A stretch of 64,000 nt of DNA from Solicola gregarius (GTDB lineage Bacteria > Actinomycetota > Actinomycetes > Propionibacteriales > Nocardioidaceae): the NCBI RefSeq assembly GCF_025790165.1, contig NZ_CP094970.1:2108001-2172000 (forward strand), in the 5' to 3' direction. Both the position numbers and the translations under genes were made by a program. Under the pieces are notes generated by a model. The model did not search any database. It was not told where the DNA came from and saw only the letters and a list, made by a program, of their open reading frames with translations. Positions within the stretch are counted from its first letter, which is position 1, and every line of letters begins with the position of its first letter. Below are positions 1 to 64,000 of the stretch, one piece after another.

Positions 1-1
1 G

Positions 2-1588
2 GTACGACTCGAGGAGCTCCGGCGGTCGGCGCTCGCGATGCGCATCGACGCCGACCTCGAGCTCGGCCGACACGCGGATCTCGTCGCGGAGCTAAGCGGG
101 CTGACGACCGAACGCCCACTCGACGAGCGCCTGCACGGTCAGCTGATGACGGCCCTGTACCGATCCGGCCGGGCGGCCGATGCCTTGACGGTCTTCGAGT
201 CGGTTCGAGCGCGGCTGCGCGACGAGCTCGGCGTGGATCCGGGGGCCGGGCTTCGCGACGTGCACCAGCGAGTGCTGACCGAGGACCTGCTGGTGCCCGC
301 GCGTACCGTGTCACCTCCGCCGACGCGGTACGTGACGAGCGGCGATGTGCACATCGCGTACCAGGTCGTCGGCGAGGGCGCACCCGACATCGTCTTCGTA
401 CCGGGGCTGTTGAGCCACCTCGACCTCTGGTGGGACGATCGCTCGACGGCGGACTTCTTCACCCGGCTCGCCGCGGTAGGCCGGCTGATCCTGTTCGACA
501 AGCGCGATACCGGCTCGTCCGATCGAGCGCCCGGTGCGCAGACGCTCGAGGAGCGGATGGACGACGTCCGCGCGGTAATGGACGCGTGCGGGAGCGAGCG
601 CGCCGTGCTGTTCGGGTACTCCGAGGGCGGGCCGATGAGCCTCCTGTTCGCGGCGACGTACCCGGAGCGGGTCGCGGGCCTCGTGCTTTCCGGCGCCTCA
701 GCCAGGTGGTCGCCGGCGTACGACTATCCGTGCGGGCGGTCGTCGGCTTCGATGTTCGCCGACTTCGAGCGGCTCGCGGACAGCGCGTGGGGTCTCGGGC
801 ACAGCATCGAGCGGTACGCGCCGAGCATGGCCGACTCCGCCCGTGCCGTCGAGCTCGTCGGGCGACGGGAGCGGATGTCGGTGAGCCCGAGTGACTTCCT
901 GCGGATGCTGGCGATGGTCCGCGACATCGACGTACGTTCGGTGCTGCCGAGTGTGCAGGCGCCCACCCTGATCATCCAGCGTGCCGACGATCGGGTCACG
1001 CCACCCGAACATGGGCGCTTCCTGGCGAGCCGGCTGCCGGACGCGCGATACGTCGAGCAGCCGGGCGACCATGTGATCTGGACCGGCGAAACCGATGGCG
1101 TTCTCGCCGCCGTCCAGGAACTCGTGTCCGGCCTGGCCGGCGAACGTACTCCCGAGCGGGTCCTGGCCACCGTGCTCGTGTGCGAGCCGGGCATCGTCGC
1201 GACCGACCTCGTCGAACGCCATCGCGGCGCGATCCTCGAGTCGGCGGCCCGGCTCGTCGCGACGTTCGACGGTCCGGCCCGTGCCCTCGCCTGTGCGCGG
1301 TCCATGGTGTCGGTGCCCGCGGGCGGCGACGCCCGGGTCGGCCTGCATGTCGGCGAGATCGATAAGGCGACGCCCGTCGCGCGCGGCCCGGCGTTCGAGG
1401 TCGCTGCGCGCGTCGCGGCCCTGGCAGACCCCGGCACGATCCAGGCATCGCGTACGGTCCCCGACCTGGTCGTCGGGTCCGGCGTGGCGTTCGAGGCACG
1501 CGGCAGCCATCGCCTCGTCGCCGACCGAGACGAAGAGTGGGAGGTTTTCGCCGTCGTGCAGACTCCGCTCGCTGGTGCAGGGCACTGA
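2..1588 (+). CDS. SARP/BTAD - alpha/beta hydrolase - cyclase-like fusion regulator, 5' end missing
   Basis: The reading frame is open from base 2 and matches the BTAD helical-repeat region of SARP-type activators before the first ATG (38), so the N-terminus, probably with the winged helix, lies outside the window. Numbered from that ATG, BTAD covers about residues 1-85. An alpha/beta hydrolase domain follows (about 95-370) with nucleophile GYSEGG, acid RADDRV and histidine GDHVIW, so the triad looks complete. The last 130 residues resemble a class III nucleotidyl cyclase homology domain (GLHVGEI, then ARGPAFEVAARVAALADPG) but the metal-binding aspartates are not evident, so it is probably non-catalytic. 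Such fusions are usually cytoplasmic regulators in which hydrolase and cyclase-like parts act as sensors. The ligand is unknown. It is convergent with the BldD-like gene. Confidence 0.8.
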   Translation, partial: VRLEELRRSALAMRIDADLELGRHADLVAELSGLTTERPLDERLHGQLMTALYRSGRAADALTVFESVRARLRDELGVDPGAGLRDVHQRVLTEDLLVPARTVSPPPTRYVTSGDVHIAYQVVGEGAPDIVFVPGLLSHLDLWWDDRSTADFFTRLAAVGRLILFDKRDTGSSDRAPGAQTLEERMDDVRAVMDACGSERAVLFGYSEGGPMSLLFAATYPERVAGLVLSGASARWSPAYDYPCGRSSASMFADFERLADSAWGLGHSIERYAPSMADSARAVELVGRRERMSVSPSDFLRMLAMVRDIDVRSVLPSVQAPTLIIQRADDRVTPPEHGRFLASRLPDARYVEQPGDHVIWTGETDGVLAAVQELVSGLAGERTPERVLATVLVCEPGIVATDLVERHRGAILESAARLVATFDGPARALACARSMVSVPAGGDARVGLHVGEIDKATPVARGPAFEVAARVAALADPGTIQASRTVPDLVVGSGVAFEARGSHRLVADRDEEWEVFAVVQTPLAGAGH

Positions 1589-1633
1589 CGAGTCGGACTC
1601 GAGCGCTGCAGCGCTGCTGCGACAACGCAGAGC

Positions 1634-1888
1634 TCAGGCGGTTTGAGGCTGGCGGTCGATGCCCAGGTCGTGCGGCAGCAGATCGGTGATCGGCACCGCG
1701 TAGAACTCCGCCAGCTCGTAGAGTCGCTGGACCGAGACCGATCGGTCGCCGCGCTCGTACGAGCTGACGACGACGGCCTTCCAGCGCCCGCGTGATCTCT
1801 GTTCGACGCCCTTCAGGGAGAGCCCGTGCCGCTGTCGGATCGCGCGCAGCCGCTGCCCTACCGCCTTGGCGTAGTCCATATTCCGCAA
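1634..1888 (-). CDS. BldD-type XRE regulator, DNA-binding domain only
   Basis: This 84-residue protein closely follows the N-terminal helix-turn-helix of BldD, the developmental master regulator of actinomycetes: a LRAIRQRHGLSLKGVE helix pair, then GRWKAVVVSSYERGDRSV and the VQRLYELAEFYAVP helix. Full BldD is about 165 residues and carries a C-terminal cyclic-di-GMP-binding half with RGD and RxxD motifs. Here the protein stops just after LLPHDLG, so that half is missing. The start at 1888 is TTG with GGAG seven bases upstream. An ATG at 1879 is the alternative. It could be a natural short paralogue that binds BldD-like sites without second-messenger control, or a truncated copy. No clean remnant of the missing half is seen downstream. 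Confidence 0.75.
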   Translation of the reverse strand: MRNMDYAKAVGQRLRAIRQRHGLSLKGVEQRSRGRWKAVVVSSYERGDRSVSVQRLYELAEFYAVPITDLLPHDLGIDRQPQTA

Positions 1889-2122
1889 GTGGTCACTCCA
1901 TCGGTAAATGCGAGTTACGTAGAGCGTACCCGTTACCAGGCTCGACCGTCCTGTTCACGTCTCATTCGGCGGAATTGATGTGGAATCCGTCGTGTGCGCC
2001 TGGTCCGATGACGATCTCATAGGTGAGGGTCAGTTCGGAATGCCTCGGCGTCGACCGGATCATTACCGTCCTTGCATCGCACGATGCGGCCGGCCAACCG
2101 AGCAACCGATCCCGACGCCCCC

Positions 2123-3319
2123 TCAGGTCCGGGAACGCTGCACGTACGCGTCGACCGCCTCAGGTGCGAGTACGGAGTCGATCACCATCGCGCTGGCACC
2201 GAGTACGCCGGCCTCGATGCCCGTCTTGGAGGTCACGATCTGGAGCCCGGTCGTGGCGAGGGGCAACGAGCGCTGGTAGACGACCTCGCGTACGCCCGCG
2301 AGCAGGAACTCCCCGGCTTCGGCGAGCTTGCCGCCGAGGACGATGATCGACGGGTTGAGCAGGCTGACACAGGTGGCGAGCACCGAACCGATGTCGCGGC
2401 CGGCCTGGCGTACGGCATGGACGGCGGCGACGTCGCCACCGCGTACCGCGTCGACGATGTCCTGCAGGGTCTCGGCAGTGCCGCCGGCGTCTCGGAGACG
2501 GGCCGCGATCGCCGGTCCGGCGGCGATCGCCTCGAGGCAGCCGGTGTTACCGCACCGGCACACGATCTCCTCGGCCGTCGTACTCGCGACCCGCACGTGC
2601 CCGAGGTCGCCCGCGGAACCTTGGGCGCCGCGGTCGAGGCTGCCGTCGGCGATGATTCCGGAGCCGATGCCGGTGGCCACCTTGACGAAGAGAACATGCT
2701 CGTGGCTCGACCATTGCCGCGAGTGCTCGCCGAGCGCCATCAGGTTCACGTCGTTGTCGACGAGAATGGTCGTGTCGAACGTCTTGCCGAGATGCCCGGG
2801 AACGTCGAACGCGTCCCAGCCGGGCATGATCGGCGGGTTCGTCGGTTTGCCGGTCGCGTGCTCGACGGGGCCCGGGATGCCGACGCCGATGCCCGCCAGC
2901 TCGGGCTGGTCGGCCTCTTCGAGCATCTCGGATGCCGCGACCGCGACTCGGTCGAGAACGGCGACCGGGCCGTCGGCGATCGACATGCCGACGGTCGTCT
3001 CCGCGAGCACCGAGCCGCCGAGATCGGTCAGCGCGACGCTCATATGGGTGGCACCGAGGTCGACGGCGAGGACGACGCGACTGGCGGTGTTCCAGGCGAA
3101 CCGGGCCGCCGGTCGCCCGCCCGTACGCGCGGTTCCGCCGATCGGGGCGATCAGCCCGGCGGCGAGCAGGGCATCCACGCGCTGGGTGATCGTCGACCGG
3201 GCGAGCCCGGTCACTTGGGCCAGCTCTGCGCGGGTTCGGGGCTGGCCGTCGCGCAACAGCTGGAACAGGTCGCCTGCACCCGGCGCAGCGGCCGGCCCTG
3301 AGGTCGGAACTACGGACAT
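2123..3319 (-). CDS. ROK-family transcriptional repressor
   Basis: The protein has an N-terminal winged helix-turn-helix (about residues 18-75, TRAELAQVTGLARSTITQRV) joined to a ROK sugar-kinase-like domain. The ROK part shows the phosphate-binding DLGATHMSVALTDL segment, the GIGVGIPGPVE motif, and the zinc signature CRCGNTGCLEAIA. NagC/XylR-type ROK repressors bind a sugar or sugar phosphate and leave their operator. The gene is divergent from the ribose-type ABC importer at 3468, so it most likely controls the sugar locus on its right. I prefer the ATG at 3319, which has AGAGG five bases upstream, over the GTG at 3325. A 15-bp perfect palindrome lies in the shared intergenic region. The inducing sugar cannot be read from the sequence. 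Confidence 0.9.
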   Translation of the reverse strand: MSVVPTSGPAAAPGAGDLFQLLRDGQPRTRAELAQVTGLARSTITQRVDALLAAGLIAPIGGTARTGGRPAARFAWNTASRVVLAVDLGATHMSVALTDLGGSVLAETTVGMSIADGPVAVLDRVAVAASEMLEEADQPELAGIGVGIPGPVEHATGKPTNPPIMPGWDAFDVPGHLGKTFDTTILVDNDVNLMALGEHSRQWSSHEHVLFVKVATGIGSGIIADGSLDRGAQGSAGDLGHVRVASTTAEEIVCRCGNTGCLEAIAAGPAIAARLRDAGGTAETLQDIVDAVRGGDVAAVHAVRQAGRDIGSVLATCVSLLNPSIIVLGGKLAEAGEFLLAGVREVVYQRSLPLATTGLQIVTSKTGIEAGVLGASAMVIDSVLAPEAVDAYVQRSRT

Positions 3320-3388
3320 GTGCACCTCTGATCGCTCGAATTTCCGGCTTCGTCGCTGGCCGCTGGCGGCGGTGGAACCAGATTAGCC

Positions 3389-3403
3389 GACGGGGTCCCC
3401 GTC
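3389..3403. promoter_or_regulatory. Palindromic candidate ROK operator
   Basis: GACGGGG-T-CCCCGTC is a perfect 7+1+7 palindrome between the divergent ROK gene and the ABC importer, 70 bp upstream of the ROK start and 65 bp upstream of the importer start. A site here could serve both directions. Assignment to the ROK protein is by position only. Confidence 0.45.
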
Positions 3404-3431
3404 TTACAGACGGGCGTCGACATACTTTCGC

Positions 3432-3461
3432 TTGCCATCCGTCATAAGTGGTGTCTAAGAT
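3432..3461 (+). promoter_or_regulatory. Promoter of the sugar ABC operon
   Basis: TTGCCA (3432-3437) and TAAGAT (3456-3461) are separated by 18 bp and fit a housekeeping actinobacterial promoter. The -10 box ends six bases before the ATG at 3468 and no Shine-Dalgarno sequence precedes that ATG, so the transcript would be leaderless or nearly so. Confidence 0.5.
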
Positions 3462-3467
3462 CACGCC

Positions 3468-4997
3468 ATGTCGACCGAGAGGGACGAGAATCCCGCACCC
3501 GTCCCGCTGCTCGAGATGCGCGGGATCGTCAAGCAGTTTCCGGGCGTCCGCGCGCTCGACGGCGTCGACCTCACGGTGCGGGCCGGCGAGGTGCATTGCC
3601 TGCTCGGGCAGAACGGCGCCGGGAAGTCCACCCTGATCAAGGTGCTCGCCGGCGCGTACGACATCGACGAGGGCGAGATCCGGTGGGACGGCGAAACCAA
3701 GCAGATCGGGTCGCCGCAGGAGGCGCTCGACCTCGGGGTCGCCACCATCTACCAGGAGCTCGATCTGATCGACGGGCTGTCGGTCGCCGAGAACATCTAC
3801 CTCGGCCACGAGCTCGCCACCGGCGGCTTCACCCGCCGTGGGGCCGCGGCGGAGGCGACGCGGGACCTGATGCGGAGGCTCGGGCACCCCGAGATCCGCC
3901 CGGGCCGTGAGGTCGGCGCCCTCCCGTCGGCCGGCAAGCAGATCGTCTCGATGGCCCGAGCCTTGTCCCACGACGCCAAGGTGATCGTGATGGACGAGCC
4001 GACGGCGGCGCTCGACTCGGACGAGGTCGACGGGCTGTTCCGGGTGATCGCGGATCTCCGCGCCGAGGGGGCGGCGATCGTCTACATCTCCCACCGGCTC
4101 GAGGAGATCCGCCGCATCGGCGATCGCATCACGGTCCTCAAGGACGGACGTACGGTCGGCACCGACCTGCCCGCGTCGACCGAGACCACGACGCTGATCA
4201 ATCTGATGACCGGACGGTCGATCGAGTATGTGTTCCCCGCCAAGCTCGGCGATGTCTCCGGCGCCGAGCCCGTCGTACAGGTCGAGAACCTGTCCCGGAA
4301 GGGCGAGTTCAGCGACGTCTCGTTCGACGTACGCCCCGGCGAGATCGTCGGGCTCGCGGGGCTCGTGGGCGCCGGCCGAAGCGAGATCCTGGAGACGATC
4401 TTCGGCGCTCGTAAGGCCGATTCGGGCACCGTCACGATCGGCGGTCGACGGTTGCGGAGGGGATCGGTCGCCGCCGCGGTGGCGGCCGGAATGGGGCTGT
4501 GCCCCGAGGAGCGCAAGTACCAGGGTCTCGTCCTCGACGATGCGATCTATCGCAACATCACGATGCCGACGTTCGGCCGGTTCGCGCGGTTCGGTTTCAC
4601 CAACGCGACCGCCGAGCGGCGAGCGGCGAGTGACGCGGCCGGCTCGGTCGATCTGCGGCCGACCGATACCAGCCGCGTCACTCGGACGCTGTCCGGCGGC
4701 AACCAGCAGAAGGTCGTCCTCGCACGATGGCTACTGCGCGACTGCCGCGTACTGATGCTCGACGAGCCCACCCGCGGTGTCGACGTCGGTGCGCGAAGCG
4801 AGATCTACGCACTCATACGTCAGCTCGCCGAGGAAGGGGTCGCGGTGCTCGTGGTGTCGAGCGAGATCGAGGAGGTCCTCGGGCTCGCGGATCGCGTCCT
4901 CGTGATCTCCAACGGGCGGATCGTGCACCAGGGTGCGAGCGAGGACATCGACGAGCATGGGGTCCTCGACCTCGTGATGGAAGGGAGGGTCGCGTGA
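3468..4997 (+). CDS. Ribose-type sugar ABC transporter, double ATP-binding subunit
   Basis: This 509-residue protein is the RbsA/MglA/XylG-type fused ATPase of a carbohydrate importer on the cytoplasmic face of the membrane. The first ABC domain has Walker A GQNGAGKST, a divergent signature (LPSAGKQ) and Walker B VIVMDEPTAAL. The second has a degenerate Walker A (GLVGAGRSE), a good signature LSGGNQQKV and Walker B VLMLDEPTRGVD. One degraded site is normal for this family. The gene overlaps the permease gene by 4 bp (GTGA), and the binding protein follows, giving a complete importer. The gene is divergent from the ROK repressor. Substrate is not predictable from sequence; the downstream oxidoreductase and isomerase suggest a sugar, polyol or cyclitol that is oxidised after import. 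Confidence 0.93.
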   Translation: MSTERDENPAPVPLLEMRGIVKQFPGVRALDGVDLTVRAGEVHCLLGQNGAGKSTLIKVLAGAYDIDEGEIRWDGETKQIGSPQEALDLGVATIYQELDLIDGLSVAENIYLGHELATGGFTRRGAAAEATRDLMRRLGHPEIRPGREVGALPSAGKQIVSMARALSHDAKVIVMDEPTAALDSDEVDGLFRVIADLRAEGAAIVYISHRLEEIRRIGDRITVLKDGRTVGTDLPASTETTTLINLMTGRSIEYVFPAKLGDVSGAEPVVQVENLSRKGEFSDVSFDVRPGEIVGLAGLVGAGRSEILETIFGARKADSGTVTIGGRRLRRGSVAAAVAAGMGLCPEERKYQGLVLDDAIYRNITMPTFGRFARFGFTNATAERRAASDAAGSVDLRPTDTSRVTRTLSGGNQQKVVLARWLLRDCRVLMLDEPTRGVDVGARSEIYALIRQLAEEGVAVLVVSSEIEEVLGLADRVLVISNGRIVHQGASEDIDEHGVLDLVMEGRVA

Positions 4998-6055
4998 GCG
5001 ACCGAACAACCGCGGCTGATGAAGGGCTGCCCGCGCAGAACGAGGAATCCGCCTCCAACGGACCCACTGGTCCGACTCAGGGGACGCAGCCCGGCGGCCG
5101 TGGCGTGCCGGCGTCGGTGGTCCGTAACCTGGGGCTGGTCATCGCGCTGGCCGTGCTGTTCGTGTACGGGACGGTGACGTCGGACAACTTCGCGACGTCG
5201 GACAACATGCTCACCATCCTGCGGCTCGCCGCGATCATCGGTGTGGTGTCGATCGGGATGACGTTCGTCATCATCGGCGGCGGAATCGACCTCTCGGTCG
5301 GAGCCGTGCTCGCGCTCGCGTCGGTCTGGGCGTCGACCACGGGCACCCTGCAGGTGGCGGAGGACTTCCACTGGATCGCGATCGTCACGACCGCCCTGAT
5401 CGTCGGAACGGCCGCGGGCGTGATCAACGGCCTCCTGATCGCCTATGGGAGGGTCGTGCCGTTCATCGCTACGCTGGCGATGCTGGCCAGCGCCCGAGGA
5501 CTTGCGGAGCTGATCGCGGACAACAAGACGCAGATCGTGAGCAACACCGGGTTCTTCGACTTCTTCGGCGCGGAGCCGCTCGGTATTCCGGTGCTGGTGA
5601 TCATCTTCGTCGCGGTAGCGGCGATCGGCTGGGTCATGCTGAACCGGACGACGTTCGGCCGGCGTACGTTCGCCGTAGGAGGCAATTCCGAGGCCGCGCG
5701 GCTCGCGGGGATCAAGGTGCAGCGGCACACCCTCTACCTGTACGCGCTGGCCGGGCTTTGTGCCGGCATCGGCGCGGCGATGATGATCGCGCGGACCACT
5801 ACGGGGAGTTCGACCCACGGCAACCTCTACGAGCTGGACGCAATCGCCGCCGTCGTCATCGGGGGCACCCTGCTGTCCGGTGGCCGTGGCTCCATCGTCG
5901 GCACCGTGCTCGGCGTGCTGATCCTGACCACGCTGACCAACGTGTTCATTCAGAACAACCTCTCCATCTCGGCGCAGTCCTTCGCCAAGGGGCTGATCAT
6001 CGTCGCGGCGGTCCTGCTACAGCAGTGGCTTGCCCGGCGTAGCCGAGAAACCTAG
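4994..6055 (+). CDS. Ribose-type sugar ABC transporter permease
   Basis: This is an RbsC-like permease of 353 residues. I place the start at the GTG at 4994 because it overlaps the ATPase stop by 4 bp and has AGGGAGGG five bases upstream; the frame is open further upstream but that part does not look like a permease. About 40 polar N-terminal residues rich in Gly, Gln and Ser precede the first membrane helix (LGLVIALAVLFVYGTV). Roughly eight to ten hydrophobic helices follow, with the family's GGGIDLSVGAVLAL motif after helix 2 and the GRRTFAVGGNSEAARLAGI cytoplasmic loop that couples to the ATPase. It forms the membrane channel for the sugar importer. Confidence 0.92.
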   Translation: MSDRTTAADEGLPAQNEESASNGPTGPTQGTQPGGRGVPASVVRNLGLVIALAVLFVYGTVTSDNFATSDNMLTILRLAAIIGVVSIGMTFVIIGGGIDLSVGAVLALASVWASTTGTLQVAEDFHWIAIVTTALIVGTAAGVINGLLIAYGRVVPFIATLAMLASARGLAELIADNKTQIVSNTGFFDFFGAEPLGIPVLVIIFVAVAAIGWVMLNRTTFGRRTFAVGGNSEAARLAGIKVQRHTLYLYALAGLCAGIGAAMMIARTTTGSSTHGNLYELDAIAAVVIGGTLLSGGRGSIVGTVLGVLILTTLTNVFIQNNLSISAQSFAKGLIIVAAVLLQQWLARRSRET

Positions 6056-6096
6056 CCACCCGTTCGCCAACCGAGTAATCCCTAGAGGAGCACCAC

Positions 6097-7137
6097 ATGT
6101 CCCGATTGACCCGCCGTCTCGCCGGAGGGGTCGGCCTGGCCGCTGCCGTCACGCTGGTCGCGACCGGCTGCACGAACTCCAGCGACGACGATGGCGATGA
6201 CAACAACGCCCAGACCGCTACCAGCAACAACGACAAGCCTGGTGAGACCGTCACCATCGGCTTCTCCGCTCCCGCCGCCGATCACGGCTGGATTGCGGCC
6301 ATCAGCGACGCGGCCCAGGAGGAGGCGAAGGAGTACGAGGACATCGACCTCAAGGTCGCTGAGGGCACCAGTGAGATCAACCAGCAGATCTCCCAGGTCG
6401 AGACCTTCATCAACGACAAGGTCGACGCCATCGTGCTGCTGCCCATCGACGGCGCCGGCCTGACGAATGTCGCGCTCAAGGCGATGGAAGCGGGAATCCC
6501 CGTGGTCAACGTCGACCGCGAGTTCGACTCACCGTTCGCCGCGCGTACCACCATCCTCGGCGACAATTACGGCATGGGCGTCTCGGCGGGGAAGTACATC
6601 TGCGACGAGGCCGATGGTGACACCGGCGCAATCGTGGCGGAGATCGCCGGCATCGACTCGCTGCCGCTGACCCAGGATCGCTCGCAGGGGTTCAAGGATG
6701 CCTTGGACGACTGCGGCCTCGACGTCGACAACCGGGTCGCGGCCGACTTCACGGTCGAGGGTGGCCAGCGCGCTGCCTCCAACCTCCTGCAAGCGGCACC
6801 GAAGATCGACTACCTGTGGAACCAGGACGACGATCAAGGTGTTGGTGTCATGGCCGCCATCGAAGAGGCCGGGCGCGACGAGTTCACCATGATCGGCGGC
6901 GCCGGGTCCAGGAACATGATGGACCTGATCAAGGCCGACAACTCGGTGATCAAGGCGACCGTGCTGTACCCGGCGACCCAGGCCGCGGACGGCATCAGGC
7001 TGGCGCGGTTGATCGCACAGGACAAGGCGCTGTCCGATCTGGTCGAGGTCGAGGTGCCGCGCACCATCGTGCTGTCCGCGCCGGTCGTGACCAAGGACAA
7101 CGTCGACGAGTACATCGACGCGGCCTTCGATTCCTGA
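6097..7137 (+). CDS. Sugar ABC transporter substrate-binding lipoprotein
   Basis: The 346-residue protein begins with a lipoprotein signal (RRLAGGVGLAAAVTLV) and lipobox VATGC, then an acidic linker, so it is anchored outside the membrane. The body is a periplasmic-binding-protein type I fold of the RbsB/xylose-binding class (TIGFSAPAADHGWIAAISD, then DAIVLLPIDGAGLTNV, then PVVNVDREF). GAGGAG lies six to seven bases before the ATG. It completes the three-gene importer begun at 3468. The aromatic and acidic residues that would define the sugar cannot be placed confidently without a structure. Confidence 0.92.
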   Translation: MSRLTRRLAGGVGLAAAVTLVATGCTNSSDDDGDDNNAQTATSNNDKPGETVTIGFSAPAADHGWIAAISDAAQEEAKEYEDIDLKVAEGTSEINQQISQVETFINDKVDAIVLLPIDGAGLTNVALKAMEAGIPVVNVDREFDSPFAARTTILGDNYGMGVSAGKYICDEADGDTGAIVAEIAGIDSLPLTQDRSQGFKDALDDCGLDVDNRVAADFTVEGGQRAASNLLQAAPKIDYLWNQDDDQGVGVMAAIEEAGRDEFTMIGGAGSRNMMDLIKADNSVIKATVLYPATQAADGIRLARLIAQDKALSDLVEVEVPRTIVLSAPVVTKDNVDEYIDAAFDS

Positions 7138-7233
7138 GCGGTCGACAACACCAACACAGCCGGCGACTCGGCGCCGCAGAAGCCGCTCGTCGTCCTGCAG
7201 CTACGGGGGTATCACAATGAGGAGGGCAGCACG

Positions 7234-8412
7234 ATGACGAGGCCAGATCTTGGTGTCGGCATGGTCGGGTACGCGTTCATGGGCGCCGCCCACTCGCACG
7301 CCTGGCGTACGGCGCCGGAGTTCTTCGAGCTGCCGATGCGACCGCGGTTGCGGGCGCTCGCCGGTCGCAATGTCGATGCGGCGAGCGCCACCGCGCAGCG
7401 GTTCGAGTGGGAGTCCGTGACCCCGCGGTGGCAGGATCTACTCACGCGTGACGACGTCGACCTGATCGACATCTGTACGCCAGGCGATACCCATGCCGAG
7501 ATCGCGATCGCGGCGCTCGAGGCCGGCAAGCACGTGCTGTGCGAGAAGCCGCTGGCGAACACGGTCGACGAGGCCGAGCGGATGGCGAAGGCGGCCGAAG
7601 CGGCGGCCCAGGCCTCGGGCGTACGGGCAATGGTCGGGTTCACGTACCGGCGTACGCCGGCCGTCGCGTACGCCCGTCGGCTGGTCGCCGACGGTCGGAT
7701 CGGGACCATCCGACATGTGCGTGCGCAGTACTTGCAGGACTGGCTGTCGGACGAGAACGCGCCGCTCACCTGGCGGCTCGACAAGAACAAGGCCGGCTCG
7801 GGCGCCCTCGGCGACATCGGCGCGCACATCGTCGACCTGGCCCAGTTCGTCTCCGGCGACCGGATCGTGCGCGTCAACGGGATGCTCGAGACCTTTGTCG
7901 AGACCAGGCCCGTCGAGGGCGTCGCGTCCGGTATCGGCGGCGTCGGTACGACCGATGCCGAACGCGGACCGGTCACCGTCGACGACGCCGTCGCGTTCCT
8001 CGCTCGATTCGACGGAGGCGCGTTCGCGACCTTCGAGGCGACCCGCTACGCCAGCGGCCGGCGTAACGGGCTGCGCCTCGAGATAAACGGCACCGAAGGA
8101 TCGTTGGCCTTCGACTTCGAGGACATGAACGTCCTGAACTTCTACGACGCGACGCAGCCGTCCGCGGAGCAGGGCTTCCGGCGCATCATCGTGACGCAGC
8201 CCGAGCACCCGTACCTCGAGGGATGGTGGCCACCGGGTCACGGCCTCGGGTACGAGCACGGCTTCACCCACCAGGTCGTCGACCTGGTCACCGATCTCGC
8301 CGAGGGTCGCCAGCCGCACCCGTCGTTCGCCGATGGGCTGAGCGTGCAGCGGGTGCTCGCGGCAGTCGAGTCGAGCGCGGCGGACGGTGGCTGGAAGGAG
8401 GCGTCCGGCTGA
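7234..8412 (+). CDS. Gfo/Idh/MocA-family sugar or polyol dehydrogenase
   Basis: The 392-residue protein has a Rossmann N-terminus (GVGMVGYAFMGAAHSHAW), the family motif CEKPLAN with the conserved lysine at about residue 107, and a C-terminal alpha/beta catalytic domain with GSGALGDIGAHIVD, which supplies the aspartate and histidine of the EKP/D/H catalytic set. Family members oxidise or reduce sugars, inositols or glucosides at C1, C2 or C3 with NAD(P). It follows the binding-protein gene by 96 bp and precedes a secreted DUF1080 protein and a TIM-barrel isomerase, a set often found where glycosides are handled through 3-keto intermediates. A role in that chemistry is an inference from neighbours. 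An inositol dehydrogenase is another possibility. Confidence 0.85.
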   Translation: MTRPDLGVGMVGYAFMGAAHSHAWRTAPEFFELPMRPRLRALAGRNVDAASATAQRFEWESVTPRWQDLLTRDDVDLIDICTPGDTHAEIAIAALEAGKHVLCEKPLANTVDEAERMAKAAEAAAQASGVRAMVGFTYRRTPAVAYARRLVADGRIGTIRHVRAQYLQDWLSDENAPLTWRLDKNKAGSGALGDIGAHIVDLAQFVSGDRIVRVNGMLETFVETRPVEGVASGIGGVGTTDAERGPVTVDDAVAFLARFDGGAFATFEATRYASGRRNGLRLEINGTEGSLAFDFEDMNVLNFYDATQPSAEQGFRRIIVTQPEHPYLEGWWPPGHGLGYEHGFTHQVVDLVTDLAEGRQPHPSFADGLSVQRVLAAVESSAADGGWKEASG

Positions 8413-8483
8413 GCGTACGGCCGGACGCTTCTCGGCGGCGTCCGTGTGGCAGCGAGCAGGTCCCACGCCCCCTGGAGGATTTC

Positions 8484-11474
8484 GTGTCCACTCATCGATT
8501 CCGTCGAGCGCACATCGGGCTTGCCGCCGTTGCCGTCGCCGTCGCCGGCTTGGCAGTCGTGCCGGCGCCGTCGTCCGCGGCGGACGTGCCCGGCGTGACG
8601 CAGCGCGTGTTCGAGCTCGGTCGCAACCTCGAGACCCTGTGTACGTTGAAGGACAGTCAGACGCCGAACGTCGATGTACGTAAGGACAATGTCGACTGGT
8701 CGACGACCGACGACTTCGGTGGGTACGACGACCGCTTCCTTGTCCACGTACTCGGCACGATCACCGTGCCCGCCGACGGTACGTACACGTTCCGCCTGAC
8801 CAGCGACGACGGCTCGAAGCTGTTCGTCGACGACGCCGAGGTGATAGACCACGACGGTCTGCACGAGGCGACCGACAAGGACGGCGATGTCGAGCTGACC
8901 GCCGGAGCGCACGACCTACGGGTGGAGTACTTCGAGGCGACGAACGAGCAGGTACTGAAGCTGTCGTGGAAGCCGCCGGGTGCGGAGGAGTTCACCGTCG
9001 TACCCCAGGACGTCCTGACCACCGAGGACCCGACCCGGGTGACGGCTCCAGGGGTGAAGCAGTGCGAGGGAGACGACGACTCGCCCGGTGACGGATTGCC
9101 GCTCGGGGACGTGCATCCGGACTACGACCTCACGGACCTGCGGCCCGAAGGCTTCGAGCCCGACGTCTCCGGGATGGCGTGGTTCCCCGACGGTCGACTG
9201 GCCGTGCTCACCTGGGGGAAAGACCAGGAGTCGCACAGCGGCAAGCTGTACGTACTGCGAAATGTCACCGGCAAGACCGGATCGGAGCAGGTCAAGGTAC
9301 GAAAGGTGGCCGATGAGCTGCGCGAGCCGCAGGGCGTGGCGATCGTCAAGGGCAAGATCTACGTCGCACAGAAGCACGAGCTGAGCCGGCTGGTCGACGC
9401 CGACCGCGACGGCACGTACGAGAAGACGAAGACGATCGCGAAACTGCCCACGAGCGGCAACTTCCACGAGTTCGCGTTCGGCCTGCTGTACAAGAAGGGC
9501 TACTTCTACCTGAGCCTGTCGGTCGCGCTCGAGAAGTCCGGTTCGTCGGTTGATCCGCAGCCGGCCAAGAACCGCGGTACGAGCCTGCGCATCAACGCCG
9601 AGACCGGGAAGATCGACTACGTCGCCGGCGGCCTGCGTACGCCCAACGGGATGGGGTGGGGTCCGGACGGCAGCGTGCTCGTCACCGACAACCAGGGCGA
9701 CTGGCTGCCCGCGAACAAGCTCGTCCAGATCAAGCGCGGCGCGTTCTACAACCACTACACGAACCCGTCGGGTCGCTTCGACGACAACCCCGTGACCCAA
9801 CCGGTGCTGTGGATGCCGCAGAACGAGATCGCCAACTCGCCGTCGACACCGGTCGTGTTGAAGGACGGTCCGTTCGCCGGGCAGTTGGCGATCGGTGACG
9901 TCACCTACGGGGGGTTGCAGCGGGCGTACCTCGAGAAGGTCGGCGGGACGTACCAGGGAGCCCTGTTCCGGATGACCCAGGGGCTCGAGGCCGGCGTGAA
10001 CGAGGTGAGCGTCGGGCCCGACGGCGCGATCTACGTCGGTGGTATCGGCTGGGAAGGCAACTGGGGCCAGCCCAACAAGCTCCGGTTCGGGCTGCAGAAG
10101 CTCGACACCAACGGCAAGAACGTCATGGACATCAAGAAGATGGAGCTCACCCGGCGCGGCTTCGACCTGACGTACACCAAGCCGGTTTCCGCCGAGACGC
10201 TGCAGGATCTCGCCTCCGGATACCAGGTCGAGCAGTGGCGGTACTCGCCGACCGACACGTACGGCGGGCCGAAGGTGGACGAAGAGAACCTGTCCGTACG
10301 TAAGGCGACCGCCAGCCAGAACGGTAAACGGGTCAGCCTGACGATCGACGGCCTCAGGCCCGGACGGGTCGTGCACGTACGCTCGCCGCGCCCGTTCACG
10401 TCGGCCGGCGGCCAGGAGTTGTGGAGCACCGAGGCCTGGTACACGCTGAACAAGCTTCCCGGCTACAAGGACCCGGCGACCAGCAAGGGCCTGTACGAGT
10501 CGGAAGAGGCCCAGCTGTCCGGCGGTGCCGCCTTGGCGACCGACCACACCAGCTACTCCGGCGCCGGGTTCGTCGCGGGCTATGGGAGCAAGGGTGCGGC
10601 GACCGTACATCGGGTCACGGCCAAGAAGTCGGGCAAGCAGCAGGTCCGCATCCGCTACTCCAACGGGCCGGACCCGTCCGACGGCCCGAAGACGCTGGGC
10701 CTCTTCGTCAACGGGAAGTTCGTCAAGCAGGTCACGTTCCCGAGCACCGGCGACTGGCAGACGTGGGCGTATGTGAACAGCAAGCTGGCACTGCGCAAGG
10801 GCTCGAACACCATCGAGCTGCGCAACCGCAAGGCCGACACCGGCCACGTCAATCTCGACTTCGTCAAGCTGGGCTCGGATTCCGACATCTGTCGTGCGGC
10901 CAAGCCGAGCAAGGGCTACGCGTCGCTGTTCGACGGTACGCTCGCCAGCCTGGGTGGATGGCGGATGGCGGGTCCGGGTGCGTTCGCGCGTCGGCACGAC
11001 TGCACGCTGCGTACGGTCGGCGGCATGGGTCTGCTGTGGCACCAGGACGAGCTGGAGGACTACAGCCTGAAGGCGGACTGGAAGCTGTCGGGCGACGACA
11101 ACGCCGGAGTGTTCGTCGGCTTCCCCGATCCCGGCGACGACCCGTGGGTGGGCGTCGACCACGGGCACGAGATCCAGATCGATGCGACCGACGCGGACGA
11201 CAAGACGACCGGCGCGGTCTACGGGTTCCAGGGTGCCGACCTCGAGGCCCGCGACAAGGCGTTGAAGCCGCCGGGCGAGTGGAACTCGTACCGGTTGAGG
11301 GTGGAGGGCAACCGGATCAGGATCTACCTCAACGGCACCCTGATCAACGACTACACCAACACCGACGAGAATCGGATGGTGCCGCCGAGCTTCGTCGGGC
11401 TGCAGAATCACGGCAACGACGACACGGCGTACTTCCGCAACATCGAGATCAAGAAGCTGGAGGGTGGCCGCTGA
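8484..11474 (+). CDS. Secreted PA14 - beta-propeller - CBM - DUF1080 multidomain protein
   Basis: The GTG at 8484 has GGAGG seven bases upstream and gives a Sec signal peptide ending near SSAADV, for a protein of 996 residues. In order: a PA14 domain (about 38-165; [20 protein letters not shown]); a sorbosone-dehydrogenase-like six-bladed propeller (about 210-540; [17 protein letters not shown], then [20 protein letters not shown]); a linker domain; a CBM6/35-like sandwich (about 669-800; [12 protein letters not shown]); and a C-terminal DUF1080 domain (about 810-996; [13 protein letters not shown], then FVGLQNHGN). DUF1080 includes 3-keto-disaccharide hydrolases, and PA14 and CBM modules bind carbohydrates. 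It therefore probably acts on an extracellular glycoside or glycan before import. Its stop overlaps the next start by one base. Whether the propeller is a working dehydrogenase or a scaffold is uncertain. Confidence 0.85.
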
Positions 11475-12484
11475 TGACGCGACCAATCACCTTGTTCACC
11501 GGCCAATGGGCGGATCTGCCGTTCGAGGAGGTGGCCAGGCTGGCGTCGGAGTGGGGGTACGACGGGCTCGAGATCGCCTGCTGGGGCGACCACTTCGACG
11601 TGTGGGCCGCGGTCGAGGACGACTCGTACGTGCAGGGCAAGCGCGACCTGTTGGCGCGCTACGGCCTGGAGGTGTACGCGATCTCGAACCACCTCAAGGG
11701 CCAGGCGGTGTGTGACGATCCGATCGACCAGCGCCACCGCGACATCCTTCCCGACCGCATCTGGGGCGACGGTGACGCCGAGGGCGTACGCCAGCGGGCC
11801 GCGGAGGAGATGAAGACGACTGCCCGGGCAGCGTCGAAGCTCGGCGTGAACACCGTCATCGGCTTCACGGGCTCCGCGATCTGGAAGTACGTGGCGATGT
11901 TCCCGCCCGTCGGCGCCGATGTGATCGACGCGGGCTACCAGGACTTCGCCGACCGGTGGAATCCGATTCTCGACGTGTTCGATCAGGAGGGTGTGCGGTT
12001 TGCCCACGAGGTGCATCCGAGCGAGATCGCGTACGACTACTGGTCGGCGACGCGCGCCCTCGAGGCGATCGGGCACCGGGAGGCGTTCGGCCTGAACTGG
12101 GATCCGTCGCACTTCGTATGGCAGGACCTGGACCCGGTCGGCTTCCTGTGGGACTTCCAGGACCGCATCTACCACGTCGACTGCAAGGACGCGAAGAAGC
12201 AGACCGGCAACGGCCGCAACGGCCGGCTGGGCTCCCATCTGCCGTGGGGCGACCCGCGGCGCGGTTGGGACTTCGTGTCGACCGGCCGTGGCGACGTCCC
12301 GTGGGAGCAGTGCTTCCGTACGCTCAACGCCATCGGCTACGAGGGACCGATCTCGATCGAGTGGGAGGACGCCGGGATGGACCGCCTCGTCGGCGCGCCC
12401 GAGGCGCTCGCGTACGTCCGAGCCAATCTGTTCGACGCTCCCGACGCGGCGTTCGACGCGGCGTTCTCGGCATCGTCGGAGTAG
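11474..12484 (+). CDS. Sugar phosphate isomerase/epimerase (TIM barrel)
   Basis: This 336-residue protein has the AP endonuclease 2/xylose-isomerase-like barrel of IolE/IolH-type enzymes. It begins [29 protein letters not shown] in register with the first strand and helix. Likely metal ligands are the glutamate in [10 protein letters not shown], the aspartate and histidine of NWDPSHFVW, the histidine in YHVDCKD, and the glutamate near the end in ISIEWED. Its ATG shares one base with the stop of the multidomain gene (TGATG), indicating translational coupling. Barrels of this type isomerise or epimerise keto-sugars, including 3-keto-sugars and inosose. With the upstream dehydrogenase it could complete intracellular conversion of the imported product. 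Substrate is inferred only from context. Confidence 0.85.
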
Positions 12485-12524
12485 TCATTCCACCAGCGGC
12501 CGCAGCTGTCTACCGCATCCGGCT

Positions 12525-13136
12525 TCATTGCTGCATCCTCGGGTCCTCGGTGGGGTCGGCGTACGGGGGTGGGCAGCCGTTCTCGCTTGCTTCGGGGCGA
12601 AGCTCGTAGTGCCACGGTTCGTTGGCGTAGATCTGACACAGCCCGTACGCCGCGCCGTATTCGGACAGCCACGCCGTCGCGTCGTCGTCCCCGATGTCGA
12701 CCGCGTCGCCTGAGACGTGCGGAGACGTCTCGGCGGTCGCGACCCATCGGGCGGCTTCCTCCTCTGAGCCGTACTCCGAGACCGCCTCCTGGAGGAGCTG
12801 ATCCTGATAGGCGGGTGTTCGCCAGCCGCTGTTGACGTAGAACTCGATCTCGTCGTCGGCAGCGTCGGATGCCGCCTGGCGGAGGGCACTGAGCAGATCC
12901 GGCTCGATGTTGGTCACGGCCGGGAACTCGTCGTCGAAGACGGTCACCCCGTCAGGGACGGCGCCCTCGAGGCGCTCGCGCGGCTCCGCGGGGGTGGGCA
13001 GTGATGCCAACGAAGACGAGGCCGTCCACAACGGGTGCCCGAGGACGCCGACGAGGATCGCCGCGATGGCCACAACGGTAGCCAGGATGAGTGATCTAGC
13101 TCGACGGGCTCCGGTACGTGCGGTTCTGAGAGTCAT
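12525..13136 (-). CDS. Membrane-anchored D,D-carboxypeptidase, VanY/M15B type
   Basis: The protein of about 203 residues starts with a basic stretch and one signal-anchor helix (LILATVVAIAAILVGVLG), then a peptidase M15B domain facing outside. The zinc site is visible as SPHVSGDAVDIG (H and D ligands) and EPWHYE (catalytic glutamate region and final histidine). VanY enzymes remove the terminal D-alanine from peptidoglycan precursors. A TTG at 13148 is a possible longer start; the ATG at 13136 is preferred. The gene is divergent from the response regulator at 13225, an arrangement reminiscent of VanRS-controlled carboxypeptidases, so regulation by that two-component system is likely. No vanHAX genes are present, so this alone does not indicate glycopeptide resistance. 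Confidence 0.82.
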   Translation of the reverse strand: MTLRTARTGARRARSLILATVVAIAAILVGVLGHPLWTASSSLASLPTPAEPRERLEGAVPDGVTVFDDEFPAVTNIEPDLLSALRQAASDAADDEIEFYVNSGWRTPAYQDQLLQEAVSEYGSEEEAARWVATAETSPHVSGDAVDIGDDDATAWLSEYGAAYGLCQIYANEPWHYELRPEASENGCPPPYADPTEDPRMQQ

Positions 13137-13224
13137 GCCTCGAGTCAACGCAGCGCGATGTTGTCAGCGCGTATGCGGATTTCGATACAGCGACGATATG
13201 TGCGCGCTCGTAGCATGGACGAGC

Positions 13225-13920
13225 ATGCGCGTGTTGATCGTCGAGGACGAGCCCTATCTGGCCGAGGCAATCCGTGATGGGCTGCGCCTCGAGGCGATCG
13301 CGGCCGACATGGCCGCCGACGGCGACAGCGCCCTCGAGCTGCTGAGCATCAACGCGTACGACATCGCCGTCCTCGATCGAGACATTCCCGGGCCCAATGG
13401 GGACGAGGTCGCCAAGCAGATCATCGCCTCCGGCAGCGGCATGCCGATCCTCATGCTCACCGCCGCGGATCGTCTCGACGACAAGGTCACCGGGTTCGAG
13501 CTCGGCGCCGACGACTACCTCACCAAGCCGTTCGCGCTGCAGGAGCTCGTGCTCAGGCTCCGAGCGCTCGACCGCAGGCGCGCGTACAACAGGCCACCCG
13601 TGCACGAGATCGCCGGCCTGCGGCTGGACCCGTTTCGTCGCGAGGTCTACCGCGACGAGCGCTACGTAGCGCTCACCCGCAAGCAGTTCGCCGTGCTCGA
13701 GGTCCTCGTTGCCGCCGAGGGCGGTGTCGTCAGCGCCGAAGAGCTTCTCGAACGAGCGTGGGACGAGAATGCCGACCCGTTCACCAACGCCGTTCGCATC
13801 ACGGTCTCGGCACTGCGCAAGCGTCTCGGCGAACCTTGGTTGATCGCCACGGTGTCCGGCGTCGGCTATCGCATCGACACGGGGCCCGGCATCGAGCCCC
13901 AGGGAGCGGATCGTGGATAG
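13225..13920 (+). CDS. OmpR/PhoB-type response regulator
   Basis: The 231-residue protein starts MRVLIVEDEPYLAEAI. It has a receiver domain with the acidic pair in VEDEP, phospho-acceptor aspartate in DIAVLDRDIPG (about residue 51), the TAAD threonine region and LTKPF lysine, then a winged-helix effector domain (about 130-220; LTRKQFAVLEVLVAAEGGVVS, VGYRI). The frame is open upstream, but the receiver fold begins at this ATG. A TAGCAT box eight bases before the ATG, with no ribosome-binding site, suggests a leaderless transcript. It overlaps the histidine kinase gene and is divergent from the VanY-like gene, its probable target. Confidence 0.92.
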   Translation: MRVLIVEDEPYLAEAIRDGLRLEAIAADMAADGDSALELLSINAYDIAVLDRDIPGPNGDEVAKQIIASGSGMPILMLTAADRLDDKVTGFELGADDYLTKPFALQELVLRLRALDRRRAYNRPPVHEIAGLRLDPFRREVYRDERYVALTRKQFAVLEVLVAAEGGVVSAEELLERAWDENADPFTNAVRITVSALRKRLGEPWLIATVSGVGYRIDTGPGIEPQGADRG

Positions 13921-15019
13921 GGCGCCCGGCATGAGTGTTCGGCTGAAGCTCACCTTCAGCTATGCCGGCTTCCTGATGGTGGCGGGTGCCCTACTGCTCG
14001 TCACCGTGTGGGTCTTCCTGCTGCGATACGTACCGGACCATCAGATCGTGGTAGGGCAGGGCGATAGCGACTTTCCCGCGCGCTACGCTCCCAACCGCTC
14101 GGACCTTCAGGAGGCATTCGCTCCACGAGCGGCCGAGGCGATGGCGGTTCTACTGGTGTTCGGTCTCGTCGGAGGGTGGGTTCTCGCCGGTCGTATGCTC
14201 TCGCCGCTGACCCGCATCACGAACGCGACCCGTCGGGCGACGAGCGGGTCGCTCTCCCATCGGATCGAGCTGGAAGGCCGAAAGGACGAGTTCCGTGAGC
14301 TCGCCGACAGCTTCGACGCGATGCTCGCCCGGGTCGAGGCGCAGGTCGCCGAACAGCAGAGGTTCGCGGCCAACGCGTCGCACGAGTTGCGTACTCCACT
14401 GGCCGTCATGCAGACGATGCTGGAGGTGGCCCGCAAAGATCCGGATCACGGCAGCGGCGAGCTCGTCGAGCGCCTCAGCGTCGTCAACGCCAGAGCGATC
14501 GACCTCACCGAGGCGTTGCTCGTGCTGACCCGCGCCGACCAGCGATCCTTCACCCGAGAGCCCGTCGACCTGTCGCTCACTGCGGAGGAGGCGGCCGAGA
14601 CGCTGCTACCGCTTGCAGAGACGCATGGCGTCACGATGGAGACCTCCGGCGAGATAGCAATCGCCTCGGGCTCACGCGCGCTACTGCTGCAGATGACGAC
14701 GAACCTGCTGCACAACGCGATCGTCCACAATCTCCCCGAGGGCGGCACCGTGCGGGTGGGCACGACCGCCCGGTCCGACGCCGTCACGCTCACGGTCGAG
14801 AACACCGGCCGGCAGCTCACCGCGCAGCAGGCCTCAACGCTGGTCGAGCCGTTTCAGCGAGGGACCGAACGGGTGCGCACCGACCACGCGGGTGTCGGTC
14901 TGGGGCTGGCGATCGTCCAGAGCATCGTCTTGGCGCACGATGGAACGCTCACCCTCACCCCGCGCGACGCAGGCGGGCTGTACGCCACGGTACGTCTGCC
15001 CGCCCCACCGACCCGATGA
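13913..15019 (+). CDS. Sensor histidine kinase, HAMP type
   Basis: This 368-residue membrane kinase is the partner of the preceding regulator. Two transmembrane helices (about 12-38 and 78-100) flank a short extracellular loop of roughly 40 residues. HAMP follows (LSPLTRITNATRRA), then a HisKA dimerisation helix with FAANASHELRTPL carrying the phosphorylated histidine, and HATPase_c with N box NLLHNAIVHN and G box GVGLGLAIVQS. The GTG at 13913 overlaps the regulator's stop by 8 bp; an ATG at 13931 is an alternative. The small extracellular loop makes it likely that it senses a membrane or envelope signal, consistent with the cell-wall carboxypeptidase next door. Confidence 0.92.
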   Translation: MDRAPGMSVRLKLTFSYAGFLMVAGALLLVTVWVFLLRYVPDHQIVVGQGDSDFPARYAPNRSDLQEAFAPRAAEAMAVLLVFGLVGGWVLAGRMLSPLTRITNATRRATSGSLSHRIELEGRKDEFRELADSFDAMLARVEAQVAEQQRFAANASHELRTPLAVMQTMLEVARKDPDHGSGELVERLSVVNARAIDLTEALLVLTRADQRSFTREPVDLSLTAEEAAETLLPLAETHGVTMETSGEIAIASGSRALLLQMTTNLLHNAIVHNLPEGGTVRVGTTARSDAVTLTVENTGRQLTAQQASTLVEPFQRGTERVRTDHAGVGLGLAIVQSIVLAHDGTLTLTPRDAGGLYATVRLPAPPTR

Positions 15020-15102
15020 GTCTCATTCTCGGCGGGCGGATTCAAGCGGTCAGTGCAACACCGGATGGTTCGGTACCGGCCCGACCGTGGCGACGAAGGA
15101 AT

Positions 15103-15136
15103 CTGCATTTGGCCCGCGAATCGGGGCCAAATGCAG
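15103..15136. terminator. Strong hairpin after the two-component operon
   Basis: CTGCATTTGGCCC (15103-15115) and GGGCCAAATGCAG (15124-15136) form a perfect 13-bp stem with an 8-base loop, 84 bp after the kinase stop. There is no following T-tract, which is common for actinobacterial hairpin terminators. Confidence 0.5.
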
Positions 15137-15263
15137 GGTCTCTTCGCAACGGGCGTCACCCCTTCGCGTCCGCCCGAGAACTTCTCGAATCTTCTCGACC
15201 TCCCTTGTGGATAAGGCGCCTGGGCACCCGATCCTGTCAGTGGAGGCTGGCAGAATATGTGCT

Positions 15264-15721
15264 ATGAGGGCGGCCACACTCACCGACGACGTCGAGCCCG
15301 AGCCGCCCGCCGACCACGCCCAGACGCCACGAATGAACCCGACGGCCGGACCGACGATGCGACGCTGCGCGGTGGCGAGCGGCCGGAGGCGTTCAAGCGT
15401 CCGACACGTCGGCTCCGCAAGACCGTGCTGTATGTGCATTACGACCGGGTCTGGGGCACCTGGGCACTCGAAGGCGTCGGACCGATCACCCGGTCGGAGG
15501 CGATGGACATCGTCGGGCACTCGCAGGTCACCGTGAAGCCGGTGATCGACCTGCACGAGACCAATCGCCGGACGGTAGGACGTACCTGGTCACCGGCGGA
15601 ACGACGACGAAACTGCCCGGCCGCATCAGCCGACCGACCGAACGCCGACGAAAACGTGATGCCGCCTAGACCCCCGCCACAGCCAACGCCGTGGCGGGGC
15701 ACTGGCATGCCTGCACGATAG
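15264..15721 (+). pseudogene. Remnant of a 13E12-type (DUF222) HNH endonuclease
   Basis: A segment in the frame reading LYVHYDRVWGTWALEGVGP and then IVGHSQVTVKPVIDL matches the linker region just before the HNH motif of DUF222/13E12 proteins, where a YVH...VEGVGP...LGH..VTVKPVIDL pattern is typical. The N-terminal DUF222 helices and the C-terminal HNH residues are absent, and the natural-looking ATG at 15264 is in a different frame from the conserved segment. After the conserved part the frame runs into Pro/Arg-rich low-complexity sequence. I read it as a decayed copy with internal deletions. The intact HNH gene at 60575 lacks this exact linker, so it is not the direct parent. Confidence 0.6.
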
Positions 15722-15755
15722 GCGCCGAATCGCTCCCTTCGTACAATGTCGTCGT

Positions 15756-16412
15756 ATGACCGAGAAAGTCGTCGTCATCGTCGGTGCGGGGCCAGGAGTC
15801 AGCGGGTCCCTTGCCCGTATCTACGCGCAGGAGGGGTGCGCCGTCGGCCTGATCGGAATCGATCCGGTGCCCCTGACCGACTTGGGCGATGAGCTGACCG
15901 CGATGGGCGTGGACGTCGGCCACGTCGTTGCGGACGTGACGGACGCAGCCGCCGCGGCGTCTGCGGTCTCGCAGCTCGGCGAGCGGTTCGGCCGCGTCGA
16001 CGTACTGCACTTCAACCCGAGCGCGTTCCGGGAGAAGGACCCGCTGCAGCTGAGCGCCGAGGAGCTGCTCGCCGACGTCGCACTGGGCGCGGGCGCCCTG
16101 CTCACCGTCGTACAAGCAGCGCGTCCGTTCCTGCGCGACGGTGCCCGGGTGACGGTCACCGGGAGCATGGCAGCGGACAAGCCATGGAACAAGGCAGCGT
16201 CATTGGGCGTGCAGAAGGCCGCCGTCCGCAACCTGGTGCAGAGCCTCGACGCGACCCTGCGGCCGGACGGGATCCGTGCCGTTTCGGTGACGGTTCGGGG
16301 AACCCTGGCTGCCGACGGGCCCTTCACGCCGGATCGGGTGGCGCAGGCGCTGCGCGCGGCCGCCGCGCAGGACGAAGACAGTTGGCGGTCCGAGATTCCG
16401 TACGCGGGCTGA
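15756..16412 (+). CDS. SDR-family protein lacking the catalytic tyrosine
   Basis: The 218-residue protein is a short-chain dehydrogenase fold with nucleotide-binding GAGPGVSGSLA, acidic DVTD after strand 3, and the structural VLHFNPSAF region in place of the usual NNAG. The active-site strand reads VTVTGSMA, but the YxxxK motif is replaced by LGVQK, so the tyrosine is a leucine while the lysine remains. It probably binds NAD(P) but cannot do standard SDR catalysis. There is no Shine-Dalgarno sequence; a TACAAT box eight bases before the ATG suggests leaderless expression. The cytochrome b561-like gene begins only 4 bp downstream, so the two are probably co-transcribed. Confidence 0.8.
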   Translation: MTEKVVVIVGAGPGVSGSLARIYAQEGCAVGLIGIDPVPLTDLGDELTAMGVDVGHVVADVTDAAAAASAVSQLGERFGRVDVLHFNPSAFREKDPLQLSAEELLADVALGAGALLTVVQAARPFLRDGARVTVTGSMAADKPWNKAASLGVQKAAVRNLVQSLDATLRPDGIRAVSVTVRGTLAADGPFTPDRVAQALRAAAAQDEDSWRSEIPYAG

Positions 16413-16416
16413 GCGC

Positions 16417-17055
16417 GTGCGCCTGCGTAACGGTCCGCACGGCTACGGGCTGGCGACCAAGCTGCTGCATTGGCTGACGTTCGCGGTGGTCGTGACCCAG
16501 TTCGCCGTGGGTTGGACGATGAATCCCGACGACGCTCTGGATCGCGAGGACGAACGTTTGGACGTACTGGAGGAGCGCTCCGAGGAAGGTGGGGAGGCGT
16601 CCGAGGAACGAGCGGAGGCCGAGATCGACCGGCGTGAGGACGCGCTCGACGCGCGCGAGGACGACATCGCGGCGGACACGTTCTCGGACCTCGTGTCGGG
16701 CGACTTCCTCTCCTCGGGAGTCTCGGGTCTCGAGTGGCACGTGCTGTTTGGACTGATCGTCCTGGCACTCGGCGTGCTACGTGTGGTCTGGCGGATGATC
16801 ACGCCGCTTCCGCCATGGGCCGAGCATCTTGCGGCGGGCGAACGCACCTTCGAGTCGTGGCTGGAGAAGATCCTGCTGTCGCTGTTGCTCGTGGTGCCGC
16901 TCACCGGACTGTTCATGGTGGCCGGTAGCACCGGCTTGCTCCCGGTCCATGTCGGTGCCCAGATCGCATTGCTGACGGCGGTTTCGCTGCATGTGAGCCT
17001 GGTTCTCAAGCACACGGTGGTGCGACGAAACCGCCATCTCGCCCGAATGCTCTGA
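16417..17055 (+). CDS. Cytochrome b561-like membrane protein with charged insertion
   Basis: The GTG at 16417 gives a 212-residue protein with four hydrophobic helices of the prokaryotic cytochrome b561 family. Candidate haem histidines are in LLHWLTF (helix 1), LEWHVLF (helix 2) and SLHVSLVLKHTV (helix 4). Between helices 1 and 2 there is an unusual stretch of about 50 residues, almost all Glu, Asp, Arg and Ala, with heptad-like spacing (about 45-92). In typical b561 proteins this loop is short, so the insert is probably an extramembrane coiled coil. The family moves electrons between quinol and periplasmic partners. The multicopper oxidase and cupredoxin genes on the opposite strand are convergent with it, 3 bp away. 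Confidence 0.78.
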   Translation: MRLRNGPHGYGLATKLLHWLTFAVVVTQFAVGWTMNPDDALDREDERLDVLEERSEEGGEASEERAEAEIDRREDALDAREDDIAADTFSDLVSGDFLSSGVSGLEWHVLFGLIVLALGVLRVVWRMITPLPPWAEHLAAGERTFESWLEKILLSLLLVVPLTGLFMVAGSTGLLPVHVGAQIALLTAVSLHVSLVLKHTVVRRNRHLARML

Positions 17056-17057
17056 CG

Positions 17058-18110
17058 TCACATGCCGGTGTGTCCGTCGTGGTTCGGTGGATGTCCGGGT
17101 GGCGGGTCGCCGTTCTTCTTGTGCACGTGGAAGAACGTCGACATTCCCATATCGGAGTGGGTCTGGAGGTGACAGTGCAGCATCCAGTGCCCGGGGCCTG
17201 ACATCTCGCCGGCGATCACCTGGAACCCGAAGCTGTCACCCGGGCCGATCGTCTTGTTGTCGATGATCCGGATGTCGTCGGCCCAGGGCACGTCGCTGAT
17301 CACCCCGGTACGGGTGTCGGCCCAGTTGTGGCCGTGCAGGTGCCAGGTGTGCAACTCACTGCCGAGCGCGAGGTTCACGAACTCGATCCGCTCACCCTGG
17401 TTGGCGACGATGCTGGTGTTGCTGCGCTTCGGGTTCTCCATGTCGTACGTGTCGGTGTCGGGGTAGCGCCGGCCGTTCAGCGTCATACCGTCACCCATCG
17501 CGGTCACGTACGTGTGCTTGGGCAGGGGATCGGACTTGCGGCGTACGATCAGCGCGCCGTACAGCCCGGCGTTGAGACCGGCCGTGCCGTGGGCGGTGCC
17601 GACCATGTGGTCGTGGTACCACCAGTAGCCCGCCGTCCCCGCGATGCCGCGCTTGCGTGCCGGCGGCCGCGCGTACCAGATGTACGTGCGCTTCTTGCCC
17701 GGCGCGACGTACGAGTTGCTGTGCAGGGTGCCGTCAGATGTGCGGTTGTAGCGCACCCCGTGCGGATGGAGCGAGACACCGAGCGGAATCTCCTTGTCGG
17801 TACGCAGCTTCTGCAGGGTCTCCTTGGAGACCTCGTTGTGCAACGTGATCGCGATGCACTCACCTTCGAGCATCTCGATCGTGGGGCCCGGGTACGAAGC
17901 CTTGTCGGGATCGTGTCCGTAGCCGAGCCGCACCTCGTCGTCGTACGCGGGCAGCTCGACCGCGTACAGCTGGAGATGACGGGTGGGCTGGGGGAAACCT
18001 GCGGGCACGTCGTCGGCGAGCGCCGACTCGACGCCGGACAGCCCGGTCATGCCGGCCGCGACCGGTACGGCGGACAGGCCGCGTAGAAGGGTACGGCGTT
18101 CGATCGTCAT
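17058..18110 (-). CDS. Secreted two-domain multicopper oxidase (small laccase type)
   Basis: The 350-residue protein has a twin-arginine signal (ERRTLLRGLSAVPVAAGM), so it is probably exported folded with copper. Two cupredoxin domains carry all four copper motifs: SLHPHG, WWYHDH, TWHLHGHNW and MLHCHLQTHSDMGM, the last giving the type 1 copper Cys, His and Met. Length matches the two-domain laccases of Streptomyces, which work as trimers and oxidise phenols or metals while reducing oxygen to water. GAGGAG lies 10 bases upstream of the ATG. It is the last gene of a minus-strand unit behind a secreted cupredoxin and a secreted propeller protein, which suggests it accepts electrons from them. 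The C-terminus is Pro/His-rich. Confidence 0.9.
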   Translation of the reverse strand: MTIERRTLLRGLSAVPVAAGMTGLSGVESALADDVPAGFPQPTRHLQLYAVELPAYDDEVRLGYGHDPDKASYPGPTIEMLEGECIAITLHNEVSKETLQKLRTDKEIPLGVSLHPHGVRYNRTSDGTLHSNSYVAPGKKRTYIWYARPPARKRGIAGTAGYWWYHDHMVGTAHGTAGLNAGLYGALIVRRKSDPLPKHTYVTAMGDGMTLNGRRYPDTDTYDMENPKRSNTSIVANQGERIEFVNLALGSELHTWHLHGHNWADTRTGVISDVPWADDIRIIDNKTIGPGDSFGFQVIAGEMSGPGHWMLHCHLQTHSDMGMSTFFHVHKKNGDPPPGHPPNHDGHTGM

Positions 18111-18195
18111 CGGGGATCCTGCTCCTCACGTCGATGGATGCTGCAATGAGCGCCGCGCGATGCGTCGGCATTCTCGGCGTTGCGCCAGGCGCATG

Positions 18196-19818
18196 TCATC
18201 GCTTACGGGCACCGTCCTTACCTACATCGGACCGCTTCGCGGCGCGGATGATCTTCGTACGTTCACCGGCGCTCACGGTGCCTTCCTCTACGAGATCGGC
18301 AAGCGTGCGTCGCGCGTGGGCGACGAAGCCAGCGTGGGTCGACCAACGCGCCTCGTCGTGGATCCGATCGTCGACGGTGCAGCCGCCTCCCGCATCGCGG
18401 TTGCGAACCCCACTGTTGACGCTGCCCATCACGACCGTCGGGCTCGGGTCGGGCTCGGCGCAGACGGGCTCCTCCGGGGGTGCCGAGACGATCGTGAACG
18501 TCACGCGCTTGGCGTCCGACGTGTTGCCGGCAGCGTCGGTCGCTCGGTAGTCGACGGCGTGGTCGCCCTCGTCCTCGACCTTGACCGGCTCCTCGTACGC
18601 CTGCCATTCGCCGTCGTCGAGCTTGTACTCGATCTTGTCGACGCCCGAGCCGTCGTCGGTCGCGTCGACCTTGACGGTCACCGGGCCGATGTAGTTCCAG
18701 TCGGCGCCCTGGCTTCCCTGCACCGCGGCGGTGGCCGTCGGAGCCTCGGTGTCGTCGTCGGGCCCTTCGACCACGGTGAACTTCTTCTGCACCGCGTCGG
18801 AGGCGTTGCCGGCCTTGTCGGTCGCCCTGGCCTGCACCGTGTGGTCGCCGACCTTGTTCACCTTGACCGCATCGGCGTACGCCTGCCATTCGCCGTCGTC
18901 GAGCTTGTACTCGACCGTGTCGACACCGGACTCGCTGTCGGTCGCGTCGACCATCAGCTCGGCGGATCCGACGTACGCACCGTCGTTGTTGGTGTCACCG
19001 TGCAGCATCAGGCTGACCTCGGGCGGTGCGGTGTCATTACCGTCGTCCTTGACCACCTTGAACTGTTTGGAGCCCTCCTCGGACTTGTTGCCGGCGCCGT
19101 CGGTCGCGCGGTAGCCGATGGTGTGGTCGCCGACCTTGTCGACGACGACCGGATCGGAGTACGCCTTCCAGCCGAGGTCGTCGACCTGGTACTCGACCTT
19201 GTCGACGCCCGATCCGCCCTCGTCGGTTGCGGTCACGGAGATCTTCGCCTGACCGATGAAGGCGCCGGCGTCGTTCTTCTCGCCCTCGATCTTGGCGTTC
19301 GCGACGGGCGGCGTGGTGTCGTCGCCGGGATCGCCACCACCGGTCACCTTGAGCTCGCCGACCATCTGACCGTGTCCGGGAATCGTGCAGTGGAACCGGT
19401 AGGTGCCCTTGGTGAGCGTGACGTCGACAGACCATTTGCCGTTGTTCTCGTCATCGGGGTACGCCAGGATGTCGAGGTCGACATCGTGGTTGTATCCCTC
19501 GGTCGTGGTGTCGAACGTCAGCGTGTGCTGCATTCCGCTGGTGTTGCCGGTCGCCTTGCTGTTCTCGAACACGATGGTCGTCGGCCCGGCCTCGGCCTCG
19601 GTTGGCGCCGACTTGTACGCCGTCGTGCTGTTGTCGGCCGTCCAGGTGAGCGTCTGTGCCGCCTGCGCGGTCGCGGGCTCCGGCTCGCTGACCGCGGGCC
19701 GATCGTCGTCGCGGCCCGCGGCGTACGCACCGCTGCCCGCGAAGGCGAGCATTCCGAGTACGAGCGCCAGCGCCGCAAGGATGCCTATCGGGCGTGCGTT
19801 GTCTATTGATCTGCGCAT
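18196..19818 (-). CDS. Secreted cupredoxin with three Ig-like repeats and a C-terminal module
   Basis: The 540-residue protein has a Sec signal peptide ending near GAYAAG. A plastocyanin-like domain follows (about 50-160) with copper ligands in MQHTLTF and FHCTIPGHGQM. Three repeats of about 97 residues come next, each with a signature like GVDTVEYKLDDGEWQAY then GDHTVQARATDKAGN, as in bacterial Ig-like repeats of cell-surface proteins. The last 75 residues (from about 460) contain GGGCTVDD, then W..H..FV and RAAKRSDVG, a module shared with the neighbouring 1,208-residue protein. It lies 22 bp after that gene with GGAGAGGA upstream, so they are co-transcribed. It may be a surface-held electron carrier between a sugar oxidase and the multicopper oxidase; that link is inferred. 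Confidence 0.82.
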   Translation of the reverse strand: MRRSIDNARPIGILAALALVLGMLAFAGSGAYAAGRDDDRPAVSEPEPATAQAAQTLTWTADNSTTAYKSAPTEAEAGPTTIVFENSKATGNTSGMQHTLTFDTTTEGYNHDVDLDILAYPDDENNGKWSVDVTLTKGTYRFHCTIPGHGQMVGELKVTGGGDPGDDTTPPVANAKIEGEKNDAGAFIGQAKISVTATDEGGSGVDKVEYQVDDLGWKAYSDPVVVDKVGDHTIGYRATDGAGNKSEEGSKQFKVVKDDGNDTAPPEVSLMLHGDTNNDGAYVGSAELMVDATDSESGVDTVEYKLDDGEWQAYADAVKVNKVGDHTVQARATDKAGNASDAVQKKFTVVEGPDDDTEAPTATAAVQGSQGADWNYIGPVTVKVDATDDGSGVDKIEYKLDDGEWQAYEEPVKVEDEGDHAVDYRATDAAGNTSDAKRVTFTIVSAPPEEPVCAEPDPSPTVVMGSVNSGVRNRDAGGGCTVDDRIHDEARWSTHAGFVAHARRTLADLVEEGTVSAGERTKIIRAAKRSDVGKDGARKR

Positions 19819-19840
19819 GGCAAGTCCTCTCCACGCCGCG

Positions 19841-22800
19841 TCAGCGACGCTGCACCCGGATGTTGCGGAACTCGATCAGGTCGTTGTCGCTGTGGTTCTG
19901 CAGACCGACATAGCCGGATGCGAACTGACGGAGATCAGTCGGTGGGTCACCCTCGCGCGAGGACTCCTTGCCAGGAGCGTTGGTGAACCGGTTGATCACC
20001 ACGCCGTTGCGGATGATCGTGTACTTCTGGCCGACGACGCGAATCTCGTAGTCGTTCCACACCTTCTTGTCCGTCGGCTGCGCGCCGTCGATGTCGATGG
20101 AGTCGAAGTTGTAGACGGATCCGGTCTTCTGTTGCTCGCCTTCATCGCTCTGGGGTCCGTCGAAGATCTGGATCTCCTGACCGCAGTAGATCGCCACCCA
20201 TGCGGGTGAGTCCTTGGCCGAGCCGACCGTGCCGCAGCTACCCTCAGGTCGGTCTTCGACCGGCGTACGGATGTCGGGGAAGCGTACGAACACGCCGCTG
20301 TTGGCGCGGTAGCCCTCCGGCGCCATGTCTCGGAACTGCAGCCGAAGCGAGAAGTCACCGTACGGCTTGGTGTACCAGAGCATGCCCAGGCCACCGGACG
20401 AGCGGATGTTTCCTTGCTTCGTACGCGTGAATTTGCCACTGGGCGCCTGCTTCCAGCCCTTCAGCGACGCGGCCGTGCCGTCGAAGATGGGCGTGTACGG
20501 TGCGGCCTCGCCGACGTCGGACGAGGCAGCGGCGCGCTCGATCGCGTACTGCTCGTTGTCGTTGAGGGGACCGTCGTCGGCCATCCGCTGCGCCACGTCC
20601 TTGACGTACGTAACGAACGCATCGTGCGATCCCCACGTGCCTTCGTCGTCGATCACGTCGTTGACGGTGCACCCGCCACCGACGCTGTCATTGGCGACGC
20701 CGGTGTCGCTGCCGAGGAACCGAACGGTCGGCCGCGCATCCGGTGCCGGGCAGGAGACCTTGACCTCCTGCTCGACGGTCGCCTTCTCGCCGTCGGCGTA
20801 CGTCACGGTCAGCTTCGCCGTGAACGAGCCGCCCTTGGTGTACGTGTGGGCGGGGCTCATCGCTTTCGACGTGGTGCCGTCGCCGAAGTTCCAGTTCCAC
20901 TTGACGCCTCCGGCCTGCTGCCCGGAGAACTTGATGCGTGTCGGCGTGCCCTGCGACGTCGGCTTCGCCGTCACACCGGCCGCCTCGGACGAGGGTGCCT
21001 CTCCGGGTACGAGCCCAGCCTTGGTCGGCGCGGGCGTCGCCGGGCCACCGTGGTAGCTGATCCGGATCAGCTTCTGGTTCTCATGCAGGCTGAAGAAGCC
21101 GCCTCCGTAGTCGAGCATGTACAGCGCACCGTCGGAGCCGAACTTGGCGTCCATCCAGCTCATCAGCTGATCGTCGTCCGTGCCCGGGGGAATGATCGAG
21201 CGCAGATCCTCGGCGAACGCCGGCGGCCCTTGCTGCGGAACCGTGCCCGGATCCATCGTCGCCGCGATCCGGTTGTTCGCGTTGGACTGGTCGCCGATCA
21301 GCCACTTGTCCTCCCAGTACTTCGGCCACGAGACCTTACTGCCCTCGTCGACCTCGGACTGGTGGAACGTCGGACCCGACATCACTGCCTGGCCGCCGCC
21401 CTTGAGGTACGGCTCGGTGTACGTCTCGTCCTCGATCTTGTAGGTGGGGATGCCGTTCGGGCGCTTCGGGTACGTGACCCCGCCGCCCTGAGGTGAGTAC
21501 CAGATCGAGTTGGTGCGCGCGTCCGGGATATCCGTGAGCCCGGTGTTGCGCGGCGACGTGTTCTTCAGGTTGTCGCAGTCGTACCAGCCGGCGGGCTTCG
21601 TCGCGTCCTCGTTGCTGCGGTCGCGGTACGGCTGCCGGTTGCCCATGCAGTACGGCCAGCCCTGGTTGCCCGCCGAGGTGATCACGGTCGCCGTCTCGTA
21701 CTTCGCCGGACCCCACTTCGGGCTCGGTTCGGACGCATCGGGCCCGACCCAGCCGGCGGTCAACCAGTCCGTCTCGCTGTCGATCTGCAGCCGGGCGATG
21801 TTGCGTACGCCCATCACGTAGATCTCCGGGCGTGCCTTGTCGCCGCCGCCCTCGTCACCGGTGAACAGGTTGCCCGCAGGGACCGAGTACGTTCCGTCGT
21901 CCTCCGGGTGGATCCGGATGATCTTGCCGTTCAGGCTGTTGGTGTTGCCCGACGTACGACGGGCGTCCTGGAACGAGATGCCCTTGTAGTCCTCGGTCCA
22001 GTTGTTACCCGAGTAGCCGTCGGAGCCGCCGGAGGAGTTGTTGTCGCCCGAGCCGACGTACAGGTTGCCCTCGTCGTCGAACGCCATGCCGCCGCCCGCG
22101 TGACAGCAGCTGTGGATCTGAGCCGTCCAGTGCAGGAGATCCTTGCGGGTCGACTGGTCGATCGTGTTCTTCTCCGGGTCGTACGTGAACCTCGAGATCG
22201 TCCGCTCACCGGTCCGCTTGTCGCGGTCGATGGACTCGTGCGGCATCCAGTAGACGTACAGGTAGTTGTTCTCCGCGAAGTCGGGGTCGGCGACGATGCC
22301 GAGGAGGCCCTCCTCGTTCTTCACCAACTCGTCGCCACTGCCGCGGTTGCCCATCACGTCGAGCGTCGTGAGCAGCTTGACGTCGCCGGACTCCGGGTCG
22401 TACCGGTGGATGGTCCCGCAGCCGAGGCCGACGTCGGGGTTGTCCCACTCGACGATGGGTCCGCTCGGGCAGGCGGCCTTGCCGACGTAGAAGATGTCGC
22501 CGCCGGGCGCGACGGTCAGACCGTGCGGTTCGCCGATCTGGTCGAGCTCGCCCTCCTTGTTCTGCGCGGTGAGCTTCTCGACCTTGTAGTTCGAGGCGAT
22601 CGTCGCCTGGCAGTCGCCGCGCACCATTCCGGACGTCCACTGGATCGCGCCGAGCAGGTGCTTGCGGAACTGGTCGTCGCCGTACGCGCCGGCGGTCGCG
22701 CCCATGCCGGTGTAGAACGAGCGGCCGCCCTGGTAGTCGCGGCACCAGGACATGGGATGGAACGGCCCGTTGCCCGAGTCGCCGGGCTGGTAGGTCCGCT

Positions 22801-23467
22801 CCTCGACCTGGGCGACGGTGTGCACCTTGCCGGTCGGGTTCTGCTCCCAGTTCGGCCAGCGTCCGGTGTGCTCGAACGTCAACGGCAGGTCGCGGGTGGC
22901 GGGATGCTGTCGATCGAGTACGTCGACCGTCGCCTGCTGCGCCTTGAACGGGCTGTCGGTCGGTCGGGCGCCGATCAGGCCCGTGAACCAGTCAGAGCCC
23001 GGCTTGACCTTGGCGGCGTCGTGGATGCCGAGGAAGCCGCCGCCGGCCCGGACGTACCTCTGCAGGTTCTTGGTCTGCGCAGCGTTGAGCTCGGAGCCCT
23101 CGCTGGCCAGGAACACGATCGAGCGGAACCGGCCGGGCGACGCGAACACCGCCGGGTCGATCGACACCTCGACCCGGAAGCCGTTCTCGGCTCCGAGTTC
23201 GCGGATCGTCTTGGTCGCGCGTTTGACCGCGTCGTCCTGCCGTGGCGCCGGGCCGTGGAACACCAGCACCTTCGGCTTGGCCGCGGGGGCCGCTGCCGCG
23301 GCCGTTGCGGGCTGATTGGCGGCGTTGGCCGGCGGCGGCGCGCTGGCGCCTGTCGGTGCCGTGAGGGACAACGCGATGGTGCCGACCACGGCCGCCGCCG
23401 TCGCGATTACGCGACGCGCAACGGGGAATCGTAGAGGGCGGGGGGAGTTCGACGGATCGGTACGCAC
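19841..23467 (-). CDS. Secreted ThuA - PQQ-type propeller - PKD - DUF1080 protein, 1,208 residues
   Basis: A GTG start with GGAAGGA upstream opens a long signal sequence and an Ala/Pro linker. Domains in order: ThuA-like (about 65-280; KVLVFHGP, then GGGFLGIHDA); a sorbosone/glucose-dehydrogenase-like propeller (about 300-800; PHGLTVAPGGDIFYVG, GLLGIVADPDF, HSCCHAGGGMAFDDEGNLYVGSGDN); a PKD domain (about 822-905; WNWNFGDGTTSK); a roughly 80-residue module with GGGCTVND and SDVG; and DUF1080 (about 995-1208; IFDGTAASLKGW, GYVGLQNHSDND). ThuA and DUF1080 are both linked to keto-sugar metabolism. All parts would be outside the cell. It starts the operon with the cupredoxin and multicopper oxidase genes, consistent with an extracellular oxidation pathway. 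The substrate is unknown. Confidence 0.85.
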   Translation of the reverse strand: MRTDPSNSPRPLRFPVARRVIATAAAVVGTIALSLTAPTGASAPPPANAANQPATAAAAAPAAKPKVLVFHGPAPRQDDAVKRATKTIRELGAENGFRVEVSIDPAVFASPGRFRSIVFLASEGSELNAAQTKNLQRYVRAGGGFLGIHDAAKVKPGSDWFTGLIGARPTDSPFKAQQATVDVLDRQHPATRDLPLTFEHTGRWPNWEQNPTGKVHTVAQVEERTYQPGDSGNGPFHPMSWCRDYQGGRSFYTGMGATAGAYGDDQFRKHLLGAIQWTSGMVRGDCQATIASNYKVEKLTAQNKEGELDQIGEPHGLTVAPGGDIFYVGKAACPSGPIVEWDNPDVGLGCGTIHRYDPESGDVKLLTTLDVMGNRGSGDELVKNEEGLLGIVADPDFAENNYLYVYWMPHESIDRDKRTGERTISRFTYDPEKNTIDQSTRKDLLHWTAQIHSCCHAGGGMAFDDEGNLYVGSGDNNSSGGSDGYSGNNWTEDYKGISFQDARRTSGNTNSLNGKIIRIHPEDDGTYSVPAGNLFTGDEGGGDKARPEIYVMGVRNIARLQIDSETDWLTAGWVGPDASEPSPKWGPAKYETATVITSAGNQGWPYCMGNRQPYRDRSNEDATKPAGWYDCDNLKNTSPRNTGLTDIPDARTNSIWYSPQGGGVTYPKRPNGIPTYKIEDETYTEPYLKGGGQAVMSGPTFHQSEVDEGSKVSWPKYWEDKWLIGDQSNANNRIAATMDPGTVPQQGPPAFAEDLRSIIPPGTDDDQLMSWMDAKFGSDGALYMLDYGGGFFSLHENQKLIRISYHGGPATPAPTKAGLVPGEAPSSEAAGVTAKPTSQGTPTRIKFSGQQAGGVKWNWNFGDGTTSKAMSPAHTYTKGGSFTAKLTVTYADGEKATVEQEVKVSCPAPDARPTVRFLGSDTGVANDSVGGGCTVNDVIDDEGTWGSHDAFVTYVKDVAQRMADDGPLNDNEQYAIERAAASSDVGEAAPYTPIFDGTAASLKGWKQAPSGKFTRTKQGNIRSSGGLGMLWYTKPYGDFSLRLQFRDMAPEGYRANSGVFVRFPDIRTPVEDRPEGSCGTVGSAKDSPAWVAIYCGQEIQIFDGPQSDEGEQQKTGSVYNFDSIDIDGAQPTDKKVWNDYEIRVVGQKYTIIRNGVVINRFTNAPGKESSREGDPPTDLRQFASGYVGLQNHSDNDLIEFRNIRVQRR

Positions 23468-23621
23468 GTGTGTCGTCCTTCCGGATGGTGGAAAGTTTTG
23501 CCTCCGCTTCGGATGTAACTTAGATCACTTCGTACGCCAAAGGCAATACTAAGATCTGCCTCTCGTCGTACTTTTGTCGGTTCGCCGACAGAAAGGGCGC
23601 GAGCGTTCGAGGCATAAATGC

Positions 23622-23681
23622 GCCGAGGTACGTCCTCCGGGCAATAGCGGGTGCGCTATCGGCAGGAGGACGTACCTCGGC
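23622..23681 (-). terminator. Long nested hairpin ending the ebo-region operon
   Basis: GCCGAGGTACGTCCTCC (23622-23638) pairs perfectly with GGAGGACGTACCTCGGC (23665-23681). The 26-base loop contains a second stem, ATAGCG with CGCTAT. It lies 18 bp beyond the stop of the Tat-exported TIM-barrel gene on the minus strand and separates that operon from the 19841-23467 gene. Confidence 0.65.
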
Positions 23682-23698
23682 GGCTGGTGGACGCGGGG

Positions 23699-24652
23699 TC
23701 AGAAGCGGACGGTACGCAGGTACTCGTAGCCGACCTCGGTCGTCTGACGCGGCGTTACGTTGGGCTCGTCGTTCTCCATGATGTACTCCTCGACCCGGTG
23801 GTTGTCGAAGATCCTGGGGAAGTCGAGGTTGCCGGTGCCGAGGTCGCACATCTTGCCGGTGTCGGGGTTGCGGTCCTTCACGTGGTACTGGCGCACCTTG
23901 AGCGGGGCGGCATTGATGTGCTCGTTGACGTAGCCCTCGATGTCGTCGCCGGCGTCACCGCTCTCGACGCCACCGGTCGCGATCCAGTACAGGTCGACCT
24001 CGAGGTGGACGAGCACCGGATCGAGCTCGGCCATGAAGATGTCCCACGGCCGCTCGCCATTGCTCAGCGGCAGGAACTCGTGCGAGTGGTTGTGGTAGCC
24101 GTACCGCAGTCCCGCACGCCGTGCGGCCGCCGCCTCGCTGTTCATGTGCCAGGCGAACTGCTTCCACTCATCGGGATTGTCCGAGTTCAGGTACGGGACC
24201 ACGAGGTAGTCCTGTCCCATCGTGTTGGCGTTCTCCAGCTTCACTTCGAGCTCGTCGCGCGTTGCTGAAAGACCGTCGTGGCTCGAGGTCGTGTGCACCC
24301 CGACCCGATTGTGGAAACGCCGCAGCTCCTTCGCCGTCCGGCCGTAGTAGCCGGCCTGCTCGACCCGGCGGTATCCGGCGTCGGCGACGTACCGCAGTGA
24401 CTTGTCGTAGTTCTTCTCGAGGTCGGCGCGGATCGAGTACAGCTGGATGCTGATCAGGCCGGGAGGTACGCGCCGGTGCCCCTTGCGTGCCCTGTCGGCT
24501 GCCGGCTCGGCGGACGCGGGACCCGCCGAGGCGAATCCGAATGCGCCGACGGCGGCCGTGCCGAGTGCGCCTGCGAGTAGGCCGCGCCGTCCGATGCCGG
24601 TTCGTTCCTTGGCCGCGTCGAGCGCGGCATGACCGTCGTATCCGTAACACAT
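23699..24652 (-). CDS. Tat-exported sugar phosphate isomerase/epimerase-like protein
   Basis: The ATG at 24652 has GGAGGGA seven bases upstream, and an ATG at 24667 would overlap that site, so 24652 is preferred (317 residues). A twin-arginine signal (IGRRGLLAGALGTAAVG) precedes a TIM barrel with ISIQLYSIRADLEKNYDKSL, metal-site candidates YGYHNHSHEF and VHLEVDLYW, and YHVKDRN. Most barrels of this family are cytoplasmic; secreted Tat forms are often paired with DUF1080 and propeller proteins in glycoside loci. The first residues (MCYGYDGH) include a cysteine and are unusual before a Tat motif. It lies 54 bp after the eboF-like gene and before a strong hairpin, so it is probably the last gene of that operon. 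Confidence 0.85.
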   Translation of the reverse strand: MCYGYDGHAALDAAKERTGIGRRGLLAGALGTAAVGAFGFASAGPASAEPAADRARKGHRRVPPGLISIQLYSIRADLEKNYDKSLRYVADAGYRRVEQAGYYGRTAKELRRFHNRVGVHTTSSHDGLSATRDELEVKLENANTMGQDYLVVPYLNSDNPDEWKQFAWHMNSEAAAARRAGLRYGYHNHSHEFLPLSNGERPWDIFMAELDPVLVHLEVDLYWIATGGVESGDAGDDIEGYVNEHINAAPLKVRQYHVKDRNPDTGKMCDLGTGNLDFPRIFDNHRVEEYIMENDEPNVTPRQTTEVGYEYLRTVRF

Positions 24653-24706
24653 GCGGGTTCCCTCCATGGGTGTGCTGCTAGGTCGAGTTGCTGTAGGTGT
24701 TGTCGG

Positions 24707-26089
24707 TCAGGCTTCTTCCGGGCTTGGAACTCCCGCCATCTCCAGGAGCAGGTCGCGGACCTGCGTCGCACCGATCCGCGTACGTGACGTCCCGGCGTCG
24801 TTGCACAGCAGCATCGGGCCGTTGTCGTCGTCCGCCGGCAGGCGTCCGTGCGTACCGCGCACCGGCGCCGGGTCGAGCGGGACGACCTTCATCGCGTATC
24901 GAAGGCCCGCCTTCTTCCGGGCCAGCGTCAGGGCCGCCTTCGCCTTCACCGCACGGTCGTCGGGGTCGAAGAACAGCTCGGCCGGGTCGTATCCCGGCTT
25001 GCGATGGATCTCGACCCCGCGCGCGAAGTCGGGTGCGCGAGAGTCGTCGTACCAGTAGTAGTACGTGAACCACGCCGTTGGATCGGCGACGAGGACGAGG
25101 TCACCCGCCCGCTCATGGTCGAGCTCGTACGATGCCTGCTGCGCGCGATCGAGCACGAGGTCGACGCCGCCGAGCTCCTCACACAGCTTCTGCACACGGG
25201 TCAGGTCGGCAGGATCGTTGACGTAGACGTGCGCCACCTGGTGGTCGGCGACCGCGAAGGCGCGAGACGCCCACGGGTCGAGGTACTCCATACCGTCTTG
25301 GGTGTAGACCTCGAGCAGCCCCTCACGTCGCAGCATCCGGTTCACGTCGACCGGGCGGTCGGCGTTCGTGATGCCGTACTCCGAGAGGACGACCGTGGTA
25401 GCTCCGAGCGCATCGGCGTCGTCGAGCAGCGGAGTGATCGCGGCGTCCACGTCGCGAGCGGCGGCCCGGGCCTGGGCCGAGTCGGGACCGTACCGCTGCA
25501 GGTCGTAGTCCAGGTGCGGAATGTAGGTGAGCGTCAGGTCCGCCCGCGGCAGCAGCCGACGGGCGGCGCCGACGATCCACTCGCTGGAGCGGATCGTCGC
25601 GGTCGGACCCCAGTACTGGAACAGCGGGAACTCACCCAGTGCCCCGGTCAGCTCGTCGTGCAGCTCCGGCGGCCGGGTGTAGCAGTCGGGCGCCTTCTTG
25701 CCGTCGGCGTAGTAGATCGGGCGCGGCGTGACCGTCCAGTCCGTCGTCGCGCCCATCGCGTACCACCAGCAGACGTTGGCGACTCGGTATCCGGGCCGAT
25801 GACGTCGGATGGTCTCCCACACCTTCTCGCCTTGAACCAGGCGGTTGTGCTGTCGCCAGAGGAAGATCTCGCCGAGGTCGCGGAAGTACCAGCCGTTGCC
25901 GACGGCGCCATGATCACGCGGTGGCGTGCCGGTCAGGATCGTCGATTGCACCGAGCACGTCACGGCCGGGAGCACGGTGTCCATCGGCGCCTGCCAGCCG
26001 TCGCCGGCGAGGCGGCGTAACCGCGGCATGTGCTCCAGCAGCCGTGGCGTCAGGCCGACCAGATCGATCACCAGCAGCTTTCCACTCAT
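24707..26089 (-). CDS. eboF: EboF-like alkaline phosphatase superfamily protein
   Basis: This 460-residue protein belongs to the nucleotide pyrophosphatase/phosphodiesterase branch of the alkaline phosphatase superfamily. It starts KLLVIDLVGLTPRLLEHMP with a metal-binding aspartate, has the nucleophile threonine in PAVTCSVQST, and further metal ligands in YIPHLDYDLQRYG, VVLSEYGI and VADHQVAHV. There is no signal peptide, so it is cytoplasmic. In ebo clusters EboF is of this type and is thought to hydrolyse a phosphodiester or phosphate of an unknown metabolite. Its ATG overlaps the EboE stop by 4 bp. It follows the family pattern in length and motifs, and the assignment is strengthened by neighbours eboE, eboB, eboA and eboC. 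Confidence 0.82.
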   Translation of the reverse strand: MSGKLLVIDLVGLTPRLLEHMPRLRRLAGDGWQAPMDTVLPAVTCSVQSTILTGTPPRDHGAVGNGWYFRDLGEIFLWRQHNRLVQGEKVWETIRRHRPGYRVANVCWWYAMGATTDWTVTPRPIYYADGKKAPDCYTRPPELHDELTGALGEFPLFQYWGPTATIRSSEWIVGAARRLLPRADLTLTYIPHLDYDLQRYGPDSAQARAAARDVDAAITPLLDDADALGATTVVLSEYGITNADRPVDVNRMLRREGLLEVYTQDGMEYLDPWASRAFAVADHQVAHVYVNDPADLTRVQKLCEELGGVDLVLDRAQQASYELDHERAGDLVLVADPTAWFTYYYWYDDSRAPDFARGVEIHRKPGYDPAELFFDPDDRAVKAKAALTLARKKAGLRYAMKVVPLDPAPVRGTHGRLPADDDNGPMLLCNDAGTSRTRIGATQVRDLLLEMAGVPSPEEA

Positions 26090-27252
26090 GCGGCTTCCTC
26101 CAATCCGAGCGCGATCAGCGCATCGCGTACGTGGGCGAGCTCGGCGGCGAGCCCGCGGGCAAGGGCGTCCGGACCATCTCCGGCGCCGGGGAGGACCGAC
26201 CAGGTGTACGTCTCGACCTCGAGGTGGTCGACACGTGCCTGGGGTCCGCCGAGCAGCGAATCCAGCGACCGATGCAGCTCGTCGCGGGTGCTGCGCAGGG
26301 GCGCCTCCGGGTCGGCATGTACCGGTACGTGGAAATGCACTCGCCAGGGCGAACCCGTGTGCAGCGGGCGATGGCCGTCCAGCGCGTCCGGAAGGTCGTC
26401 GCGGGTCGCGAGGCGGTTGCGGCCCGGGCTGCGTACCTGGTGCAGGAAGCGGTCCTCCGCATACCGGTGCAGTACGTCGCGGGTCGCGGCGTCGGCCGGG
26501 TCGTCCACGTGGAGCGCCGCCGCCGGCTGGGTCTTGACGACCGGGAGCCCGGCGCGGTCGAGCTTGGCCAGGGTCTCCTCCATGTCCTCGAACCCGACCG
26601 CGAGGTGGCAGAGGTCGAGGCAGACGCCGATCCGGGTCCGGTCGACGTCACCGAGGCGCTCGACGGCGTCGGCGATGGTCTCGACGGCGCAGCCCGGCTC
26701 GGGCTCGAGACCGACCCGGATCGAGCGACCGGTGTCTGCCTCGAGCTTGTCGAGTGCCTCGGCGAGCTCGTTCAGATGTGCCATTGCGGCGGCCTGCCGA
26801 TCGCCTAGCCACGGTGCATGCCAGCCGAGCGGAAGTGACGAGATGCTGCCCCGGGCGACGTCATCGGGCAGGAGGTTCGCGAGGACCGTCGCGGCCGCGA
26901 CGGTGTAGTCGAGCCGGGCTCGTTCGTTCCAGGCCGGGTGGTAGACGTTCTTCTTCACCACCGAGCCCTGGAAGTCGGCGTACGGGAACGCGTTCAGCGT
27001 CACGATCTCAACGCCGCCCGACGCCAGGCGATCGCGCAGCCGGCGTACGTCGGCCGGCGAGGAGGCGAGCCGATGCGCCGCCTCGGCGGGGAGCCACATG
27101 CCGAGCCCGATCCGCGGAGCGTCAAGGAGCGTGCGGAGTCGAGATCCGTACTGGACCGCCTGCTCGGCGATACCGTCGACATCCTCTGCAGGCAAGACGT
27201 TCGTGCCGTACGCGAGGTGCACGAGGGTGCCATCTCGATGCCTGAACCGCAT
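26086..27252 (-). CDS. eboE: EboE-like TIM-barrel protein (metabolite traffic protein EboE)
   Basis: The 388-residue protein starts with the EboE hallmark in which the N-terminus reads RFRHRDGTLVHLAYGTNVLPAEDVDG, then a xylose-isomerase-like barrel. Other family-typical segments are GMWLPAEAA, TLNAFPYADFQGSVVKKNVYHP, PLGWHAPWLG, GLEPEPGC, GVCLDLCHLAVGFED, and HFHVPVHAD. The EPEP and LDLCH segments supply likely metal ligands. In cyanobacteria ebo genes are needed for scytonemin monomer to reach the periplasm, but the reaction of EboE is not known. It is 6 bp downstream of the TatD-type gene and overlaps eboF by 4 bp, so it sits inside a coupled operon. Confidence 0.85.
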   Translation of the reverse strand: MRFRHRDGTLVHLAYGTNVLPAEDVDGIAEQAVQYGSRLRTLLDAPRIGLGMWLPAEAAHRLASSPADVRRLRDRLASGGVEIVTLNAFPYADFQGSVVKKNVYHPAWNERARLDYTVAAATVLANLLPDDVARGSISSLPLGWHAPWLGDRQAAAMAHLNELAEALDKLEADTGRSIRVGLEPEPGCAVETIADAVERLGDVDRTRIGVCLDLCHLAVGFEDMEETLAKLDRAGLPVVKTQPAAALHVDDPADAATRDVLHRYAEDRFLHQVRSPGRNRLATRDDLPDALDGHRPLHTGSPWRVHFHVPVHADPEAPLRSTRDELHRSLDSLLGGPQARVDHLEVETYTWSVLPGAGDGPDALARGLAAELAHVRDALIALGLEEAA

Positions 27253-27258
27253 CTCTGA

Positions 27259-28131
27259 TCACCCCTCCGGCCGGGCGCCGCGAAGGATCGAGTTGCCCTC
27301 GTACGTCGCGCCGGCGTCGGTGTGGGCGTCGCCGTCGTCAGGAAGCAGGAGTCGTCCGCTCTGCCCGAAGAACTCGACCGGGTTCTGCCAGAGCACCCGG
27401 TCGACATCGGCATCGGTATAGCCCGCGTCGAGCATCGCCGCACCGGTCTTCGCGGTCTTCAACGGATCACTGCGTCCCCAGTCGGCGGCGGAGTTGACCA
27501 GTACGCGGTCGAGCCCCCGATCCTGCAGGATGCGCACCATCCGGTGCTCGTCCATCTTGGTGTCGGGGTAGATGGAGAATCCCATCCAGCAGCCCGTGTC
27601 GGCGACGAGGCCGACGGTCACCTCGTTCAGGTGGTCGACGAGCACGTGACCCGGCGGTATGCCTGACTCCTCGACGAGGTCGAGCGTGCGCTGCGTGCCC
27701 GCCTCCTTGTCTCGGTGAGGGGTGTGCACGAGCACCGGCAGCTCGAACTCCGCAGCGAGCGCCAGCTGTCGAGAGAACGCCTTCTCCTCCGCCGTGGTCA
27801 TCGAGTCGAAGCCCACCTCGCCGACCGCGACGACGCCGTCCTTTGCGAGGTAGCGCGGCAGCACGTCGAGGACGTCGAGGCACCGTGGATCGTTTGCCTC
27901 CTTGGGATTCAACGCGATCGTGCAATGGTGCGCGATGCCGAACTGCGAGGCACGGAAGCGTTCCCAGCCGACGAGGCCATCGAAGTAGTCACAGAAGGAC
28001 TCGACGCTCGTCCGCGGTTGGCCGAGCCAGAACGCCGGCTCCACGAGTGCGCGTACGCCGGCTGCGTACATCGCCTCGTAGTCGTTGGTCGTACGTGAGG
28101 TCATATGGATATGCGGGTCGAAGATGCGCAT
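27259..28131 (-). CDS. eboB: EboB-like TatD-family metal-dependent hydrolase
   Basis: This 290-residue protein is an amidohydrolase-fold TatD relative. It starts MRIFDPHIHMTSRTTNDYEAM with the HxH metal motif. Other ligands are the glutamate in VAVGEVGFD, the histidine in LVHTPHRDK, the histidine in VLVDHLNE, and the aspartate in NSAADWGRSDP. The TRTTNDYEAM and NPVEFF segments are typical of the TatD-like proteins found in ebo clusters, not of the DNase TatD. It follows the EboA gene by 9 bp and precedes EboE by 6 bp. Its substrate is unknown; hydrolysis of a cyclic or phosphorylated intermediate of the ebo product is an inference. Confidence 0.85.
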   Translation of the reverse strand: MRIFDPHIHMTSRTTNDYEAMYAAGVRALVEPAFWLGQPRTSVESFCDYFDGLVGWERFRASQFGIAHHCTIALNPKEANDPRCLDVLDVLPRYLAKDGVVAVGEVGFDSMTTAEEKAFSRQLALAAEFELPVLVHTPHRDKEAGTQRTLDLVEESGIPPGHVLVDHLNEVTVGLVADTGCWMGFSIYPDTKMDEHRMVRILQDRGLDRVLVNSAADWGRSDPLKTAKTGAAMLDAGYTDADVDRVLWQNPVEFFGQSGRLLLPDDGDAHTDAGATYEGNSILRGARPEG

Positions 28132-28140
28132 CGGATCAGG

Positions 28141-28869
28141 TCAGTCCTTCGGGGTCGTCGGTCGGCTGGCGAGCAGGCGGCGGGCCGCGTCGCTGCGATC
28201 GTCATGTGGGGATGCCAGCTCGGTATCGAGATCGATCAGCGCGACGGCCTCGGGAAAGCGGTCGAGAACGAGCCAGACGTCCGCTGGTACGTCGCGGCCC
28301 GCGGCAACGCGCTCGTGTGCGTACCGCGCGACCATCTCGGCGAGCGACCGATCGGCGCGTACGCGGAGATCGGCGACCGAGGTCAGAGCCACACCGACGA
28401 ACAGACACTTGAGTACGCCCTGGCGCCAGGTGTCGGCGTCGAGCCGTGCGGCCGGTGGGCCCATCGCGGCGGCGACCAGCCGCGTGTCGTTCGTGCGGAG
28501 CGCGTCCTCGAGTACGTCGGGTGCCGCGGCGGAGTCGACGACGCCGAGCCCGAGCAGTACGGCGCGCTTCTCGTCGCTGTCGCCGAACCGGTAGAGCGCG
28601 GCGACCTCTGCGCCACCTCGCGTGGCCGGCAGTGCGCCGACGGCCGCTCGCAACAGTGCGACCCGCACGGCGTCCTCGGCGAGCACCACCTCGCCGTGAT
28701 CGTCGCGCAGGCCGATGTCGCCCCGTGTCGTACGCCGCGCCGCGGCCGGGAAGTATCGCCCGACCGTTTCGGGTGCTTCCTCGATGCGGCGAAGCATGTC
28801 GTCGAGTGCGGCAGCCGCGTCCGGCGGTAGCGCGGCTCGCACGTCGACGGGGGTCGTTGGTGCACTCAT
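28141..28869 (-). CDS. eboA: EboA-domain protein
   Basis: The 242-residue soluble protein is mostly alpha-helical by eye and is alanine-rich. Its features match the EboA family: FPAAARRTTRGDIGLRD near the start, VLAEDAVRVALLRAA, the ALYRFGDSDEKRAVLLGLG segment, ALRTNDTRLVAAAMG and WRQGVLKCLFVGVAL. EboA has no known catalytic activity and is the marker gene of the ebo cluster. The protein here has extra C-terminal residues rich in Asp and Arg. It overlaps the upstream TIM-barrel gene by 4 bp and lies 9 bp before eboB, so it is translated from the same message. Confidence 0.82.
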   Translation of the reverse strand: MSAPTTPVDVRAALPPDAAAALDDMLRRIEEAPETVGRYFPAAARRTTRGDIGLRDDHGEVVLAEDAVRVALLRAAVGALPATRGGAEVAALYRFGDSDEKRAVLLGLGVVDSAAAPDVLEDALRTNDTRLVAAAMGPPAARLDADTWRQGVLKCLFVGVALTSVADLRVRADRSLAEMVARYAHERVAAGRDVPADVWLVLDRFPEAVALIDLDTELASPHDDRSDAARRLLASRPTTPKD

Positions 28870-29738
28870 CCGGCTTCCTCTCTGTCGGCCGCGGCCTTGC
28901 CCACCCGTGCGAGTGACGCCCGCAGCGCGTCCATCGCGGACCGTGCGACCACGGGCGCCGCGTGGGAGTGCCGGGGCAGCTCTACCGATGCAAGCCCTGC
29001 GTAGCCCGTGGCGACCAGTGCCCCGAGCACGCCGTCGAGATCGAGATCACCGGTGCCGAGCTCGAGATGCTCGTGTACGTCGCGCACCATGTCGTCGACC
29101 TGCACGTTGCCGATCAGCCCGCCTGCCTTGGCGATCGTGTCTGCCGGTGTGGTGGGCTCATTGCACACGAGGTGGCCGAGATCGACGGTCAACCGCAAAT
29201 GCTCGGGCGCACCCAGGCGCTCGCGCAAGGCCAGCGCGTCGTCGACGGTCGCGACGAACATCCCGGGCTCGGGTTCGAAGCAGCAGGTCACGCCGAGTCG
29301 CGCCGCGTCGTCGAGCACCGGGCCGAGCCCATCGGTCACCCGGCGCCACGCCTCATCGTCGCCGACGGCATCGGGAAGGGTGCCCGACCAGCACGACATG
29401 GCGTCTGCGTCGAGCTCGTACGCGATCCGTACGGCGCGGCGGAGCAGGTCGACGCGGCGTTCGCGCCCCTCGTCACTGACCAGGGTCGGCTCGTGCTTGC
29501 GCCACGGATCGAGGACGTACCGCGATCCGGTCTCGATGACGCATGCCAGCCCGAACGTGTCGAGCATGCGGCCCGCGTACGCGACCTGGTCGGTGACGTC
29601 GTCGGCGAACGGATCGAGATGCGGTTGGTCAAGCGTCAGCGCGACGCCTTCGTAGCCCAGCCCGGCGATGACCGCACACGCATCACCCAGGCGGTGACCC
29701 GCGAACCCGTTCGTGCCGTAGCCGAGCCGAAGGGTCAT
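28866..29738 (-). CDS. Second sugar phosphate isomerase/epimerase in the ebo operon
   Basis: The 290-residue TIM barrel starts RLGYGTNGFAGHRLGDACAVIAGLGYEGVALT. Likely metal ligands are the glutamates of ACVIETGSRY and CCFEPEPGMF, the aspartate and histidine of LTVDLGHLVCNEP, and the glutamate of ASVELPRHSHAA. The HLELGTGDLDLDGVL segment is typical of inosose isomerase and hydroxypyruvate-isomerase relatives. This gene is an addition to the six-gene cyanobacterial ebo set. It overlaps the genes on both sides by 4 bp (eboA downstream, eboC upstream), so it must be made together with them. A keto-sugar or inosose substrate fits with the inositol-phosphate synthase gene at the head of the operon, but this is inference. 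Confidence 0.83.
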   Translation of the reverse strand: MTLRLGYGTNGFAGHRLGDACAVIAGLGYEGVALTLDQPHLDPFADDVTDQVAYAGRMLDTFGLACVIETGSRYVLDPWRKHEPTLVSDEGRERRVDLLRRAVRIAYELDADAMSCWSGTLPDAVGDDEAWRRVTDGLGPVLDDAARLGVTCCFEPEPGMFVATVDDALALRERLGAPEHLRLTVDLGHLVCNEPTTPADTIAKAGGLIGNVQVDDMVRDVHEHLELGTGDLDLDGVLGALVATGYAGLASVELPRHSHAAPVVARSAMDALRASLARVGKAAADREEAG

Positions 29739-30601
29739 GTCGTACTCATCCGACGGGATGCGTACCTGACCAGCGGGCCGCCGGCGAGCACCGTTGCCGC
29801 CGCGCCGAGGCGTCCGCGGCGCGCGAGCCAGGATGCCTGTAGGAGTGGGAATCCGGCGATCCCGCGACCGGTCGCGTCGCGCACGGTGGCCGCGGAGGGA
29901 TCGGCGATGGTGCGCGACTGGGCGCGGCCGACGACCACGCCGTACGCGGTCGACAGCGCCGCTGACACGAGTCGGTCACGCCGCCGAGCACGGCGATCCG
30001 TCAGCGCGCGCACGACTCCCGCGGTGGCGATGGCGGCGGTCGCGGCGGTGACCGTGCCCGCGCGGGACGGGTCGGTGCCGTGCACCTCGTCGCGGCTCAG
30101 GGTCGTGACTGCGACAGTGTGTGCCGCCACCGAGGTGGCGGGCTCCCAGGCGCGTACAGGTGCCGCGCACGCGCCGAGCAGCACGTCGAGTCCGCGGTTC
30201 GATGCCATCACGACCGGTCCCGCCGGACTCTGCTTGGCGATCGTGTCGTACGCCCAGACCAGCGCCGCGAGGGGCAGGCTGACCCGCAGGGCCGCCCGGC
30301 CGCCGGCAACCGCGGACGCGGAGATGCCGGCAAGCCCGAGCACACCGGCAGTGGTGATCGCGGTACGCGGGCTGATCCGGCCGGAAGGGATGGGGCGCTC
30401 CGGTCGCTCGACGGCGTCGAGATCGCGATCCGCCCAGTCGTTCAGGGCCATTCCCGCCCAGTACAGGCACGCCGAGGCGATCGGCATCGCGGCGCTGTAT
30501 CGCGCCGACGCGCCCGCGTACGCAGCGCCGGTCAGTGCGTCTCCTGGAACCGTCAGCGCGGCGGGGAGGCGGACCAGCTCGGCGAGGTCGCGTCCGTTCA
30601 C
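29735..30601 (-). CDS. eboC: EboC-like UbiA-family prenyltransferase (SCO3242-like)
   Basis: The GTG at 30601 overlaps the upstream stop by 4 bp (GTGA) and gives 288 residues; the frame is open 17 codons further but that part is antisense-like. The protein has about seven to eight hydrophobic helices and the first Asp-rich UbiA motif NDWADRDLDAVERPERPIPSG-like region (NDxxDxxxD) at about residue 65-85. The second Asp-containing loop is AYDTIAKQ. These bind the prenyl diphosphate with magnesium. EboC proteins are thought to transfer a prenyl group to a polar cyclitol-like acceptor; the true acceptor is unknown. Position between the sugar-phosphate cyclase and the isomerase genes suits a late or membrane-linked step. 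Confidence 0.83.
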   Translation of the reverse strand: MNGRDLAELVRLPAALTVPGDALTGAAYAGASARYSAAMPIASACLYWAGMALNDWADRDLDAVERPERPIPSGRISPRTAITTAGVLGLAGISASAVAGGRAALRVSLPLAALVWAYDTIAKQSPAGPVVMASNRGLDVLLGACAAPVRAWEPATSVAAHTVAVTTLSRDEVHGTDPSRAGTVTAATAAIATAGVVRALTDRRARRRDRLVSAALSTAYGVVVGRAQSRTIADPSAATVRDATGRGIAGFPLLQASWLARRGRLGAAATVLAGGPLVRYASRRMSTT

Positions 30602-31754
30602 GGGGCGACCCGCTCGCCGCAGTCGTGCGTCCACGTACGGAGGGCGTCCCACTGCTCCGCGAGCCGATGTTCATCGGAGGCGAGCGGCGCCTTGAAGAAG
30701 AAGCCGAGCGCGGGCAGCGGACCGGAGTCGCCGAGCGCATGCGCGCGAGCGACCAGGCGTACGAGATCGAGCACGAGCGGAGCGGCGAGCGCGGAGTCGC
30801 AACCCTGCCAGGTGAACTGCATCGTCATCCGGGCGCCGAGGAACCCGTCGAAACGGATGTGATCCCAGGCCGTCTTCCAGTCACCGAGGTCGGCGACGTA
30901 GTCGATGTGCATCGGGCCGTCGACCGGACGACCGACCATGGCGTCGAGACCCTCCTGCTTCGTGCCGGTCTTGCTGGCCGCGGCGGTCGGATCGGCCAGC
31001 GTCTCGCCGTCGCCTCCCCGAGCAGGTTGACCGACGTCCAGGATCGGATCGGTAGGGCGCGAGACGCGAACATCGGCGCGAGTACCGACTTCACCAGCGT
31101 CTCGCCGGTCTTGCCGTCCCTCCCGGCGTACGGCAGCCCGTTGCGTTCGGCGAGCTCGCGCAGCGCGGGAACCTCGATGCCGGGGCTCGGCGTGAAGCCG
31201 ACGTACGAACAGCCGGCCAGCAGGGCGGCGCACGCGTACAGCGAGCTCGGTGCCAGCGGCGAGCGACCCGCTTCCCATGCGGCCTGCAGGGCGGCCCAGC
31301 TGGCGACGTCCGCGTCGTCGTCTCGAGGGGGTTCGGTGCTGGAGACGTCGACGACGACAGTACGCGCGACGCCGGACCGGCGGGCGAAGTCGGTGATGTC
31401 GGCCGCGAGCTGCTCGACGGCCGCGGCCTGGTCGGTCGTCGTTCGGGTGCCGGGCCGGATGCGGTCGTCGGCGTCGGCGAGGCCATCGGCGACCGCGGCG
31501 ACGAGCGCGTGCGGCGCGACTCCGCCGGCGACCAGCTGCTCGGCGCGCTTGCCGATCGGGATCTCACTGACGTCGTGGCCGCCGGTCACGAGGTTCTCGT
31601 AGCGAGGTAGGCCGCGCGAGTCGATCTCCGGAAGTGTCGTCACGCAGCCGATCGACTCCACGAGCCGCGCCGCGAGCGCCTGTGCCCCGAGTGTCGCGGT
31701 CGTGGCGAGCGAACCGCGCGCCCCCACGAACCAGATACCGACCTTCTCGTCCAT
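30598..31754 (-). pseudogene. ino1: Inositol-3-phosphate synthase, frameshifted
   Basis: The first frame starts MDEKVGIWFVGARGSLATT, a Rossmann start typical of actinobacterial inositol-phosphate synthases, and runs through VVVDVSSTEPP, GCSYVGFTPSPGIEVPALRE, GLPYAGRDGKTGETLVKS and RSWTSVNLLG. The family then needs a G-x-DG-x-L motif. Here the frame breaks at a run of four C on the plus strand (31016-31019); one more base restores GGGDGETLADP and the rest, GPMHIDYVADLGDWKTAWDHI, DGFLGARMTMQFTWQGCDS and the stop at 30598. The restored protein would be about 385 residues, normal for the family. It makes inositol 1-phosphate from glucose 6-phosphate. It leads the ebo operon and overlaps eboC by 4 bp. 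A single homopolymer indel may be a sequence error. Confidence 0.82.
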
Positions 31755-31919
31755 GTGCCGCCCACCGATCGTGAGGATGCGTTGCTGGAACGCCGGATAT
31801 GCGGCAACGTAACCCACGTCACGCGCCAGTTTCAACGGCTGGTGCGCATCTTTTGCTGGTCCGGTGAAAAAAGGACGGTTGCGTACGAGGCGGGCGGCTC
31901 AGCGATGACGACTCCGGGC

Positions 31920-31950
31920 TTGCGTTAGAGCGCGCTCTAACCCGTACGGT
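31920..31950 (+). promoter_or_regulatory. MerR-type promoter with 19-bp spacer and 18-bp operator
   Basis: TTGCGT (31920-31925) and TACGGT (31945-31950) are separated by 19 bp, the abnormal spacing typical of MerR-activated promoters. The spacer region holds GTTAGAGCGCGCTCTAAC (31924-31941), a perfect 18-bp palindrome. The ATG of the MerR gene is at 31958, eight bases after the -10 box, so the transcript would be leaderless. This predicts autoregulation of the MerR/aldo-keto reductase unit. Confidence 0.65.
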
Positions 31951-31957
31951 CGAATAC

Positions 31958-32434
31958 ATGACGAGCACGGTGCAGGAACTACGGGACGTCTTGGACACGA
32001 CACCGGTCGCGGACCTTCCTCCGGTGACCGAGCTGCTCTGCAGCAGCACACTTTCCGAGTCGGTCGAGGGGCCGTTGAGTATCGCGGAGGTCTCCGAGCT
32101 GATCGGGGTCAGCACGTACACGCTGCGCTACTACGAGCGCATCGGCATGGTCGGTGTCGAGCGCGACGCGTCCGGGTATCGGCAGTACGACCGGGACTCG
32201 ATCGGTCGGCTCATGTTCATCACTCGGCTGCGGCTCTCCGATATGCCGATCCGGGACATCCAGCGCTACATCGCGCTCGTCGAGGAGGGCGATCGCACGA
32301 TCCCCGAACGCCGCGAACTGCTCGAGAGTCATCGCGAGTCGATCCGTGGCCAGCTCGGCGACCTGCAGGTCGCACTCGCGGTCGTCGACTACAAGATCGC
32401 GACGTACGGCGGCGAACTGGCCGACACGGCCTAG
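31958..32434 (+). CDS. MerR-family regulator of the aldo/keto reductase
   Basis: The 158-residue protein has an N-terminal extension of about 35 residues, then a MerR DNA-binding domain (about 38-105: [24 protein letters not shown], then [20 protein letters not shown]) and a coiled-coil dimerisation helix ending with the [17 protein letters not shown] segment. No cysteine cluster or large ligand domain is present, as in short MerR regulators that respond to aldehydes or oxidants. A MerR-type promoter with a palindromic spacer lies immediately upstream. The aldo/keto reductase gene begins 64 bp downstream on the same strand. It is divergent from the ebo operon start at 31754, but the regulatory site lies closer to this gene. 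Confidence 0.88.
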
Positions 32435-32498
32435 CCGCAAACCGACAGAACAACACCGCCAAACCCGGGCGAAGCACGCCCGAAAACAGGAGACAGCT

Positions 32499-33495
<997 letters not shown>

Positions 33496-33505
33496 TCGGA
33501 CGCGT

Positions 33506-34462
33506 CTACGCGGCGTCGTCGAGCGTCTCGGGAGCGGTCAGGGACCACACGGTGTACGACATGGCGTCCGACATGTTGTCGAGCATCGTCGGGTCGATGT
33601 TCGCGGTCGTATCGCATTCGGAGTGGTAGCACGGGTCGTACGGCTCGCCGGCCGTACCGCCCCAGAGCTGCGCCTCCTCCTCGGTCTTCGTGCCCTCGGC
33701 ACCGGTGAAGAGGCCGCCGATCGGTACGCCCGCATCCTCGAACGCCGCGTGGTCGCTGCGACCGCCGACGGTTGTCGGAGCCGTCTGGATGTCGCGGGTG
33801 GCGAGGAACTCGTTGAACGTGCCTTCGACCGCGTCGTCGCCGTCGTACACGAAGTAGCCGCCGTTCGGCGAGCCGATCATGTCGAAGTTCAGGTACACGT
33901 CGATGCGGTCGAGCTCGGCGGCGTCGAGTGAGTCGACGTAGTGCGAGGAGCCGAGCAGGCCCTGCTCCTCGGCGCCCCACCACGCGAAGCGCACCGTGAC
34001 GCTGGGATTCGGGTTCGCCTCGGCGAACGCGAGTGCGGTCGCGAGCTCGCCCGCCGACCCGGACCCGTTGTCGTTGATGCCGGCGCCCGCGTCGACGCTG
34101 TCGAGGTGCCCGCCGAGCATCACCACGCGCGACGGGTCTGCACCCGCGAGCTCGGCGGTGATGTTGTACGACTCGCCGCCGAAGGTGTCGAACGGCTGCT
34201 CGGTGACCGTGTAGCCCGCGGTCTCGAGCTGTTCGGTGACGTAGTCGACGGACGCGCGGTAGCCGGTCGTACCCGTCGCCCGGTTTCCGCCGTTCTCGTC
34301 GGCGATCTGCTGGAGGGCGTCGAGATGGGCCTGTACGGCGGCGACGTCGATGTCGGGTGCGGCGAGGGTGGCCGGATCGTCGGGGGCGGCGGCCGTCGGC
34401 GCGGCCAGGGTGCTCGCGGCGGCAACGGTTGCGGCGGCTGCGATGGCGATACGTACGTTCAT
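33506..34462 (-). CDS. Secreted M28-family aminopeptidase
   Basis: The ATG at 34462, with GAGAGGA upstream, gives a Sec signal (RIAIAAAATVAAASTLAAP) and a mature zinc peptidase of about 290 residues. Zinc ligands and catalytic residues are seen in MLGGHLDSV, GINDNGSGSAG, WWGAEEQGLLG, NFDMIGS and CYHSECDT. This matches Streptomyces-type aminopeptidases S/Y, which remove N-terminal residues from extracellular peptides using two zinc ions. The gene lies 100 bp downstream of an M4 protease gene on the same strand. An endoprotease and an aminopeptidase next to each other fits extracellular protein breakdown. Confidence 0.88.
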   Translation of the reverse strand: MNVRIAIAAAATVAAASTLAAPTAAAPDDPATLAAPDIDVAAVQAHLDALQQIADENGGNRATGTTGYRASVDYVTEQLETAGYTVTEQPFDTFGGESYNITAELAGADPSRVVMLGGHLDSVDAGAGINDNGSGSAGELATALAFAEANPNPSVTVRFAWWGAEEQGLLGSSHYVDSLDAAELDRIDVYLNFDMIGSPNGGYFVYDGDDAVEGTFNEFLATRDIQTAPTTVGGRSDHAAFEDAGVPIGGLFTGAEGTKTEEEAQLWGGTAGEPYDPCYHSECDTTANIDPTMLDNMSDAMSYTVWSLTAPETLDDAA

Positions 34463-34562
34463 GGTGTCGTCCTCTCGATGGCGGTCGGCCGCGACCCGGG
34501 AGGCGATTCCCGAGCCGCGGCCGACGTTCATGTGCACCGAAGGTGCGATAGGTGGGGGCCGA

Positions 34563-36173
34563 TCAGCCGACCGACACCGCGGTCCACGCGGCCTCGACCG
34601 CCTGCACCTCGGCACTCCCCTCGCCGTACAGGTCGGTTGCGGCCTGGACGGTGTGCTCGCGCGCGTCGGCGTACGTCTCGGTGCTGACCATGTACTCGCT
34701 CAGCGCCTTGAACCAGATCGCGGCGGCGGCCTCATTGCCGATGCCGGTGACGGTGGAGCCGTCGCACGTCGGGCTGTTGCCGAACTCGCTCTCCCCGCTG
34801 CCGTTGGCGAGCAGGTAGAAGAAGTGGTTACCGACACCCGAGGAGTAGTGCGGATCCGATGCCGGGACCTCTTCGCTCCAGCAGTCGAACGACCCGCCGT
34901 CCTTGCTCGGCTCGTCCATGTAGCGCAGCGGCGTGCCGTCGCCGTTGATGTCGATCATCTCGCCGATCGTGAAGTCCGGCGTATCGCTTGCGTTGTTCGC
35001 GTAGAACTCGACCATCGTGCCGAAGATGTCGCTGGTGGCCTCGTTGAGCCCGCCGGCATCGCCTGAGTACTCCAGGCCGGCCGTGTGCTCGTTGACGCCG
35101 TGCGACATCTCGTGCCCGGCAACGTCCAGCTCGACCAGCGGCGCGGCGTCGCCGGCCCCGTCGCCGTACGTCATCTGGCTACCGTCCCAGAACGCGTTGA
35201 CGTACCCGGTGCCGTAGTGAACGCGCGACGGTACGCCCGTTCCGTCGCCGAAGATGCCGTCGCGGCCGTGCGTCTCCTTGAAGTAGTCGAACGTCGTGGC
35301 GGCACCGAAGTGCGCGTCGACGCCTGCGGAGGCGCGATCGGCGTTCGTACCGTCGCCCCACGCGTTGTCGTCGTCGACGAACGTGTCGCAGGAGAACTCC
35401 GTGTTGTTCATATCGCAGGTCTCACCGTTGCCGTGCGACGGATCGATCATCTCGAACCCGCTGGCGCCCGACGTCGTGTCGATCTCGACGTCGCCGACGA
35501 AGATCCCCGAGCCGGTGCCCGCCTCGGCGGCCTCGGACCCGTCGGCCTGGCCCGGTCCTGCGTCGGCCTTCTGGCCCACTCGGATCGGGGTCATGATGGC
35601 CTCGTCCGCGCTGCGTACCTTGCCGGTACGCGCGTCGGTCACGACGCTCTGCCGGCTCGGTGTCTGACCGTCGGCCTGCACGCCGTGCACGACCGTCTGC
35701 CAGGCGAGCACTGGTCGACCATCGCGGGCGTCGACGACGAGCCTCGGCTCGCCGACTCGGCGCACAGTCGCCGATGTCGCACCCTCACGCGCCTGTGTGC
35801 GAGCGGCGCTCTTCGCGACACCGGGGGCGTTGTTAACGCGAATCGCGCGGTCCTGTGCGACGGAGACGTTGTCGGTCCGGCCGTTCTCGGTGACGTGCAC
35901 GACGAAGTCGCCGCCGAGCACGGGCAGGCCACGGTACGTGCGTTCGTACCTGACGGCGGCGCCGTCCTTCGAGGTGACCTTGTCGACGACGCGGTACGCG
36001 TCGCCACGTGTGCCGAGCACATCCGTACGGTTCTCTTTGACGAACTGCCGGGCGACTGCTTGTGGGTTGTCGTCCGGGGCGTTGCCGACGGCCGCTGCCC
36101 CGCTCAGCGGCGCCATGGCACCCAGTCCGGCCGCGAGTACGGTGCTGCTCGCGACGGCGATGACCTTCCTCAT
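34563..36173 (-). CDS. Secreted thermolysin-like M4 metalloprotease
   Basis: The ATG at 36173 has GAGAGGA eight bases upstream; a longer frame to 36206 lacks a signal. The 536-residue preproprotein has a Sec signal (RKVIAVASSTVLAAGLGAMA), an FTP/PepSY propeptide (about 35-200; GLPVLGGDFVVHV) that acts as an intramolecular chaperone, and the M4 catalytic domain. The zinc and catalytic motifs are complete: VAGHEMSHGV (HExxH) and GLNEATSDIFG, then the MDEPSKDGGS and DPHYSSGVGNHFFYLL segments. It is an extracellular endoprotease. It lies upstream of the M28 aminopeptidase and may be co-transcribed with it. Confidence 0.9.
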   Translation of the reverse strand: MRKVIAVASSTVLAAGLGAMAPLSGAAAVGNAPDDNPQAVARQFVKENRTDVLGTRGDAYRVVDKVTSKDGAAVRYERTYRGLPVLGGDFVVHVTENGRTDNVSVAQDRAIRVNNAPGVAKSAARTQAREGATSATVRRVGEPRLVVDARDGRPVLAWQTVVHGVQADGQTPSRQSVVTDARTGKVRSADEAIMTPIRVGQKADAGPGQADGSEAAEAGTGSGIFVGDVEIDTTSGASGFEMIDPSHGNGETCDMNNTEFSCDTFVDDDNAWGDGTNADRASAGVDAHFGAATTFDYFKETHGRDGIFGDGTGVPSRVHYGTGYVNAFWDGSQMTYGDGAGDAAPLVELDVAGHEMSHGVNEHTAGLEYSGDAGGLNEATSDIFGTMVEFYANNASDTPDFTIGEMIDINGDGTPLRYMDEPSKDGGSFDCWSEEVPASDPHYSSGVGNHFFYLLANGSGESEFGNSPTCDGSTVTGIGNEAAAAIWFKALSEYMVSTETYADAREHTVQAATDLYGEGSAEVQAVEAAWTAVSVG

Positions 36174-36237
36174 GAGGGTTCCTCTCGGTAGGGGTACGTA
36201 GACCATTCCCGGGTTAACAGCGGTTCACTCATGCCAA

Positions 36238-36265
36238 CCGGCCATGCCTTCGGTGGCATGGCCGG
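36238..36265. terminator. Hairpin terminator between LysR and M4 protease genes
   Basis: CCGGCCATGCC (36238-36248) and GGCATGGCCGG (36255-36265) form a perfect 11-bp stem with the stable loop TTCGGT. It lies 27 bp beyond the LysR stop on the minus strand and ahead of the M4 protease promoter region. Confidence 0.6.
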
Positions 36266-36291
36266 ATGCGAGCGACTCCTGACGGGCGCGG

Positions 36292-37233
36292 TCAGTCGCC
36301 CTCGTGCCGCTCCGCCCACGCGGTGTAGATCGGCTGGTTCGAGAGTGCGTCCGCGAGCGCGTCGCCGACGAACCGGGCCAGCTTGTCGAGACTCGTCACC
36401 AACGGGTTGTGCCGCTCGGCGATGAGCAGCTGGCGTACCCGGATCGGGGAGTCGACGAGCGGCTTCAGGACGGCGCCCGAGCACCGGTTGGTCGGTACGC
36501 TCGGCGCGATCGCCTCACCGGCGCGGATCAGCTCGACGCCGAGTCCGTCGCTCAGGTAGTGCACGATCTTCGGCGTGAACCCGGCATCGGCACACACCTG
36601 GGTCATGCACTCGGTCTCCCGGTCGACGTCGAGCGGCGAGAGCAACCAGTTCTCGTCCGCGAGATCGGCCAGCGCGACCTCCGTGCGGGCCGCGAGCGGA
36701 TGCGTCTCGGGGATCAGTACGAACGCGGGCTGGGAGCAGATCTCCGTGGACAGGATCCGCGGGTCGAGCGGAATCTCGTACCCGACGAACTCGTGGATCA
36801 CCGCGACGTCGAGGCGGTTTCCCGCGACCAGGTCGATCAGTCCGCCGATCCGTGACTCGCTGTTGGTCACGATCTCCGCATTCGGAACGGTCGCGCGAAG
36901 GCCGTTCATCAGCCCGAGCATCGCCTGGCCGTACCGCACGCCGATGCGAACCTGTGCCGGCGCGGTGGCTGTGGCGGTGGCGACATCGGTCTGCAGGGAG
37001 TCGAGCACGGACAGCACGGCGTTAGCCCGTCCGACCACGAGTCGACCCAGCGTCGTGGGTTCGACACCGTCGCGCGAGCGTACGAACAACTCGCCACCGA
37101 GGCCCTCCTCGACGCGCCGGAGCTGCCGGGTCAGGGCAGGCTGCGTCGAGCCGAGGGCCGTTGCGGCGGACGTGATGCTCCCTGCGTCGGCGATCGACTT
37201 CACCAGCCGAAGATGTCTGGCCTCGATCTCCAC
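36292..37233 (-). CDS. LysR-family transcriptional regulator
   Basis: A GTG start at 37233 gives 313 residues. The N-terminal winged helix reads RHLRLVKSIADAGSITSAATALGSTQPALTRQLRRVEE, a standard LysR pattern, followed by a periplasmic-binding-like effector domain with VRIGVRYGQAMLGL, DVAVIHEF and NWLLSPLDVDRE. The gene lies 46 bp downstream of an MFS transporter gene on the same strand, so the two may share a transcript; LysR regulators more often control divergent genes, and none is divergent here. The effector is unknown. Confidence 0.88.
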   Translation of the reverse strand: MEIEARHLRLVKSIADAGSITSAATALGSTQPALTRQLRRVEEGLGGELFVRSRDGVEPTTLGRLVVGRANAVLSVLDSLQTDVATATATAPAQVRIGVRYGQAMLGLMNGLRATVPNAEIVTNSESRIGGLIDLVAGNRLDVAVIHEFVGYEIPLDPRILSTEICSQPAFVLIPETHPLAARTEVALADLADENWLLSPLDVDRETECMTQVCADAGFTPKIVHYLSDGLGVELIRAGEAIAPSVPTNRCSGAVLKPLVDSPIRVRQLLIAERHNPLVTSLDKLARFVGDALADALSNQPIYTAWAERHEGD

Positions 37234-37279
37234 CCGATGAGTTTAAGCGCTGCACACCGTTTCGGCTCCTGGTAACAAT

Positions 37280-38482
37280 TCAGTCCGCGAAGGCGGCCGT
37301 ACGAGCCGGGCGGACGGCGCAGGTCACCACGGCGAGGGCGGCCGTGACGAGGAATGCCGTACGCAGGCCGTGCTCCTCGGCCACCAGCCCGAGCACGGCC
37401 GGTCCGGCGACCGTTCCGACGCCGAGGCTCAGCAGGGTGGCACTGAAGCCGGTCGTCGGGCGTTCGGGAAAGACCTGGTACGACCACACGGCCAGCAGGC
37501 TGGACACGGCCATGAACGCGGGCCCGTACAAGATCGCCGACACCCCTGCGGCAAACACCGAACCGGGCATGACGCCGAGCAGCGCGACCGCGACGGCAAG
37601 GGTGCCGAACAACAGCGCCGACGACCGGCGCAGGCCGAGGCGCGCGAGCAGCACGCCCGCGAGGACACCGGCCGTCCCGGCGACACCCATCAGCGTCCAG
37701 AACATCGCTGTGGTGGCGGCGCTGCCGCTCGTTGCGTCGGAGATCGCCGCCGTCGCGTAGTTCCAGTAGAACGAGCCGACCACACCGTACGAGACCGCCG
37801 TCGCGTACAGCGGAACGGCACGTCGGCGCAGGAACCAGCGTGGCCCGACCGTGGCGGGCCGTGCCGCGGGTTCGGCCGAGACCGTGTTTCGTGCGGGCAC
37901 GGAGCCGACGTTGTACACCGCGATGGCCGCTGCGGTGGCCGCCATCGCGAGCCACGCGTACCGCCACGACTCGCCGTGCGCGACGAGTGCGAGCGGGCCG
38001 ACGACGGCGGTGCCGATCGCCGTACCCGCTGGGACGATCGCGAGCACCCGCTCACGCCGCGAGCGCGCGACCACCATGTCGACGGCGTCGGAGTACGGCG
38101 CCCAGGTCCATGCCGGGCTGGTCCCCGCCAGGACGAGCCCGGTGGTGAGGATCGCGAGGTTCGGGGCGACCGCCACGAGCCCCATGCCCGCGACGGCGGA
38201 TGCACCGCCGATCCCGACGAGCAGGCGCGGCCCGACCCGCGCCGCGTACACGCCGACGACGAGCAGGGCAACGAGATAGCCGACGTACGTCGCACTGCCG
38301 ATGATTCCGACGTACGAGACCGACAGGTCGAACTCACGCCTGATCTCGGGAAGGAACAACCCGTAGCCGTAGCGCGCGAAGCCGAAGCTCATGCCGATCG
38401 CGAGCAGCCCACCGATGGTCAGGCGACGTTCGGCGGATGTCCAACGGGACTGGTGCGCGGGGCGAAGCAGCGTCGTTTGCAT
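37280..38482 (-). CDS. MFS transporter
   Basis: The 400-residue protein shows about 12 hydrophobic helices and the MFS loop motifs, for example SYVGIIGSATYVGYLVALLVVGVYAARVGPR between helices 2 and 3. Helix 1 reads GGLLAIGMSFGFARYGYGLFLPEI, a form common in YbfB/CynX-like exporters and in sugar or aromatic compound transporters of actinobacteria. A short polar N-terminus precedes it. The gene is divergent from the GlxA-like regulator at 38553 with 70 bp between them, and it is followed by LysR. Either regulator may control it. Substrate is not predictable. Confidence 0.85.
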   Translation of the reverse strand: MQTTLLRPAHQSRWTSAERRLTIGGLLAIGMSFGFARYGYGLFLPEIRREFDLSVSYVGIIGSATYVGYLVALLVVGVYAARVGPRLLVGIGGASAVAGMGLVAVAPNLAILTTGLVLAGTSPAWTWAPYSDAVDMVVARSRRERVLAIVPAGTAIGTAVVGPLALVAHGESWRYAWLAMAATAAAIAVYNVGSVPARNTVSAEPAARPATVGPRWFLRRRAVPLYATAVSYGVVGSFYWNYATAAISDATSGSAATTAMFWTLMGVAGTAGVLAGVLLARLGLRRSSALLFGTLAVAVALLGVMPGSVFAAGVSAILYGPAFMAVSSLLAVWSYQVFPERPTTGFSATLLSLGVGTVAGPAVLGLVAEEHGLRTAFLVTAALAVVTCAVRPARTAAFAD

Positions 38483-38540
38483 GTCTCCATGCTGAGTCGC
38501 CGAGCCGCCGTACGACAGTGGCGCAAACGACCATATCCGC

Positions 38541-38546
38541 TAAGAT
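38541..38546 (+). promoter_or_regulatory. -10 box of the GlxA-type regulator gene
   Basis: TAAGAT ends six bases before the ATG at 38553, the same sequence and spacing seen before the ABC gene at 3468. No ribosome-binding site is present. A good -35 box is not evident. Confidence 0.4.
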
Positions 38547-38552
38547 AACGAC

Positions 38553-39530
38553 ATGACGTCAAATCGTCGGTCGCATCGGGTCGCCGTGCTCGCGTACGAG
38601 GGAATGTCGTTGTTCGAGACCGGGATCGTGACGGAGGTGTTCGGCGTACGCTGGCCCGATCTGCCGGAGCCGTGGTACGACCTGACGCTGTGTTCGGAGC
38701 GCCGCGGTGCGACGCCGACCGTCGGCGGCGCGACGCTGCGCACCTCGATGGGTCTCGACGGGTTCGAGGCCGCCGACACGATCATCGTGCCGAGCGTGAG
38801 CGACGTCGACGTGCCGACCTCGCCGCGGTTGGTGGCCGCCCTGCGAGCGGCGCATGAGCGCGGCGTACGCATCGCGTCGATCTGCTCGGGTGCGTTCGCC
38901 CTTGCCGGCGCGGGTCTGCTGGACGGGCGGGGGGCGACGACGCACTGGATCTACGCGGAGAGACTGGCCGAGCGGTTTCCCGCGGTGGAGGTCGACCCGC
39001 GACCGCTGTTCGTCGACGAGGGCGATCTGCTCACCAGTGCCGGCAGCGCCGCCGGGCTCGACCTGTGCCTCCACCTCGTCCGGCGCGACCACGGAGGCGC
39101 CGTGGCGAACCGGCTCGCCCGCCGACTCGTGGCGCAGCCGTACCGCGACGGCGGCCAGGCGCAGTACATCGAGTCACCCGTGCGGGCCGCGGACTCCGGT
39201 GACGACATCGCGCGCAGCATGGCCTGGGCGCTCGAACGACTCGACGAGCCGCTGACGATGGAGGCGCTCGCGACGAGCGTGCACCTGTCGCCGCGCACGT
39301 ATCTGCGGCACTTCACCGCAGCAACGGGTACGAGCCCGATCCGCTGGCTGATCGCGCAGCGAGTCGAGGCCAGCCTGGCGCTGCTCGAGACCACGTCCAT
39401 GCCGATCGAGGAGGTGGCTGCCGCCGTCGGCTTCCAGAGCGCGGTCACCTACCGGCATCACTTCGCCGCTGCTCTGAAGATCGCGCCGTCGGCGTACCGA
39501 AGAAGCTTCCGGGGTGCGCGCGCCGGCTGA
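38553..39530 (+). CDS. GlxA-family regulator (DJ-1/PfpI plus AraC domain)
   Basis: The 325-residue protein has an N-terminal DJ-1/PfpI amidotransferase-like domain (about 1-180; AVLAYEGMSLFETGIVTEVF, with the nucleophile-elbow cysteine in IASICSGAFALA) and a C-terminal AraC-type double helix-turn-helix (about 215-320; LATSVHLSPRTYLRHFTAATG and VAAAVGFQSAVTYRHHF). GlxA-type regulators usually act as activators; the PfpI part is a sensory, not a protease, domain. The gene is divergent from the MFS gene at 38482, which is its most likely target, and is followed by the TetR/efflux unit. Confidence 0.9.
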   Translation: MTSNRRSHRVAVLAYEGMSLFETGIVTEVFGVRWPDLPEPWYDLTLCSERRGATPTVGGATLRTSMGLDGFEAADTIIVPSVSDVDVPTSPRLVAALRAAHERGVRIASICSGAFALAGAGLLDGRGATTHWIYAERLAERFPAVEVDPRPLFVDEGDLLTSAGSAAGLDLCLHLVRRDHGGAVANRLARRLVAQPYRDGGQAQYIESPVRAADSGDDIARSMAWALERLDEPLTMEALATSVHLSPRTYLRHFTAATGTSPIRWLIAQRVEASLALLETTSMPIEEVAAAVGFQSAVTYRHHFAAALKIAPSAYRRSFRGARAG

Positions 39531-39533
39531 CCC

Positions 39534-39557
39534 GTTCTGGACACACCGGTACAGAAC
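39534..39557. promoter_or_regulatory. Candidate TetR operator upstream of the tetR-type gene
   Basis: GTTCTGGAC (39534-39542) and GTACAGAAC (39549-39557) form a dyad with 8 of 9 paired positions and a 6-bp spacer. It lies just after the GlxA-type stop and 17 bp before the TetR start. A related dyad precedes the efflux gene at 40193. Confidence 0.5.
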
Positions 39558-39574
39558 GTGCGAGGATCGTTCGC

Positions 39575-40153
39575 GTGCCACGACCACGCGAGTTCGACGA
39601 ACAGTCCGCGCTCGACTCTGCCGTGGAGGCGTTCTGGACACATACGTACGCCGGAACCTCGACCGCGGTGTTGTGCGAGTCCACCGGACTGTCTCGAAGC
39701 AGCCTCTACAACACGTTCACCGGCAAGTCCGACCTGTACCAATGCGCCTTGCGTCGCTACGCCGAGCTGAAGAGCACGCAACGCAATGCATACCTCGATA
39801 TCGAGGGCACCGGGCGCGAGCGGCTGGAGCGACTGCTCGGCGACGTTCTCCGCGAGCAGTGGGCGAGCGACGAGCGCCGGGTGTGTCTGGTGTTGAACGC
39901 GGCCGTGGAGGTCGGCAGCGCGGACCAGGCGGTCGCCGACCTCGCGCGGGGCAACCTCGAGTCGTTCCGCGACCTGATTTCGCAGCTCATCGCCGAGGGG
40001 CAGCGGGACGGCTCGTTCACGAGCACCGCGCCGGCGCGTGATCTCGCCGCGGTCGTGCACGCGGCGCTGAACGGTGCGCAGATCGCCGACCGGGTGGCCA
40101 CCAGCGATGCCGCCGGTCGCGCCACGGTGAAAACCCTGATGTCGATGCTCTGA
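39575..40153 (+). CDS. TetR-family regulator of the efflux unit
   Basis: The GTG start gives 192 residues: an N-terminal helix-turn-helix (PREFDEQSALDSAVEAFW, then TSTAVLCESTGLSRSSLYNTFTGK) and an all-helical ligand domain with LLGDVLREQWASDERRVCLVLNAAVE. The C-terminal half resembles TetR_C_16-like domains. The gene precedes an MFS efflux gene and an SDR gene in the same direction, and dyad sites lie before both it and the MFS gene, so it probably represses itself and the pump until a toxic compound binds. The ligand cannot be told from sequence. Confidence 0.87.
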   Translation: MPRPREFDEQSALDSAVEAFWTHTYAGTSTAVLCESTGLSRSSLYNTFTGKSDLYQCALRRYAELKSTQRNAYLDIEGTGRERLERLLGDVLREQWASDERRVCLVLNAAVEVGSADQAVADLARGNLESFRDLISQLIAEGQRDGSFTSTAPARDLAAVVHAALNGAQIADRVATSDAAGRATVKTLMSML

Positions 40154-40192
40154 GCCCGCCTCGGCCCGGAGCCGAGCCTTCGCGTACGCACA

Positions 40193-40214
40193 TTTTGTAC
40201 AGATCAGTTCAAAA
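40193..40214. promoter_or_regulatory. Candidate TetR operator overlapping the efflux gene leader
   Basis: A 22-bp dyad with 9 of 11 paired positions: outer arms TTTTG and CAAAA, inner AC/GT pairs and a central GATC. It ends within the AAAAAGGAG ribosome-binding site of the MFS gene (ATG 40224), so binding of the repressor would block expression directly. Confidence 0.6.
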
Positions 40215-40223
40215 AGGAGCCCG

Positions 40224-41441
40224 ATGGAAACGCAGACCCGAAGGCTGCCGCTCGCAGTCCACGTGCTCGCGCTCGGCATCTTCTGCCTGGGAACGTCAGA
40301 GTTCATGCTCGCCGGCCTGTTGCCCCAGATCGCGGCCGGTCTCGACGTGAGCATCCCGGACGCGGGCATGCTGATCAGCGGCTTCGCGATCGGCATGCTG
40401 GTCGGTGCTCCGCTGATGACGCTCGCGACCCTGCGGCTCCCGCAGCGCGCGACGCTGCTCGGGGCCGCCGCGGTGTTCGGCTTCGCGCACGTCGTGCCGT
40501 TTACGGTCGACGGCTACTCCGCACAGCTCGCCGGGCGAGTCGTGGCCGCGGTCGCCTGCGCAACGTACTGGGCGGTCGCAGCGGTGATCGCGACGAAGCT
40601 CGCCGGCCCGCAGCGTACAGCGCGGGCGCTGGCCGTGCTCGTCGGCGGACTCACGCTCGCCAACGTGGTGGGAGTGCCGGCAGGGACGTGGATCGGTGGA
40701 GCGTTCGGGTGGCGGGCGGCGTTCGCCGCGGTCGCTGTGGCGGCGGCCGCGGTGTTCGTGCTGCTGCGGTCGCTGGTACCCGCAATGTCGGACGAGCGAA
40801 CGTCGATACCGATGAGAGACCTGGTGCGATCGGAGACGCACGCGTTCCGTGATCGCCGGCTCTGGCTGGCGCTGGCGACGACGGCGGGCTTCCAGGCGGC
40901 GGTGTTCTGTGCGTTCTCGTACCTCGCGCCGCTGCTCACCGACGTCGCCGGCATTCCCGAGCGGTACGTGCCGCTCGTGCTGTTGCTGTTCGGGCTCGGC
41001 ACGTTCGTCGGCGTCACGGTCGGCGGGCGGTACGCGGATCGCGACATGCTCGCCAACGTCGTGATCAGCCTGACCGCGATGGTGTTGGCCCTACTGCTCC
41101 TTGCCGCACTCGCTGGATCCCGTATCGGAGTCGTCGTCGCGGTCTTCGTACTCGGCGCCGCGTCGTTCTCGATCGCGGCGGCCCTCAACGGAAGGGTGTT
41201 CGCGTTTGCAGGTGATGCGCCGACGTTGGCCGCGTCGGTCAACGTGTCCGCCTTCAACGTCGGCAATGCACTCGGGCCGTGGCTCGGCGGCCTGGTGATC
41301 GGGGCGGGACTCGGTCTGCGCGCACCCATCTGGATGAGCGTTCTGCTCGGCGTGCTCGCGCTCGGCTTCGCGGGGACCTCGTGGCGCCTCGAGCGAAGCC
41401 GGGTGACTGTGCCGGTCGAAGCCGAACGCGCTGCCTGCTGA
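40224..41441 (+). CDS. MFS drug exporter, Cmx/CmrA-like
   Basis: The 405-residue protein has 12 predicted membrane helices and is close in pattern to Cmx/CmrA chloramphenicol exporters of actinobacteria: ALGIFCLGTSEFMLAGLLPQIA in helix 1, then ISGFAIGMLVGAP, the antiporter-type motif C region GGLTLANVVGVPAGTWIG, and a GWRAAFAAVA turn. AAAAAGGAG precedes the ATG. It is preceded by a TetR gene with an operator overlapping its leader and is followed by a short-chain dehydrogenase. It probably removes hydrophobic drugs by proton antiport. Actual resistance phenotype and substrate are unproven. Confidence 0.85.
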   Translation: METQTRRLPLAVHVLALGIFCLGTSEFMLAGLLPQIAAGLDVSIPDAGMLISGFAIGMLVGAPLMTLATLRLPQRATLLGAAAVFGFAHVVPFTVDGYSAQLAGRVVAAVACATYWAVAAVIATKLAGPQRTARALAVLVGGLTLANVVGVPAGTWIGGAFGWRAAFAAVAVAAAAVFVLLRSLVPAMSDERTSIPMRDLVRSETHAFRDRRLWLALATTAGFQAAVFCAFSYLAPLLTDVAGIPERYVPLVLLLFGLGTFVGVTVGGRYADRDMLANVVISLTAMVLALLLLAALAGSRIGVVVAVFVLGAASFSIAAALNGRVFAFAGDAPTLAASVNVSAFNVGNALGPWLGGLVIGAGLGLRAPIWMSVLLGVLALGFAGTSWRLERSRVTVPVEAERAAC

Positions 41442-41487
41442 CCGATCCCGAACGGACCAATCCGTCGAAGACGAAACGAGGAGCATC

Positions 41488-42229
41488 ATGCCAGCGAGCG
41501 GAAGACGTGCGGTTGTGGTGGGCGCGAGCAGCGGGATGGGACGCGCGATCGCATCGGATCTGATCGCCTCCGGCGCCTCCGTCGCCCTGGTCGGGCGCAA
41601 CGGAGATGCCCTGCGGGGATTGGCAGGCGGCGATCGACGCCATCTTGCCCTCGTCGGTGACGTACTCGATCAGGCCGACGTCGATGCGGTCTTCGACCGC
41701 GTGTCCGATGCGTACGGAAGTCTCGATATTGCCGTCAACACGGTCGGAATGCTGCCACCGCCGACGCCGGCCGCGGACATCGAACGCGCCGATCTCGAAG
41801 CGGGCGATGCTGACGAACGTCGTTGGTGTCCACGCCGCGATGCGTCACGAGATCGCGCTGATGCGCAAGGAGGGTGGCGCGATCGTCAACGTGTCATCGA
41901 ACATCGGTCCGCACACGAGCCGCCCCGGGTTCGGTGCGTACGGTGCGAGCAAGGCCGCCCTCAGCGCGCTGACGAGGACTGCCGCACTCGACCATGCCGC
42001 CGAAGGGATCCGGATCAACGCGATCAGTCCCGGCCCGTCGGACACCTCCATGTCGTACCGGCCGGGTGAGAACGAGGCCGACCGGGACGCGCGGATGAAG
42101 GAGCTGAACCCGTCGGGCCGGGTCGCCTCGCTCTCGGAGATCGTGGCCGCCGTCCGGTATCTGACGTCGGCCGACTCGGCGTACGTGGTAGGTGCAGACC
42201 TGGTGATCGACGGTGGGGCTTCGGTCTGA
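41488..42229 (+). pseudogene. Short-chain dehydrogenase/reductase, frameshifted in the middle
   Basis: The ATG at 41488 with GAGGAG upstream opens a classical SDR: RRAVVVGASSGMGRAIASDL, then ALVGRNGDALRGL, LVGDVLDQADVDAVF and IAVNTVG. The frame is lost at about 41800-41808 after ADLEAG. Another frame carries on with MLTNVVGVHAAMRHEI, the serine in VNVSSNI, YGASK with the catalytic tyrosine and lysine, and a normal C-terminus (VVGADLVIDGGASV, stop 42229). Restored length would be about 246 residues, typical for the family. The catalytic half is intact but not in frame with the nucleotide-binding half. A sequencing indel or a true mutation are both possible. It follows the efflux gene by 46 bp. 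Confidence 0.82.
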
Positions 42230-42231
42230 CG

Positions 42232-43605
42232 TCAGTTGGGCAACGGGCGGGTCATCCGGAATCTGCCCTGCGGGTCGCGCCGGCGCTTCAGCGTACGCAG
42301 ACGGTCGAGTGCAGCCGAGTCGTACGCGCGCTCGGGGCCGCCGCGGCCGAGGAAGTTGTACGGTGCACCGCCGGTCGCGGTGTCGCCGAGGGCGGCGTGC
42401 AGGCCGTTGTGCGTGTCGACGATCTCGTCCATCGAGCCGCTGAGGCCCGGGACGGCGAAGCTGAACACCAGGTAAGGCTCGTCGATCGCTCCGGCGACAC
42501 CGCCGTTTCCGGACCCGGCCTCGGCGAGCGCGCCGCCGAGATGACGGATGTTCACACCGAGCAGGCGCGTGCCGCTGTCGGGGCCGGCCACGTCGAGGAG
42601 ACGCTCGACCGTGCCGGAGTCGAAGTCGCGGAGCAAAGTGGTCAGGTCGGCGGCGGGGCTGGGATCGACGGGGTCCTCGGCGATGCCGCCGACCTCGGAC
42701 ATCGGGTAGGTCCGGATGTCGTTTTCGATCGCGTCGCCGGCCGCGACGATGCCCGACAGCAACGTCCTGCACTCGTCGAGCGTGCCGAGATGGGCGGCAT
42801 TGATCGCGACGAACGAGCGCCCGCGGCGGTCTTCGGGGATGAACGGAGCATCGGGAAGGTGCAGGATCGTCGCGGCGACGGACAGCTCCGGCGGCGCCGC
42901 GGCGGTGAGCTTGGAGAACGCGTCGAGGACCGCACGCGTGTCACCGGCGGGGAACATCAGCCGGGCGCCCACGACGCCGGGCGACGGGAACAGGTCGAAC
43001 TCCATCGAGGTGACGACTCCGAACTCGCCGCCGTACCCGCGCAACGCCCAGAACAGCTCGGGATCGCTTTCCTCGGTCACGGTGACCTGATCGCCATCGG
43101 CGGTGACGAGGTCGACCGACCGTACGGCGGCCGACGCCAACCCGTACCGACGGCCGAACCACGACAACCCGCCACCGAGGGTGTAGCCGACGACGGAGAT
43201 CATCGGCGCCGTACCACCGAGGCCGAGCAGGCCGGTGTCGTCGAGCCGGTCGAGGACCGCCTTCCACATGGTGCCGCCTCCGACGCGAGCGATCCGACGT
43301 TCGGTGTCGACCTCGACGGAGTCGAGCGCATGCATGCGGAGCAGGATCGCGCCGGTCACGCCGTCGTCTGTCGCCGCATGCCCGGTGGACTGAGGTACGA
43401 CCGGCAGGTCGACTCGGCCGGCGCAACGTACGGCGGCGACCACGTCGTCTGCGTCGGCGACCTCGACGACGGCGAGCGGGTGCTGGTCGACCGAGAGGTT
43501 CCACGCCTTCCTGGCGTCGTCCCACGTGGGATCGCCGGGTGCGTGGACCGCGCCGCGTACCACGGCTTGCAGGTCGGACTTCAGGGCTTGGGCATCGTTG
43601 GTCAT
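42232..43605 (-). CDS. FAD-linked oxidase with BBE-type C-terminus
   Basis: The ATG at 43605 with GGGGGAG upstream gives 457 residues. The N-terminal PCMH-type FAD domain (about 40-210) shows VVPQSTGHAATDDG, where the histidine can hold the flavin covalently, then ARVGGGTMWKAVLDRL and GYTLGGGLSWFGRRYGLA. The usual second cysteine link is not obvious. A C-terminal berberine-bridge-like tail ends NFLGRGG and RLRTLKRRRDPQGRFR. Such enzymes oxidise sugars, alkaloids or other alcohols with oxygen. There is no signal peptide. The gene is convergent with the frameshifted SDR, with 2 bp between stops, and is divergent from the drug ABC operon. Confidence 0.87.
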   Translation of the reverse strand: MTNDAQALKSDLQAVVRGAVHAPGDPTWDDARKAWNLSVDQHPLAVVEVADADDVVAAVRCAGRVDLPVVPQSTGHAATDDGVTGAILLRMHALDSVEVDTERRIARVGGGTMWKAVLDRLDDTGLLGLGGTAPMISVVGYTLGGGLSWFGRRYGLASAAVRSVDLVTADGDQVTVTEESDPELFWALRGYGGEFGVVTSMEFDLFPSPGVVGARLMFPAGDTRAVLDAFSKLTAAAPPELSVAATILHLPDAPFIPEDRRGRSFVAINAAHLGTLDECRTLLSGIVAAGDAIENDIRTYPMSEVGGIAEDPVDPSPAADLTTLLRDFDSGTVERLLDVAGPDSGTRLLGVNIRHLGGALAEAGSGNGGVAGAIDEPYLVFSFAVPGLSGSMDEIVDTHNGLHAALGDTATGGAPYNFLGRGGPERAYDSAALDRLRTLKRRRDPQGRFRMTRPLPN

Positions 43606-43736
43606 TCGGGCTCCCCCGTGGCTCGTCAGGTGTGCGAAACCGTCACCCGAGTGCGGCACAGTCAAGATAGTACCGACTGGTGACAACCCGTCTCGAGGAC
43701 TTTCGAGCACCGCCGTCGATGCTCACGCGCATCGGC

Positions 43737-43767
43737 TTGACCTTGACCCTGCGTCAGGGTTCGACCA
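43737..43767 (+). promoter_or_regulatory. Candidate MerR-type operator/promoter of the drug ABC operon
   Basis: ACCCTG (43746-43751) and CAGGGT (43755-43760) form a dyad that lies downstream of TTGACC (43737-43742). A 19-bp spacer would put the -10 at CGACCA (43762-43767), a weak match, eight bases before the ATG at 43775. This is the same geometry as the MerR promoter at 31920. The MerR gene at 45535 lies in the same operon and is the likely binder. Confidence 0.5.
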
Positions 43768-43774
43768 TGGCGAC

Positions 43775-44731
43775 ATGACTACTACTGCCGCTGCTATCGA
43801 GGTCGCCGGACTGACCAAGTCCTACGGCGACCACACCGTGTTGGACGGTGTCGACCTGACCGTTCCGGAAGGGACGGTCTACGCACTCCTCGGGCCCAAC
43901 GGTGCCGGCAAGACGACCATCGTCAACATCCTCGCGACACTGCTGACCCCCGGCGACGGTGAGATCCGCGTCAACGGCTTCGACGTACGACAGCAGCCTG
44001 CCGAGGTACGCGCCGCGATCGGCGTGACCGGGCAGTTCTCGGCGATCGACGAACTGCTCACCGGCCGCGAGAACCTGTGGCTGATGGCCGATCTCGCACA
44101 CTTGGACCGCGCGAGCGCGGCCACTGCCGTGACCGGGATGCTGGAGCGCTTCGACCTCGTCGACGCCGCCGACCGGCGGGCGCAGACGTACTCGGGTGGT
44201 ATGAAGCGGCGGCTGGATCTGGCGATGACGCTGATCACCGGGCCGCGGCTGATCTTCCTCGACGAACCGTCGACCGGTCTCGACCCGCGCAGTCGGCGTG
44301 GCCTGTGGGCGATCGTGCGTGAGCAGGTCGCCGACGGCGTGACGGTGCTGCTGACGACGCAGTACCTCGACGAGGCCGATGAACTGGCCGACCGGATCGG
44401 GGTCCTCGACGCCGGGCAATTGGTCGCCGAGGGCACGGCTGCGGAGCTGAAGCGGCGCGTCCCGGGCGGCCACGTCTCGGTGCAGTTCGCCGACGGTGCG
44501 GCGCTGACCGCGGCGGCGGCGGCGTACCCGGACGCCGTCACCGACCTGGAGACGCTCACCTTGCAGGTACCCAACGACGGCAGCATCGCCGGACTGCGCC
44601 GGGTCCTGGACGGCCTCGACGACGACGTCGTCGCCGGGCTGACGGTCGAGTCCGCCGATCTCGACGACGTGTTCCTTGCGCTCACCGGCCACGCGGTCGA
44701 GGCGCCCGAATCAAAGGAGATCCCCGCATGA
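43775..44731 (+). CDS. Drug-export ABC transporter ATP-binding protein (DrrA-like)
   Basis: The 318-residue ATPase has Walker A LLGPNGAGKTT, a Q-loop in VTGQFSAIDELLTG, signature YSGGMKRRLDLAM, Walker B RLIFLDEPSTGLD and H-loop region TTQYLDEAD, followed by a C-terminal extension of about 90 residues as in DrrA/daunorubicin-resistance ATPases. The frame is open upstream, but the family starts at this ATG, which has no ribosome-binding site and may be leaderless. It overlaps the permease gene by 4 bp. With the permease and a MerR regulator it forms an inducible exporter of drugs or lipophilic compounds. Confidence 0.92.
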   Translation: MTTTAAAIEVAGLTKSYGDHTVLDGVDLTVPEGTVYALLGPNGAGKTTIVNILATLLTPGDGEIRVNGFDVRQQPAEVRAAIGVTGQFSAIDELLTGRENLWLMADLAHLDRASAATAVTGMLERFDLVDAADRRAQTYSGGMKRRLDLAMTLITGPRLIFLDEPSTGLDPRSRRGLWAIVREQVADGVTVLLTTQYLDEADELADRIGVLDAGQLVAEGTAAELKRRVPGGHVSVQFADGAALTAAAAAYPDAVTDLETLTLQVPNDGSIAGLRRVLDGLDDDVVAGLTVESADLDDVFLALTGHAVEAPESKEIPA

Positions 44732-45522
44732 ACGCCACCTACACCATTCGCGACTCGGCGACGATGCTGCGACGCAACCTGCTGCACATCCGCCGCTATC
44801 CCTCGTTGTCGGTCATGCTGGTCGCGCAACCGATCCTGTTCCTGTTGCTGTTCGTGTACGTGTTCGGCGGCACCATCGGTGCCGGTCTGCCCGGGCAGCC
44901 GGGCGGCGGAGACCGCGGCGACTATCTGGTGTTCATCACGCCGGGAATCCTGATCATGACCGTTGCCAGCGTCGCGCTCGGAACCGCGATCGCGACCGCG
45001 ACCGACATGACCACCGGGATCATCGCCCGGTTCCGCACGATGGACATCGCCCGGGTGTCGGTCCTCACAGGTCACGTCCTGGGTGCGGTGATCAAGACCG
45101 GATTCGCGGTGGTGATCGTGACGGCGTTCGCGTTCCTGCTCGGGTTCCGCTCCGATGCCGATCCGCTCGGTTGGCTCGGGGCGATCGGGCTGCTGGTTCT
45201 CATCGCGTTCTCGCTCACCTGGCTGACCGTCGGGATGGGCCTCGCGGCGAACAGCGTCGAGACGGCGAGCAACACCCCGATGTTTCTGGTGATCCTGCCG
45301 TTCATCAGCAGCGGCTTCGTGCCGACGGACGCGATGCCTGCCGGGTTGCGCCAGTTCGCCGAGCACCAGCCGTTCACACCGATGATCAACACCCTTCGCG
45401 ACCTCGTCACCGGTGCTCCGACGGACTCCGATCTGTGGCTCGCGATCGGTTGGTGCGTCGCGATCTCGCTGGTCGGCTACCTGTGGTCGCGGCGGCTGTT
45501 CCTCCGCGTGCCCACGAGGTAG
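44728..45522 (+). CDS. ABC-2 type permease (DrrB-like)
   Basis: The 264-residue protein has six hydrophobic helices and ABC-2 features: RNLLHIRRYPSLSVMLVAQPILFLLLFVYVFG near the start, GDYLVFITPGILIMTVAS, and the conserved LPFISSGFVPTDAMPAGLRQFAEHQPFTPM region. It is the membrane partner of the DrrA-like ATPase, whose stop codon overlaps its ATG by 4 bp; a ribosome-binding AAAGGAG lies before it. The MerR regulator gene follows 12 bp after its stop. It probably exports an amphipathic drug or lipid. Confidence 0.92.
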   Translation: MNATYTIRDSATMLRRNLLHIRRYPSLSVMLVAQPILFLLLFVYVFGGTIGAGLPGQPGGGDRGDYLVFITPGILIMTVASVALGTAIATATDMTTGIIARFRTMDIARVSVLTGHVLGAVIKTGFAVVIVTAFAFLLGFRSDADPLGWLGAIGLLVLIAFSLTWLTVGMGLAANSVETASNTPMFLVILPFISSGFVPTDAMPAGLRQFAEHQPFTPMINTLRDLVTGAPTDSDLWLAIGWCVAISLVGYLWSRRLFLRVPTR

Positions 45523-45534
45523 GAGACTGACACG

Positions 45535-46329
45535 GTGCTCACCATCAGCCAGCTGGCGTCGTACGCCGGCGTCACCGTTCGCGCGGTGCGGCACTACCAC
45601 GCCAAGGGACTGCTGCCGGAGCCCGAGCGCGACCATTCGGGCTACCGTCGCTACGACGCCCACGCCGTCGTCGAGCTCGTCCGGATACGTACGCTCGCGG
45701 CCGCCGGTGTTCCGCTCGCGCGCGTACGTGAGCTGCTCGTCGCCGACACCGACGAGTTCGCCGCTGCCGTCGCCGACATCGACCGGCGTCTGCGCGCCGA
45801 GATCAGGGAGCGGCAGCGGCACCGCACGCAGATCGCTCAGCTGGCGGCCGGCGACAGCCTGGCCCTTCCCCCGGAGGCGACGGCGTACATCGACAGGCTG
45901 CGCGAGCTCGGGATTCCGGATGCGATGGTCGACGGCGAGCGTGACGCATGGATCTTGGTGGCCGCACAGCTTCGTGAGCAGATGCCGTTCTACATGACGA
46001 TGAAGCAACAGCAACTCGACGACCCAGCGGCGGTCGAGCTGTACGGCGTTCTCGCCGAGGTCATGCAGTGGGAGGTGGGCGACCCGCGAGTCGCGGCAAT
46101 GGCCGACCGACTCGCTGCGCTCCTCGATGCCGTGGGTGTCGAGGAGTCGGAGCAGCACGACGAGCAGATGCCGGACGAACTCGTGGAACTCCTCGACGCG
46201 GTCTTCCTCGACTCGGTGCCGGTCGCCCGCCGCCTCATGGAGTTGCTCGAGGAGCGCGGGTGGCGGGGCTGGACCAACCTCGAGCGCGTCCCTCCTCGGC
46301 AAGATTCAGCCAATCCGTTCGGTCAGTGA
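45535..46329 (+). CDS. MerR-family regulator with long C-terminal ligand domain
   Basis: A GTG start gives 264 residues. The MerR domain reads LTISQLASYAGVTVRAVRHYHAKGLLPEPERDHSGYRRYDAHAVV, then a coiled-coil dimer helix. The C-terminal 150 residues are helical and acidic (EESEQHDEQMPDELVELLD), somewhat like ligand domains of TipA-type multidrug-binding regulators but without a clear match. It is the third gene of the exporter operon, so it is likely to sense the exported drug and activate the operon from the dyad near 43750. Its last 24 bases overlap the convergent VOC gene. Confidence 0.88.
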   Translation: MLTISQLASYAGVTVRAVRHYHAKGLLPEPERDHSGYRRYDAHAVVELVRIRTLAAAGVPLARVRELLVADTDEFAAAVADIDRRLRAEIRERQRHRTQIAQLAAGDSLALPPEATAYIDRLRELGIPDAMVDGERDAWILVAAQLREQMPFYMTMKQQQLDDPAAVELYGVLAEVMQWEVGDPRVAAMADRLAALLDAVGVEESEQHDEQMPDELVELLDAVFLDSVPVARRLMELLEERGWRGWTNLERVPPRQDSANPFGQ

Positions 46330-46746
46330 GACAACGATCCCTTCGGGGCCGCGGACGTAGGCCATCAGCCAGGTGCCCTCGTACTCGCCGATTCCGCCGA
46401 CAAGTCCGTATCCGTCCGCGGCCAGGTCGTCGACCATGGCCCGCAGACCGTCGACCTCGAAGCAGACGTTGCGCATGCCCAGCTCGTTCGGCATCGCAGC
46501 GGGTGATCCCGGCTCGTGGTCGGGCCTGACGAACCTCGCGAGCTCGATCCGAGTCCCGCCGTCCGGCGGCCGCAGCATGACGACCTCCGTTCGCGAGTCC
46601 GGGATGCCGCCGACGGTGTCGAGGAATTCGCCTTCCACGAAGGTGCGCCCCTCGACCTCGAGACCAAGTCCGACGAAGAACGCCGTCGTCGAGTCGAGGT
46701 CGGCGACGGTGATGCCAATATGGTCAAACTGCTTGATGTGCGACAT
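46306..46746 (-). CDS. VOC-family (glyoxalase/bleomycin-resistance-like) protein
   Basis: The ATG at 46746 has GGAGG nine bases upstream; an ATG at 46755 is too close to that site. The 146-residue protein has paired beta-alpha-beta-beta-beta units: FDHIGITVADLDSTTAFFVGLGLEVEGR and then MRNVCFEVDGLRAMVDDL. Metal-binding positions are the histidine in DHIGIT and the glutamate in TRIELARF of the first half and possibly VCFEV in the second. Family members include methylmalonyl-CoA epimerases, glyoxalases and dioxygenases; no specific assignment is possible. The gene is convergent with and overlaps the MerR gene by 24 bp. Confidence 0.83.
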   Translation of the reverse strand: MSHIKQFDHIGITVADLDSTTAFFVGLGLEVEGRTFVEGEFLDTVGGIPDSRTEVVMLRPPDGGTRIELARFVRPDHEPGSPAAMPNELGMRNVCFEVDGLRAMVDDLAADGYGLVGGIGEYEGTWLMAYVRGPEGIVVSLTERIG

Positions 46747-46941
46747 GACTGCCATCCTCCGCTGGTTGCTTCGTCCTTGGTACGGGGACGAAGCTCTGGC
46801 GGCGTTCTCGACATGCACTTGGCCGGACGCGCGCCGCTGCCTTCATGGACCGGCAGGTGCGACAACCGATGAGTCCGGGTCACCGTCGCCGTCAATCCTT
46901 TGGACGCGGCGCAACAGGAGCGAACTCCAATGGATGGGCAC

Positions 46942-46989
46942 CGTACGGGCGCGCTGCGGATACTGGACGCGTGCGTACGGGCGCGCTGC
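46942..46989 (+). repeat. Pair of 16-bp direct repeats
   Basis: CGTACGGGCGCGCTGC occurs at 46942-46957 and again at 46974-46989, a 32-bp period, in the intergenic space before the MmcQ/YjbR gene. Function unknown; a short duplication or tandem regulator sites are both possible. Confidence 0.5.
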
Positions 46990-47015
46990 CTCGTCGTGAC
47001 CGAAGGATTCTGAGC

Positions 47016-47375
47016 ATGGCTGTGATTGATGACGTTCGGCCGCTGGGCGAGGAATTGGAGCGCTCGTACGAGGTGTACGTCCGCGGCAGGTTGAAGTTCC
47101 GCGTCAAGCAGATCGTCTACGTGGCGTTCTCCCTCGACGAGACCGTCATGGAATTCGCGTTCCCAAGAGAGGAGCGCGCGGCGCTGGTCGCCAGCGAGCC
47201 GCACAAGTTCCACCTGCCGTCGGCGTCGGACCTGCGCTTCAACTGGATCGCTGCCGACCTTGCAGCACTGGAGCCGACCGAGGCCCGCGAGTTCGTCGTC
47301 GACGCGTGGCGCATGGTCGTGCCACAGAAGCTCTCCCGTGCCTACGACCTCACCCATCCCCATGGCCCGGAGTGA
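47016..47375 (+). CDS. MmcQ/YjbR-family protein
   Basis: The 119-residue protein has the YjbR-like alpha/beta fold pattern: RLKFRVKQIVYVAFSLDETVMEFAFPREERAALVASEP, then FHLPSASDLRFNWIAADLAAL and a final helix AREFVVDAWRMVVPQKLSRAY. These small cytoplasmic proteins have a cyclophilin-like or CyaY-like fold and are often called DNA-binding, but their role is not settled. The ATG at 47016 was chosen because the fold begins there; only weak ribosome-binding sequence (GAAGGATT) is nearby. It stands alone between divergent VOC and convergent peptidase genes. Confidence 0.78.
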   Translation: MAVIDDVRPLGEELERSYEVYVRGRLKFRVKQIVYVAFSLDETVMEFAFPREERAALVASEPHKFHLPSASDLRFNWIAADLAALEPTEAREFVVDAWRMVVPQKLSRAYDLTHPHGPE

Positions 47376-47467
47376 AGCACCAGCGGCTGGAATGACGCCG
47401 GCGGCCGTCGCGCGTATTGTCCGGCCCGGTCGCTCGTGGCGACGACGGACCCGAGAGTGGCCTCAGC

Positions 47468-48346
47468 TCAGGCCGTTCGCAGGTCGTCGAGGGCCAGGTC
47501 CAGGGCTTCGGCCGACGGGCAGGGCCGATCCGGGATGACGCCGACCTGTTCCCAGTTCGTACCCGTGACCGCGTTCACCGACTTAGCGGTGGGCACGTGC
47601 AACTCCAAGGACTCGCCGACCTTGAACGCTTCGACCGGATGCGCTCCGCCGCCGGTGGTCTCGCCGATGACCACCGCGCGGCCTTGGGCCTGAAGGTCGT
47701 ACGCCAGTTCCTCGCAGCCGGAGAACGTGGTGGGACTGGTGAGTACGCGGATCGGACCGTCGAGGCGGGTTGCTGCGGGCGCGGTCCAGTACTGCCGTGG
47801 CGTCGCTCCGCGTTCGACGATGTCCTGCAGGTGGACGGGCTCCTTGCCCAGAAGGTGACCGCAGATCAGGGCAACGGTCTCCGGTGTGCCGCCACCCCCG
47901 TTGCGCAGGTCGATGATCAAGCCATCCACCGAGGACAGCAGCGTGAAAGCGGCGGCGATGTACGGCGCGGCCAGGTGCACGGGCGAGAGGTACGGCGCGA
48001 TCTGCAGCAACCCGATGCCGTCGTCGAACAGCCGAGTCTGACGCACGCCCCCTGCGTTGCGCCGGGCCTCGGCGGCGAACCTCGCCTCGTGTTCGGGGCC
48101 GTCGAAGGCCGAGGCGGCGCCACCCGGCCGGTGCCGCACCCGCAGGTGGCGGTCGTTGTTGGTGCGTTGCAGGAGTCGGGTCAGCACTCGCGCGATCTGG
48201 GAGGGTTCGGCTCCGACCAGCTCGGCGGGCATGTCGTCCAGGCTTGCGGTGATCGCTCGGGTGTCCTCCTCGAGGATGTACCGCTCGAGCACCAGATTCG
48301 TGATCTGTTCGCCGAGGTCGCGCAGGTCGATGTCGTTTCGCGTCAT
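47468..48346 (-). CDS. S41-family (tail-specific-like) peptidase
   Basis: The 292-residue protein lacks a signal peptide. The N-terminal helical domain (about 1-95) is followed by an S41 core: DDGIGLLQIAPYLSP, VDGLIIDLRNGGGGTPETV, and the active-site segment LTSPTTFSGCEELAYDLQ, where the serine in TFSGCEE is the likely nucleophile, then AVVIGETTGGGAHP. No PDZ domain is seen, as in the retinol-binding-protein-like branch of S41. It is probably a cytoplasmic or unusually exported serine peptidase of unknown target. It is divergent from a winged-helix regulator, with about 50 bp between the starts. Confidence 0.82.
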   Translation of the reverse strand: MTRNDIDLRDLGEQITNLVLERYILEEDTRAITASLDDMPAELVGAEPSQIARVLTRLLQRTNNDRHLRVRHRPGGAASAFDGPEHEARFAAEARRNAGGVRQTRLFDDGIGLLQIAPYLSPVHLAAPYIAAAFTLLSSVDGLIIDLRNGGGGTPETVALICGHLLGKEPVHLQDIVERGATPRQYWTAPAATRLDGPIRVLTSPTTFSGCEELAYDLQAQGRAVVIGETTGGGAHPVEAFKVGESLELHVPTAKSVNAVTGTNWEQVGVIPDRPCPSAEALDLALDDLRTA

Positions 48347-48401
48347 GGGTGAAGCCCATCAGTGCCTTGACCAAAGCGACAACTCCAGTTAACGCTTGAT
48401 T

Positions 48402-48902
48402 GTGACCACAGATCGCCGGTACGACACCATCCACGCAACGAGCCCCGCACAGATGCGCGCACTGTCGCACCCAGCGCGGCACAAGCTACTGGGGGCGATG
48501 AATCCGGACGGCGCGACGATCAGTCAGTTGAGCAATCGGCTCGGTATGAACAAGGGCAGCGTCTCCCACCACCTCGGGGTACTGTGCGCGGCCGGATTGG
48601 CCCACAAGGGGCCGACCCGAACGGTTCGCGGCGGAACCGAGCAGTACTTCGTCCCGACGGCACGCAAGGTCATGTTCCCTCCGGGCGAGGACGGTGCCGC
48701 CACGAACGCCATGCTGGCCACCATCACCGAGGAGCTCGGTACGGACGACGACCACCTGCTCAACCACCGCGTGATCTGTCTCACCCGCGACCAGGCCGAG
48801 GCGGTACGACAGCATCTCGACGCAGTGGTCAACGACCTGCAGCCCGCGGACCCACGTGAACGGCAGTACGGCATCGTCGTCGGTCTCTACCAGAGACGAT
48901 GA
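48402..48902 (+). CDS. ArsR-like winged-helix regulator
   Basis: I use the GTG at 48402 (166 residues); a TTG two codons earlier is possible and no clear ribosome-binding site exists. The N-terminal winged helix reads QMRALSHPARHKLLGAMNPDGATISQLSNRLGMNKGSVSHHLGVLCAAGL, a standard ArsR/MarR-like pattern. The C-terminal region (about 85-165) is a helical domain of unknown function with DDDHLLNHRVICLTRDQAEAVRQHL. The gene is divergent from the S41-like peptidase. AACTCCAGTT at 48381-48390 has AACT/AGTT arms and lies between the two starts, a possible operator. Metal-binding cysteines are not seen. Confidence 0.82.
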   Translation: MTTDRRYDTIHATSPAQMRALSHPARHKLLGAMNPDGATISQLSNRLGMNKGSVSHHLGVLCAAGLAHKGPTRTVRGGTEQYFVPTARKVMFPPGEDGAATNAMLATITEELGTDDDHLLNHRVICLTRDQAEAVRQHLDAVVNDLQPADPRERQYGIVVGLYQRR

Positions 48903-48995
48903 ACCGCCTGGAACGTGTCGCCGATCGGACGCGCGCCGTCGCCGCGGGCGGCGGCTACCGTGAAAGGACGACGTCCATCGATCCGGAGGTGTTCG

Positions 48996-50069
48996 GTGCG
49001 TCATCGATGCCGCGACCTTGCCGCCCTCGCCCTGGGTGTGGTCCTCGTCGTCGGGTGCAGCGCCGACGAATCTGGGTCCGAGACAGGCGACGCGTCCTCG
49101 AAGCCTGAGGCGTCCACCGGTACGGATGGGACAGCCGAGCCGCAGATCACTGGCCCCACAGCCGATCGCCAGGCGCGACCGATCTCCGTACCGGGACTGG
49201 CCGAGCAGCGACACCTGGGTGACCGTTTGCGCCTCGCAGCCGTACGCGAGCAGACGCCCGAGTACACGTCGTACGACATGACGTACCGCAGCCGCAGCAC
49301 AACGAACCGCGGCAACGAGGCGTACACGATCACCGGGGTGATCAACGTCCCCCGCGGGCCCGGCCCGTTCCCGGCAGTGGTCCTGGCGCATGGCTACATC
49401 GATCCTGGCGTCTACGTACGCGGCCAAGGGATGACCCGCGAACGCGGATATCTCGCTGCGCGTGGGTACATCGCGATGCACGTGGACTACCGCAACCACG
49501 CGGAGGCAGACGACGACCCGCGCCTCGCGGTCCGGATGGAGCTTGGGTACAGCGCGGACGTGATCAACGCGGTCAAAGCCCTACGCAACTCGCGGGACGT
49601 ACCGGTCGACGACGACCGCGTGGCGATGTTCGGCCGATCCATGGGCGGGGGCGTCGTACTGAAGGCGCTCATCGCCGAGCCGGGGCTCGTGCAGGCCGCG
49701 ACGACATGGGCGTCGGTCTCGTCGCTGGAGGCGCAGAACTACGACCAGTTCGAACGCAACGACCCCGAGGACTCCGACGATCCGGTGGCCCGCCGCTACG
49801 GCGCCCCGGAGGAGAACCCGGCCTTCTGGCGCGCGAACTCCTCGCGCCCCTACCTCGACCGGATCACCGAACCGGTGCTCGTCGTGCACGGACGCGTCGA
49901 CGACACCTGCCCGCCACGCTGGGCACCTGCGACCCAAAGCGCGCTCACCCGGGCGGGAGTCGACTCCACCCTGCAGTGGTACGACGACGGACACGCCTTC
50001 GGACCCGCGTTCAACGCGGCGATGGCTCGGACCGTGCGGTTCTTCGACGCGCGTCTCGGCGGGCAGTAG
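48996..50069 (+). CDS. Lipoprotein alpha/beta hydrolase (dienelactone hydrolase/acylaminoacyl-peptidase-like)
   Basis: The GTG at 48996 has GGAGG six bases upstream and gives a lipoprotein signal with lipobox VVGC. A Ser/Thr/Gly/Glu-rich linker follows, then an alpha/beta hydrolase domain with VVLAHGYIDPG, nucleophile GRSMGGG, acid HGRVDDT and histidine DDGHAFG, so the triad is complete. The arrangement resembles prolyl-oligopeptidase-like or dienelactone-hydrolase-like serine hydrolases without a propeller. It is anchored outside the cell membrane. No operon partner is apparent; the winged-helix regulator gene ends 93 bp upstream. Substrate unknown. Confidence 0.83.
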   Translation: MRHRCRDLAALALGVVLVVGCSADESGSETGDASSKPEASTGTDGTAEPQITGPTADRQARPISVPGLAEQRHLGDRLRLAAVREQTPEYTSYDMTYRSRSTTNRGNEAYTITGVINVPRGPGPFPAVVLAHGYIDPGVYVRGQGMTRERGYLAARGYIAMHVDYRNHAEADDDPRLAVRMELGYSADVINAVKALRNSRDVPVDDDRVAMFGRSMGGGVVLKALIAEPGLVQAATTWASVSSLEAQNYDQFERNDPEDSDDPVARRYGAPEENPAFWRANSSRPYLDRITEPVLVVHGRVDDTCPPRWAPATQSALTRAGVDSTLQWYDDGHAFGPAFNAAMARTVRFFDARLGGQ

Positions 50070-50103
50070 GTTGACGCGCGACACCACCACGTCGATGCGG
50101 CCA

Positions 50104-50643
50104 TCAGGCCCGTTTGACTCTGACCGTGCGTCCCGAGACCGTTCCGGGCGCTGCGATCAGCGAACGAGCCTCGGAGGCCGCCATCGTCACCTGACTCGTC
50201 GACGCGAAGCCGGCATCGGTCCAGGCCCGGTTGAAGCGGCTGATCATCAGCCCGTGCACGGATCCTGTTGCGATCAGCAGGCCGAGGAGTAGGAGCACCG
50301 CCGGCAGTGTGATCACGGCACCTTCGTCAATGCCGGCCCAGGCGAGGAGCACGCCGACCACCAGCGCGACCACGTCGATCACGGCGACACCGATCAGAAC
50401 GGCGACGAGAGCGTTGAAGACGCGACGGGTCCGAGCGATGCGATCGTCGAGGGCCTCCAGGTCGGCGAGTACCACTGTCCGGTTCGTGGCGTGCGTTCCG
50501 TACAACTGTTGGTGGGATTGATCTCCCTTTGCACGCTGCCTGATCACGGTGCCATCCGCAGCAATGTGCCACTGGACAGTCCACGGCTTGTTCCACGACG
50601 GACCGGTGTCTCGGACGTGCTCGGAGGCATCGGGCTCTGACAT
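50104..50643 (-). CDS. Hypothetical membrane protein with two helices
   Basis: I do not recognise this 179-residue protein. A polar N-terminal part of about 70 residues (SWNKPWTVQWHIAADGTVIRQR) is followed by two hydrophobic helices (about 80-103, VFNALVAVLIGVAVIDVVALVVG, and 115-137, ITLPAVLLLLGLLIATG). A polar C-terminus of about 45 residues follows, with FNRAWTDAGFASTSQVTMAASEARSL. The start at 50643 is the first ATG compatible with this layout; the longer frame upstream is antisense-like. It is divergent from the next hypothetical gene and convergent with the lipoprotein hydrolase gene. Confidence 0.55.
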   Translation of the reverse strand: MSEPDASEHVRDTGPSWNKPWTVQWHIAADGTVIRQRAKGDQSHQQLYGTHATNRTVVLADLEALDDRIARTRRVFNALVAVLIGVAVIDVVALVVGVLLAWAGIDEGAVITLPAVLLLLGLLIATGSVHGLMISRFNRAWTDAGFASTSQVTMAASEARSLIAAPGTVSGRTVRVKRA

Positions 50644-50841
50644 GGCCCGCAAGATATCAGTGCCCCCGCGCCAATCTGGGCCGTGACCCAGACGAACGGC
50701 AGCGCCGAACTCCCAGTCGGTGTCGTGACGCGGGCGCTGCCCAATCTGCGCGGAACCCTCCTTGCCGATCGGCTTCAGGGGATACTTGCCAGACGGCAAG
50801 CGTTGACGCGGGTCGCGGCGGTCACGTCGGAGGAGTACGTC

Positions 50842-51339
50842 ATGTCGGAATCAAAGATGCTCGCGGCCGTGAATGCGGCCGTCAGCCGGGAAGGTTTCGA
50901 CGACGAGGTCATCGCCGCGGGGCAGTTCGCGCCGCGCGGTGCGACCGGAGGAATGTTCGCCGGCGGCATGGCGGGCGACACGGCCGGAGGAGTCATGGGT
51001 TCGGCGGGCGATTCGGTCGGTACGGTCGGCGGCGCGCTCGCGGGTGCGCACGGCGTCGCCCACTCTCGGGGACTGCCGCTTGCGATGGTCGTTGGCGTGT
51101 CCGAGCACTGGGTGTACGGATTTGCCGGACGTTCTCGCAGCAAGGAGCCGCACGAACTCGTATTCCGGCTGGGCCTCGAAGGTCTGGCGGTTTCGGTCGG
51201 CCAGCGGCTCAACGTCCGCACACTGACGCTGCTCAGCGGTGACGGCACCACCCGGATCGAGCTGGAAGGCAACCGCCTGCAGATCAGCCACAGCAAGGAC
51301 GTGATCGACGAACTGCGTACGAGACTCGGCCTCACCTAG
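50842..51339 (+). CDS. Hypothetical protein with glycine-rich middle
   Basis: The ATG at 50842 has GGAGGAG six bases upstream, giving 165 residues. I do not recognise a family. An N-terminal helix (SESKMLAAVNAAVSREGFDD) precedes a Gly/Ala-rich hydrophobic stretch (about 40-75; GGMFAGGMAGDTAGGVMG). The C-terminal half is beta-rich by eye: VVGVSEHWVYGFAGRSRSK, ELVFRLGLEGLAVSVGQRL, VRTLTLLSGDGTTRIELEG, suggesting a small PH-like barrel. There is no signal peptide. It is convergent with the IclR gene, with 18 bp between stops. Confidence 0.6.
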   Translation: MSESKMLAAVNAAVSREGFDDEVIAAGQFAPRGATGGMFAGGMAGDTAGGVMGSAGDSVGTVGGALAGAHGVAHSRGLPLAMVVGVSEHWVYGFAGRSRSKEPHELVFRLGLEGLAVSVGQRLNVRTLTLLSGDGTTRIELEGNRLQISHSKDVIDELRTRLGLT

Positions 51340-51357
51340 CAGACTGCTTGCGGTACG

Positions 51358-52149
51358 TCAGCCTCGCCGGCCCGGACTCCCGATCTCGATCGCAGCGTCG
51401 CGGGCGATCTCGCCGAGGGCCTCGAAGCGGGCCTCGGTCAGTCGTCCGCCGGGTCCCCAGATGCTCAGCACGGCGAGCGGGCGGCCACCGGAGTCGAGCA
51501 CCGGCGCTGACACACCGTACGCCGACTCCTCGAACTCGCCGCGGCACACGCCGTACCCCCGATCGCGTGCCGTGGCGAGCTCGGCGAGCAGCGCGTCGGG
51601 ATCGGTGATGGTCGTGTCGGTGTGCCGGGTCAGCGGTTCGCGCAGGATGCGGTGCACGAGGTCGTCCGACGAGTACGCCAGGAGCGCCTTGCCGGTCGAG
51701 GTTGCGTGCAGCGAGACCGTACGACCACGCCAGGTCGCCGAGACGACGGCCGTCGGCGCGACCTCGTCGACGTACGTGAGCCCGTTGTCGCGTACGACCG
51801 CGAGCGCGGCCGTCTCGCCGGTCAGCAGCGAGACGCGTTCGAGCACGGAGTGCGCGGACTGTACGAGCACGCCGACCCCCGCTGCCCCCGCGAGCTCGAC
51901 GACGCCGAAGCCGATCGCGTACCGGCCCGTCGGGCGGTCGAGTACGACCATCTCCTGAGCCTCGAGCGTCGACAGGATGCGCCACGCCGTCGCGCGGTTC
52001 AGTCCGCAGTCCGCGGCGAGAGCCGCGACATTGGCACGGTCGTCGTTCGCCGCCGCGACGGCACGCAGCAGAGCCACCGCGCGGTCGACGGACTGCACTC
52101 GACCCGAGCGCGGCACGTGGTCCGGATCGGCGTGGGACGCAGCCGACAT
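51358..52149 (-). CDS. IclR-family regulator of the carnitine-type locus
   Basis: The ATG at 52149 has GGAGG six bases upstream and gives 263 residues. The N-terminal winged helix (VQSVDRAVALLRAVAAANDDR, then CGLNRATAWRILSTLEAQEMV) is followed by an IclR effector GAF-like domain with TGETAALAVVRDNGLTYVDEV, the loop HATSTGKALLAYSSDD, GYGVCRGEFEESAYGVSAPV and a C-terminal LSIWGPGGRL. It is divergent from the ABC importer operon. A TCACTATG/CATAGTGA dyad lies between. IclR regulators commonly sense substrates or intermediates of the pathway they control. Confidence 0.9.
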   Translation of the reverse strand: MSAASHADPDHVPRSGRVQSVDRAVALLRAVAAANDDRANVAALAADCGLNRATAWRILSTLEAQEMVVLDRPTGRYAIGFGVVELAGAAGVGVLVQSAHSVLERVSLLTGETAALAVVRDNGLTYVDEVAPTAVVSATWRGRTVSLHATSTGKALLAYSSDDLVHRILREPLTRHTDTTITDPDALLAELATARDRGYGVCRGEFEESAYGVSAPVLDSGGRPLAVLSIWGPGGRLTEARFEALGEIARDAAIEIGSPGRRG

Positions 52150-52180
52150 CGTGCACCTCCCTTGACGGGTTCTGCGATCC

Positions 52181-52220
52181 TCACTATGTTCGCATTGCTC
52201 GAAGGATGCTCGCATAGTGA
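52181..52220. promoter_or_regulatory. Candidate IclR operator
   Basis: TCACTATG (52181-52188) and CATAGTGA (52213-52220) are inverted repeats 24 bp apart, with TTCGCAT and CTCGCAT copies inside. The site lies between the divergent IclR start (52149) and importer start (52246), 25 bp from the latter, and could serve both. Confidence 0.5.
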
Positions 52221-52245
52221 ACGACCCGATGGAACGGCTCTCACC

Positions 52246-53802
52246 ATGAACGGACTCTCCCGCCGCGATGTGCTCCGCCTGGGAGCGTACGCGGCGGCGG
52301 GCGCCACCGGGCTCGGCTCGCTCACTGCCTGTGGCGCGGTGCCGCCCAAGCCCGACCCGAACGCCCCGCAGAAGCGCGGCGGCGTCCTCAGCCACGGTGC
52401 GACGGGCGGTGGGCTCAAGGACACCCTCGACCCGCACTCGCCGGTCACCAACCCCGACATCGCCCGCTGCCGCAACCTGTACGAGCCGCTGCTCGCCTGG
52501 GACGAGGACTACAAGATCCAACCGGCGTTGGCGAAAGCGGTGACCCCCAACAAGGACGCGACGGTCTGGACGGTCGAGCTCCGCGACGACGTGGTGTTCC
52601 ACAACGGCAAGACGATGACCGCCGACGACGTCCTGTCCACGCTCGCCCGCGTCGCAGATCCGAAGGCGCCGACGTCCGGTGGTGTCGAGCTCTCCGGCAT
52701 CTTGGACCTGAAGAACGCGCGGGCGCGCGGGCCGTACGTCGTCGAGCTACCGCTCTCCTCGCCGTACGCGGTGCTCGACCAGCTGCTGGCGGAGTACACC
52801 GTCGGGATCATCCCGGCCGACTTCGACGTCGCCAACCCGGTCGGCACCGGGGCGTTCAAGTACGACACGTTCCAGCCCGGCCTGCAGAGCAGCTTCCTGC
52901 GCCACGATGACTACTGGGGCGACCCGGCCTGGGTCGATGAGCTGCTGATCTTCGACTTCGCCGACGACTCCGCCAAGGTCAACGCGTTGCTCGCCGGCCA
53001 GGTGCAGAGCGTCGACAACCTGCCGTCGTACCTCGTCGACTCGATCTCCGACCAGGGCTCGTCGGCGCTCATCTCCGAGACCGGCGCGTGGGTGCCGTTC
53101 ACGATGCGCGTCGATGTCGCGCCGTTCAAGGACAACCGGGTACGCCAGGCCCTGCGGCTCATCGCCGACCGGCAGCAGATGATCGACCAGGCGCTCAACG
53201 GCTATGGCTTTCTCGGCAACGACCTGTACTCGCCGTTCGACCCGGCGTACGCCAAAGACCTGCCACAGCGCGAGCAAGACCTCGACAAGGCCAAGTCGCT
53301 GCTCAAGCAGGCCGGACAGTCGGACCTGCAGGTCGAGCTGGTCACCTCGACGGCCGTCGGTGCCGGAGGCGTCGAGTCGGCCAACCTGTTCGTCGACCAT
53401 GCTCGCGAGGCCGGTGTCGACGTACGCCTGACGAAGGCCGACCCCAACACGTTCTACGGCGAGCGCTACCTGTCGTGGCCGTTCGCGCAGGACTTCTGGA
53501 ACACCCGCAACTACATCCCGCAGGTAGCGGTGTGTGCGCAGAAGGGCGCGACGTACAACGAGACACACTTCGACGACCCGGACTTCAACGACCTGATCGC
53601 CACCGCCCGCCAGGAGACCGACGAGGCGAAGCGAAACCAGCTGTTGCAGGACGCGCAGGAGATCGAGTACGACACCGGCGGCTACATCATCTGGGGATTC
53701 AAGCGCCAGGTCGACGGCTACTCGAACCTCGTTCAGGGCTTCGTTCCGCATCGCTACATGCCCTGCACGTCGTTCGAGTTCCGGCGGGTGTCGTTCGTAT
53801 GA
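52246..53802 (+). CDS. Family 5 substrate-binding lipoprotein of an ABC importer
   Basis: The ATG at 52246 gives 518 residues with a combined twin-arginine (SRRDVLRLGAYAAAG) and lipobox (LTACG) signal. The body is a SBP_bac_5 protein: DTLDPHSPVTNPDIARCRNLYEPLLAWDED, then WTVELRDDVVFHNGKTMTADDV, GTGAFKYDTFQPG, DNRVRQALRLIADRQQMI. Family 5 proteins bind peptides, but some bind nickel, sugars or opines. Here the downstream genes form a carnitine-like pathway, so carnitine or a related betaine is a plausible ligand. This is inferred from context only. It is the first gene of a seven-gene plus-strand unit divergent from IclR. Confidence 0.9.
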   Translation: MNGLSRRDVLRLGAYAAAGATGLGSLTACGAVPPKPDPNAPQKRGGVLSHGATGGGLKDTLDPHSPVTNPDIARCRNLYEPLLAWDEDYKIQPALAKAVTPNKDATVWTVELRDDVVFHNGKTMTADDVLSTLARVADPKAPTSGGVELSGILDLKNARARGPYVVELPLSSPYAVLDQLLAEYTVGIIPADFDVANPVGTGAFKYDTFQPGLQSSFLRHDDYWGDPAWVDELLIFDFADDSAKVNALLAGQVQSVDNLPSYLVDSISDQGSSALISETGAWVPFTMRVDVAPFKDNRVRQALRLIADRQQMIDQALNGYGFLGNDLYSPFDPAYAKDLPQREQDLDKAKSLLKQAGQSDLQVELVTSTAVGAGGVESANLFVDHAREAGVDVRLTKADPNTFYGERYLSWPFAQDFWNTRNYIPQVAVCAQKGATYNETHFDDPDFNDLIATARQETDEAKRNQLLQDAQEIEYDTGGYIIWGFKRQVDGYSNLVQGFVPHRYMPCTSFEFRRVSFV

Positions 53803-53812
53803 GGACGAGACG

Positions 53813-54838
53813 ATGACCGACGCAGCGACAGTGAAGCCGATGGGCGCAGGGCCGCGCGTACGTTCCGCCCCGGCGGCATGGACCCTCTGGCTCGCCAGGC
53901 GACTCGGACTCGCCGTGCTGACCCTGTGGCTCACCTCGGTGCTGGTGTTCCTCGCGACCACCGCACTCGGCGATCCGGTCAAGGCGATCCTCGGAAAGAG
54001 CGCCGAGACCAGTCCCGCCCGCGCCGAGCAGATTCGTGCGCAGCTGAACCTCGACGACTCCATCTTCGAGCGGTACGCGCATTGGCTAGGCGGCTTGCTC
54101 ACGGGCGATCTGGGCACCTCGGTCGCCAACCAGCAGCCAGTCTCGGAACTCCTCGGTGACCGGGTGATCAACAGCGGCGTGCTGGTGCTCATCGCCGCGG
54201 TCGTGATGATCCCGATCGCGTTCGGCGTCGCGCTGATCTGTGCGAACGCGCGCGGCCGGCGTACCGACCAGGCGATTCAGCTGGTCCTACTCACGCTCGC
54301 GGGCCTGCCGGAGTTCGTCATCGGCATCCTGCTGGTTGCGGTCTTCTCGACGACGCTGTTGCACATTCTGCCCGCGGTGACGATCAGCGCCGGTGGTGAG
54401 TCCCCGTGGCAGAACCCCGCATCGATGATCCTTCCCGTCGCGACCCTCGTACTCGCGGTCGCGCCCTACATCATCCGGATCGTCCGCTCCACGTTGCTCG
54501 AGGTACTCGACAGCGACTACGTCGAGCTCGCGCGGTTGAAGGGCGTTCCCGAACGCGTCGTGCTGCGCAAGCATGCGCTACTCAACGCAATCGTCCCGGG
54601 CATCCAGGTCATCGCACTCCAGCTCGCCTGGCTTGCCGGCGGCGTCGTGATCGTCGAGTACCTCTTCTCGTACCCAGGCGTCGGCGCCAGCCTCGTCGAC
54701 TCCGTACGCAACAGCGACATCCCCATGGTGCAAGCCTTGGCGATGATCATCGCCGCGGTCTACGTGGTCGTGAACCTCGTTGCAGACGTGCTATCCATCC
54801 TGTTCACCCCGCGAGCGAGGACGGCGATCGGGTCATGA
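53813..54838 (+). CDS. ABC importer permease, DppB/OppB type
   Basis: The 341-residue protein has six membrane helices. The N-terminal extension is polar, then LGLAVLTLWLTSVLVFLATTALGDPVKAIL starts helix 1. A BPD_transp_1 domain (about 125-335) includes the coupling motif VELARLKGVPERVVLRKHALLNAI and GGVVIVEYLFSYPGVGASLVDSVRNSDIPMVQAL, both typical of DppB. The gene is 10 bp after the binding-protein gene and overlaps the next permease gene by 4 bp. Confidence 0.92.
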   Translation: MTDAATVKPMGAGPRVRSAPAAWTLWLARRLGLAVLTLWLTSVLVFLATTALGDPVKAILGKSAETSPARAEQIRAQLNLDDSIFERYAHWLGGLLTGDLGTSVANQQPVSELLGDRVINSGVLVLIAAVVMIPIAFGVALICANARGRRTDQAIQLVLLTLAGLPEFVIGILLVAVFSTTLLHILPAVTISAGGESPWQNPASMILPVATLVLAVAPYIIRIVRSTLLEVLDSDYVELARLKGVPERVVLRKHALLNAIVPGIQVIALQLAWLAGGVVIVEYLFSYPGVGASLVDSVRNSDIPMVQALAMIIAAVYVVVNLVADVLSILFTPRARTAIGS

Positions 54839-55668
54839 GTGTGCTCACCGTCGGCAACCTCAAGCGCATCACCGGGCAGGGCCGACTCCTGGTCGGCCTG
54901 ATCATCACGCTCGTCGTGGTGATCCTCGCGCTGGTCGGGCCGTGGCTGGCGCCGTACGGCGAGAACGAGATCGTCGGCAAGCCGTTCACCGAGGTCGGCT
55001 TCCTCGGCACCGATTACCTCGGGCAGGACGTCTGGAGCCGGCTGCTTTCCGGCGGCCGATCGATCCTGCTGATCTCCTTCCTTGCAACGCTTCTCGGCAT
55101 GGTGCTCGGCATCGTGATCGGAGTCGTCGCGGCGTACGTGGGCGGCTGGATCGACGACACGCTGATGCGACTCAACGACGTCGCACTCGCGTTCCCGCAG
55201 ATCCTGCTCGCGCTCCTCGTGCTCGCGGCTGTCGACCAGCCCACCTGGTGGATGATCGTGCTTCTGGTCGGCGTCTCGCATGCCCCGCGGGTCGCCCGGC
55301 TGGCGCGCGGCGTCGCGCTCGGTCTCGTCTCCCGCGACTTCGTGGCCTCTGCCGAGGCGCTGGGCGAGAGCCGCATTCGGGTCATGCTGGCCGAGGTGCT
55401 CCCCAACATGAACGCTCCGCTGCTCGCCGAGGCGGGTCTGCGGCTCACGTACTCGATCGGCATGGTCGCCGGCATCGGCTTCCTCGGGTTCTCGACCGAT
55501 CCGGGTGCCGCCGACTGGGGGCAGATGATCAACGAGAACCGGCTCGCGCTGCTGGTCCAGCCCTGGGGTGTGCTCGCGCCGGTGATCATGATCGGCGTCT
55601 TCACGATCGGCACGAACCTGATGGCCGACGGCATCACCCAGCTCGCAGCGAAGGGGGAGGAGTCATGA
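54835..55668 (+). CDS. ABC importer permease, DppC/OppC type
   Basis: The 277-residue protein starts at an ATG overlapping the previous stop by 4 bp. It has the DppC pattern: VVILALVGPWLAPYG in helix 1, FLGTDYLGQDVWSRLLSGGRSILLIS, and the coupling motif DFVASAEALGESRIRVMLAEVLPNM. A SGGRSILLISFLATLLGMVLG helix and late GADWGQMIN-like loop (AADWGQMINENRLAL) follow. It pairs with the DppB-like permease to form the channel. It overlaps the ATPase gene by 4 bp. Confidence 0.92.
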   Translation: MSVLTVGNLKRITGQGRLLVGLIITLVVVILALVGPWLAPYGENEIVGKPFTEVGFLGTDYLGQDVWSRLLSGGRSILLISFLATLLGMVLGIVIGVVAAYVGGWIDDTLMRLNDVALAFPQILLALLVLAAVDQPTWWMIVLLVGVSHAPRVARLARGVALGLVSRDFVASAEALGESRIRVMLAEVLPNMNAPLLAEAGLRLTYSIGMVAGIGFLGFSTDPGAADWGQMINENRLALLVQPWGVLAPVIMIGVFTIGTNLMADGITQLAAKGEES

Positions 55669-57470
55669 CGACAAAGCCTGATACGACCCCGGATACCGCA
55701 ACCGCGCTGAGCGCATGCACGGTCAACGGACTTCGCGTCGTCCTGTCCGGCAGCGAGATCGACGTCGTCGACGGCATCGACCTGGTCCTCGCACCCGGCG
55801 AGGTGGTCGGCCTGGTCGGCGAGTCCGGCTCGGGCAAGACGACCGTCGGCACGGCACTGTTGGGGTACGCGCGCGACGGCGCGTACATCGGGCAGGGCAG
55901 CGTGCTGCTCGACGATCGCGACGTCCTCGCACTCTCTTGGAAGGACGTACGCCAGCTGCGCGGCGAGGAGATCGCCTACGTCCCGCAGGACCCCGCATCC
56001 GCGCTGAACCCGAGCATCCGCATCGGCCGGCAGATCGTCGAGCTGCTCGAGCTGCGCAACGTCGGTACGTCCGACGAGCGGCTCGAGCGTGCTCGTGAGG
56101 GCCTCGCCGAGGTCGGCCTACCGAATGACGACGAGTTCCTGCATCGGTTCCCACATCAGCTGTCGGGCGGACAGGTGCAGCGGGTCGCGCTCGCGATGGC
56201 GTTCCTGCCTCGTCCGAAGGTGCTCGTACTCGACGAGCCGACCACCGGTCTCGATGTCACGACGCAGGGCATGGTGCTCGACACGATGAACCAGCTGTGC
56301 CGGAGCCACCAGGTTGCGGCGCTGTACGTCACGCACGACCTTGCCGTGATCGGCAACATCGCCGACCGGGTCGCGGTGATGTACGCCGGGCGGATCGTCG
56401 AGCTCGGCTCGCGAAGCGACATCTTCGACAACCCGTCACATCCGTACACCCGCGCACTCCTCGATGCGATCCCCCACCTCTCGCGGGCCCGTGCCCTCGG
56501 CGGCATCCCCGGGCGTACGCCTGGGCCGGGTCGTCGACCGGAGGGGTGCCGCTTCCACGACCGCTGCTCGGAGGCGGTCGAGGCATGTGCGACGACCGAT
56601 CCCGAACCGGTCGCGATCGCACCCGGACACACGGCGCGTTGCATCCGTACGACCCAGATCGGCAGCTGGGACATCAATCTCGGCACCGTCCCGGACTCCG
56701 ACCCGGCAGCGGAACGCGATGTCATGCTGTCGATCGACGGCCTCGACGTGTTCTACGGCCGCAAGCAGGTCGTCTTCGACGTCTCGTTCGACCTGGCGAG
56801 GTCGGAGTGCGTCGCCCTCGTTGGTGAGTCGGGCAGCGGCAAGACGACGATCTCGCGTTGCGTCGGAGGTCTGCACAAGAACTGGTCGGGCTCCATCAGG
56901 TTCGATGAGCACGCGTTGGCCAAGGGAGCGCGCACGCGGCCGGCCGCGGACCGCAAGCGGGTGCAGTACATCTTCCAGAACCCATACCTGTCGTTGAATC
57001 CGAGGCTGACGATCGAGCAGATCGTACGTCGACCGATGGAGCTCTTCGGGTTGGCGAAGGGCAAGGAGGCGACGGACCGCGTCGTCGAGCTGCTCGAGGC
57101 GGTAGCACTCGGCCCGACGGTCCTGAAGCTGCAGACCAGCCGACTGTCCGGTGGCGAACGGCAGCGCGTCGCGATCGCCCGGGCCCTCGCCGCACAGCCC
57201 GACGTGCTCGTCTGCGACGAGATCACGTCCGCGCTCGACGTGTCTGTTCAGGGCGCGATCGTCTCGCTGCTGGAAGACCTCCGCAAACACCGCGGCATCA
57301 GCATGCTGTTCGTGACGCACAACCTCGCCCTCGTCAGGTCGATCGCGGCCCGAATCCAGATCCTCAACACCGGAAGGGTTGTGGAGTCCGGCTCGGTCGT
57401 CGAGGTGATGGACGATCCGCGTGAGGAGTACACCCGCAACCTGCTCGCGAACAGTCCCCGGATCGACTGA
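55665..57470 (+). CDS. Fused DppD-DppF-type ABC ATPase
   Basis: This 601-residue protein holds two complete ABC ATPase domains. The first has Walker A GESGSGKTT, signature LSGGQVQRV, and Walker B VLVLDEPTTGLD, ending with a cysteine-rich oligopeptide-transporter C-terminal segment (CRFHDRCSEAVEAC, then ARCIR). The second repeats GESGSGKTT, LSGGERQRV and VLVCDEITSALD. DppD and DppF are separate proteins in many bacteria; the fused form is common in actinobacteria. The second half lacks its own CxxC oligopeptide tail. It completes the importer with one binding protein and two permeases. Confidence 0.92.
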   Translation: MTTKPDTTPDTATALSACTVNGLRVVLSGSEIDVVDGIDLVLAPGEVVGLVGESGSGKTTVGTALLGYARDGAYIGQGSVLLDDRDVLALSWKDVRQLRGEEIAYVPQDPASALNPSIRIGRQIVELLELRNVGTSDERLERAREGLAEVGLPNDDEFLHRFPHQLSGGQVQRVALAMAFLPRPKVLVLDEPTTGLDVTTQGMVLDTMNQLCRSHQVAALYVTHDLAVIGNIADRVAVMYAGRIVELGSRSDIFDNPSHPYTRALLDAIPHLSRARALGGIPGRTPGPGRRPEGCRFHDRCSEAVEACATTDPEPVAIAPGHTARCIRTTQIGSWDINLGTVPDSDPAAERDVMLSIDGLDVFYGRKQVVFDVSFDLARSECVALVGESGSGKTTISRCVGGLHKNWSGSIRFDEHALAKGARTRPAADRKRVQYIFQNPYLSLNPRLTIEQIVRRPMELFGLAKGKEATDRVVELLEAVALGPTVLKLQTSRLSGGERQRVAIARALAAQPDVLVCDEITSALDVSVQGAIVSLLEDLRKHRGISMLFVTHNLALVRSIAARIQILNTGRVVESGSVVEVMDDPREEYTRNLLANSPRID

Positions 57471-57475
57471 GCGTC

Positions 57476-57604
57476 ATGAGCTCCCGCACCACCGGGTCTC
57501 AGCCGGCGGAGCTCCGGCTGATCGATCCGCACCGGTCGGTCGACCAGGCGTACGAGCGCGGGCACAGCGATGACGGCAAACGCCGGCATTTCCGAACGGG
57601 TTGA
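57476..57604 (+). CDS. Small open reading frame of 42 codons (uncertain)
   Basis: An ATG five bases after the ATPase stop opens 42 codons ending at TGA (57602-57604). The product is polar and charged with no membrane helix: it ends in KRRHFRTG. No clear ribosome-binding site is present beyond the proximity of the upstream stop. It lies between two genes of the same operon in a 161-bp gap. It may be a real small protein or just spacer; the next gene's strong AGGAGG follows it. Confidence 0.25.
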   Translation: MSSRTTGSQPAELRLIDPHRSVDQAYERGHSDDGKRRHFRTG

Positions 57605-57631
57605 GAAGTAGCACAACAAGAGGAGGTCACT

Positions 57632-58519
57632 GTGAATCGCAACGTCATCATCACGTGCGCCCTGACGGGCGCGGGCGACACCGTCGGACGGTCGGAGCAT
57701 GTTCCAGTGACCCCGGAACAGATAGCGGAGTCGGGCATCGCCGCCGCGCGCGCGGGGGCGGCCATCGTGCACGTACACGTACGCGATCCTCAGACGGGGC
57801 AGGGATCTCGCGATGTCGCGCTGTACCGCGAGGCGGTCGAGCGAATCCGCGACAGTGGTGTCGACGTCGTCGTCAACACCACCGCCGGGATGGGCGGCGA
57901 TCTGATGGTCGACCCGCAGCGGCCGACCAACCACCTTGAAGGCACCGACCTCGTGAACGGGGTGGAGAGGCTCGCGCACGTCGAGGAGCTCGTGCCCGAC
58001 ATCTGCACGCTCGACTGCGGCAGCCTCAACTTCGGCGACGGCAGCCTCGTGTACGTCAGCACGCCGGACATCCTGCGCGAGGGCGCGAAGCGCATCCAGG
58101 AGCTCGGCGTACGCGTCGAGATGGAGATCTTCGACACCGGGCACCTGTGGTTCGCCAAGCGGCTCGTCGAAGAGGGACTGATCGACGCGCCGGCGATGTT
58201 CCAGCTGTGCATGGACATCCCGTACGGCGCACCGGCCGATCCGGCGTTGCTGGCGACGATGGTCAACCAACTGCCCGACGGCGCGGTGTGGGCGTCCTTC
58301 GCGCTGGGTCGGATGCAGATGCCGTGGGTCGCGCAGTCGGTGCTGCTCGGCGGTCACGTACGGGTCGGGCTCGAGGACAACCTGTATCTGAGCAAGGGAG
58401 TCAAGGCGACCAACGCGCAGCTCGTCGAACGTGCGCGCACCATCGTCGAGTCGATGGGTGCGTCGATCGCATCGCCCGACGAGGCGCGCGAGATCCTCAA
58501 CCTGAAGCCGAAGGCCTGA
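57632..58519 (+). CDS. BKACE-type beta-keto acid cleavage enzyme (probably dehydrocarnitine)
   Basis: The GTG at 57632 with AGGAGG five bases upstream gives 295 residues of the DUF849/BKACE TIM-barrel family, which cleaves a beta-keto acid with acetyl-CoA to acetoacetate and a new CoA ester. Seen are [13 protein letters not shown], the zinc-binding [46 protein letters not shown] and [16 protein letters not shown]. Neighbouring L-carnitine dehydrogenase and thioesterase genes point to 3-dehydrocarnitine as substrate, giving betainyl-CoA. It is translationally linked to the dehydrogenase gene (1 bp apart). Confidence 0.87.
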
Positions 58520-58520
58520 C

Positions 58521-59468
58521 ATGGGCGCCGAACGCGTTGCCCCCGCCGACGTACGTACGGTGGCGTGCGTCGGTGCCGGCGTCATCGGCGGTGGCTGGGT
58601 CGCCTACTTCCTCGCGCGCGGGTACCGGGTGGTGGCATGGGACCCGGCCGCCGATGCGGAGCAGCGGCTTCGGCACTTGGTCGACCGCGCGTGGCCCGCA
58701 CTGACCGAGCTCGGCCTCGCCGAGGGCGCCAGCATCGACAACCTGACGTACGAGGCGGAGCTGGCCGACGCGGTCGCCGAGGCCGACGTCGTGCAGGAGA
58801 GCGCGCCCGAGGAACTCGAGCTCAAACGTCGGCTGCTCGCCGACATCGACGCGGTCACGCCGCCGCAGGTGGTGATCTCGTCGTCGACATCGGGATTCGG
58901 CATGACCGAGATGCAGGTCAATTGCGCGCACCCGGAGCGCACCGTCGTGGCGCACCCGTTCAACCCGCCGTACCTGATCCCGCTCGTCGAGGTCGTCGGC
59001 GGGGAGCAGACCGCCGCCGACGTCGTCGCGTGGACGTCGGAGTTCTTCCGGCTCGCCGGCAAGTCGGTGATCACGATGGATCGGGAGGTGCCGGGCTTCA
59101 TCGCCAACCGCTTGCAGGAGGCGCTGTGGCGCGAGGCGCTTCACATGGTGGCGGCCGGTGAGGCGACGGTCGAGCAGATCGACCAGTCGATCACCGACGG
59201 ACCGGGCTTGCGTTGGCCGATCCAAGGCCCGTGCCTCACGTTCCATCTGGCCGGCGGGCAGGGCGGGATGGCGCACATGCTCGACCACTTCGGCCCGTCG
59301 CTGCAGGCACCCTGGACGCGTCTGGAGTCGACCGAGCTGACCACCGAGCTGCGCGACGCCATGGTCGAGGGATGCGAGCGCGAGGCAGGGGATCGAAGCA
59401 TCGACGATCTCGTCGCCGAGCGCGACCGCGGCGTCATCGCCGTGCTGCGGTCGCTGGGACGCGCATGA
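58521..59468 (+). CDS. L-carnitine dehydrogenase-like 3-hydroxyacyl-CoA dehydrogenase-fold enzyme
   Basis: The 315-residue protein has an NAD-binding N-terminus (VACVGAGVIGGGWVAYFLARGYRVVAWDP), the ESAPEELELKRRLLADI segment, the catalytic histidine region VVAHPFNPPYLIPLVEVV, and PGFIANRLQEALWREALHMV, followed by the helical dimer domain. Short-chain 3-hydroxyacyl-CoA dehydrogenases and L-carnitine dehydrogenases share this fold. Between a BKACE gene and a thioesterase gene it best fits carnitine dehydrogenase, which oxidises L-carnitine to 3-dehydrocarnitine with NAD. It overlaps the thioesterase gene by 4 bp. Confidence 0.87.
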   Translation: MGAERVAPADVRTVACVGAGVIGGGWVAYFLARGYRVVAWDPAADAEQRLRHLVDRAWPALTELGLAEGASIDNLTYEAELADAVAEADVVQESAPEELELKRRLLADIDAVTPPQVVISSSTSGFGMTEMQVNCAHPERTVVAHPFNPPYLIPLVEVVGGEQTAADVVAWTSEFFRLAGKSVITMDREVPGFIANRLQEALWREALHMVAAGEATVEQIDQSITDGPGLRWPIQGPCLTFHLAGGQGGMAHMLDHFGPSLQAPWTRLESTELTTELRDAMVEGCEREAGDRSIDDLVAERDRGVIAVLRSLGRA

Positions 59469-59896
59469 TCGCCTGGCGTGAGCGCGTACGCGACGAGTGG
59501 ATCGACTACAACGGGCATCTCACCGAGGGCTACTACGGCGTCGTGTTCGGCAACGCGACGGACGCCGTACTCGACCACCTCGGCCTCGATGCCGCGTACC
59601 GCGAGGCGAACGACTCGTCGATGTACACGGTCGAGGCGCACGTACGCTTCCTCGCCGAGGTGCCGCCCGGTGTCGAGCTGGAGGTGCGGTCCTCGGTCAT
59701 CGGCGTTTCGGACAAGCTGCTGCGGATCTGGCACGAGATGTGGCTCGACGATCGGCTATGTGCGACGCAGGAGTCGCTCGGCCTGCACGTGACGGGCCGT
59801 CGGTCAGCGCCGTTCCCCGACGACGTCGTGTCGCGGATCGCGGCCGAGGTCGTGCGCGTTCCGGATGACGCCGGCCGCAGCATTCGCGGCGGCTAG
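59465..59896 (+). CDS. Hotdog-fold thioesterase (probably betainyl-CoA)
   Basis: The 143-residue protein has the 4HBT hotdog fold: VRDEWIDYNGHLTEGYYGVVFGNATDAVLDHLG with the DYNGHL catalytic segment in which aspartate and histidine lie, then YTVEAHVRFLAEVPPGVELEV. In carnitine catabolic clusters the thioesterase hydrolyses betainyl-CoA to glycine betaine and CoA. Its ATG overlaps the dehydrogenase stop by 4 bp. Its last four bases overlap the convergent GNAT gene. Products of the three enzymes and the importer together would convert L-carnitine to glycine betaine. Confidence 0.85.
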   Translation: MIAWRERVRDEWIDYNGHLTEGYYGVVFGNATDAVLDHLGLDAAYREANDSSMYTVEAHVRFLAEVPPGVELEVRSSVIGVSDKLLRIWHEMWLDDRLCATQESLGLHVTGRRSAPFPDDVVSRIAAEVVRVPDDAGRSIRGG

Positions 59897-60417
59897 AGCG
59901 TCAGCCGGAAGAGAACTCCTTCACCGCCCGTGAAGGTCACGCCGGGTACGCGTACGTCTCGCGTGTGCTCCTCGAAGCCGAAGCGGTCGTGCAAGGCGAT
60001 CGAGGCACGGTTGCGCGCGTTCGCGAAGTACCAGACGACGTCACTGCGCTCGCGCGCCCACTCGAGCCGCGCCGCCGTGAGCGCGTACGCCAGACCCTGT
60101 CGGCGCCATGCCTCGGCGATCACGACTCCGCCGAGATAGAGCCCGTCGGGAGGGGACCCCTCGTCGAACGTCAGCTCGCGGATCAGTCCGAACCCGACGA
60201 CGCCGTCGTCGATGGTGCCGACGTGGAGGGCGCTGGTCTCGGCATCGATGTGCCGGCGGAGCCGTTCGGCACGTTCGGCTCGCTCGCCGCCGTCCCGTGT
60301 GACAGAGAGCGCGGCGACCGTCTCGATGTCACTCGGCCGCGCCAGTCGTACGCTCCCGGGCCACACCGCATGCCGAGGACGCGGGTCGTACGCGGCGAAC
60401 AGATCGCTCCCACTCAC
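59893..60417 (-). CDS. GNAT-family N-acetyltransferase
   Basis: A GTG start gives 174 residues. The GNAT fold is seen as VRLARPSDIETVAALSVTRDG, SALHVGTIDDGVVGFGLI, then YLGGVVIAEAWRRQGLAYALTAARLEWAR where RRQGLA forms the acetyl-CoA pyrophosphate loop, and NRASIALHDRFGFEE near the end. It is a soluble acetyltransferase with unknown substrate. It is convergent with the thioesterase gene, overlapping by 4 bp, and is transcribed away from the HNH gene. Confidence 0.87.
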   Translation of the reverse strand: MSGSDLFAAYDPRPRHAVWPGSVRLARPSDIETVAALSVTRDGGERAERAERLRRHIDAETSALHVGTIDDGVVGFGLIRELTFDEGSPPDGLYLGGVVIAEAWRRQGLAYALTAARLEWARERSDVVWYFANARNRASIALHDRFGFEEHTRDVRVPGVTFTGGEGVLFRLTL

Positions 60418-60574
60418 GTCGACTCCAGACGTTCACTACACAACGCGCCGACGCTACCTCGGCGACGTCGGCCGACTCGGATCGGATCCAAGCGTTATCC
60501 GACTGTGACCAGTCAACAGCTCGTACGACGCAGATCCACCCCCGACTGTCAGACCCGCCCTCTAGTCTTTTCGT

Positions 60575-62098
60575 ATGAGCGTTCGATACGGCGATCGATT
60601 CCGGCAGGGTGCCTCACCCGTCGCGCCGTCGACATCGCAGAGCAGCGACGACGACGGTGTCGCATCGCTCGACGCGATGCTTCGCGCGCTGGCCACCCTG
60701 CCGTACGCGGAGGGCGACGCCGCTCGGATCGATCGGATGGCGCTACTGGAGAGGTTGCGGGGCGCGGTCGCGGCGGCGCAGGCACTCGAGATGGTCGAGT
60801 TCGAGGAGTCCCAGATAGCCGAGCAGCGCGCCGCCGGTGTGTCCGAGCGCAGGGTCGGTCGCGGGGTTGCCGATCAGATCGGCTTGGCGCGTGAGCTGTC
60901 GCCGGCGCGCGGGTCACGAGAGCTGGGCTGGACGCGAAGCCTGGTCAAGCAGATGCCGCAGACCCGCCGCCTGCTCGCCGCTGGGCGGATCTCCGAGGTC
61001 ACGGCGCGGGCGATGGTGACGGAGACCGCCGAGCTCGAACCGCTCGACCGGCGCCGCGTCGACTCCGACCTCGCCCCGGACCTCCCCGCGATGGGCGAGC
61101 GCGAGGCGCGCGCTGCCGCACGCAAGCTCGCGTACAGCCTCGATCCGGAGGCCTCGACGCGACGCGCCCGCAAGGCACGCGAAGACCGCCGGGTCTCGAT
61201 CCGGCCCGCCCCCGAGACGATGACGCTGCTGACCGGCCTTCTCCCCGTCGAGCAGGGCGTCGCGGCGTACGCGAGTCTCAAGAAGCACGCGTCGGCGGCG
61301 AAGGCCGCCGGTGATGAGCGGACGCGGTCGCAGATCATGGCCGATACCTTCGTCGAGCGCCTCACGGGGCAGCAGAAGGCAACCGACGTTCCCATCGAGG
61401 TACGCCTCACGATGGGTTCCGACACGCTCTTCGACGAGGACGACGAGCCCGCCGACGTCGACGGCTACGGGCCCGTCCCGGCAGATGTCGCGCGCGACCT
61501 GATCCGCCCCGCCTCCGCTGAGGCGACCGTCGATCCGGTTGGAGCTGCCGCCGGGCCAAGCTCTGCACCCACCGGCACTGAGACGTACGCGGGCGCGGCG
61601 GCCGACCCCGCCTCCGCGGTTCGCCAACGTGCCGGCGTGTGGGTGCGGCGCCTCTTCGACGACCCCGCGACCGGCGTCGCAACAAGCATCGATCCCACCC
61701 GGCGCCGGTTCACCGGGGCAGTCGCCCGGTACCTGCTCGCGCGCGACCAGGTGTGTCGAACCCCCGGCTGCGGTGCTCCGATCCGCCACCTCGACCACAT
61801 CCGCCCGTACCGCGACGACGGCCCGACGACGGTCGACAACGGCCAAGGACTCTGCGAGCGATGCTCGTACACCAAGGAGATGCCCGGCTGGCGAACGACC
61901 GTGACCACCACGGCACCGCATACGACGACGATCACAACCCCGACCGGGCACACGTACGCCTCCCAGGCACCACCCGCCAACGGCCCCGGCCCGTCTGCAC
62001 AAACGCTCGGCGAACGACGCCGCGACCGACGCCTCGCACGCCTCAAATCGAATCTCATCCTGGCCGGCCTGCGCCCACCGGATGATCCCGATCCGTAA
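60575..62098 (+). CDS. 13E12-type HNH endonuclease (DUF222)
   Basis: The 507-residue protein has a DUF222 helical domain (about 60-330; LARELSPARGSRELGWTRSLV, GRISEVTARAMVTETAEL) and a C-terminal HNH motif in CRTPGCGAPIRHLDHIRPYRDDGPTTVDNGQGLCERC: the cysteines, DH pair and asparagine are all present. These repeat-family proteins are multi-copy in actinobacteria, and their role is unknown although mobility has been proposed. A TAGTCT box ends six bases before the ATG and no Shine-Dalgarno is seen, so expression may be leaderless. Length is typical of the family. Confidence 0.88.
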   Translation: MSVRYGDRFRQGASPVAPSTSQSSDDDGVASLDAMLRALATLPYAEGDAARIDRMALLERLRGAVAAAQALEMVEFEESQIAEQRAAGVSERRVGRGVADQIGLARELSPARGSRELGWTRSLVKQMPQTRRLLAAGRISEVTARAMVTETAELEPLDRRRVDSDLAPDLPAMGEREARAAARKLAYSLDPEASTRRARKAREDRRVSIRPAPETMTLLTGLLPVEQGVAAYASLKKHASAAKAAGDERTRSQIMADTFVERLTGQQKATDVPIEVRLTMGSDTLFDEDDEPADVDGYGPVPADVARDLIRPASAEATVDPVGAAAGPSSAPTGTETYAGAAADPASAVRQRAGVWVRRLFDDPATGVATSIDPTRRRFTGAVARYLLARDQVCRTPGCGAPIRHLDHIRPYRDDGPTTVDNGQGLCERCSYTKEMPGWRTTVTTTAPHTTTITTPTGHTYASQAPPANGPGPSAQTLGERRRDRRLARLKSNLILAGLRPPDDPDP

Positions 62099-62113
62099 AG
62101 CGCATCGTCCGAA

Positions 62114-62128
62114 GGCAAGGCCCTTGCC
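62114..62128. terminator. Short hairpin after the HNH gene
   Basis: GGCAAG (62114-62119) and CTTGCC (62123-62128) form a 6-bp stem with a 3-base loop, 15 bases after the HNH stop. A weak terminator candidate. Confidence 0.35.
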
Positions 62129-62431
62129 ATCGGTGGACCGTTCGCCTCGGACGCGCGGCGCGAACGTAGTGAAGGCGGCGAGAACAGACAGCCGCCGGCG
62201 CCAGCATGCGCGTCATTCCGCCCAGATAGACGCGCCGAGCCGACGCCACCGGTCTTCGTCTGGTGCTCGCGTTCGTCGACGCAAATGTGCTACCTGAGGT
62301 GAGGGCGACTCAAGTATCTTCGTCCCCTAGAACGGCGGGCGACTCAGCGGAGCGCGGGTCCCATGCCGCGTTCAGGAATGTCCTCCGGACCTTGAACTTT
62401 CTGACCCGTAGGGGAGGTTCCGTGAAATCCT
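62129..62431. other. Intergenic region without recognised gene
   Basis: About 300 bp between the HNH hairpin and the next gene. I see no convincing coding frame, tRNA or attachment site. GGGCGACTCA occurs twice (near 62304 and 62337) but has no assigned role. From here to the window end the composition looks less GC-rich than the rest. Confidence 0.4.
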
Positions 62432-63313
62432 GTGTCTATGGTTGGCGAAGGCGAGCTATCGCTAGATGAGGCGCGGAAACTACGCGACGAGTTGCATCGT
62501 CTTGAGGCGTCGGTCGAGGAGCACGCCGCACTCGGTGTTGCCCAGCAGATGGAAGAACTGGGCCGAGCTATGCAGTGGTACTTGGGCAACGCCGCGGATT
62601 GTCTCCGCACGATCGACGCCCTCAGCCAAGATGCACTCGGGACGCGTCTGTTGATGGAGGGCGAGGTGCCTTATGGGGACGGCATTCATCGGGACTACGT
62701 TACGGAGTTGGGCAGGACATGGCACAACTTCGTCGCCGCTGCGAAGACCTTCGCCGACCACATGAGGCGGCAGTTCGACAACCAACCCGAGGATCTGCAG
62801 GCTGAGTACGAGCAGAGGAAGCGGGAACTGCTCGACGCGAACGGCGTAGTCGCATTCGTGTCCCGATCACGGAATGTCCTTCTGCACGGAGGGGTCTTCC
62901 AGACCGGGGTGACATGGAGGTTCACGCAGACCTCGGAGTCATTCGAGGCCGACTGCCGCACGGACATCCTGCTGAACCGCTACGACTCGTGGTGGAACGC
63001 TGGCGCCCGTCGATACCTCGACTCGAGGGCCCCCCGTCTCAACCTGAGATCGACAATCGGCGAGCACAAAGACGCGGTGAACCCGCTCTATACCTGGTAT
63101 CAGAAGCGGGTCTACGAGTACCACCACTCGAAGTTCGCCGACTTGGAGAAGACCGCGGCCCGGATCAGGGAAGTCAGCGAGCGACTAGATCCGGGGTCCA
63201 TGCCCGTCGTTGATCAGCTGACGCATTTCCCGGATCCCTCCGAGCCGTGCCCCGTGCGCCCACCAGTGAAGCCGAAGCCCAAGACCCAGAGGGGCCGTAA
63301 GAAGAAGCGATAA
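62432..63313 (+). CDS. Hypothetical protein with a HEPN-like RNVLLH motif
   Basis: I do not recognise a family for this 293-residue protein. The start is GTG (62432) or ATG (62438). An N-terminal helical stretch (LSLDEARKLRDELHRLEASVEEHAAL) is followed by a mid-region containing FVSRSRNVLLHGG, where arginine, asparagine and histidine sit as in the R-X4-H motif of HEPN RNases. The C-terminus is lysine/proline-rich (PKPKTQRGRKKKR), suggesting nucleic-acid contact. A toxin, a defence effector or an unrelated helical protein are all possible. The gene is followed by a second gene of unclear family; together they differ in composition from upstream genes. Confidence 0.6.
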   Translation: MSMVGEGELSLDEARKLRDELHRLEASVEEHAALGVAQQMEELGRAMQWYLGNAADCLRTIDALSQDALGTRLLMEGEVPYGDGIHRDYVTELGRTWHNFVAAAKTFADHMRRQFDNQPEDLQAEYEQRKRELLDANGVVAFVSRSRNVLLHGGVFQTGVTWRFTQTSESFEADCRTDILLNRYDSWWNAGARRYLDSRAPRLNLRSTIGEHKDAVNPLYTWYQKRVYEYHHSKFADLEKTAARIREVSERLDPGSMPVVDQLTHFPDPSEPCPVRPPVKPKPKTQRGRKKKR

Positions 63314-63519
63314 CGCTTGTTGCCATTGTTCGTCTCGCACTGGAAGCGCGACTCGGCGAAGTGCGTCGCCCTCTCCTTGCGTTCGGGCGACGCCGAGAAA
63401 CCGATACATCCGCGTTGTCGGCAAACATGCTGGGCTCGCTCTCGGCGTCGGTTGGCAGGACGGCCGTAGCCGCGGGTAGAGACTTCGGAGTCCGTTCGAG
63501 CGACGCTTATGGAGGATCC

Positions 63520-64000
63520 ATGACTGGGAACGATCTAGCATCGGGGGACAGCAGAGTCGGATGGGCGTGGGACGCGAAACTCACGACTCCCTACGTCGCG
63601 ATGCTGCGCGACCGTGAACACCAGGTTGAGCTAGTGATTCCTTACGATCCGTCGGACGAGGCTCTGCACCGGCGCTACGCCGGCTCAATGGTGCGCTGGG
63701 GTGACGATCCGGAGAGGAGCCGATTCGACTACGAACTGCCAGATCAGTTCTGGTTCATGGACGCACGTGGATTCGTGTCTCTGAACGGCATACGAGCCCA
63801 CGCGGTCGAACCGATTGCCGGCGGGCCCACCATCTTCAATCAGTGCAGAGTAGCCGTTGACTATGCCGTGTTCAGCGGCACACCGGGTGTCGACTACTCC
63901 GTCGTTAATGGACTGAGTACGCGTGTCGAGGGACTCGGGCAGTGGTTCGGCCATCGCTCAGTCCGGGACAACCTGCTCGATCCGGAACGATCGAACGAGG
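63520..64000 (+). CDS. Incomplete gene with weak ApeA-like N-terminal features
   Basis: The ATG at 63520 has GGAGGATCC just upstream and the frame is open to the end of the window, so about 160 residues are visible and the 3' end is missing. The protein starts MTGNDLASGDSRVGWAWD and includes QFWFMDARGFVSLNG, TIFNQCRVAVDYAVFSG and VNGLSTRVEGLGQWFG. The last segments resemble the beta-rich N-terminal domain of ApeA-type proteins, in which a C-terminal HEPN nuclease follows. The match is only by eye, so the family is a guess. It would need the next kilobase to see whether a HEPN domain is present. Confidence 0.5.
   Translation, partial: MTGNDLASGDSRVGWAWDAKLTTPYVAMLRDREHQVELVIPYDPSDEALHRRYAGSMVRWGDDPERSRFDYELPDQFWFMDARGFVSLNGIRAHAVEPIAGGPTIFNQCRVAVDYAVFSGTPGVDYSVVNGLSTRVEGLGQWFGHRSVRDNLLDPERSNE

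Follow-up and report, generated by a model that had tools for sequence, protein, structure and literature searches.

The window, a stretch of 64,000 nucleotides from Solicola gregarius, contains a tightly coupled run of genes on its minus strand. The first gene codes for an inositol-3-phosphate synthase of the archaeal type (MIPS/INO1, 30598..31754), whose N-terminal and C-terminal parts match PF07994 (5.1e-33) and PF01658 (4.7e-18). It is followed by an EboC-like UbiA prenyltransferase of the SCO3242 family (29735..30601, PF01040), a xylose-isomerase-like TIM barrel which we call TIM2 (28866..29738, PF01261, 1.4e-36), EboA (28141..28869, NF035938, 143.8 bits against 50), EboB, a TatD-type metal-dependent hydrolase (27259..28131, PF01026, 1.2e-13), EboE, another TIM barrel (26086..27252, NF035939, 384.9 bits against a cut-off of 250), and EboF, a phosphodiesterase of the alkaline phosphatase superfamily (24707..26089, PF01663, 5.8e-66). 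Neighbouring genes share 4 bp or are separated by 10 bp at most, except for the 39 bp between EboF and a further minus-strand TIM barrel gene, TIM0 (23699..24667, PF01261, 7.7e-09). The profile matches and the short overlaps and gaps bear out the preliminary description of this DNA, which had placed EboF, EboE, EboB, EboA and EboC in one coupled run. The order MIPS-EboC-TIM2-EboA-EboB-EboE-EboF is found again across the phylum with few exceptions, which rules out chance or misannotation as the origin of the run.

The N-terminus of TIM0, judged by eye, is twin-arginine-like. TIM0 looks like a secreted protein which is part of a neighbouring module, not of the operon core. In this module, a probably secreted protein (19841..23467, minus strand) combines ThuA, glucose/sorbosone dehydrogenase (GSDH), PKD and 3-keto-disaccharide hydrolase domains, according to Pfam. 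The range first given for the operon, 23699-31754, includes all of its core, but the lowest gene, TIM0, would have to be assigned to the neighbouring module. At the other end, a MerR-family gene (31958-32434, plus strand, PF13411, 5.8e-17) is divergent from the synthase. Between them lies a 16-bp palindrome (31925..31940), a possible operator.

The prenyltransferase is homologous to EboC, but it only passes the SCO3242-family model (NF045897, 335.5 bits against a cut-off of 260): The cut-off of the NCBI EboC model is not reached (NF035940, 132.6 against 250). Its first motif is NDxxDxxxD. The mechanical ORF starts at 30652, but a GTG at 30601, which overlaps the synthase stop, is the likelier start. 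In the case of EboA the domain model is satisfied, the narrower subfamily model is not (NF035937, 57.4 against 320). In an EboD-type locus of Mycetohabitans, the EboB-type protein shares 58.8% identity with the EboB of the window. Profiles of actinobacterial EboB and EboF match the EboB and EboF of EboD-type loci, and the EboB proteins can be aligned.

The canonical ebo operon (eboABCDEF), present in eustigmatophyte plastids, cyanobacteria, Bacteroidota and Proteobacteria, shares EboA, EboB, EboE, EboF and an EboC-type UbiA protein with the window. On the other hand, the window lacks EboD and has two genes in its stead, for an additional TIM barrel and for a MIPS with a different fold, and its EboC is of the SCO3242 family. 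The passages of PMC3610822 on S. coelicolor list SCO3242, a putative transferase, and SCO3243, a myo-inositol phosphate synthase, within the CDA genes SCO3210-SCO3249. This pair, known here from the literature, has the same EboC family as the window, but it is found in an antibiotic cluster.

The operon synthase and the absence of EboD

The preliminary description had an inositol-3-phosphate synthase at the head of the operon. The gene is there, with both Pfam halves, but it has no single open frame in the window. Its N-terminal part is found in one ORF (30825-31835) and its C-terminal part in another (30598-31278), with a one-base frame change at a short G run near 31016-31019. In another genome of the same genus (locus L011 in G001) the gene is intact, in a single frame.

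The solved structure nearest to an operon MIPS of the same family (L012) is that of A. fulgidus (1u1i, 2e-52), while the mycobacterial type is far away (1gr0, 7e-9). Six residues of the A. fulgidus enzyme, D225, N255, K274, K278, K306 and K367, which we take to be the catalytic positions of MIPS, are identical at the aligned positions of all 98 operon proteins compared. Both this count and the tree of operon MIPS leave out the window gene and a fragment, L197. In the window gene the catalytic residues are visible, spread over the two frames. Another lysine near the active site, K234 in A. fulgidus, is replaced by Arg in 32 of the 98 proteins. The operon MIPS is predicted, from its sequence, to convert glucose 6-phosphate into inositol 3-phosphate. 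The difference from the archaeal enzyme is one of context: The window-type synthase sits beside a prenyltransferase in an ebo-like operon. We have rejected an identity as five-membered-cyclitol-phosphate synthase, as annotated for 6k96, with which only a distant similarity is found (3.5e-7).

The genome of Solicola gregarius has a separate housekeeping MIPS elsewhere, of the actinobacterial type (TIGR03450). Both types belong to the same superfamily, but clade and locus are different. In the MIPS tree the operon copies are grouped in a clade apart, and where the TIGR03450 model detects them they only reach 19-42 bits, against a cut-off of 638. Besides the operon copy, 17 of 21 genomes contain a TIGR03450-type gene with a strong match, which exceeds the curated cut-off in 15 of them. 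The separate gene and the separate clade rule out that the operon synthase is simply the housekeeping copy. It might still provide additional inositol 3-phosphate, from which mycothiol or phosphatidylinositol is made, and be placed in the operon by chance. Four of the 21 genomes (G305, G089, G135 and G113) have only weak TIGR03450 matches, and G305 has no PF07994 match besides the operon copy, which could meet the needs of the cell in this case. G089, G135 and G113 each contain another PF07994 gene outside the operon. Nevertheless, the strong separate gene in most genomes, the distinct clade and the conserved presence and order of the operon copies make such a role very improbable.

EboD is a cyclase with the fold of dehydroquinate synthase (DHQS), thought to use sedoheptulose 7-phosphate. 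A DHQ-synthase gene is absent from the operon, a result which is informative because the DHQS profile detects the EboD of known EboD-type loci at 185-208 bits. The single PF01761 match in the whole Solicola gregarius genome is about 2 Mb away (G000:C1:4163363) and falls outside the EboD clade in the DHQS tree. EboD is therefore missing, as the preliminary description had claimed. The 21 actinobacterial genomes contain 31 DHQS-family matches, at least one in each of 20 genomes and none in G010. None of the 30 matches placed in the tree is a member of the EboD clade (G242:C1:3231555, which has no locus, is left out), which rules out an EboD elsewhere in the genomes tested. We should also note that one DHQS-family protein with a long branch (L109, genome G188) adjoins the EboD clade.

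Distribution of both cyclases and of TIM2

Among 394 genomes of the class, EboE is found above its cut-off in 90 and PF07994 in 89: Both are present in 85 genomes, only EboE in five, only MIPS in four, and neither in 300. The EboE count excludes 16 EboE-like rows under the cut-off, ten of which are L261-L270. MIPS is found in 83 of 94 EboE loci, DHQS/EboD in none of them. A survey of this kind had been proposed in order to see whether eboD and the synthase exclude each other, and they do: The 131 loci with a typed cyclase have either MIPS (100) or DHQS (31), never both. Three EboE loci of family f3 (L015-L017) were rejected as an EboD-type comparison, they are remnants or lone EboE genes.

The system is not restricted to Actinomycetota. 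MIPS-type loci with TIM2-like genes are also found in haloarchaea, Gemmatimonadota, Planctomycetota and Myxococcota. In a tree of EboB, which includes 16 of 94 actinobacterial MIPS loci, the cyclase label changes four times, at least three of them on well-supported branches. As for plasmids, 16 of the 53 records with an EboB match were examined.

TIM2 follows the synthase. A TIM2-like gene is found in 96 of the 100 MIPS loci and in none of the 31 DHQS loci, so the swap covers at least two genes. Acidic and His positions are conserved in its alignment. In five loci TIM2 is fused to EboA, which fits the actinobacterial EboA with a xylose-isomerase-like domain described in passages of PMC5133447. 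TIM partners in haloarchaea and Myxococcota are more distant (about 140-175 bits). There are exceptions on both sides. TIM2 is absent from the examined stretch of four MIPS loci (L180, L182, L203 and L209), and four loci (L335, L350, L353 and L281) have TIM2-like genes although the searched genome or record contains no MIPS. Two of these, L350 and L353, come from MAGs, and L281 is only a plasmid, while L335 is found in a 10.7-Mb isolate genome.

The survey, the mutual exclusion of both cyclases and the separate housekeeping MIPS strongly support the presence of the synthase in place of EboD. Of the two findings which the preliminary description had named as refutations, an eboD elsewhere and a housekeeping synthase, neither was made. 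MIPS and TIM2 are very probably a dedicated two-gene replacement of EboD. Some related cases are found in the literature. Passages of PMC5133447 describe an exchange of eboA and eboG, and also a Leeuwenhoekiella operon and two Planctomycetes without eboD, ascribed to possible draft assembly or loss. The word "inositol" is absent from the main text of that paper, and no substitute cyclase is described in these passages. No ebo operon with an inositol synthase was found in the open-access literature, as covered by titles and the opening of abstracts, with subscription papers outside this scope. The inositol-synthase version of the ebo cluster appears to be widespread and undescribed so far.

Neighbouring genes and the putative product

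The protein families suggest isomerisation, prenyl transfer and phosphate removal as later steps. We infer a pathway in which the dedicated archaeal-type MIPS would form the ring in place of EboD, giving myo-inositol 3-phosphate from glucose 6-phosphate. TIM2, a metal-dependent TIM barrel, would reshape or isomerise this cyclitol, and the EboC-type UbiA enzyme would attach a prenyl chain. EboE (isomerase-like), EboB (hydrolase) and EboF (phosphodiesterase) would then finish the head group, with EboA assisting. Such a pathway would end in a prenylated membrane lipid derived from inositol, with the help of which a metabolite, or an oxidative enzyme outside the cytoplasm, might act across the membrane. 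Taken as a whole, this scheme is somewhat more likely than not. That the product is prenylated and derived from inositol is an evenly balanced proposal, and a role in membrane or extracytoplasmic traffic is a more tentative one.

Several observations count against this scheme. Isomerases of the TIM2 class usually require a keto group, which myo-inositol 3-phosphate does not have, and characterised UbiA enzymes are not known to use inositol as an acceptor. The exceptions to the MIPS-TIM2 pairing, the more distant TIM partners of haloarchaea and Myxococcota, the change of K234 to Arg and the frameshift in the window must also be considered. In addition, an ebo cluster is reported in Saccharomonospora, an actinobacterium, with eboD described as part of the set in passages of PMC9235831. 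According to the same paper, Ubi-297, an EboC homologue, farnesylated quinoline-like aromatics. Solved structures do not fix the substrates, since EboF (nearest to phosphonoacetate hydrolase, 1.3e-11), EboC and TIM2 have weak relatives only, and a search of the structure database finds none for EboE.

The two-gene swap may give another core, or it may return to the usual one. In the latter case MIPS and TIM2, perhaps with a neighbouring dehydrogenase, would make the keto-cyclitol-like intermediate of EboD, and both cyclases would give the same product. The remaining Ebo proteins are common to both types, TIM2 is restricted to the MIPS type, and repeated swapping on a single EboB backbone would be expected if downstream enzymes meet the same substrate. 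Genes of the Gfo/Idh/MocA type are found near some MIPS-type loci, but also at one EboD-type locus. Nevertheless, the operon lacks a constant oxidase gene, the substrates differ in carbon number (C7, as proposed for EboD, and C6 for MIPS), and actinobacterial EboC is an NCBI family of its own, which may mean an altered substrate. We consider a common product unlikely.

The neighbourhood suggests another possibility. The 91 actinobacterial MIPS loci include 48 with a GSDH-type protein, 47 with a TIM0-like gene and 39 with a 3-keto-disaccharide hydrolase, against 0, 1 and 0 of the 31 DHQS loci. The 15 orphan EboE loci have none of them. This contrast is partly biased: The neighbour profiles derive from these same actinobacterial loci, and the DHQS loci belong to other phyla. 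The neighbour clusters come from a reduced ORF set, and four of the nine representatives scanned have no Pfam match and may be wrong-frame ORFs. In a Natronococcus plasmid, MIPS-EboF is followed by a TIM barrel and a PQQ-dependent sugar dehydrogenase. The operon might be a metabolic unit for sugars or cyclitols, linked to extracellular 3-keto-glycoside processing, with inositol phosphate as a polyol intermediate and no role as a lipid carrier. This is improbable: The membrane prenyltransferase is retained in nearly every operon, 31 of the 91 loci have none of these neighbours within the stretch examined, and one Streptomyces plasmid copy is found near an NRPS gene instead.

A broader reading takes the Ebo product as a membrane lipid cofactor which serves extracytoplasmic oxidoreductases as carrier or redox partner, with interchangeable C7 (EboD) or inositol (MIPS and TIM2) cores swapped several times. 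It would explain the GSDH and PQQ-dependent dehydrogenase neighbours, and also the ScyD/ScyE-family and multicopper-oxidase genes beside the MIPS-type operon in two Streptomyces plasmids. The canonical ebo genes are likewise found beside scytonemin genes, and passages of PMC6282210 report that Nostoc needs ebo for scytonemin export. We regard this reading as doubtful, well below the prenylated inositol lipid which we favour.

In summary, the ebo cluster spans many phyla and an algal plastid and is poorly understood, and the exchange of its cyclase for one with well-known chemistry gives a handle on it. Organisms with the MIPS type should start from inositol phosphate, a precursor which may be labelled and traced. 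The system is carried by a sizeable minority of the genomes sampled from the Actinomycetota class, Streptomyces included, and by some haloarchaea. A prenylated inositol product, if true, would add a new type of lipid to those known from membranes.

Layout of the operon and its synthase

The operon (23699-31754, minus strand) is transcribed in the order MIPS (inositol-3-phosphate synthase, PF07994), UbiA-type prenyltransferase, TIM2 (an extra xylose-isomerase-like TIM barrel), EboA, EboB, EboE, EboF and TIM0, a second TIM barrel. The preliminary description had placed the named Ebo genes in one coupled run, and their presence is confirmed. In curated models EboE reaches 384.9 bits against a required 250, and the EboA domain 143.8 against 50, while Pfam identifies EboF as a PF01663 phosphodiesterase and EboB as a TatD-type hydrolase. 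The prenyltransferase is over the cut-off of the NCBI 'SCO3242 family' model (335.5 vs 260) and under that of the EboC model (132.6 vs 250). Gene junctions are 4-bp overlaps or at most 10 bp long, the exception is EboF/TIM0, with 39 bp. A perfect 16-bp palindrome (31925-31940) is found between the MIPS gene and a divergent MerR-family gene.

The MIPS gene described at the head of the operon is present, but not in one frame: a change of one base, in a brief stretch of Gs around 31016-31019, splits it in two. In the same-genus genome (G001) it is unbroken, in a single frame. The simplest cause is a homopolymer slip in the assembly; a real mutation is possible. Since the window gene is split, the operon MIPS of L012, a locus from the same family, stood in as query. 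Its nearest solved structure is that of Archaeoglobus fulgidus MIPS (1u1i, 2e-52), mycobacterial MIPS being distant (1gr0, 7e-9). An alignment of 98 operon proteins shows no variation at the six catalytic positions D225, N255, K274, K278, K306 and K367 (A. fulgidus numbering); at K234, 32 of the 98 have Arg.

The operon gene is not the housekeeping synthase. This is ruled out by a separate TIGR03450 MIPS in the window's own genome (694 bits, G000:C1:1982698-1983747) and by a quick tree (119 proteins), in which the 92 operon copies from actinobacteria and the 17 housekeeping copies fall into separate clades, with supports of 98 and 100, respectively. The operon MIPS of the various phyla may have one origin or several: their grouping has a support of 89 in this tree, with Gemmatirosa outside and long branches joined. 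Those of named Streptomyces plasmids group with class relatives of the window genome; this placement and the actinobacterial type of the genome's own housekeeping MIPS point to an actinobacterium. A TIGR03450 match over the cut-off (638) is found in 15 of 21 genomes, two more are just below it (606 and 603 vs 638), and four (G305, G089, G135 and G113) only have weak matches.

Exchange of the cyclase

EboD, the DHQS-fold cyclase of the canonical ebo operon, is missing from the operon, as had been noticed, and the sole DHQ_synthase match of the genome lies about 2 Mb away. The search gave 31 matches in 20 of 21 genomes; known EboD genes have 185-208 bits with the DHQS profile. We have placed 30 of these matches (leaving out G242:C1:3231555, a match without a locus) in a tree with 30 ebo-linked DHQS proteins of other phyla. 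A single clade (100/99) takes in all ebo-linked proteins and none of the 30 actinobacterial ones from the 21 genomes searched, which rules out an EboD elsewhere for these 30 matches. One actinobacterial protein, L109 from the MIPS-type genome G188, neighbours this clade on a very long branch.

It had been asked whether eboD and the synthase exclude each other, and among the loci with a typed cyclase (100 MIPS, 31 DHQS) they do: none has both. A TIM2-like gene, scored as present above 100 bits, is found in 96/100 MIPS loci vs 0/31 DHQS loci; the MIPS loci without it are L180, L182, L203 and L209. TIM2 exceeds 300 bits in Actinomycetota, Gemmatirosa and two Planctomycetota loci. The partner in haloarchaea and Myxococcota is more distant (about 140-175 bits), so the pairing there extends only to the wider subfamily. 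In four loci, L335 (from an isolate genome), L350 and L353 (both from MAGs) and L281 (on a plasmid), a TIM2-like gene is present and a search of the genome or record gives no MIPS. Five class loci have a TIM2-EboA fusion, in agreement with a remark on actinobacterial EboA hybrids in PMC5133447. In the EboB tree (53 rows, among them 16 of 94 actinobacterial MIPS loci), the cyclase changes four times, at least three of them on well-supported branches, the direction not being given by the tree. Judging from these sequences, the exchange of the cyclase involves two genes, MIPS and TIM2.

In the class-level sample (394 genomes, the related ones among them not being independent), 90 genomes have an EboE over the cut-off and 89 a PF07994 match (E no higher than 1e-8) at any place in the genome: 85 have both, 5 have EboE without MIPS, 4 have MIPS without EboE, and 300 have neither of them. 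The 90 genomes have 94 EboE loci. MIPS is in the stretch in 83, including the window (two frames) and L197 (a fragment); the DHQS profile finds none in the 94. The 11 loci without MIPS are two second copies (L052, L193), loci cut by a contig end (L201, L234, L235), L229, whose PF07994 gene is on another contig, and divergent EboE alone (L216, L245, L248, L259, L260). These last loci and L261-L270, all from class relatives, are lone divergent EboE-like genes, with no other ebo genes in the stretch.

Some other cases may be mentioned. L052 (G166) and L193 (G604) come from genomes of one family, each of which also has a MIPS-bearing copy; the operon copies of each genome may share one synthase. 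In L061 (G316), a degraded copy, MIPS is missing, EboC is broken and EboE is shortened; its genome has a PF07994 gene elsewhere. A same-order genome has a remnant of the operon (L015:7064-8977): a YibE/F-like protein fused in frame to EboB's C-terminal half, with EboE and EboF after it. SCO3242-family prenyltransferases are over the cut-off in 13 of 296 phylum-level sampled genomes.

Neighbouring genes and other phyla

After TIM0, the window has a gene (19841-23467, minus strand) for one long protein with ThuA, GSDH (glucose/sorbosone dehydrogenase), PKD and 3-keto-disaccharide hydrolase domains (Pfam). Among 91 actinobacterial MIPS loci, a GSDH-type protein is present in 48, a 3-keto-disaccharide hydrolase in 39 and a TIM0-like gene in 47; 60 loci have one or more of the three. 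The GSDH protein is within 4.5 kb in 48/48 loci and on the operon's strand in 41/48. The 31 DHQS loci, which belong to other phyla, have 0, 0 and 1, respectively, with profiles built from actinobacterial flanks, which could overlook remote forms. A fairer control is the set of 15 orphan EboE loci from this class, in which the profiles find none of the three (p 9e-5, kinship not corrected for). MIPS, EboF, a TIM barrel and a PQQ-dependent sugar dehydrogenase follow one another on a Natronococcus plasmid. On two Streptomyces plasmids the operon comes after a ScyD/ScyE-family gene and is followed by a multicopper oxidase; on a third, its surroundings include an NRPS-type gene and an ABC transporter.

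Searching public plasmids for EboB gave matches in 53 records, 16 of which provided the loci described here. Haloarchaeal plasmids from Halobaculum, Halocatena and Natronococcus carry MIPS, EboB, EboF, a UbiA protein and two TIM barrels; a Haladaptatus plasmid has the same genes, without MIPS on the plasmid. The Gemmatirosa locus is MIPS-type. Those of two Deinococcus, Azospirillum, Aureibacter, Ketogulonicigenium, Mycetohabitans and Roseivivax are EboD-type, and a Gloeothece plasmid has EboB and a DHQS gene. Ferritin-like and large hypothetical proteins are found near EboD-type genes in cyanobacterial, Bacteroidota and Burkholderiales plasmids (L275, L276, L283). A broad genome scan, mostly of Planctomycetota and Verrucomicrobiota, gave 80 loci among the matches listed: 23 with DHQS, 2 with MIPS (a Planctomycetales MAG and a Myxococcota MAG), and the other 55 without either cyclase in the stretch; no locus has both. 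A gammaproteobacterial MAG (L364) has ebo genes and a TIM2-like gene, with MIPS on another contig.

Putative product of the operon

The product of the MIPS-type operon would most likely be a prenylated, inositol-derived lipid. MIPS converts glucose 6-phosphate to myo-inositol 3-phosphate, which the operon enzyme would supply, and UbiA enzymes transfer prenyl groups, so that the UbiA-type enzyme would add one to the inositol-derived compound. Relatives of EboF include phosphonoacetate hydrolase and nucleotide pyrophosphatase. The class to which TIM2 belongs is made up of isomerases, epimerases or dehydratases that depend on a metal, and an alignment shows that TIM2 keeps their typical acidic and His positions. 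The chemistry of this class normally needs a keto group, a point against an inositol lipid.

Previous studies propose an isoprenoid-cyclitol as the canonical ebo product, with EboD acting on sedoheptulose 7-phosphate (PMC5133447), and report that in Nostoc each of five ebo genes is needed for scytonemin and for export of its monomer (PMC6282210). Together with what is known of the enzyme families, they point to a prenylated inositol-derived lipid. On the other hand, an EboC homologue farnesylated quinoline-like aromatics, according to PMC9235831, a further weak point of this proposal.

PMC5133447 already describes the ebo operon with EboA/EboG variants and a few cases without eboD. We have found no description of a version with a non-homologous cyclase and TIM2 in open-access titles and abstract beginnings. 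The NCBI family names SCO3242, EboA and EboE already hint at the link. The version with MIPS and TIM2 is prevalent among the EboE-bearing genomes of the class, and it is also present in archaea.
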